33,374 nucleotides of DNA, from NCBI GenBank assembly GCA_012517955.1, contig JAAYTW010000322.1, positions 1 through 33,374 on the forward strand, written 5' to 3'. A program made the position numbers and the translations under genes. This document shows positions 1 to 33,374 of this stretch, one piece after another (the stretch's first letter is position 1; each line of letters opens with the position of its first letter). The DNA comes from Candidatus Zixiibacteriota bacterium. GTDB taxonomy: Bacteria; Zixibacteria; MSB-5A5; UBA10806; 4484-95. The notes beneath the pieces are model-generated. The model made no database searches, had not been told where the DNA came from, and saw nothing but the letters and a program-made list of their open reading frames with translations.

Positions 1-876
1 ATGAGGGTCCGCGTGGAAAAAGCCATCCTCAAAAATCATTTTCAAAAACAGCCGCGAACCGTTTTGGCAAATCACTTTGGCGTCGCAGCCTCTGGCTTTG
101 AGCTCATCGATACGCGATATCTTTATCCCGACAATTTCCTCCATCGTCATCACTTTGGAGGTTGTCAGCTCCCAGAATATTTTGGGAATTTTGATTCCCG
201 GTTCATCCTTGAAATTGTTGGCGAAAATTTCGGTGTTGCGGGCTTCGTTGATAAAATTCAGTTCCTTATAAGTCGAACGAGCGAACTCCTCGACGATACG
301 TTTGGGTTCGAACTGCTGGCTTTCCGGAACGTTCTTCTCCAGCATATCCGCGATATCGTTGAGTATCCGAATGTCGGCGTCGATTATTTTCTTGATTCCC
401 TCCCGCTGGATTTTCACCACCACCGGCGTGCCGTCTTTTAATTTCGCGCGATGTACCTCCGATAACGAGGCCGAAGCTATCGCTGTCCGGTCGAATTCCG
501 CGAAATGCTCCTCGATACTTTTACCGAGCTCTTTTTTAATGACAGCTTCGGCCACCGGCCATGGCATCGGATCGACCTGATCCTGTAACTTTGATAATTC
601 CTCTATGTAATCATACGGAAGCAAAAATGGGCGGGTCGACAACACCTGTCCCAGTTTCACGAATGTCGGGCCGAGTTCCTGCATCGCCAGACGCACCCGC
701 ACGGGCGTGCTCTGCCCAAGCGCTTTTTCGCTGGGCTTTTTGGCGCCGGGCCGGAACGGCGATATCAGATTCATCCGATAGACGAATTCGCCGAATCCGT
801 ATTTTACCAACACCGCCGCAATCTGACGGTAGCGGATTAGATTTTTCAGCCCGATATCGGGACGAGGGATTGCCAT
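1..876 (-). CDS. UbiB/ABC1 (AarF) family atypical kinase, N-terminal part; 3' end runs off the window
   Basis: Own translation of the minus strand from ATG at 876: MAIPRPDIGLKNLIRYRQIAAVLVKYGFGEFVYRM...LGPTFVKLGQVLSTRPFLLPYDYIEELSKLQDQV...VVVKIQREGIKKIIDADIRIL...FFHADPH. The KLGQ(V/x)LSTRPD-like motif and HADPH are hallmarks of the ABC1/UbiB family. Absent from the ORF track because it has no stop in the window. Confidence 0.9.
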   Translation of the reverse strand, partial: MAIPRPDIGLKNLIRYRQIAAVLVKYGFGEFVYRMNLISPFRPGAKKPSEKALGQSTPVRVRLAMQELGPTFVKLGQVLSTRPFLLPYDYIEELSKLQDQVDPMPWPVAEAVIKKELGKSIEEHFAEFDRTAIASASLSEVHRAKLKDGTPVVVKIQREGIKKIIDADIRILNDIADMLEKNVPESQQFEPKRIVEEFARSTYKELNFINEARNTEIFANNFKDEPGIKIPKIFWELTTSKVMTMEEIVGIKISRIDELKARGCDAKVICQNGSRLFLKMIFEDGFFHADPH

Positions 877-895
877 CTTCTATTCAGCCTTTTGT

Positions 896-1061
896 TTTCG
901 CGTAGGCACAAACATGGGATCATCGCATAAATTAATCCGTAGGGGCGTATAGCTATACGCCCCTACGCGAAAAACAAATTTATTTTATTTTATAGATTCC
1001 TGCTTTTTCATCATGCGCGCTCATTGCTTTCGCGTAGGGGCAAGGCATGCCTTGCCCCTAC
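896..1061. repeat. Cluster of palindromic repeat elements: two perfect 28-bp palindromes sharing GTAGGGGC...GCCCCTAC ends, plus a third truncated flank copy
   Basis: 939-966 GTAGGGGCGTATAGCTATACGCCCCTAC and 1034-1061 GTAGGGGCAAGGCATGCCTTGCCCCTAC are both perfect inverted repeats. TTTCGCGTAGG occurs at 896-906(+), 962-972(-) and 1028-1038(+). Confidence 0.85.
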
Positions 1062-1119
1062 AATATCAGTTCAGTCAGGTCGTAATCCCGAAAAAATCGG
1101 AACGTGACCCGATCGACAA

Positions 1120-1680
1120 TCAATTTCCCAGTTTGCTTTTAATTTCGGCCACTTCCGCCGATAATTGATCCACTTTCTTAGCCAGCTCGTCGATTTTGAT
1201 AATAAGATTGAACTTGTTCATGGCCGATTCGACCTGTTTCTCGACCGAATCTTTAATCTTCTCGGTTGACTTGTCGAATTTATCGGCCATCTTTTTGATA
1301 GCTTCGGCTTTTTCGGTTTGGGTCATCTCCCCTTTTTTCACCAGTTCGTCGAGCATCTCTTCGGCCTTTTCTTTGGACAGATTGACCGCTCCGATTGCCG
1401 CCAGCATTAGTTTCTTGGCTACGTCCATGACATTAGCTCCTCTCTTCAACAGAAGTTGGACAATTACATTATCGTCATTTTTGGAATCATTGTCACTTTT
1501 ATTTGACAGCGCCCAGGCCAGCGTTTGAACCGTGATATCGTTGCCGGTCGCATTATCGATTACCTTGACCTCCAGCCCGCTATTAACCAGCCGAGCAATC
1601 TCGTCGATAGTGATTACCTTCCGATTTTCGGTATCGTAGAAAGTACGGTTTTTGTAACGTTTTATCAATCTCATTATCAA
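1120..1680 (-). CDS. PHA accumulation regulator-type N-terminal domain (PhaR/PHB_acc_N-like) fused to a phasin-like coiled-coil C-terminus
   Basis: RLIKRYKNRTFYDTENRKVITIDEIARLVNSGLEVKVIDNATGNDITVQTLAWAL matches the PhaR N-terminal DNA-binding domain pattern. The C-terminus (AKKLMLAAIGAVNLSKEKAEEMLDELVKKGEMTQTEKAEAIKKM...) resembles phasin/granule-associated proteins. Start may be Met3. Confidence 0.8.
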   Translation of the reverse strand: MIMRLIKRYKNRTFYDTENRKVITIDEIARLVNSGLEVKVIDNATGNDITVQTLAWALSNKSDNDSKNDDNVIVQLLLKRGANVMDVAKKLMLAAIGAVNLSKEKAEEMLDELVKKGEMTQTEKAEAIKKMADKFDKSTEKIKDSVEKQVESAMNKFNLIIKIDELAKKVDQLSAEVAEIKSKLGN

Positions 1681-1748
1681 TCTTCCTGATTGCCGTCACT
1701 TTATTTATCGTGCACCGCACAATAAAAGTTCCAAAAAATTTTAGAAAA

Positions 1749-2501
1749 CTACCAGCTTCCGCCAGCGCCGCCGCCGCCGGTTGACCCGCCACCAAAACCG
1801 CCGAATCCACCGAACCCGCCCGAACTGCCGCCTGAACCGCCCCAACCACCCGAACTTCTGCCAAGTCCGCTTCCCAAAAGAAACCAGAATAGATTCGATC
1901 CGGTTGACCCGCCGCCGCGACGTCCCCTGCCCTTTCCAATCATAGATAGAATGATGAAAATAATAAAAATCAGAAAAATCCAGTTGCTGGATTGCGGCCG
2001 GTTTCGTCTTTGTTTTGGGTAGTCTAATTTTTCCCCGCCCACTACTTTACCTATTTTATTAACAGCCTCCTTGATACCGCCGGCATAATCCCCCTGCCTG
2101 AAACGCGGCGCCATTTCGTTGCGATAAATTTGACCGACAAGTCCATCGGGCAAGTCCCCTTCAATACCATAACCTGTGGTAATCCAGGCCTTGCGATCTT
2201 TTATCGCCACTAAAATCAACACCCCTTTATCTTTCCCTTTTTTTCCAACCCCCCAGGTTTCGTAATACTTGAGACTCAACTGGTCTACCGGAACCCCTTG
2301 AAGTTCAGATAAGGTAACAACCGCAATCTCCACGCCCGTACTTCTTTCGATTTCCTCAATCATCTCAGTAATCTCGTTTATTGAAGCAGCATCAAGAATA
2401 CCGGCAAAATCGTTAACATAACCGATAGGGCGAGGAATATTCTGGGCAAAAATCGATATGGTCGATAAAATCAAGAACAACAAAACAGCGGTCTTTTTCA
2501 T
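1749..2501 (-). CDS. Secreted/membrane TPM-domain (YgcG-like) protein with Gly-rich C-terminus
   Basis: Signal peptide MKKTAVLLFLILSTISIFAQ at Met17 of the listed ORF (1749-2549), TPM core VNDFAGILDAASINEITEMIEEIERSTGVEIAVVTL...GVLILVAIKDRKAWITTGYGIEGDLPDG, one TM, GGGGAGGSW terminus. Confidence 0.88.
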   Translation of the reverse strand: MKKTAVLLFLILSTISIFAQNIPRPIGYVNDFAGILDAASINEITEMIEEIERSTGVEIAVVTLSELQGVPVDQLSLKYYETWGVGKKGKDKGVLILVAIKDRKAWITTGYGIEGDLPDGLVGQIYRNEMAPRFRQGDYAGGIKEAVNKIGKVVGGEKLDYPKQRRNRPQSSNWIFLIFIIFIILSMIGKGRGRRGGGSTGSNLFWFLLGSGLGRSSGGWGGSGGSSGGFGGFGGFGGGSTGGGGAGGSW

Positions 2502-2588
2502 ATCAGGATTATACACGCTTATACAGCAATCGGTCAAGTTATAAAACAACTCGAAAAATATAGTTGGAAAATGTAATTGGCCGTCGGC

Positions 2589-2972
2589 CTATTTCGCAAC
2601 CGACATCAAAACGACTTTTACCATATTGAGGAGTCGTTCGCAGGAAAATGGTTTTTTGATAAACAGGTCCCCCCCCGCTTTGAACGACATTCCGGCATCG
2701 TCTTTGGCATCTTTACCTGTCAAGAAAAGCACCGGGATACTCATAGTTTGGGGGTCCTTTTTCAGTTTCGCACAAACCTCATAACCATCCATTACCGGCA
2801 TCATAATATCTAACAAAATCAAATCGGGCCGGAAAGTTTTCGCGGTTTCCAGGCCGGCAGGCGATGAATTCTCGACTTTGACCATGTATCCCGCGTTAAC
2901 CAAAAAAGCCTGGATTATTTCGGTGATTTCCGGCTCATCATCGATTACTAATATTTTGCTTTTTGCGCTCAT
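2589..2972 (-). CDS. Stand-alone CheY-like response regulator receiver domain
   Basis: KILVIDDEPEI...DLILLDIMMPVMDGYEVC...VLFLTGKDA...FIKKPFS: acidic pocket DDE, phospho-acceptor D, T and K all present; no output domain. Confidence 0.9.
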   Translation of the reverse strand: MSAKSKILVIDDEPEITEIIQAFLVNAGYMVKVENSSPAGLETAKTFRPDLILLDIMMPVMDGYEVCAKLKKDPQTMSIPVLFLTGKDAKDDAGMSFKAGGDLFIKKPFSCERLLNMVKVVLMSVAK

Positions 2973-3770
2973 CTACCTATCCCCTGGCTCTAAAAAATCG
3001 ATTCGGCGGTCTTCCCAAATGTTGTTTAACTCGTTGATGTTTTTATCATCAGCGTCTACAACATTTATATCGGCAACGAATGTTTCTTCTTTATCTGATG
3101 AAGCGCAATAGAGAACGTTTCCTTTGCAATCGGTTACTTGGCTCTGGCCCGTGAAACGACATTCTAACCCGCCTCGATTTTCGACCCCTATCCGATTAGC
3201 GGTGATTGTGAAAACCCGATTTTCTATGGAACGGGTGGTCATGGCATTCTGGCAGTAGGGCATCACTAAGTTGACGGGATGGCAAATCACTTGCGCCCCC
3301 ATCAGGGCCAACCGGCGAGCGACTTCAGGGAATATCCAGTCGAAACAAATCATCATGCCAAGCCTGGCTTCCCGAAAATGGACTATTTTCAATCGGGTGT
3401 TACCGGGGTCGAAAAGCTGTTTTTCTTTATAAAAAAGATGAAGCTTCCGATAGACAACCGGCCGGTTGATACCATCCACAAATGCACAAGAATTGAACAA
3501 GCCATCGGGGGCCTTCTCAGGAAATCCATAAACGATACCGGCGTTGTTGGCGCGGGCGAATTGGCCGAGGGTTACCGCGGTGAATCCCGATTCTGCCGGT
3601 TCGGCCAAAGACATCAGTTCGGCCCGGGATTCGAAAACATAGCCGGTGGCGAATAGCTCCGGTAAAACATAGATATCGGCCGGCATCGATTGCATGAACG
3701 CAATAGCCCGATTAACATTTTTTTCGATTTGGCCGAATTCGGGATAGATTTGAACGAACGCGATTTTCAT
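2973..3770 (-). CDS. Carbon-nitrogen hydrolase (nitrilase superfamily amidase)
   Basis: Starts MKIAFVQIYPEFGQIEKNV (Met28 of the listed ORF 2973-3851). Glu-Lys-Cys catalytic triad contexts: PELFATGY, YRKLHLFYKE, GMMICFDWIFPE. Confidence 0.88.
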   Translation of the reverse strand: MKIAFVQIYPEFGQIEKNVNRAIAFMQSMPADIYVLPELFATGYVFESRAELMSLAEPAESGFTAVTLGQFARANNAGIVYGFPEKAPDGLFNSCAFVDGINRPVVYRKLHLFYKEKQLFDPGNTRLKIVHFREARLGMMICFDWIFPEVARRLALMGAQVICHPVNLVMPYCQNAMTTRSIENRVFTITANRIGVENRGGLECRFTGQSQVTDCKGNVLYCASSDKEETFVADINVVDADDKNINELNNIWEDRRIDFLEPGDR

Positions 3771-3959
3771 AATAATCCAGATTAATTCCATGTTGGCGGT
3801 TTGGCAAGAGGTTTTTGGAAAATCGGCGTTATCGATTAAATCCCGCCCCAAGGAATTCGAACGCGATATTTCATGCCCTTAAGCTATGTCTCGCGATTCG
3901 CCATTCGCCCCTTCCGGATGTCCCTTGCTATTCTTTCCCTTATTGGTTATCCTTTCTCT

Positions 3960-5009
3960 ATGGCAAAAGATAATAGAGTTAATCTCAAAGAATTAACGCT
4001 GAATGAGACCATCAAGCTCGTAAAAGAGCTGGGCAAGGAACAATATACCGGCAAACAATTATACAAATGGATATTTAAACATGGCGTGCACGATTTTTCG
4101 GCAATGACCGATCTATCGAAAGATTTCCGGGAACTTCTGGAAGTGGCCGCCGTGGTTAAAAAACTGACACTCGTCCAGACATTCAAATCATCCGACGGCA
4201 CCCGCAAGACCGTCTGGGAACTCGAGCCGGGCAACTATATCGAATCGGTGCTCATCCCCGATGACGACAGGCTGACACTGTGCATCTCCAGTCAAGCAGG
4301 CTGTCCGGTGGGATGTCAGTTCTGCGCCACAGGATTAGGGGGATTCCGCCGCAACCTGACGGCAGGCGAAATTTACGACCAGTACTTGTTAACGAAACTG
4401 TCGCTTCCTGATAATACCCCCATCACGAATATCGTTTTTATGGGAATGGGCGAGCCGTTTCTGAATTACAATAACGTAATCAAAGCGGTGCAAATCTTAA
4501 ACGATACGTTGGGGGCGGGCTTAGCGGCTCATCGAATAACAATATCGACAGTGGGTTATGTGGAATCTATCAAAAGGCTGGCGGATGACCACCCCCACCT
4601 GGGGCTGGCGATATCTCTACATAGCGCCGTCGAGTCGACTCGCAAGCTTCTGATACCTATCGCAAAAAAATATTCGTTAGCATCATTAAAAGAGGCGGCC
4701 AAATATTTTACGGAAAAAACAGGCGAACGGGTGACTTTTGAATATCTGCTGATAAAAGATATCAACGATTCGATAGACGACGCACGGGCGCTGGTGGAGT
4801 TTATCAAGGGGATTCCCTGCAAACTTAACCTTATCGCATTCAACAAGGTAGGCGGAACGGCTTTCGAGCCGCCGTCGGAAAAGCAATTGCTGGCTTTTCG
4901 CGATTACCTGTATCCAAGGGCGCCGGTGGTGACTTTACGCAAATCGATGGGGGCGGATATCGGGGCGGCCTGTGGGCAATTAGCCGGGCGGTTGAAAAAG
5001 CCCCGATAG
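3960..5009 (+). CDS. rlmN: Dual-specificity 23S rRNA m2A2503 / tRNA m2A37 methyltransferase RlmN (radical SAM)
   Basis: CPVGCQFCATG radical SAM CxxxCxxC motif, NIVFMGMGEPFLNY, ITISTVG, C-terminal GADIGAACGQLAG. Likely start MAKDNRVNLKELTL at 3960 (listed ORF begins at 3873). Confidence 0.95.
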   Translation: MAKDNRVNLKELTLNETIKLVKELGKEQYTGKQLYKWIFKHGVHDFSAMTDLSKDFRELLEVAAVVKKLTLVQTFKSSDGTRKTVWELEPGNYIESVLIPDDDRLTLCISSQAGCPVGCQFCATGLGGFRRNLTAGEIYDQYLLTKLSLPDNTPITNIVFMGMGEPFLNYNNVIKAVQILNDTLGAGLAAHRITISTVGYVESIKRLADDHPHLGLAISLHSAVESTRKLLIPIAKKYSLASLKEAAKYFTEKTGERVTFEYLLIKDINDSIDDARALVEFIKGIPCKLNLIAFNKVGGTAFEPPSEKQLLAFRDYLYPRAPVVTLRKSMGADIGAACGQLAGRLKKPR

Positions 5010-5242
5010 ACTTGAGAGATTAAATCGGCAATTTTCATGAATTTAGTTAAAATATGCTTGCCAAAAATAAATTTTTGAAATATCATTCAATAGGTATCTG
5101 AATGAAAAGATAGGCGTGATTCCGCTTTTCGGATTCCGTCGATTTTTTAGACATCAAAGATAATAAGCCTCGCAGTGAATTTTGGGGAAATAAACCAGAA
5201 TATGTAAATGTTTTAATAACCTTAAAACTGAGGGAAAGGGTT

Positions 5243-7249
5243 ATGAAAAAAGTAATTTTATTGGTCGTTCTTTGCGCCGCCGCGATTGCTTATGGACAAA
5301 ATATCCAGTATTACTCCTCGGCGCTCTGGACCGAAGCGAAGGATATTGAAGTATCCGGAAACTATGCCTATGTAACCTTTTATAATTGTTTTGCTGTTCT
5401 TGATATCAGCAACTTAAGCAACCCTCGCTTGGTTGCTAAAGTGCCATTTACATATCCCTGCGGCAATCTTGACCTTTACAATAACTACGCCATCGTGGCC
5501 AACCATGAAGCGGGCGTTCAGATTATTGATATCAGCAATCCCCTAAATCCAGTAAGAGTTGCGTATCGTCCAACGTTGGGCAAGGCGGTTGATGTCGATG
5601 TCATGGGTTCAAACCTTTATGTGGCCGATTTAGAAGCCGGCTTGACGATTCTTGATATTTCAAACCCGCTGATGCCCGCCTGGATTACCACATTCAATAC
5701 TCCAAACGAGGCTTGGGGCGTCGATTTGGTCGGTAATTACGCGTATGTCGCCGACGGTGATTCCGTGTTGGTGATAAACATCTCCAACCCAGCCTCGCCG
5801 ATGCGAACGGGAGCCTACAATACCGATGGTTGGGCGATCGCTATCGTTATCCAGGGAACTATCGCCTATGTATCGGATACCTACAATGGAATGTTGCTGA
5901 TAAATATCAATAACCCCGCGAATCCCAGTTTGATTTCGCAGTATCCGGGGATGTACACGACCAGAGTGGCGTTACAGGGTAACTACGCGTATGTAACCGA
6001 CCTTGTAGCCGGATTGGAAATCGTAAATGTAATCAATCCGGGAAGCCCTATCAGAATGGGCGGAATCACGACTAATGGTCAGGCAAACTCGGTCGTTGTC
6101 AACCCCAATTATGCGTTCGTGGCGGATGGCCCCACCGGAGTCGATATTATCAACATCAACGATCCGGCGAACCCGAATCTCGTCAGTGAATTTTTTACCA
6201 GCTACAGCTACAAGGCGATTACCGATCTTTCATTCTGCTATGTGGCTTGTTGGGATGCCGGGCTTCAAATTATCAATATAAGCGACAGAAACAATCCGGT
6301 GTTCGTATCACGGTTAGACACGCCTGGCAAAGCGATGGATTTGGCCAAGAGCGGCAATTTCGTGTATATCGCCGATAGACAAAACGGCCTGGTTGCGGCA
6401 AATGTATCAAATCCGGCCACTCCAACTTTAGCCGATGGTTACGATACTCCTGGTTTCGCCCAAGCGGTTGATATTTACTGCAGTTTCTGCTATGTGGCTG
6501 ATTACACATCGGTGCAGGTTATAAGTATCACCAATCCCAATAACTTGGTCTACACGACTCAATTGACACCTTCCGGCAACCCGATAGACGTTTTCGTTAA
6601 CGGAAACAGATTGTATGTGGCTTGCGAAACCGGCGGGTTATATATCTATTCGCTGGTCGATCCCGCCAATCCCACCCTTCTGGGCAGTTATCTGGCTGAT
6701 GGCAACGTGCGAAAAGTATGTGCCGAGGGCAACTATGCCTATCTTGGAGTCGATGGGCACGGGATGGAAATCGTTGATGTGACCGACCCCGCCAGCGTGA
6801 TTTTCAAATCGAGTTTCGCCACAGAAGACAACATTTACGATTTGTTCTTCATGTCAAATTTCGTGCATGTGGCTCAGGGTATCGGCGGTTACACTGTTTT
6901 AAATGTAATCAACAAAGAACATATCACCAGGGCCGCGCATTACGATTCGCCGGGTCTGGCGATGGGTGTAACAGTTTACAACGACATAACCTATTTGGCC
7001 GACCGACTTTCCACGATTCTGCTGTTCTTCCAGGATTTTACGCCGGGCGATGTTAATGGCGACGGCAGTATCACCCCTGCCGATGTTACCTACCTGGTGC
7101 GATATTTGAAGGGACTTGGCCCCGCGCCGGATCCACTCTTAAGAGGCGATTGCAACGGCGATTGTGTCGTCAACACGGCTGATGTAACATATTTGGTAAG
7201 ATATCTGAAAGGTCTCGGCCCGGCGCCCATTAGAGGCGATTGCAGGTAA
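5243..7249 (+). CDS. Secreted LVIVD-repeat beta-propeller protein with C-terminal dockerin-like domain
   Basis: Signal peptide MKKVILLVVLCAAAIAYGQ. Many ~40-aa repeats of the form NYAYVADxxxGLxIIDISNPxNPxxxxxY. C-terminal GDVNGDGSITPADVTYLVRYLKGLGPAP / GDCNGDCVVNTADVTYLVRYLKGLGPAP. Confidence 0.9.
   Translation: MKKVILLVVLCAAAIAYGQNIQYYSSALWTEAKDIEVSGNYAYVTFYNCFAVLDISNLSNPRLVAKVPFTYPCGNLDLYNNYAIVANHEAGVQIIDISNPLNPVRVAYRPTLGKAVDVDVMGSNLYVADLEAGLTILDISNPLMPAWITTFNTPNEAWGVDLVGNYAYVADGDSVLVINISNPASPMRTGAYNTDGWAIAIVIQGTIAYVSDTYNGMLLININNPANPSLISQYPGMYTTRVALQGNYAYVTDLVAGLEIVNVINPGSPIRMGGITTNGQANSVVVNPNYAFVADGPTGVDIININDPANPNLVSEFFTSYSYKAITDLSFCYVACWDAGLQIINISDRNNPVFVSRLDTPGKAMDLAKSGNFVYIADRQNGLVAANVSNPATPTLADGYDTPGFAQAVDIYCSFCYVADYTSVQVISITNPNNLVYTTQLTPSGNPIDVFVNGNRLYVACETGGLYIYSLVDPANPTLLGSYLADGNVRKVCAEGNYAYLGVDGHGMEIVDVTDPASVIFKSSFATEDNIYDLFFMSNFVHVAQGIGGYTVLNVINKEHITRAAHYDSPGLAMGVTVYNDITYLADRLSTILLFFQDFTPGDVNGDGSITPADVTYLVRYLKGLGPAPDPLLRGDCNGDCVVNTADVTYLVRYLKGLGPAPIRGDCR
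7046..7249 (+). other. Dockerin-like double repeat (Ca-binding F-hand type) within the LVIVD protein
   Basis: GDxNGDGxxxxxDVxYLVxYLKG duplicated with a 33-residue period. Confidence 0.85.
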
Positions 7250-7269
7250 TAATACAAGGAGGTATTTAT

Positions 7270-7926
7270 TTGATTAAGAATTGCTCGATTGCGTTCGGCG
7301 CGATTCTACTGGCCATGATTTTGGTGATGGGATGCGCTAAAAAACAACCGCCTCCCAAACCGGTTTTGCCAAAAGGCAATGTTGTATGGACAGAAAAAGC
7401 GGTCGCTAAGCCGGGTGAGACTTTCGCCCTGAAAGTTTATATAGCCACTATCGATACCCTGGCAGGCGTGCAGATTCCGCTGTTTTTCAGAAACGATAAT
7501 ATCAAGTTGATTTGCGATTCGGTCAGCTTTGAGGGTGGTTTGCTTGAAGATTTCATGTTTCATGATGTCAAAATACCGCTGACCTGCCCCCTATGCGGCG
7601 CTAAATACGATATGTTCGATAACCCGCCCAAGGAGCCGGGCAAATGCGATAAAGACGGCTCGGAATTAGTTCAAAGCGACCAGGCCGTGTTCTTTATGGC
7701 AATCGCGACGATTGACCCCAAACGCGACGTTAAGCCGATATATCCCGGCGAGGGGCTTCTGGCCACGGTTTATTTCACCGTACCTAAAGATTCGCCCAAA
7801 GGCGTGGTTCCCGTTACGCGCGGGATGATTCCTCACCCGACCGTAAGCTTGGTCTTTTCGATTTGGAACGAGCGCGGTGATGACCTCAACGGACAGCTCG
7901 CTGACGGCTCGATTGAAATTCAGTAA
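7270..7926 (+). CDS. Cohesin-like lipoprotein with internal adenylate-kinase-LID-like zinc motif
   Basis: TTG start at 7270 with AGGAGG at about 7257-7262 (the listed ORF starts at 7240). Lipoprotein signal ..GAILLAMILVMGC-AKK. Cohesin-like beta pattern KPGETFALKVYIATIDTLAGVQIPLFF...CDSVSFEG...PGEGLLATVYFTVPKDSPKG. Insert CPLCGAKYDMFDNPPKEPGKCDKDGSEL at 7585-7668. Confidence 0.72.
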   Translation: MIKNCSIAFGAILLAMILVMGCAKKQPPPKPVLPKGNVVWTEKAVAKPGETFALKVYIATIDTLAGVQIPLFFRNDNIKLICDSVSFEGGLLEDFMFHDVKIPLTCPLCGAKYDMFDNPPKEPGKCDKDGSELVQSDQAVFFMAIATIDPKRDVKPIYPGEGLLATVYFTVPKDSPKGVVPVTRGMIPHPTVSLVFSIWNERGDDLNGQLADGSIEIQ

Positions 7927-7946
7927 TATATTGAATGCGAAAAGCA

Positions 7947-7980
7947 AACCTCGGATTGCCAACAATCCGAGGTTTTTTCA
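7947..7980 (+). terminator. Rho-independent terminator downstream of the cohesin-like lipoprotein gene
   Basis: AACCTCGGATT-GCCAAC-AATCCGAGGTT followed by a T run: 11-bp perfect stem, 6-nt loop. Confidence 0.92.
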
Positions 7981-7997
7981 TGTAATACAATATCGGG

Positions 7998-8264
7998 CTA
8001 TTTACTTGCTTCGCCGGATTTCGCTTTAGATGTAACAACCTCCGGCTTGCTGTTTTCGGCGGCCGCCGCCTTTTTATATTCGGCTGAACGATAATCAGTG
8101 GCGTAGAATCCTGTGCCCTTTAGAAGGAATCCGGCGCCGCCGCTGATTACGCGTTCTGCTTTCCCCTGACAACGCGGGCACTCCTCAATCGGCGGGTCAG
8201 TCATCTTCTGGAAAGCCTCGAACGCATCGCCGCATTTAAGGCATTTGTACTGGTAGGTAGGCAT
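7998..8264 (-). CDS. FmdB-family zinc ribbon regulatory-type protein
   Basis: MPTYQYKCLKCGDAFEAFQKMTDPPIEECPRCQGKAERVISGGAGFLLKGTGFYATDYR: classic FmdB putative regulatory protein. Confidence 0.93.
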   Translation of the reverse strand: MPTYQYKCLKCGDAFEAFQKMTDPPIEECPRCQGKAERVISGGAGFLLKGTGFYATDYRSAEYKKAAAAENSKPEVVTSKAKSGEASK

Positions 8265-8707
8265 CAGACCCTCTCCTGAACTTCTTTGGAATACAGTTTT
8301 CTGATATCATTTTCATCGATAAACTGCTTGAAACGCTCGATTGTTTCGAAGTTACGTCTCGGCAAAAACCGGATAATCCAATTAGTAGTCATCGGCGAAA
8401 TACTGATAACCGGTATGCCGCGATTGTAAGCCTCCCAAACCTCAATGGAGGTTCCCAGCGAGGCCTGCGGAAGGTAGGCTATCAGCAGGTCCGAATTATA
8501 AACCTCATTAAGGTGCTTGAAAAAAGTCTGCCTGGCTTGCTCATCATTGTAGTGCACCGACATTTCATGCCCCTCGAAAGGATCGAATAATTCAATATCC
8601 GGATATCTGCTCCGCACGATATCTTTTATAGTTTCACGATAGTTTTGGGCATGAATATCCGTCCCCAGATGAGACCCTTGAATGATGCCCGCGAAAAATA
8701 TTTTCAT
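8264..8707 (-). CDS. Nucleoside 2-deoxyribosyltransferase-like (DNPH1/Rcl-like fold) protein
   Basis: MKIFFAGIIQGS start, ELFDPFEGHE, SDLLIAYLPQASLGTSIEVWEAYNRGIPVISISP pattern. 1-nt stop/start overlap (TGATG) with the fmdB-like gene. Confidence 0.62.
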   Translation of the reverse strand: MKIFFAGIIQGSHLGTDIHAQNYRETIKDIVRSRYPDIELFDPFEGHEMSVHYNDEQARQTFFKHLNEVYNSDLLIAYLPQASLGTSIEVWEAYNRGIPVISISPMTTNWIIRFLPRRNFETIERFKQFIDENDIRKLYSKEVQERV

Positions 8708-9096
8708 CTGTTACTCACAATTAAAAAAAGCCAATTGGCCGCCGCCGCCAAACCTATCAAAATCTTTCCAAAAAGCGCGGCCTTAGGGCTTAGTTTCACC
8801 TCTATTTTAATATGCAATATAAATTCGAAAAGTTTCAAAAGCGAGAATAAAAAAAGGCCGACACAAAAGGTTACCAAAAGTGGATTAAAGCCGAACATCC
8901 CGACTATCCGGCCGCCATATAAGGCGTTGACGGCCCGAGAGGCTCCGCAAGCAAGGCAAGGATAGCCGGTAATCTGATGAAACGGACAGGCGAAATGCGG
9001 CAGGAATGGCCAGATGACGACCATTCCAATCAGTAAAATGCCCCATATTACATGGATAGATAAAGGTTGATTATGCGATTTGATGAAGATACGCAT
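8704..9096 (-). CDS. DUF2752 family membrane protein
   Basis: CPFHQITGYPCLACGASRAVNALYGG signature plus TM segments. ATGA overlap with the downstream gene. Confidence 0.85.
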   Translation of the reverse strand: MRIFIKSHNQPLSIHVIWGILLIGMVVIWPFLPHFACPFHQITGYPCLACGASRAVNALYGGRIVGMFGFNPLLVTFCVGLFLFSLLKLFEFILHIKIEVKLSPKAALFGKILIGLAAAANWLFLIVSNR

Positions 9097-9097
9097 T

Positions 9098-9922
9098 TTA
9101 ACGCGTCATCCCTAAGAATCCAATCAGCCAAAACAGTGAAAAACAACAACATGCGCATACTATTAAGGTAGGCAATATCACGACCAGAATCGCATTGCCG
9201 ATACTGGTCTTATGAACCTTGCTTATCCCGATAATCGTCAAGACGATTTGCCAGATTGGAGCGATAATATCGCCGATAATTGGTATGATTCGGAAAAAAG
9301 CCGGTCCTTCGGAATAGGTCACGATGCGAAACGAGGCTTCATAATCATGTTTTTCCCAGCCGAATATGGATAGCAACAGATGAATAATCCCCGACCAGAT
9401 AAAAAATCCGGCGGTGGCCGCAAACGGAAATATAAACAACGAAATTATATTCGAATATGATTGAATTCGTTGATTAAACTCGACAAAATCATAGTCAAAC
9501 GAACTAGACATCGACGGCAGCCACTTGGCGAAATCGAACATCTGGTTGAAAATCTGCGAATAGGTTACTTGGAAAATCGTTCCGATAAACCCTATAATAA
9601 GCGCATAAAGTAAGGGATTGCCGATTCCGCCCTTAACCGACATCTTTTCGAAAAATTTCTGTGGGTTAAAACAACTCTCTTTCCAGGTTTCGAACAACGC
9701 CCCCAAAAATCCTAAACTCTTCTTATCCTCCCAGGGAACGTAATAAATCGGCGGTTGTTCCGATGGCGGGGTTTGCGATTGACCGGTGTTACCCGATTCC
9801 CCCAAGCTTACAACAGGGGCTGTCTCGCTTGTGGCTTCAAATGGAGAACCGCAATAGGGACAATATTTTACGCCGGATTCCGATTCGGATGTATGACCGC
9901 AACGTTGGCAATACTGGATCAT
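9098..9922 (-). CDS. YIP1-family membrane protein with N-terminal zinc ribbon
   Basis: MIQYCQRCGHTSESESGVKYCPYCGSPFE zinc ribbon, then WxxxCFNPQKFFEKM...several TM helices, YIP1-like. ATG at 9922 has GAGG upstream; the listed ORF extends to a GTG at 9934. Confidence 0.78.
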   Translation of the reverse strand: MIQYCQRCGHTSESESGVKYCPYCGSPFEATSETAPVVSLGESGNTGQSQTPPSEQPPIYYVPWEDKKSLGFLGALFETWKESCFNPQKFFEKMSVKGGIGNPLLYALIIGFIGTIFQVTYSQIFNQMFDFAKWLPSMSSSFDYDFVEFNQRIQSYSNIISLFIFPFAATAGFFIWSGIIHLLLSIFGWEKHDYEASFRIVTYSEGPAFFRIIPIIGDIIAPIWQIVLTIIGISKVHKTSIGNAILVVILPTLIVCACCCFSLFWLIGFLGMTR

Positions 9923-10186
9923 AGGCAACCTCACTTTTATTGTTTTAACCCATATTCGCGATTATTATAGAAAATATCGTGGCATTTTTAAAGGAAATTT
10001 ATTCAAATATCCGGTTTTACAATTTCCATGTAAATATAATAGTTCAAAAATCACGGTCCTCATAGCCAAATAGTGAACTTCGGATGCCCAACGATTCGAT
10101 TGATTATCAGCCGCCTGATAACAACAAGGCGTGTTTTGTGTCCCTACATGTAAATTATATTTATAACATGCTTTAGGCTTATAACG

Positions 10187-11297
10187 CTATCCGGACTTTT
10201 TCCTTTCGGGATCGGATAGATAACCATAAATGAATTTGTCCAGGTCTCCATCCATAACCCCCTGCACATCGGATGTTTCGACGCCGGTGCGATGGTCTTT
10301 CACCATATTATAAGGATGGAACACATAGGAACGAATTTGCGAACCCCATTCGATTTTTTTCTTATCGGGTTCTTTCTGGGCTTGCTTGGCTCTTTCGATT
10401 TCGGCGTAATGTTGATAAAGCCGCGACCGCAGAATTTTCATGGCGGATTCTTTATTTTTATGTTGCGATCTTTCCGTCTGGCATTGCACGACGATTCCGG
10501 TCGGGAAATGGGTGATACGAACCGCCGACGAGACTTTGTTTACGTTCTGGCCGCCCGCCCCGGAAGCTCGAAAAGTGTCGATACGGATTTCCTCATCACG
10601 AATTTCCACCGAGATATTATCTTCGACTTCGGGGATAACATAAACCGAAGCGAAAGATGTGTGTCTCCGCTTGTTGAAATCGAACGGCGATATCCTCACG
10701 AGACGATGCACGCCGGATTCGGCTTTGAGATAACCAAAAGCATACTCGCCTTTGATTTCAACCGTTACCGATTTGATACCAGCCTCCTCCCCAGCTTGAA
10801 AATCAAGAATATCGGTCTGATAGCCTTTGGTCTCCGAATAGCGAAGGTACATCCGCAAAAGCATCTGAGCCCAGTCCTGTGATTCGGTGCCGCCGGCGCC
10901 GGGATGGATTTCAAGAATGGCGTTTTTTACATCATCCTCGCCCGATAATATCGACTTGAATTCGAAATCCTCAATTTCGGACGCCAATACAAGCGATTGT
11001 TCGGCCACCGCTTGAATGGCCGATTCATCCTTTTCCGATTCGGCCAACTCGGCCAGTTCAAGCAGGTCAAGGGTCTCTTTATAAAGCGCATTCCAGCGAT
11101 TTATTATGTTTTTTTTTCTATCGAGGTCGCGGAGAATCGATTGAGCTTTCAGGTTATCGTTCCAGAAATCGGAGGCCTGCGATTTCTCCTGAAGTTCATC
11201 CGCTTGTTTGGAGAGCGATTCGATGTCAAAGATACCCCCTTAATTTCATCAAACGGTCTTTGAGACCGGGCAGGTTCGTTTCGGATACCTTGGGCAT
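10187..11297 (-). CDS. prfB: Peptide chain release factor 2, expressed via programmed +1 ribosomal frameshift
   Basis: GGQ motif ASGAGGQNVNKVSSAVRITHFPTGI. Upstream minifragment MPKVSETNLPGLKDRLMKLRGYL* (11297-11226) ends in AGG GGG TAT CTT TGA C, followed in +1 frame by (L)DIESLSKQADELQEKSQASDFWNDNLKAQ..., continuous with the listed ORF at 11047. Confidence 0.95.
11225..11240 (-). promoter_or_regulatory. prfB programmed +1 frameshift signal (AGGGGGTATCTTTGAC)
   Basis: Internal SD-like AGGGGG 3 nt upstream of slippery CTT followed by in-frame TGA C, as in E. coli prfB. Confidence 0.96.
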
Positions 11298-12521
11298 TTA
11301 TTTAATCCAATTAATCTTGAAAAAGCTCTTTTTGCCGATTTTAATAGTATTCGGCTGGTTTAAATCGATTTGATAATCTTTGTTGGTTATTTTAGCCCCG
11401 TTTAGCATCACGCCGCCGCCCTGAATAAGACGGATGGCCGCGCTATTGGAATTGGCGACGCCCGACATAACAATGACCTTGACAATCCAAATCATTTGTT
11501 CGGGGCTGGAAATATCCAGAACTGGAATATCATCGGGAACTTCTTTTTTCGAGAACTTCATCTCGAAATCTTCGCGAGCGCGAACGGCGTCGGCGCGGCT
11601 GTGATAAAGTTCAACGATAGCTTCTCCCAGCTCCTTTTTGAGAATCATCGGATTAAACGATTTATCTTCAAGTTTGGCTTTAACCGACATGAGCCTTGAT
11701 TCGTCGATTTCGGTGGCCAGCAGAAAATAATTGTAAATCAGGCTGTCCGGAATGGACATCACTTTACCGAACATTTCGATTGGCGATTCATTTATACCGA
11801 TATAATTTCCCAGCGATTTCGACATTTTTTCAACCCCATCGGTGCCCACCAACAGCGGCATCGTGATAACGGTCTGCGGTTTTTGGCCGTAGCGTTCTTG
11901 CAGAGCCCGCCCGACAAGCAGGTTGAATTTTTGATCGGTTCCACCAATTTCAATATCGGCGCGCAAAGCCACCGAATCGTATCCTTGCATCAAAGGATAC
12001 ATGAATTCCATCAACGATATGGGATTCCCAGCCTTATAACGTTTTTCGAAATCGTCGCGTTCCAAAAGCCGCGCAATTGTGTAATAGGATGTTAGTTCAA
12101 GCACACCGGCGAAATCCATTTTTTTGAACCATTCGGAATTAAATCGGATTTCTGTCGTTTCCGGGTCGAGTACTTTGAATATTTGCTTCTTATAGGTTTC
12201 GGCATTTGCCAAAACTTCCTCTTCGGTGAGACGTTTGCGGGCGCTGTTTTTCCCCGATGGGTCACCGACCATGCCCGTATAGTCGCCTATCAGGAATATC
12301 ACACGATGACCGAATTTTTGAAATGTCCGCAATTTGCGAATCGATACCATATGTCCGATATGAATATCGGGCGCCGTCGGATCGAACCCCTGTTTTACGA
12401 CGAGCGGTTTGCGGTTGGCGACCGACCATTCAAGCGCCTTCTTTAAATCATCGACTTGGATGATTTCCTCGGCGCCACGGGCGATTTCGGCAAACTGAAT
12501 TTCGACTTTTTCTTTCATCAA
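11298..12521 (-). CDS. tyrS: Tyrosyl-tRNA synthetase
   Basis: PDIHIGHMVSIRKL (HIGH), EKMSKSLGNYIGI (KMSKS), C-terminal S4-like RLIQGGGVMLNGAKI. Confidence 0.96.
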   Translation of the reverse strand: MMKEKVEIQFAEIARGAEEIIQVDDLKKALEWSVANRKPLVVKQGFDPTAPDIHIGHMVSIRKLRTFQKFGHRVIFLIGDYTGMVGDPSGKNSARKRLTEEEVLANAETYKKQIFKVLDPETTEIRFNSEWFKKMDFAGVLELTSYYTIARLLERDDFEKRYKAGNPISLMEFMYPLMQGYDSVALRADIEIGGTDQKFNLLVGRALQERYGQKPQTVITMPLLVGTDGVEKMSKSLGNYIGINESPIEMFGKVMSIPDSLIYNYFLLATEIDESRLMSVKAKLEDKSFNPMILKKELGEAIVELYHSRADAVRAREDFEMKFSKKEVPDDIPVLDISSPEQMIWIVKVIVMSGVANSNSAAIRLIQGGGVMLNGAKITNKDYQIDLNQPNTIKIGKKSFFKINWIK

Positions 12522-12592
12522 GCAACCTTTTCCAACTTTGAAAGTATATAATATAAATCTAATGGGCAGGCAAGAATTAACTATTATTTCGC

Positions 12593-12621
12593 TTGACCTT
12601 AAAAGGCGATAAGATGATAAT
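12593..12621 (+). promoter_or_regulatory. Candidate sigma70-like promoter TTGACC-17-GATAAT
   Basis: TTGACC at 12593-12598 and GATAAT at 12616-12621, spacer exactly 17 nt, in the divergent tyrS/PBP1A intergenic region. Confidence 0.35.
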
Positions 12622-12632
12622 TGACCGCGGGT

Positions 12633-14777
12633 ATGGAAGATAAAAAGCGCAAGAAAAAAAATCGTTTGGCCGTGGCAATCGGCGCCGGAATGTTGGGCGT
12701 CTTTTTGCTTGCCGTAATCGGCTTAATCGCGATATTTCAATCGGACCTACCGTCACTGGATCAACTTCATAATATTCAACCGAGCTTGGCGGCGCGTGTT
12801 TTAGATAAAAACGGCAAATTGCTTAAAGAATTTTATAAACAGCGCCGCTTGATGGTTCCCTATGAAAAAATCCCTCCATATATGACCGATTGTCTATTGG
12901 CCGTGGAGGATCGCCGTTTCTATGACCATTGGGGAATTGACTTGAGGCGGCTGGCCGGAGCTTTCATTCATAATATAGTGAGTCTGGATTTGACTTCGCA
13001 GGGAGCCTCGACGCTGACCCAGCAACTGGCGCGGTCTTTATTTTTGTCGCCCGAAAAAATAGTCTCTCGCAAAATCAAAGAGGCGCTGACCGCTATCAAG
13101 ATAGAACAAACATATTCCAAACAGCAAATTTTGGAACTGTATTTGAACCAGCATTATTTCGGAAAAGGAGCGTATGGTATTGAAGCGGCCGCCAGTACAT
13201 ATTTTTCGAAACACGCCAGCGAATTGACCCTTCCTGAATGCGCTGTTTTAGTCGGCCTCTTAAAATCGCCCAATCCCTATAATCCGATAAACCATCCCGA
13301 TAAAGCCACCCGCCGCCGCAACATCGTTTACAAAGCCCTGGTTGAGTGCGGCAAGTTGACCCGGCAGGCGGCTGACAGCCTTTCGAAATTGCCGCTGACA
13401 ATCAACCCCAGCGATGAACGCAATGGGACAGCGCCGTATTTCACGGAAATGATTCGCCAGTATTTATCTGACAAATACGGTGAGGAAGCTCTCTACAACA
13501 GCGGCCTGACCGTGTATACGACTCTTGATGAAAGTTATCAGGAATACGCCGAAACGGCGGTGAGAGTGAAACTCGCCGAGTTACAAAATCAGATGCAAAA
13601 ATATATCAAACCCGGCAATCCAAAATACGCGCAATACACCATCGCCGTTCCTGATGAAACCAGGCCGGGAACAACATACAGAATCTATAAGCAGATACAG
13701 GCGGCGTTGCTATGCCTCGACAACCGGACCGGCGCCGTCCTCGCCTATATCGGGGGAAAAGATTTCGACCAGAGTAAATTCAATCGAGTAGTTCAGGCTC
13801 TCCGCCAACCAGGCAGTTCTTTTAAGCCGATAGTCTATACCACCGCTATCGACAACGGATTCAAACCGACCGATTTATTCATGGATTCGCCGATTGTATT
13901 AACGGCCGGCGGCCAGGAGTGGCGGCCATCCAATTTCGATGAAAAATTCGAGGGAGAGATGACGCTCCGTGACGCTTTAAAGCAATCCCGCAACCTGGTG
14001 GCGATTAAGTTGATGATGGAACCGACCGTTACCGCCGAGCAAGTGATTGACTATGCCCAAAAAATGGGAATCACAACCAAACTTATCCCTGTGCCTTCCT
14101 TGGCAATCGGCTCATGCGAAGTTACGCTTTGGGATATGACCAGCGTATTCTCTATATTTCCAAACGGCGGTATCCGACGGGAACCTTACTATATCACTAA
14201 GATTACTGACCGTTACGGGACAATTATCTATGAAAAAAAGAAATATGAACAGACGGAAGTATTATCCCCGCAGACCGCTTACATCATGACTAATATGCTT
14301 CAATCGGTCATCGATAATGGCACTGGTTATCCAGCCAGAGCCATGGGATTTGACCGTCCCGCCGGCGGCAAAACAGGTACGACCAATGAGCATACCGACA
14401 ACTGGTTCATAGGATTCACGCCTCAAATAACCTGCGCGGTCTGGGTCGGTTATGACGATAAAACAACTATCGGTATCTGGAAAGGGGAGGTCGGCGCTAC
14501 CACCGCTCTGCCAATCTGGACGGAGTTTATGAAATCGGCTTGTTCCGATTTGCCGGTGGAGGATTTTGCCGTACCGGAAGGTATCTTTACGGCGACGATT
14601 TGTCTGGAATCGGGCAAACTGGCTTCGCCAAGATGCAGCAGGGTCGTTACCGATATTTTTACAGAACGAACCTTACCTAAATCTCAATGTGATTTAAAGC
14701 ATTATGGCGACTCTTCGGCGCGCAATAAAGAGGGCAGGTTTAAATCCGACGATGACAAAGGCAAGAAAAGATTTTAG
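12633..14777 (+). CDS. Penicillin-binding protein 1A-type bifunctional transglycosylase/transpeptidase
   Basis: N-terminal TM; GT51 motifs AVEDRRFYDHWGID, GASTLTQQLARSLF; transpeptidase motifs QPGSSFKPIVYTTAI, SRNLVAI, GKTGTTNEHTDNWFIGFTP. Likely ATG at 12633 (listed TTG start at 12621). Confidence 0.93.
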   Translation: MEDKKRKKKNRLAVAIGAGMLGVFLLAVIGLIAIFQSDLPSLDQLHNIQPSLAARVLDKNGKLLKEFYKQRRLMVPYEKIPPYMTDCLLAVEDRRFYDHWGIDLRRLAGAFIHNIVSLDLTSQGASTLTQQLARSLFLSPEKIVSRKIKEALTAIKIEQTYSKQQILELYLNQHYFGKGAYGIEAAASTYFSKHASELTLPECAVLVGLLKSPNPYNPINHPDKATRRRNIVYKALVECGKLTRQAADSLSKLPLTINPSDERNGTAPYFTEMIRQYLSDKYGEEALYNSGLTVYTTLDESYQEYAETAVRVKLAELQNQMQKYIKPGNPKYAQYTIAVPDETRPGTTYRIYKQIQAALLCLDNRTGAVLAYIGGKDFDQSKFNRVVQALRQPGSSFKPIVYTTAIDNGFKPTDLFMDSPIVLTAGGQEWRPSNFDEKFEGEMTLRDALKQSRNLVAIKLMMEPTVTAEQVIDYAQKMGITTKLIPVPSLAIGSCEVTLWDMTSVFSIFPNGGIRREPYYITKITDRYGTIIYEKKKYEQTEVLSPQTAYIMTNMLQSVIDNGTGYPARAMGFDRPAGGKTGTTNEHTDNWFIGFTPQITCAVWVGYDDKTTIGIWKGEVGATTALPIWTEFMKSACSDLPVEDFAVPEGIFTATICLESGKLASPRCSRVVTDIFTERTLPKSQCDLKHYGDSSARNKEGRFKSDDDKGKKRF

Positions 14778-14900
14778 CGAATCGTATCTCGTCGGTAATC
14801 GGATACAGCGATATCAAATATCCCATCCGCAAGCGGATACAACCTTCAAGTCAGCGCTCGATGCCCCCAGGCAAACAGAATCCCCTAAGCAGCTATAAAA

Positions 14901-16199
14901 TCAACCCCGCTCGATAATCAAGGGCAGACTTTTCGATGGGTTGTCCGAAATGGTGCAACATTCAAGAAATTCATGTTTAAGGTAATCCTCGCTTGGTTTG
15001 CCGGAACTGTGAATCTCAAAAATTGCGTCTCCCGTTTTGACGTAATCGCCGATTCGTTTGAATATTTTAAAACCGACCGACAAATCAATCGTTTCGCCCA
15101 CCCGGGTGCGGCCTCCTCCCATCTCGATAACCAGGCGCCCGAGTCTATAAGTGTCGACAGCTTGCACAAAGCCGTCTCTATTTGCGGCAGCCTCAAATAC
15201 TCTTTTGGCGGGAGCAAGCGGTTTCCGCGCCGCCATCAAATCAATTTTTCCTTTTTGATACTCGACCATTTCAAAAAATTTACCGAGCGCGGAACCATCA
15301 GCAATGGCTTTTTTCATCAGCTCAACCGCTTTATCGCCGGCTGCGACTCCGCCGAGCGCCAGCATCCGTTCGCCCAAGGCGTAGGTGATTTCCATCAGGT
15401 CCGCCGGTCCTTTGCCATTAAGGGCCTCCACACATTCATCGATTTCAAGAGCGTTGCCGGCGGCAATCCCTAACGGCTGATTCATATCGGTTATCAGAAA
15501 AGCGGCGCCCTTGTTCATGGCCTTACAGATATCAGCTAAGCTTCGGCCAAGCTGATACGCTTGCTCGGTCGTTTTCATGAAGGCGCCATTTCCGCACTTG
15601 ACATCGAAAACAATTGAATTGGGACCTGCGGCGAACTTTTTAGATAGTATCGAACCGCATATTAAAGGAATAGATTCAACGGTCGCGGTAACATCCCTGA
15701 GAGCATACATCTTTCTGTCGGCAGGCGCGATTTCGGGTGTTTGTCCGCTTATCACGCATCCGACCTTATCCACGCCTTCTTTGAATTCATGCATGGATAA
15801 ATCGGTGCGATATCCGGGAATCGACTCCAATTTATCAAGCGTCCCGCCGGTATGACCTAATCCTCTCCCTGATAACATAGGCACTTTCAAACCGCAAGCG
15901 GCAACCATAGGGGCAAGTACAATCGATACTTTGTCGCCGATACCCCCCGATGAATGTTTATCGACATATAGCTTGTTTAGGGGGTCAAATACAACCCTCT
16001 CGCCCGATTCAAGCATAGCGATAGTCAAGGCAGCCGTTTCACGGGGCGTCATCGATTTAAAAACCACCGCCATTAAAAATGCCGACATCTGATAGTCGGG
16101 AATATCCCCATTGGTAAATCCTTTTACAAAATAAAAGATTTCGTCGTTCGATAATTCTTTTCCATCGCGCTTGGCGGCGATAATCTCAACCGGATTCAT
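14901..16199 (-). CDS. deoA: Pyrimidine-nucleoside/thymidine phosphorylase
   Basis: KHSSGGIGDKVSIVLAPMVAACGLKVPMLSGRGLGHTGGTLDKLESIPG is diagnostic. The upstream ORF extension (to 16259) overlaps cdd, so start MNPVEIIAAKRDGKEL at 16199 is preferred. Could equally be called pdp. Confidence 0.92.
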   Translation of the reverse strand: MNPVEIIAAKRDGKELSNDEIFYFVKGFTNGDIPDYQMSAFLMAVVFKSMTPRETAALTIAMLESGERVVFDPLNKLYVDKHSSGGIGDKVSIVLAPMVAACGLKVPMLSGRGLGHTGGTLDKLESIPGYRTDLSMHEFKEGVDKVGCVISGQTPEIAPADRKMYALRDVTATVESIPLICGSILSKKFAAGPNSIVFDVKCGNGAFMKTTEQAYQLGRSLADICKAMNKGAAFLITDMNQPLGIAAGNALEIDECVEALNGKGPADLMEITYALGERMLALGGVAAGDKAVELMKKAIADGSALGKFFEMVEYQKGKIDLMAARKPLAPAKRVFEAAANRDGFVQAVDTYRLGRLVIEMGGGRTRVGETIDLSVGFKIFKRIGDYVKTGDAIFEIHSSGKPSEDYLKHEFLECCTISDNPSKSLPLIIERG

Positions 16200-16206
16200 A
16201 TATTGA

Positions 16207-16608
16207 TTATCCTTGCGGTTTTGAATCTTCCAGACGGAAACCTCGGGGTAAAAGTTCACTCAATTTAAATATGGATATTTCCCCCCTATCGTTGGCGCAA
16301 ATGACCTCAAGTTGAGGGGCGAATTCATAAAGAACTTGGCGACAGGCGCCGCAGGGAGTAGCGGGCGGCGAACAGGATGAAAATATAGCGATTCGTTTAA
16401 ATTTCCGTTGCCCAGCTGAAACAGCAGCAAACACCGCGCTTCGTTCGGCGCAATTTGTCAGGCCATATGAACTGTTTTCGATATTCGCTCCGGTGAATAT
16501 CCGTTCATCATCGCAGAGTAAGGCCGCTCCAACTTTAAAGTTAGAGAAAGGCGCATAAGCATTGCTTTGAGCCTTTTTGGCCGCAGCGATTAAATCCGAT
16601 TCAATCAT
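16207..16608 (-). CDS. cdd: Cytidine deaminase
   Basis: FKVGAALL...[27 protein letters not shown]...[14 protein letters not shown]: HxE-variant CAE and PCxxCRQ zinc motifs. Confidence 0.95.
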
Positions 16609-17786
16609 TTCAATTCCTTCAAAAAACTATCCCCGGCCATCAAGCCGGTTAAACCGAATATCTCGCTTATGGTCGCTCCGATATCCGCGAACGTGCGGCG
16701 TATTCCCAGATTTTTGCCCGATAAAGATTGAAAACCCGGTGAATATGCCAACAAAGGCGTGTATTCACGCGAATGGTCGGTTGAGGTCGTCGTCGGGTCA
16801 CAGCCATGATCCGCGGTGATAATAAATAAATCATCCTTACGCAAAACTGCCAATATCTCCGGTAATCTTGAATCGAAATATTCCAGGCCGCCGGCGAAAC
16901 CCGCAGCATCGTTGCGATGTCCCCAAATCATGTCGAAATCAACCAGATTCGCAAAAAGCAGTCCATGAAATTCGGTTTTAAGAAAATCAATTATCCGTTC
17001 TATCCCTTCTTGGTTCGATTTTGTGTGTTGAGATTTCGTTACGCCACGTCCGGCAAATAGGTCATCTACTTTACCGACGGTTATAACATCATGACTCGAT
17101 TCCGACAGCAAGTCCAAAACGGTCGGGCCGGTAGGCGGAAGCGAGAAATCCTTGCGATCTGGAGTGCGATAAAATTCTCCCGGTTTTCCCGCGAAGGGCC
17201 GGGCAATCACCCGCGATACGCCATGTTCGCCTTGAAGCATCTCTCTGGCCAACCGACAATAACGGTACAGTTCAGATAAGGGGATTAAATCGACATGTGC
17301 CGCTACCTGAAAAACCGAATCGGCGGATGTATAAACGATTAGGCTTCCCGTTTTAAGATGAGTCTCCCCCAAACGCGCGATAATTTCCGTTCCGGAGGCG
17401 GCCTCATTGCCGATTACCGGCCGGCCGGTTTTACGAACGAATTCATCGATAATCTCTTTCGGAAATCCGTTAGGATATACTGGGAAAGGCTTGTGACTGA
17501 TAAGTCCGGCAAGCTCCCAATGTCCAATAGTGGAATCTTTTCCGGCCGATTGCTCGGCCAATTTGCCATAATATGCCTTTGGCGATGATGTTTCGGATAT
17601 TCCTCTAATCGGGATAATATTACCCAAACCCATCCGGCCCATTGTAGGCATCTTTAGCCCGCCGACAGCTTCGGCGCAGTGGCCGAGCGTATTTGAACCC
17701 GCATCGCCGTAAGCCTCGGCATCCGGTAATTCACCGACCCCGCAAGCGTCAAGTACAAGAAGACAAACGCGATTGAAACGCATCAT
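16605..17786 (-). CDS. deoB: Phosphopentomutase
   Basis: [35 protein letters not shown]...[11 protein letters not shown]...[29 protein letters not shown]; 4-nt ATGA overlap with cdd. Confidence 0.95.
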
Positions 17787-17827
17787 TACAATCCTATTAT
17801 TACAAATTCCAATCAATAACGCAAAAT

Positions 17828-17857
17828 AAAAAAAGGCGGAAGATGTTCCCGCCTTAT
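17828..17857 (-). terminator. Rho-independent terminator ending the alpha operon (after rplQ)
   Basis: On the minus strand AAGGCGG-GAACATCTT-CCGCCTT followed by TTTTTTATTTTG, 22 nt after the rplQ stop. Confidence 0.88.
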
Positions 17858-17878
17858 TTATTTTGGTTTACTTTTCCC

Positions 17879-18385
17879 CTACTTTGCTTTAGCTTCTTTT
17901 TTTTTGTTAGCGGCAGTTCCTTCTTTTTTCGGTTTTTTCTCCGCTTTTTTCTTGGGGGCGGCCTTTTCGGAGGCTTCAGTTTTATCGGGTTTGGCTTCTT
18001 TGCTTTCTTTTTCTTCTTTTATCGCTTTTTTAGCGATTAAAAGCTCAACCACAGCCAGAGAAGCGCCGTCACCTCGCCGATAACCCGCTTTGACTACACG
18101 AGTATAGCCGCCGTTTCTTTCTTTTAATTCCGGACCGATTTCGGCGAAAAGCTTTTTTAATATTTCCTTATCGCGAATAATGGTAGCTGCCATTCTTCGA
18201 GAATGCAAATCGCCTCTTTTCGCGAAAGTGACCAATCTGCTGACTACAGGCGTGAGCGCCTTGGCCCTGGCCAGAGTGGTCGTTATCCGGCCGGCGCGCA
18301 TAAGAGAGGTCGCCATATTCGCGAGCATGGCCTTGCGGTGATCGGTCTTGACGCCTAGTTTATCGATATTTCTTCCATGACGCAT
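17879..18385 (-). CDS. rplQ: 50S ribosomal protein L17 with Lys/Ala/Glu-rich C-terminal extension
   Basis: MRHGRNIDKLGVKTDHRKAMLANMATSLMR...NGGYTRVVKAGYRRGDGASLAVVEL, then a ~48-aa charged tail. Confidence 0.96.
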   Translation of the reverse strand: MRHGRNIDKLGVKTDHRKAMLANMATSLMRAGRITTTLARAKALTPVVSRLVTFAKRGDLHSRRMAATIIRDKEILKKLFAEIGPELKERNGGYTRVVKAGYRRGDGASLAVVELLIAKKAIKEEKESKEAKPDKTEASEKAAPKKKAEKKPKKEGTAANKKKEAKAK

Positions 18386-18389
18386 ACTA

Positions 18390-19379
18390 TCAAGCCTTTA
18401 CTGGTTTATCCTCTTTGTATTTTTCAACATCCATGCCAAAAGACAAGCCAAGCTCACTGAGGATGTTATTCAGTTCGTTAAGAGATTTTCTTCCGAAATT
18501 GCGATACCGTAACATTTCACCTTCCGATTTTCTGACAAGGTCCTCCAAAGTGATAATATTGGCGGCGCGCAAACAGTTTGATGAACGGACGGAAAGTTCC
18601 AGCTCATCCACCCGCATTTTCAGCAGGTTGCGAATCCGCAAAACTTCCTCGTCGATTTTTTCCTCTTCCGCCATCTCAATTTCCTGGTCGACATGACCGA
18701 ACAATTCCAGATGGTCTTTAAGAAGCTTGGCGGCGAATGCCAGCGATTCCTCCGGAGTAACCGCGCCGTTGGTCCAAACATCCATAATCAATCTGTCAAA
18801 ATCGGTGCGCTGCCCCACACGGGTATTTTCCACCGTATAGTTCACTTTCGTGATTGGCGAAAACATCGAATCGAGGGCGATTGTATTTATGGGTTGATTG
18901 GGTTTTTTATTCAAGTCGGCGGTAACGAAACCGCGTCCGGAATTGATTTCCAGTTCCATACGGAATTTGACATTATCGGTTAGAGTAACTATATGTTGTT
19001 GGGGATTTAAAATTTCCACCTCGGCGTCGTGTTCGAAATCGGCGGCCGAATATTCGCCTTTCGCCTTAACATCAAGCGTAACCGTTTTGGGTTCATCGCC
19101 GAGAAGTTTTATATTTACCCTTTTCACGTTCAGAACGATATTGGTAACATCCTCATAAACGCCAGGAATGGTGGAAAACTCGTGCTGCACACCATCGATT
19201 TTCAGCGCGGTGAAAGCCGCCCCCTGGATTGAGGATAACAAAACCCGCCGCATGGCATTTCCGAGCGTATGTCCGAAACCTCGTTCCAAAGGCTCAATCA
19301 CGAATCGCCCGTGATTCTTATCGGTAACGCTCTGGTCGATAACCAATTCCTTCGGCATTTGAATGCTTTTCCACTTCAT
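18390..19379 (-). CDS. rpoA: DNA-directed RNA polymerase subunit alpha
   Basis: EPLERGFGHTLGNAMRRVLLSSIQGAAFTAL, alphaCTD LELSVRSSNCLRAANIITLEDLV. Start MKWKSIQMPKEL at 19379 with GGAGG upstream (listed ORF extends to 19409). Confidence 0.97.
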   Translation of the reverse strand: MKWKSIQMPKELVIDQSVTDKNHGRFVIEPLERGFGHTLGNAMRRVLLSSIQGAAFTALKIDGVQHEFSTIPGVYEDVTNIVLNVKRVNIKLLGDEPKTVTLDVKAKGEYSAADFEHDAEVEILNPQQHIVTLTDNVKFRMELEINSGRGFVTADLNKKPNQPINTIALDSMFSPITKVNYTVENTRVGQRTDFDRLIMDVWTNGAVTPEESLAFAAKLLKDHLELFGHVDQEIEMAEEEKIDEEVLRIRNLLKMRVDELELSVRSSNCLRAANIITLEDLVRKSEGEMLRYRNFGRKSLNELNNILSELGLSFGMDVEKYKEDKPVKA

Positions 19380-19421
19380 CTTATGATAGCCTCCACAATC
19401 CTGGTACAATGATCAAGCAAA

Positions 19422-20051
19422 CTATTTGGAATAGAGTTCGACAATCATCTGCTCTTGCACCAAGGTCGGAATCTGGCCGCGTTTCGGTATTTCCAAAAGC
19501 TGCCCTTCCAGTTTTACCTTGTCTAGGCGAAGCCAATCGAACTCCAGGCCTTTACCGGCCTCCTTCAAAGATTCTCTGATAATATCGAGATTCTGGCTCT
19601 TTTCGGCGATTTTTATAACGCTGCCGGCCTTAACCTCAAATGACGGTATATTCACTCTTCTGCCATTAACCAGGACATGATTGTGCCTGACAAGTTGCCG
19701 GGCGGCTTTGCGCGATGGGGCGAATCCCAAACGATAGACGAGATTATCGAGACGGCATTCCAACAACTGCAGCAAATTTTCACCGGTTATACCCTTTTTC
19801 TGAGCTGCCTTGGCAAAATAATTGCGGAATTGCTTTTCGAAAACGCCGTAAATACGACGGGTTTTTTGTTTTTCTCGAAGCTGTAAACCATATTCGGAAC
19901 CTTTACGGCGCATGTTTTGACCATGCTGACCGGGCGAATAAGCGCGGCGTTCAAATGCGCATTTCTCCGTGATACAACGCGAGCCCTTTAAAAACAGCTT
20001 CATGCCCTCACGACGGCAAAGTTTGCAAACGGGACCAGTATACCTTGCCAT
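19422..20051 (-). CDS. rpsD: 30S ribosomal protein S4 (zinc-motif C+ form)
   Basis: [45 protein letters not shown]4 domain [38 protein letters not shown]. Confidence 0.97.
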
Positions 20052-20441
20052 TTATACTCTTCTCCTTTTGGGAGGTCGGCAACCATTATGGGGTATGGGT
20101 GTGACATCCCGAATAGCGCTAATTTCCAGACCCGCCGCCTGGATCGACCTGATAGCGGCTTCGCGTCCGGAGCCCGGACCCTTCACCCATACTTCGACCC
20201 GTTTCATTCCCAGGTCGAGAGCCTCGCGGGCACAGCCCTGAGCCGCCACTTGAGCGGCGAATGGGGTCGATTTTTTGGCGCCTTTGAATCCGACTTTTCC
20301 GGCGGACGACCAGGATACAACGTTGCCGCGTGAATCGGTGATAGTGATAATCGTATTATTGAAACTTGCCTGGACATGAACCACGCCCAGCGATTCCACT
20401 TTCTGAAGTTTTTTCTTTTTCTTTTTCGTGGGTTCAGCCAC
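20052..20441 (-). CDS. rpsK: 30S ribosomal protein S11
   Basis: [44 protein letters not shown]...[16 protein letters not shown]. Confidence 0.97.
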
Positions 20442-20458
20442 GTACTCCTCCGTTTATA

Positions 20459-20833
20459 TTATTCTTTTGTTTTTTTCCGACCAATAGTTTTACGCGGGCC
20501 TTTGCGAGTACGGGCGTTGGTTTTCGTTCGCTGGCCCCGTACGGGCAACCCGCGGCGATGGCGCAATCCGCGATAACAGCCGATATCAATCAAGCGTTTG
20601 ATATTCATGCTGACCTCGGTGCGAAGCGCGCCCTCTACTTTATAGTTTTGCTCGATGACGTTGCGCAAGTTGGCAATCTGCTCATCGGTGAGTTTATTCA
20701 CTCTGATATCCGGGCTAACTTTGCTTTCCTCGATAATTTTTTTGGCGGTAGTGGGCCCAATCCCGTAAATGTATGTTAACGCCACTTCAATTCGCTTATC
20801 GCGGGGCAAATCTACTCCTGCAATACGAGCCAA
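20459..20833 (-). CDS. rpsM: 30S ribosomal protein S13
   Basis: [33 protein letters not shown]...[29 protein letters not shown]. Confidence 0.97.
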
Positions 20834-20848
20834 TCCAGACCTCCTTTA

Positions 20849-20962
20849 TTAGCCCTGGCGCTGCTTATGTTTGGGGTTATCGCAAATGACCCTGATGACG
20901 CCTTTGCGTTTCACGATCCTGCATTTTTCGCAGCGTACTTTAATCGACGACCGAACTTTCAC
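20849..20962 (-). CDS. rpmJ: 50S ribosomal protein L36 (GTG start; not in the supplied ORF track)
   Basis: Own minus-strand translation: (M)[36 protein letters not shown], 37 aa with CxxC...C...H zinc motif, in the expected slot between infA and rpsM. Confidence 0.96.
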
Positions 20963-20982
20963 AAAAAACTCCTTAAAATTAG

Positions 20983-21201
20983 CTATTTATGACGATAAAT
21001 GATACGGCCACGATTCAAATCATACGGCGAAAGCTCAAGGGTAACTTTATCTCCCGGCAAAATCTTGATAAAATGCATCCGCATTTTACCGGAGATATGA
21101 GCCAACACCTGATGGCCGTTGTCAAGCTCGACTTTGAACATCGCGTTGGGCAACGGTTCTATGACCCTGCCCTCAACTTCTATTACATCTTCTTTAGCCA
21201 T
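20983..21201 (-). CDS. infA: Translation initiation factor IF-1
   Basis: [72 protein letters not shown]. Confidence 0.97.
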
Positions 21202-21213
21202 TAGCCACCAATG

Positions 21214-21957
21214 TTACTTGGTTAATATTACCGGCCCGTCTTCGGTGATAGCAACCGTGTGTTCAAAATGAACCGACCTGGCGCCATCAGCCGTAACAAT
21301 TGTCCAGTTATCTTTCAAAATCCTAACCTGGTAACCACCCGCGTTAATCATCGGCTCAATCGCAATCACCAAACCCGGTTTTAGCACGATGTTTGTGCCG
21401 GGTTTACCGTAATTGGGGACTTGCGGTTCCTCATGCATGCTTTGCCCAATCCCATGCCCCACAAGATCCCTAACGACCGAGTACCCGTTTTTTTCGGCAT
21501 GCTCTTGCACCGCCCAGGAAATATCCCCGAGATATCCTCCCGGTTGGGCGGCTTCAATCGCCTTTTCAAGACACTCCTGACCGATACGCAGATGCTTTTC
21601 GGAATCTTTGTCAATTTTACCCACCGGAAAAGTAAAAGCCGCGTCGCTGTGATATCCATTTAGGTAAACTCCAATATCGATTCCGATAACCTGCCCCTCA
21701 AGCAATCTACGCTTGCCGGGCAATCCATGCACGACTTCTTCATCAATCGAGGTGCAAATACTGGCCGGGAATCCGTTGTAACCTTTAAACGACGGTTTGG
21801 CTTTGTTCGCTCTGATGAAATCATCGGCAATCCGGTCAAGTTCGGCGGTGGTAACACCAGGTCTTATGTTTTCAGAGAGCAATTTCAAAGTGCGAGCCAA
21901 TATCTGGCCAGCCGCCCGTATTTTTTCAATTTCTCTGGGCGACTTGTAAATAATCAT
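21214..21957 (-). CDS. map: Type I methionine aminopeptidase
   Basis: IDIGVYLNGYHSDAAFTFPVG, VVRDLVGHGIGQSMHEEPQVPNYG, VIAIEPMI, HFEHTVAIT metal-ligand motifs. Confidence 0.97.
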   Translation of the reverse strand: MIIYKSPREIEKIRAAGQILARTLKLLSENIRPGVTTAELDRIADDFIRANKAKPSFKGYNGFPASICTSIDEEVVHGLPGKRRLLEGQVIGIDIGVYLNGYHSDAAFTFPVGKIDKDSEKHLRIGQECLEKAIEAAQPGGYLGDISWAVQEHAEKNGYSVVRDLVGHGIGQSMHEEPQVPNYGKPGTNIVLKPGLVIAIEPMINAGGYQVRILKDNWTIVTADGARSVHFEHTVAITEDGPVILTK

Positions 21958-21961
21958 ATCT

Positions 21962-22600
21962 TCAGGCGACAGCTTCCAATATCGCGGCCGCTACCGAATC
22001 GGGCGGCTCGGCGCCGTTTATTTCAATCAGTAACCCTTTTTGCCTGTAGTAATCTTCGACGGCTTTGGTTTGCTGGTGGTAAACTTCCAGTCGTCTGCGG
22101 ATTACTTCTTCGGTATCGTCGGAACGCTGTCGTAAGCCTTCCCCACAATTATCACATAATCCGGCTTTCTTCGGCGGCCGCGAATTCAGGTTGTAATCCA
22201 ATCCACATTTAGGGCAATAATACCTGCCCAACAACCTGGAAATCAAAACTTCGTCGCCCACCGAAAGGTAAAGCACGGCATTCAGTTGTATTCCCATCCC
22301 CCGCAACAGCTCATCCAAGCCCTCGGCCTGAGGGGCTGTACGAGGAAAACCATCAAATATAAATCCATTCGCTCTTTTGCGCAATATGTCTTTAATCATC
22401 TCCAAAATTAATTTATCTGGAACAAGGGCGCCGGCATCCATAAAAGTTTTAGCCTTAATGCCAATTTCCGAGCCTCGCTCGATTTCCGCGCGAAGAATAT
22501 CTCCGGTAGAAAGATGTTCCAAACCGAGCTTCTCAGCCAGGTTTTTGGCTTGGGTTCCTTTTCCGGAACCCGGGGGGCCCAGAAAAACCAATCGCATCAA
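21962..22600 (-). CDS. adk: Adenylate kinase with Cys4 zinc-type LID
   Basis: LVFLGPPGSGKGTQAKNLAEKLGLEHLSTGD, FIFDGFPRT, LID CPKCGLDYNLNSRPPKKAGLCDNCGEGLRQRSDD. Confidence 0.97.
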   Translation of the reverse strand: MMRLVFLGPPGSGKGTQAKNLAEKLGLEHLSTGDILRAEIERGSEIGIKAKTFMDAGALVPDKLILEMIKDILRKRANGFIFDGFPRTAPQAEGLDELLRGMGIQLNAVLYLSVGDEVLISRLLGRYYCPKCGLDYNLNSRPPKKAGLCDNCGEGLRQRSDDTEEVIRRRLEVYHQQTKAVEDYYRQKGLLIEINGAEPPDSVAAAILEAVA

Positions 22601-23910
22601 GAATACCTACCCTTAATTCTCCCTTTCTTCATGAATCCATCATAATGCCGCATCAATAGATGGGATTCTATTTGTTGAAGCGTATCCAACGCTACGCCCA
22701 CTACAATCAAAATACTGGTGCCACCGAAATAAAATTGAACATGCGCGGTTTGGGCCAAAATAGTCGGCAAGATGGCTATCAACGCAAAAAATATCGCGCC
22801 CGGCAAGGTTATCCGAGTAAGGATGTTATCGATATATTCAGCGGTTTTTTGTCCGGGTCTTATTCCAGGAATAAATCCGCCCTGCTTTTTCATGTTATCA
22901 GCCAAATCGACCGGATTGAACACGATTGCCGTGTAGAAATAAGCGAAAAATATAATCATCAAACCATAGATTATAGAATATGGCGCGCCACCGGGATCAA
23001 ACCATGAGGTTATAGTTTGCATAACTTCCGAATTCGGAAAAAACGATGTTAGAGTCGCGGGTGCGAACATAATCGACTGCGCGAAAATAATCGGAATTAC
23101 TCCGGCCGTGTTTACCGAAAGTGGTATATGCGTCGACATACCACCGTAAACCTTTCGGCCTACCACCCGCTTGGCATATTGAACCGGAACCTTGCGTTGC
23201 GCTCTGGTTACTAAAACCACCGCCGCTATAACAGCGATAATAACAGCCACAATTATCAGCTCAGTGACAATTGAACGCTGCCCGCCCAACACCATTCTGG
23301 CTTCATCAAATACGGCCTGCGGAAAACGAGCGACAATACCGATAAAAATAATCAGCGAGATACCGTTGCCTATACCCCGCTCGGTGATTTTTTCGCCCAG
23401 CCACATGATGAATATGGTTCCGCAGGTAAATGTAATCATGGTAAGGAATTTGAATCCTATACCCGGATGGGGCACCACTTGGGCGCCCGATGGAGTGGTA
23501 ATGGATTCAAGAAACACGGCGGTCGCCACCGCTTGTACGGCGGAAATCAACACTGTGCCGTAGCGGGTATATTGCGTAATCTTGCGCCGGCCTTCTTCGC
23601 CCTCTTTCTGCAATTTCTGGAAATATGGGATAACGGCGCCCAACAGCTGAATGATAATCGAGGCGGAGATGTAAGGCATAATGCCCAGAGAAAAGATTGT
23701 GGCTTTGGAAAACGCGCCGCCGACGAACAGGTCATAAAGACCGAAAAGGGACCCGGAGGCCTGCGAGAAAAATTCCGCCAAAGCTTTTCCATCAATCATC
23801 GGGGTCGGAATGTGACCGCCGATACGATAAACAACCAAAAGACCGAGCGTGAATAATACCCGCTGTCGAAGTTCGTGAATTTTGAAAACATTTTTAAAGC
23901 TTTCAATCAC
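22597..23910 (-). CDS. secY: Preprotein translocase subunit SecY
   Basis: 437 aa, multiple TMs, RRKITQYTRYGTVLIS, YGGMSTHIPLSVNTAGVIPIIFAQSIM, GGFIPGIRPGQKTAEYI. Confidence 0.97.
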   Translation of the reverse strand: MIESFKNVFKIHELRQRVLFTLGLLVVYRIGGHIPTPMIDGKALAEFFSQASGSLFGLYDLFVGGAFSKATIFSLGIMPYISASIIIQLLGAVIPYFQKLQKEGEEGRRKITQYTRYGTVLISAVQAVATAVFLESITTPSGAQVVPHPGIGFKFLTMITFTCGTIFIMWLGEKITERGIGNGISLIIFIGIVARFPQAVFDEARMVLGGQRSIVTELIIVAVIIAVIAAVVLVTRAQRKVPVQYAKRVVGRKVYGGMSTHIPLSVNTAGVIPIIFAQSIMFAPATLTSFFPNSEVMQTITSWFDPGGAPYSIIYGLMIIFFAYFYTAIVFNPVDLADNMKKQGGFIPGIRPGQKTAEYIDNILTRITLPGAIFFALIAILPTILAQTAHVQFYFGGTSILIVVGVALDTLQQIESHLLMRHYDGFMKKGRIKGRYS

Positions 23911-24353
23911 GGCATAACCTCGACTTTTCCGCCGGCCTTCTCTATTTTAGCTTTAGCCGACTCGGAGAAACAGTTGGCTTTAATCGTAATCGGACGATTT
24001 ATCTCGCCGTTTCCGAGCACTTTGAACGGCAGCGTCTTGTTTCTTAACAAACGGCTTTTCAATAGCGTTTCCTTGTCAAATTCCGTTCCGTCCAACTTGG
24101 CGAGATTGCCGACATTGATAATCTGATACTCGGTTTTGAAAATATTCGTAAAACCCCTCTTGGGCAACCGACGCGCCAAAGGCATCTGACCACCCTCGTT
24201 CCAGTATTTATTTTTATAGCCGGATCTGGCTTTTTGTCCTTTGTGACCTCTGCCGCTCTGGGATCCTGTCCCCGAACCCGGCCCCCGGCCAAGTCTTTTG
24301 CGGTCCCGACTGGAACCTTCCACGGGTTTTAAATTAGATAGACGCATATTCAC
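23907..24353 (-). CDS. rplO: 50S ribosomal protein L15
   Basis: MRLSNLKPVEGSSRDRKRLGRGPGSGTGSQSGRGHKGQKARSG. Confidence 0.96.
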   Translation of the reverse strand: MNMRLSNLKPVEGSSRDRKRLGRGPGSGTGSQSGRGHKGQKARSGYKNKYWNEGGQMPLARRLPKRGFTNIFKTEYQIINVGNLAKLDGTEFDKETLLKSRLLRNKTLPFKVLGNGEINRPITIKANCFSESAKAKIEKAGGKVEVMP

Positions 24354-24541
24354 CCTTCTACCTTTGGGGTCACCTTTACCAAATGAGCAACCTTAGAAAC
24401 CATTCCCTTTATTTGGGCCGAATCGTTGTGAACAACCACCTGTTCGCGCTTCGTAAGGCCAAGTGCTTTTAACACGCGGCGTTGATGTACGGTTGTTCCG
24501 GCCACGCCTTTGATTTGCTTAATTTCAATTTTGGCTGGCAT
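24350..24541 (-). CDS. rpmD: 50S ribosomal protein L30
   Basis: [54 protein letters not shown]; position between rpsE and rplO. Confidence 0.95.
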
Positions 24542-25034
24542 CTGCTTTCTCCGTTGCGTCGCGCGACATAATTAACCCCTCGATTTCCTTCAGCTGGAGT
24601 AGGCCGTCCATGGTGGCTTTAACCACGTTACCGGGATTAGACGAACCGATTGATTTGGTTAGAATATCCTGGACGCCGGCGGATTCAAGCACCGCCCTCA
24701 CGGGGCCTCCGGCGATAACGCCGGTACCGGGAGAGGCTGGTTTCATGAACACGCTGGCAGCGCCATAGCGACCAACCACCTCATGCGAGATTGTGCCTTT
24801 ATGCACATTCACGCTGACCATATTCTTTCTGGCGGCATCGCTGGCCTTGCGAATCGCCTCCGATACCTCGGAAGCCTTGCCGTGGCCGATGCCGACCTTG
24901 CCGTTGCGGTCACCCGTCGCGACCAGCGCGGTGAATTTGAATCGCTTACCGCCTTTGACAACCTTGGCCACGCGGTTGACATAGACTACTTTTTCAGCAA
25001 ACTCGGTCTGCTGGACATCATCAAACATTACCAA
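24525..25034 (-). CDS. rpsE: 30S ribosomal protein S5
   Basis: [44 protein letters not shown]. Confidence 0.97.
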
Positions 25035-25056
25035 GAGAAGAACCTCGCCAATTTAG

Positions 25057-25422
25057 TTAAAATTTTAATCCGCCTTTACGCGCGCCATCAGCCAACGCCT
25101 TGATGCGCCCATGATATGGATAACCGGAACGATCGAACACCACGGCCTGAATGCCTCTTTCCTTAGCTTTGGCCGCGATTAGTTCGCCGACCTTGACCGA
25201 TTTTTCCTTTTTGGGCATCTTCATCCCTCTAAGTTCTTTAGAAAGCGAAGATGCGCCGGTAATACATATTGATTTTTGGTCATCCAGCAGTTGGGCATAA
25301 ATCTGATTGAGAGACTTATATACCACCAACCTGGGTCTTTCGGCCGTGCCAAATAATTTTGAACGCGAACGAATTTTGCGTCTCAGCCGGCCCTCGTTTT
25401 TAAGTTTGTTTATATCAGCCAT
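25057..25422 (-). CDS. rplR: 50S ribosomal protein L18
   Basis: RPRLVVYKSLNQIYAQLLDDQKSICITGASS...VVFDRSGYPYHGRIKALADGARKGGLKF. Confidence 0.96.
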   Translation of the reverse strand: MADINKLKNEGRLRRKIRSRSKLFGTAERPRLVVYKSLNQIYAQLLDDQKSICITGASSLSKELRGMKMPKKEKSVKVGELIAAKAKERGIQAVVFDRSGYPYHGRIKALADGARKGGLKF

Positions 25423-25423
25423 A

Positions 25424-25963
25424 TTATGCGCCTGCCTGCTTTCCGGCTTTCTTCCTTATATGCTCGTCGACGTATCTGACACCCTTACCTTTATAGGGCT
25501 CTGGCGGGCGGAGCGACCTGATTTCGGCGGCAAGCTGGCCGACCGCCTGTTTATTGATGCCCGATACGCTCAGTTTATTTCCGCCTTCCACCTGAACGGT
25601 TACCTCGTCGGGCGGGACAATCGCCACCGGATGAGAATAACCAAGATAAAAGTTCACTATTTTTCCGACTTTCTCGGCGCGGTAACCGACGCCGATTATT
25701 TCCAGATTCTTAACAAAACCCTGCGACACACCGGTAATCATGTTGGCGATTAAAGCCCGGTACAAGCCGTGTAGCGCTTTGTAATATTTGCTATCCGAAG
25801 GGCGCTGTACCAGGATTTGATTGTCGGAGATCTCAAGTTTAATATCGCGGTGAATTTTCTGGGCGAGTTTCCCTTTGGGTCCCTCAATCCGAATTGATTC
25901 GCCATCGAAATTTACTTTTACGCCTTTGGGTATCGATACCGGCATTTTGCCAATTCGTGACAC
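25424..25963 (-). CDS. rplF: 50S ribosomal protein L6
   Basis: MSRIGKMPVSIPKGVKV...GHPVAI-type core, RPPEPYKGKGVRYVDEHIRKKAGK. Confidence 0.96.
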   Translation of the reverse strand: MSRIGKMPVSIPKGVKVNFDGESIRIEGPKGKLAQKIHRDIKLEISDNQILVQRPSDSKYYKALHGLYRALIANMITGVSQGFVKNLEIIGVGYRAEKVGKIVNFYLGYSHPVAIVPPDEVTVQVEGGNKLSVSGINKQAVGQLAAEIRSLRPPEPYKGKGVRYVDEHIRKKAGKQAGA

Positions 25964-25974
25964 TTTTTTACCTC

Positions 25975-26373
25975 CTACCAGACCCTAAACAGGGCTTCGC
26001 CGCCCAGGCCCTTTTCGATTGCTTCCTTTTGGGTCATGATGCCGGATGATGTGGATAATACGATTAATCCCGGTTTCCTCGAACCCTTAACCAGGTCCTT
26101 TTTGCCAAAATATACTCGAAGGCCGGGGCGGGAAATCTTTTCAAGCCCCTTGATAACGCTTTTGCCATCAGGGGTAAATCGAAGGCGGATTCGCAGAATT
26201 CCTTGAAGCCCGTCATCGATATAATCGATTGCGCGAATGAAATTGTTTTCCAACAATAATTCGGCGATTTTACGTTTTAGTTTTGAGGCGGGAACATCGA
26301 CCCGCCGAATATCGGCCTTGGCGGCATTCCGAATCCGCGTCAATAAATCCGCAACAGGATCAGTCATTGTCAT
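25975..26373 (-). CDS. rpsH: 30S ribosomal protein S8
   Basis: MTDPVADLLTRIRNAAKA...VLSTSSGIMTQKEAIEKGLGGEALFRVW. Confidence 0.96.
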   Translation of the reverse strand: MTMTDPVADLLTRIRNAAKADIRRVDVPASKLKRKIAELLLENNFIRAIDYIDDGLQGILRIRLRFTPDGKSVIKGLEKISRPGLRVYFGKKDLVKGSRKPGLIVLSTSSGIMTQKEAIEKGLGGEALFRVW

Positions 26374-26388
26374 AGCCTTATTTTCTCC

Positions 26389-26580
26389 CTACCAGCTCGA
26401 TTTAACCACGCCTGGAATTTCACCGTTCAATGCCATTTCGCGGAAACAGATTCGACACAGGCCGAACCTTCTAAGATATCCGCGCGGACGTCCACATCTG
26501 GCGCAGCGATTATGCTGTCTGACCTTAAATTTCGGTGTCCTTCTACTGGCTACTATTTTACATGTCTTGGCCACAGGCAC
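26389..26580 (-). CDS. rpsN: 30S ribosomal protein S14 type Z (zinc form)
   Basis: [38 protein letters not shown]. Confidence 0.96.
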
Positions 26581-26584
26581 TCCT

Positions 26585-27127
26585 CTAATTTTTCCTAAAC
26601 GGCATTCCGAACGATTTCAGAAGTTCCATCGCTTCGTTATCCGTCTTAGCTGTCGTAACAAAAGTAATATTCATCCCCCGAATTTTGTCGACTTTATCAT
26701 ATTCTATCTCGGGGAAAATAATCTGTTCGGTCACGCCCAGGGTATAATTACCCCGGCCATCGAATGATTTGGTCGGCACGCCGCGAAAGTCCCTGATACG
26801 AGGAATCGCGATATTGACCAGCCGATCCAAAAATTCGTACATCCGTTCCTGGCGAAGGGTAACCGACACGCCAATCGGCATGCCCGCGCGCAACTTAAAA
26901 TTAGAAATCGATTTCTTGGCTCTTCTGATAGCCGGACGCTGTCCGGTTATCATCATGATTTGTTCTAAAACAGATTCCAGTTTTTTGTGATCGCCGACTG
27001 CGTCGCCAACGCCCGAATTGATGACGATCTTTGAAAGCCGCGGCACCTCATTGATGTTCTTGTAGTTAAGCCGACTCATGAGATCCTGGCGGATTTCTTT
27101 TACGTATTTATCTTTTAGTCTGGCCAT
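26585..27127 (-). CDS. rplE: 50S ribosomal protein L5
   Basis: [20 protein letters not shown]...[31 protein letters not shown]. Confidence 0.97.
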
Positions 27128-27129
27128 AG

Positions 27130-27441
27130 CTATTCTATTATCTCACCGGATTTCTTGTTTATTCTCACTTTTTTATTATCAGATAGCATCTTGTATCCAA
27201 TTCGGGATGGCGCGCTGGTGCGAAGATCGTAATACATCACGTTGGACACGTTGATTGGACCTTCTTTTTCGACAATACCGCCCTTGCGATTTTTCTGAGA
27301 CGGTCTGGTATGACGTTTGATTAAATTGACACCTTCAATAATCACGCGATTCTTTTCCGGGAATGTTTTCAGCACTCTACCGATTTTCCCGGCATGCTCC
27401 CCCGTGATTACTTTTACGGTATCTCCTTTACGTATCTTCAT
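27130..27441 (-). CDS. rplX: 50S ribosomal protein L24
   Basis: [56 protein letters not shown]. Confidence 0.96.
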
Positions 27442-27450
27442 AAAACGGCC

Positions 27451-27819
27451 TCACAATACTTCCGGAGCCAGCGATACAATTTTCATGAATTGTTTTTCGC
27501 GAAGCTCTCTTGCCACGGGACCGAAAATTCTGGTACCCCTTGGTTCGCCTTGTTCGTTTATTATAACGGCGGCATTATCGGAAAATCTGATATATGAACC
27601 GTCCTTGCGCCGAATCTCTTTGGCGGTCCGCACAACTACGGCTTTACAGACTTCCGCTTTCTTCACCGTTCCGCCGGGGATAGCGTCCTTTACGGCAACT
27701 ATGATAATATCTCCAACTTTCGCGTAACGATGACGAGTGCCGCCAAGAATACGAAAACACATGGCCACTTTGGCGCCCGAGTTGTCGCAAATCGTAAGTT
27801 TTGAATATTCCTGAATCAT
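27451..27819 (-). CDS. rplN: 50S ribosomal protein L14
   Basis: [27 protein letters not shown]...[32 protein letters not shown]. Confidence 0.97.
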
Positions 27820-27833
27820 TTTTATTCACCGCC

Positions 27834-28085
27834 CTACTTTGCCTTTTGTAAAACAGCCGTCAAACGCCAGCGTTTGGTTTTAGACAAGGGTCTGGTTTCG
27901 GCAATCATCACTCGATCGCCCTCTTTAGCCTGTTTTTCCGGATCGTGCGCGTAAAACTTGGTGGTCTTTTTGACGATTTTACCATAAGCCGAATGCCTAA
28001 AGATTCGTTCCACCGCCACAACAAGAGTTTTATCCATTTTGGCCGATTTGACTATTCCGATTCTGGTTTTGCGTTTATTTCTCAT
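27834..28085 (-). CDS. rpsQ: 30S ribosomal protein S17
   Basis: [42 protein letters not shown]...[20 protein letters not shown]. Confidence 0.96.
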
Positions 28086-28314
28086 CGGCTGCCTGTCCTT
28101 TTCCCGCTAATTTCCTTATGTTCAATTCATCTTCCCGCAAAATTGAATTTATCCTGGCTAAATCGCGCCTTAAAACGCGGACTTTTAAAGGATTATCAAT
28201 CTGACGGGTAGCCTGCCTGACTTTAAGATTAAAAAGCTCTTTCTCAACCTCGGCTTTTTTAATCTGAATTTCTTCGATTGTGAGGTTTCTGATTTCGCGC
28301 GCCTTCATCGTCAA
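28075..28314 (-). CDS. rpmC: 50S ribosomal protein L29
   Basis: [53 protein letters not shown]. Confidence 0.95.
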
Positions 28315-28733
28315 TCCTTCTTTAAATCCCGCCGGGATACGAATTTCGTTTTAATCGGCAATTTGGCGGCTGCCAGATTCAACGCTTTCTTGGCCGATTC
28401 CTCGGGCACGCCCTCAAGTTCAAACATCACCCGGCCCGGCTTGACGACCGCGACCCAGTATTCAGGCGCCCCTTTGCCTTTGCCCATCCTGGTTTCAGCT
28501 GGTTTTTTGGTGAATGGCTTGTCGGGGAAAATCCTTATCCAAACCTTTCCGCCTCTTTTAATGTATCTGGTCAATGCCACTCTGGCGGCTTCTATTTGCT
28601 TGTTTGTAATCCAGGCCGGTTCCATCGCCTTGAGACCGTATTCACCAAAATCAATATTTGAGCCGCGGATAGCCGCCCCACGACGCCGACCGCGTTGCTG
28701 CTTTCTGTACTTAACCCGTTTTGGAGCCAGCAT
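28311..28733 (-). CDS. rplP: 50S ribosomal protein L16
   Basis: [88 protein letters not shown]. Confidence 0.97.
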
Positions 28734-28735
28734 AA

Positions 28736-29719
28736 TTACTTATTCTCCTCTTTATGATTCGATTTGTCGGCTTCCGGTTTTGCATGCGGCTGTCGATTAT
28801 CGCGCTGACCGCCCTCTTTTCGCGTCGGTCTATTATCGGGACGGGCGGAAGGTGCGCCGCCGCCGTCGGCGGAATGTTGCGACCGATCTAATGCCTTGGC
28901 CGATGGTTTCCTGGCGCCGCCCTGTTGGCGCCTCTGACCGCCGCGGCCCCCTTCACGGCGTTTCTGCCGGTCACCTTGAGAGTCGCCGGAACCGCGTCGT
29001 TCTCTGCGTTCGCCTTTTTGTTGTTGCTCGCCCGAAGCCGCCGGTTTCTTTTCATCGCCGCTTTCACCCAATAGCTTCGCATGAGCTTTCTCTTTGTCAA
29101 GAATTTCCCCGCGGCAGATCCAGACCTTTACGCCAATAGTCCCATAGGTCGTATTGGCGGTGGCTTGCGAATAATCAATATCGGCTCGTAACGTATGCAG
29201 AGGTACTCTTCCCTGATGATATTTTTCGGAACGAGCGATTTCAGCGCCGCCCAAGCGGCCGCTGCAAATAATCTTGATTCCTTCCGCGCCGCTTTTCATT
29301 GTTGTGGCAACGGATTTTTTCATGGCTCTACGGAAAGAAACGCGACCTTCAAGTTGACGAGCGATTTGTTGCGCGACCAAACTGGCGTCAGTTTCTGGTT
29401 TTTTAACCTCGATGATATTAAGCAAGATTTCCTTGCTCGTAAGCATCTGTAACTCTTCTTTGAGCTTGTCGACTTCCGCGCCTTTGCGACCAATCACGAT
29501 ACCTGGTTTAGCGGTATGAATATCGATAGTTACCTTTTTGGGAGCCCTCAGAATTTCGATATCGGCCACGCCGGCATGTTCCAAGCGCTTGTTCACATAA
29601 CGCCGGATAAGGATATCTTCCTGAAGCAATTCGGGAAAATTCTTAGCGGCAAACCAGCGGGATCGCCAACCTTTAATAATTCCCAGCCTTAATCCCAACG
29701 GATGAGTTTTCTGTCCCAC
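28736..29719 (-). CDS. rpsC: 30S ribosomal protein S3 with ~110-aa Arg/Gly/Gln-rich C-terminal extension
   Basis: [24 protein letters not shown]...[16 protein letters not shown] (KH)...[26 protein letters not shown]...[12 protein letters not shown], then low-complexity tail. Confidence 0.97.
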
Positions 29720-30105
29720 TAAGCCTCCTTAACCTTCGCGGGGCTCTTCGCAACAACCGGCATCGTTTTTTCTGCCAGTATGATATTGATATGAGCCGTT
29801 CTTTTACGAATTCTATATGCCCTACCCATACCGACAGCCCGGATCCTTTTCAGCGTCGGACCACCATCGATATAAGCTTTCTTAACGTATAGGTTTTCCA
29901 CCTTTACTTTCGCCGATCCCTCACGGGAAATGGCGTTGGATGCCGCCGATTTCATGGTATTCAAAAGCGCCTGGCTGGCCGTTTTGGGAGTCAAACTAAG
30001 TATGTTCCTTGCCATCTCATAATCTTTCCCCCTGATAAGGGCGGCCACGCGACGAAGTTTCCGCGGCGACATTCTCACATATTTCGAGGTTGCTTTTACT
30101 TCCAT
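29719..30105 (-). CDS. rplV: 50S ribosomal protein L22
   Basis: [52 protein letters not shown]. Confidence 0.96.
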
Positions 30106-30116
30106 AACACCAATTC

Positions 30117-30407
30117 CTATTTCAAAGCGGTTGTGCGCTCGGTGATTTTGCCCGAGTGACCGCGGAATATCCGAGTCGGGGCGAATTCGCCAAGCTTGTG
30201 GCCAACCATATTTTCGGTAATATATACCGGAATAAACTTGTTGCCGTTATGGATGGCCAGCGTATGCCCCACGAATTCAGGCGATATCGTCGAACGGCGA
30301 GACCAAGTTTTTATTACGCGCTTTTCACCGCCGGCATTTAATGCTTCAATTTTCTTTCTCAAACTCGGATCTATGAAAGGTCCTTTTTTCAAAGACCTGG
30401 CCATCAA
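30117..30407 (-). CDS. rpsS: 30S ribosomal protein S19
   Basis: [19 protein letters not shown]...[51 protein letters not shown]. Confidence 0.97.
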
Positions 30408-30436
30408 TAACCTCCTGTCAAAATCCTACGACGATA

Positions 30437-31261
30437 TTATTTCCCACGTCTTTTTACTATCAATTTATCGGAAAGCTTCCGTTTCCTGGTTTTCAGACCC
30501 TTTGTATATTTACCCCAGGGGCTGCAGGATGGGCGACCGCCGGAAGCTTTGCCCTCGCCGCCACCCATAGGGTGATCGACCGGATTCATCGCCACGCCCC
30601 TAACGGACGGCCGAATTCCCAGCCAGCGAGACCTTCCAGCTTTGCCGATACTGATATTGATATTGTCAATATTGCTAACTTGACCGATTGTAGCGCGGCA
30701 ATTTTGTCTGAATAAGCGGACTTCACCCGAAGGAAGTCTGACATGCGCGAATTCTCCCTCTTTGGCCAGTATTTCAGCCATCGAACCAGCCGAACGCACG
30801 ATTTGACCCCCTTTACCTGGTTTTATCTCGATATTATGAATCTGCGTTCCGAGGGGCATCAAACCAATCGGCAGACAATTGCCGGGCTGGATTTCCAGCT
30901 GGTCGGTGGTTTTAATCGTATCGCCTACCTTCAAATTCAACGGAGCCACAATATAGCGCTTCTCGCCGTCCGCATAACTCAATAATGCGATTCTGGCGGT
31001 CCGATTGGGATCGTATTCAATCGAGACTACCCGGGCCGGTATTTCTTTTTTATCGCGCCTGAAATCGATAACGCGATACCGTTGCTTATGCCCGCCGCCT
31101 TTATGACGACAGGTGATAACTCCCTGATTATTGCGTCCGCCTTTTTTACGCATCGGCCTTAAAAGGCTTTTTTCCGGAACTGAACTGGTAATTTCGGCGA
31201 AATCCGAAACAGTCATCCAGCGGCGCCCGGGAGTAGTCGGTTTAAAACTTTTTATTCCCAT
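30437..31261 (-). CDS. rplB: 50S ribosomal protein L2
   Basis: [17 protein letters not shown]...[28 protein letters not shown]...[42 protein letters not shown]. Confidence 0.97.
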
Positions 31262-31273
31262 TTTTCTTCAGCC

Positions 31274-31564
31274 TCAAACGTTCTCGAATATTTCGATTGA
31301 GTTCCCCTCTTTAAGCTTTATTATCGCTTTTTTCCATGAGGAACGCTTGCCTTCAAACCGACCGAGCCTTTTGGTTTTGCCTTTGACATTAACCGTTTTA
31401 ATATCGGTAACCTTCACGCCAAACGCGGTCTCGATCGCGTGTTTTATTTCGTGCTTATTTGCCAGGGGGTTAACCTTGAAGACGTACTTGTTTTCTTTTT
31501 CTTTTATGATAGTACTCTTCTCGGATAGAATGGCCTGGCTGATTATGTCTTTACTCGATTTCAA
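31274..31564 (-). CDS. rplW: 50S ribosomal protein L23
   Basis: ISQAILSEKSTIIKEKENKYVFKVNPLANKHEIKHAIETAFGVKVTDIKTVNVKGKTKRLGRFEGKRSSWKKAIIKL. Confidence 0.96.
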   Translation of the reverse strand: MKSSKDIISQAILSEKSTIIKEKENKYVFKVNPLANKHEIKHAIETAFGVKVTDIKTVNVKGKTKRLGRFEGKRSSWKKAIIKLKEGNSIEIFENV

Positions 31565-32196
31565 TTGGCAAATACCTCCTCGATTTTCTGCAACGCCTCC
31601 GGCGTTATCAGGACATATTCAGCCCACAGAAGATCGTACGGATTAACGAGGACGGATCGTTTATGTTCAAGCCATTTTATGTTGCGACAAGACATCGTAA
31701 GGTTTTCGTCGCGCCCTTCCGAAAGCAACAAGACCCTCTTATGATAGATATCTTGTTTTTTAAGAAAATCGGCAATCGCTTTTGAAGCCGGTTTATCAAG
31801 GTTCGGAAGTTCGACGACGCGGATGCAATCGGCCATCGCCTTATCCGAAAACGCCGAATACAAAGCGGCGCGTTTGAGCTTTTTCGGTATATGGCGATAC
31901 CAGTCTTTCGGGCTTGGACCCCAGGCTATACCTCCGCCCGTCCATATCGGAGAGGTGTTGGAACCCGCGCGGGCGCGGCCGGTGCCTTTTTGGCGCCACG
32001 GTTTTTTGCCGCCGCCGGATACGCCGGTTCGCGTTTTTGTCGATGAGTTGCCCTGCCGCTGGTTATTTAAATATTCTTTTACGAAGCTGTGAAGCAGATG
32101 AGCCTTGACTTCGCTATTAAACAACGGCCCCGCCAATTGTTTATTTTCTTTTACATTTCCCTGAGAATCATACACTTTCGCTTCAGCCATGGCCAC
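31561..32196 (-). CDS. rplD: 50S ribosomal protein L4
   Basis: RQGNSSTKTRTGVSGGGKKPWRQKGTGRARAGSNTSPIWTGGGIAWGPSPKDWYRHIPKKLKRAAL. Confidence 0.96.
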   Translation of the reverse strand: MAMAEAKVYDSQGNVKENKQLAGPLFNSEVKAHLLHSFVKEYLNNQRQGNSSTKTRTGVSGGGKKPWRQKGTGRARAGSNTSPIWTGGGIAWGPSPKDWYRHIPKKLKRAALYSAFSDKAMADCIRVVELPNLDKPASKAIADFLKKQDIYHKRVLLLSEGRDENLTMSCRNIKWLEHKRSVLVNPYDLLWAEYVLITPEALQKIEEVFAN

Positions 32197-32198
32197 CT

Positions 32199-32819
32199 CT
32201 ACGCTTTCACTATTTTCAAAAGGCCGCCAGGTTTCCCAGGGACGGCGCCCTTGACCATGATTAAATTGTGTTCCGCTTCAACCGCTTTTATCAACACATT
32301 ACGAGCGGTAACCTGCTGGTCGCCCATATGCCCAGCCATCCTCTGCCCTTTCCAGGTGCGGGATGGGTATGAAGAGGCTCCTACCGAACCAGGGGCGCGT
32401 AAACGGTCCGATTGGCCGTGCGTTTTGGGACCGCCGCGGAAATGATGCCTCCTGACGGCGCCCTGGAAACCCATTCCTTTGGACGTGCCGATTACCTTTA
32501 CCCTGTCTCCAGCCTCGAACACATCCACACCAAATTTATCGCCGATTTTGAATGAATCGGTCGAAGGCACACGGACCTCGCGGATATAACGACATGGCTC
32601 GATCCCCGCTTTTTTAAACTGCCCGGCCAAAGGTTTGGAGACCAGTTTTCGGCGGACCTGGCCGAATGCCAATCTTAAGGCATCATAACCGTCGCTGGCC
32701 CGCGATTTGACTTGAATGACCCAGTGTGGCTCCGACCTGATAACCGTAACCGGAACCATGTTGCCGTCGTCATCGAACACGCGGGTCATTCCAACTTTAA
32801 ACCCATAAAGAGTCTTCAT
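32199..32819 (-). CDS. rplC: 50S ribosomal protein L3
   Basis: YGFKVGMTRVFDDDGNMVPVTVI...GTSKGMGFQGAVRRHHFRGGPKTHGQSDRLRAPGSVGASSYPSRTWKGQRMAGHMG. Confidence 0.97.
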   Translation of the reverse strand: MKTLYGFKVGMTRVFDDDGNMVPVTVIRSEPHWVIQVKSRASDGYDALRLAFGQVRRKLVSKPLAGQFKKAGIEPCRYIREVRVPSTDSFKIGDKFGVDVFEAGDRVKVIGTSKGMGFQGAVRRHHFRGGPKTHGQSDRLRAPGSVGASSYPSRTWKGQRMAGHMGDQQVTARNVLIKAVEAEHNLIMVKGAVPGKPGGLLKIVKA

Positions 32820-32834
32820 TTTTTAGTCACACCC

Positions 32835-33143
32835 TTAAACTTTTATTTCCACATCTACGCCGGCCGGAAGGTCCAACCGCATTAGTGAATCAACCGTTTG
32901 TTGATTGGAATCGTAAATGTCTATCAGCCGCTTGTGAATTCGCGTTTCGAATTGCTCACGAGACTTCTTATCGACATGCGGCGAACGCAATACCGTATAT
33001 ACAGTACGTTTAGTTGGAAGAGGAACCGGGCCCGCGATTTTGGCGCCGGTCCTGGCCACCGTCCGAACTATTTCTTGCGCTGAACGATCCAGAGCTACGT
33101 GATCGTAAGCCTTTAATCTGATTCTAATCTTTTGACCTGCCAT
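32835..33143 (-). CDS. rpsJ: 30S ribosomal protein S10
   Basis: [76 protein letters not shown]. Confidence 0.97.
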
Positions 33144-33148
33144 AATTC

Positions 33149-33374
33149 CTACTCTAAAATTTCGCTGACGACGCCGGCGCCGACGGTGCGGCCGCCCTCG
33201 CGAATCGCAAACCGAAGCTCTTTCTCCATCGCAATCGGCGTAATCAGGGTTACTTCCATCTCCGTATTGTCCCCCGGCATCACCATCTCAACGCCAGGCG
33301 GCATCTTGATCGTGCCCGTAACATCCGTCGTCCTAAAATAAAATTGCGGACGATAACCATCAAAAAACGGCGTG
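33149..33374 (-). CDS. tuf: Elongation factor Tu, C-terminal fragment (5' end outside the window; not in ORF track)
   Basis: Own minus-strand translation: [74 protein letters not shown]. Confidence 0.97.

Follow-up and report, generated by a model that had tools for sequence, protein, structure and literature searches.

A module homologous, as judged from sequence, to the zinc lid of adenylate kinase (Adk) lies within the predicted cohesin domain of a protein encoded on a 33,374-nucleotide stretch of DNA from a Candidatus Zixiibacteriota bacterium (the window). Relatives have the same protein without the lid, and because they do, we conclude that a piece of an enzyme is here reused in a protein predicted to be exported. 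The residues that hold the zinc fold of the lid are retained, the arginines that flank it in Adk are gone, and the gene lies next to one encoding a dockerin-bearing protein, the probable binding partner of the cohesin.

The insert and its host protein

The insert (window 7585-7668, forward strand; residues 106-133 of the host) translates to CPLCGAKYDMFDNPPKEPGKCDKDGSEL, and the lid of the genuine adk in the same window to CPKCGLDYNLNSRPPKKAGLCDNCGEGL. As the preliminary description had reported, the two align without gaps, with 13 of 28 residues identical and positions 1, 4, 21 and 24 in register; these putative ligand positions read C,C,C,D in the insert and C,C,C,C in the window's adk lid. 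The likeness to Adk lids that it had drawn from this alignment is borne out by Pfam ADK_lid (PF05191), which matches the host at 45.5 bits (E=6.7e-12; cut-off 26.6) and the genuine adk at 47.2 bits, the match in the host covering residues 115-145 of a 228-residue open reading frame, 31 aligned residues without a gap. Also as first described, the host has no other Adk feature: no Pfam ADK core, AAA or P-loop family matches it, no GxxxxGK[ST] motif occurs, and the NCBIfam adk models match it weakly, in the lid or the stretch around the lid. Two loci exceed the ADK_lid cut-off in the whole genome of the window (G000), namely the insert and the genuine adk lid; a third, weak match (G000:C144) belongs to a DUF134-like DNA-binding protein with a zinc ribbon and was judged unrelated.

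Was the lid transplanted, or did it arise by convergence? The preliminary description had offered both, and of the two, homology stands and convergence does not. When the insert alone is searched against the PDB, the nearest match is a Bacillus-type Adk lid, that of 3dl0 (17/28 identical, E=1.4e-6), and the Adk lids are followed by weak rubredoxin matches over the first 12 residues of the insert; a plasmid search gave a sole match, an adk lid of B. subtilis. Zinc knuckles arise often, and the insert does share a CPxCG knuckle with rubredoxin-like zinc ribbons, but the rubredoxin match is weak and confined to those 12 residues, the second half of the insert being Adk-specific. A convergent CxxC...CxxD knuckle that merely resembled an Adk lid would also have to account for 31 gapless residues at 45.5 bits, with matches at the non-ligand signature positions Y8, P14-P15-K16, G19, D22, G25 and L28, and we consider it extremely improbable. 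With the zinc LID of long-form Adk (PF05191; B. subtilis type, PMC4227292) the insert shares a 28-residue zinc module in register, with the spacing C-x2-C-x16-C-x2-D and the core Y, PP, G, CD and L; it differs in that its host is predicted to be exported and has no kinase core, and in lacking the flanking arginines and Asn9, which would leave it no nucleotide-closing role.

The ligand set of three Cys and one Asp that the preliminary description had attributed to Adks of the B. subtilis type is documented for the B. subtilis lid (PMC4227292). As a sign of Bacillus-type ancestry, the Asp carries no weight: of 88 gap-free Adk lids from the phylum, 47 have D at position 24 and 39 have C, so that Asp at this position is common in Adks of the phylum and gives no pointer to a Bacillus donor, a candidate that we dropped.

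The host reading frame is open from 7240 and probably starts at TTG 7270, which follows AAGGAGGT by six bases and the stop of the upstream gene by 20. Its product is probably an exported single-cohesin protein, and a lipoprotein in the species of the window; the lipobox noted previously can be read by eye in the window protein (VMGC) but is lacking in the orthologs, which look ordinarily secreted. By prediction, the fold is that of a cohesin, a nine-strand jelly roll, in keeping with the cohesin-like character first ascribed to it. AlphaFold2 models, which rest on 8 sequences (two with the lid), are beta sandwiches with pLDDT 74.7 for the window protein and 79.8 for its ortholog in Zixibacteria 4484_95 (G003), the lid region of both having a block-mean pLDDT of about 80-91. 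For both models the best PDB matches in Foldseek are cohesins (prob 1.00; E between about 1e-8 and 1e-7; target-normalised TM of about 0.7-0.76). A PDB sequence search with the host family returned no significant cohesin, and the fold search alone found them. Against Pfam Cohesin (cut-off 24.1 bits), the orthologs of G002 and G003 score 29.5 and 26.6.

The placement of the insert between beta strands, proposed earlier, agrees with DSSP of the model, which gives strand 4 (81-86), a short helix (91-94), a strand at 97-101, the lid and then strand 5 (139-145), numbered by us after the cohesin scheme. In the predicted fold the lid lies in the beta4-beta5 hairpin, adjoining the face by which cohesins bind dockerins. 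The host thus resembles the cohesin module (PF00963; non-cellulosomal, for example, A. fulgidus 2xdh) in its predicted jelly roll, in best PDB matches that are all cohesins and in the dockerin-bearing gene adjoining it, and differs in the 28-residue zinc lid between strands 4 and 5 and in a score below the Pfam cut-off (14.1 of 24.1 bits). The features of the locus are collected in Table 1.

Table 1. Features of the cohesin locus and of the comparator adk in the window
Feature	Position	Strand	Basis or remark
LVIVD beta-propeller protein with C-terminal dockerin, probable partner	5243..7249	+	directly upstream; Pfam LVIVD 1.1e-93, Dockerin_1 6.1e-10
Dockerin domain of upstream gene	7043..7207	+	Pfam Dockerin_1
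Shine-Dalgarno sequence AAGGAGGT for TTG 7270	7256..7263	+	read directly
Host gene: signal peptide and single predicted cohesin domain with Adk lid insert	7270..7926	+	218 aa from TTG 7270; Foldseek cohesins prob 1.00
Signal peptide with lipobox-like VMGC (Cys22)	7270..7335	+	read directly; ortholog alignment
ADK_lid insert, between cohesin strands 4 and 5	7582..7674	+	profile positions 3-33 of 36; DSSP of model
Putative zinc ligand 1, Cys106	7585..7587	+	register with Adk lids
Putative zinc ligand 2, Cys109	7594..7596	+	register with Adk lids
Putative zinc ligand 3, Cys126	7645..7647	+	register with Adk lids
Putative zinc ligand 4, Asp129 (Cys in G003 ortholog)	7654..7656	+	register with Adk lids
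Inverted repeat then T run, probable terminator between convergent genes	7947..7978	+	read directly
Lid of genuine adk, comparator	22133..22216	-	within adk gene 21962-22600 (-)

Orthologs, constraint and history

We compared the locus across nine genomes of the order, four in the family of the window (f1: G000, G001, G002 and G003) and five in a second family (f2). The genome G003, from another genus of f1, has a full-length syntenic ortholog, 53% identical to the host, with an insert, CEKCKAEYDKVNAPPKKAGICDKCGGKL, that agrees in site and register with the one in the host (ADK_lid 42.1 bits, E=7.9e-11; cut-off 26.6). Conservation of the ligands in homologs, to which the preliminary description had tied the zinc lid, is seen in this single lid-bearing ortholog, which keeps C,C,C,C. 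We rejected an assembly artefact because 4484_95, an independent MAG, shares the architecture in synteny. Of 132 phylum genomes scanned, 98 have an ADK_lid match over the cut-off and two, G000 and G003, have a second one, both times in the cohesin ortholog. The other seven orthologs, in G001, G002 and the five f2 genomes, are lid-free and have a short loop at the site.

Several further features of these loci can be recorded. The lid-free loops of G002 (L037 7514-8065) and G001 (L044 3581-4126) exceed those of f2 by 4-6 residues, an excess that could be left over from a lost insert or could simply be normal variation in loop length. Among the cohesins, that of G000 is set apart by a branch much longer than that of G003 and by a lipobox-like motif that no other has. 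At window 7998-9934, four small convergent genes, whose order with the cohesin gene is conserved in f1, encode an FmdB-like zinc ribbon protein (Zn_ribbon_8), a nucleoside deoxyribosyltransferase-like protein (match below cut-off), a DUF2752 protein and a Yip1 membrane protein with an N-terminal zinc ribbon. Elsewhere in the window (1120-1680), one open reading frame is, by its matches, a PHA granule regulator/phasin fusion, one stretch fitting PHB_acc_N and another Phasin.

The 88 gap-free Adk lids of the phylum also served for a comparison of constraint with the two inserts. Both inserts conserve C1, C4, Y8, P15, C21, D22, C/D24, G25 and L28, with all four ligand positions (C,C,C,C/D/E) intact; the ligand and core positions are conserved and the surface positions variable. 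Absent from both are the arginines at profile position 1 (present in 92/92 phylum adks) and position 34 (88/88), and Asn9, found in 84/88 Adk lids, is replaced in both by an Asp that occurs in 0/88. Arginines around the Adk lid contact nucleotide phosphates, so the inserts would have lost the substrate side of the lid and kept its zinc fold. On this sequence comparison, the insert is a lid by descent and fold and not a working Adk lid, because the flanking arginines are absent from both inserts.

Could the insert instead be adk DNA that came in as a neutral passenger and is now decaying? Such decay would suit the absence of the lid in one sub-lineage and the identity of the insert between the two carriers (14/28), which is no higher than that of the rest of the mature protein (86/154). 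Against it, the ligands are retained in two genera, and when an unconstrained insert was simulated at the measured branch length of the host, 1 of 2000 runs reached the lid score of the G000 insert, a fraction to be read as a rough guide, the simulation being crude (uniform rates, background replacement). The branch length was supplied by a host tree built without the insert columns, in which the cohesin of G000 has 1.05 changes per site and that of G003 0.05. We regard a decaying passenger as highly improbable; the lid is most likely under selection.

The species tree from nine concatenated proteins (2013 columns) is (G000,(G003,(G001,G002))) with full support, a clade of G000 and G003 being rejected (p-AU 0.0025), and hence implies one gain on the family stem with one loss before G001 and G002, or two gains, or transfer. 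Of these histories, one gain is favored, because the register is equal at both ends and Asp9 is common to both inserts. Two independent insertions of an adk lid, in G000 and in G003, or transfer of the operon between these lineages, would fit their separation in the species tree as well as the lid-only tree, which is unresolved, leaves the inserts ungrouped and has the G003 insert nearest the Adks of its own subfamily. Yet the boundaries and register of the inserts are identical at both ends, they share an Asp9 that no Adk of the set has, and their grouping is not rejected on the 28 columns of the lid (p-AU 0.31); we judge separate gains or transfer to be quite unlikely. The idea that the lid is a recent copy of the adk of the same genome does not hold, since 43/84 nucleotides are identical between the two.

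The gene pair and the proposed role

The preliminary description of this locus had missed both the insert-free orthologs and the gene directly upstream, which encodes an LVIVD beta-propeller protein with a C-terminal dockerin. This gene or its ortholog adjoins the cohesin gene in 7/9 genomes of the order (G000, G003 and the five of f2), the orthologous products being 50-66% identical over their whole length, and this adjacency makes the LVIVD-dockerin protein the probable binding partner of the cohesin. The genomes of G001 and G002 lack it: their best matches are partial paralogs (about 31-35%), and rlmN abuts the cohesin gene in an otherwise unchanged order, the arrangement that deletion of the dockerin gene in place would leave. 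Lid and dockerin gene are both missing in these two genomes, a joint absence that amounts to a single evolutionary occasion. The five f2 genomes, by contrast, keep the dockerin gene beside that of a lid-free cohesin, and hence the pair as such can do without a lid. That the dockerin gene might be specific to the two lid carriers proved wrong, as it adjoins the cohesin gene in all five f2 genomes too. In G003 and three f2 genomes, though not in the window, a second dockerin-bearing repeat protein (534 aa; L035 9869-11473) is encoded upstream of the pair.

What might a kinase lid do on a cohesin? In C. thermocellum, Asn37 and Asp39 are known as recognition residues of the cohesin (PMC5772552). 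In crystal structures the dockerin binds the 8-3-6-5 sheet of the cohesin (PMC5429695; PMC5934362), and the ScaC cohesin of R. flavefaciens has an extra beta4-beta5 helix raised toward the dockerin (PMC5429695); together these observations provide a basis for a lid that tunes dockerin binding. The host and ScaC have in common an extra element between strands 4 and 5, which in ScaC alters the dockerin-binding plateau; it is an alpha helix in ScaC and, in the host, a zinc module from an unrelated enzyme. From sequence, predicted fold and this analogy, we propose, with confidence evenly balanced, that the lid, homologous to that of Adk and inserted into the beta4-beta5 hairpin, acts as a zinc knuckle tuning how the cohesin binds the dockerin encoded upstream. 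The gene would encode an exported single-cohesin protein carrying the Adk LID as an inserted zinc knuckle, in which Cys106, Cys109, Cys126 and Asp129 would bind one zinc and make the lid a rigid knob. Less certainly than it binds zinc, this knob may tune how the cohesin engages the dockerin carried by the LVIVD propeller, because the beta4-beta5 hairpin borders the dockerin-binding sheet; the lid would do no nucleotide chemistry. Counting against the proposal, the host has Gln and Pro at the positions that we align with Asn37 and Asp39 of C. thermocellum, so that the binding of a dockerin by this cohesin is itself putative.

Alternatively, the lid could cap the cohesin with a hairpin pinned by zinc, which would do no more than stabilise the fold and would take no part in partner binding. 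Conserved ligand and core positions beneath a variable surface would suit such a cap, and the title of a study cited in PMC7967156 (Perrier 1998) links engineered zinc in an Adk lid to thermal stability. Seven orthologs, however, manage with a short loop, the dockerin face adjoins the site, and G001 and G002 lack lid and partner alike; we find a stabiliser alone somewhat unlikely. If, on the other hand, zinc occupancy gated the cohesin face, the lid would be a metal-responsive switch that made attachment of the propeller metal-dependent, a role compatible with the intact ligand set of both carriers, with an extracytoplasmic protein and with a position between strands 4 and 5. Among the observations made here there is no sign of regulation, though, and zinc sites like those of the Adk-lid type are usually tight and structural, which speaks for regarding a switch as very unlikely.

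The tuning of dockerin binding that we propose could extend further: the grafted kinase zinc lid may have remodelled dockerin recognition such that attachment of the propeller, a surface protein, depends on zinc. This extension we advance tentatively and think rather doubtful; were it true, the insert-free orthologs and the lineage lacking both lid and partner would be natural controls.

An enzyme part outside its enzyme

In the literature searched (most subscription papers lay outside its reach), we found no report of an Adk lid outside Adk or of a zinc LID insertion. What is new is the combination: zinc module and fold are each known, but for this site and this compartment we found no report of the module. 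The Adk lid is the textbook moving part of an enzyme; here it lies outside Adk, in a protein predicted to be exported. Its fold-bearing residues have been kept and its substrate-side residues are gone, a natural experiment that would separate two kinds of constraint. Because related genomes offer the protein in both lid-bearing and lid-free form, it can be tested directly how a beta sandwich accommodates a small zinc module and what the module contributes to the specificity of cohesins for dockerins.
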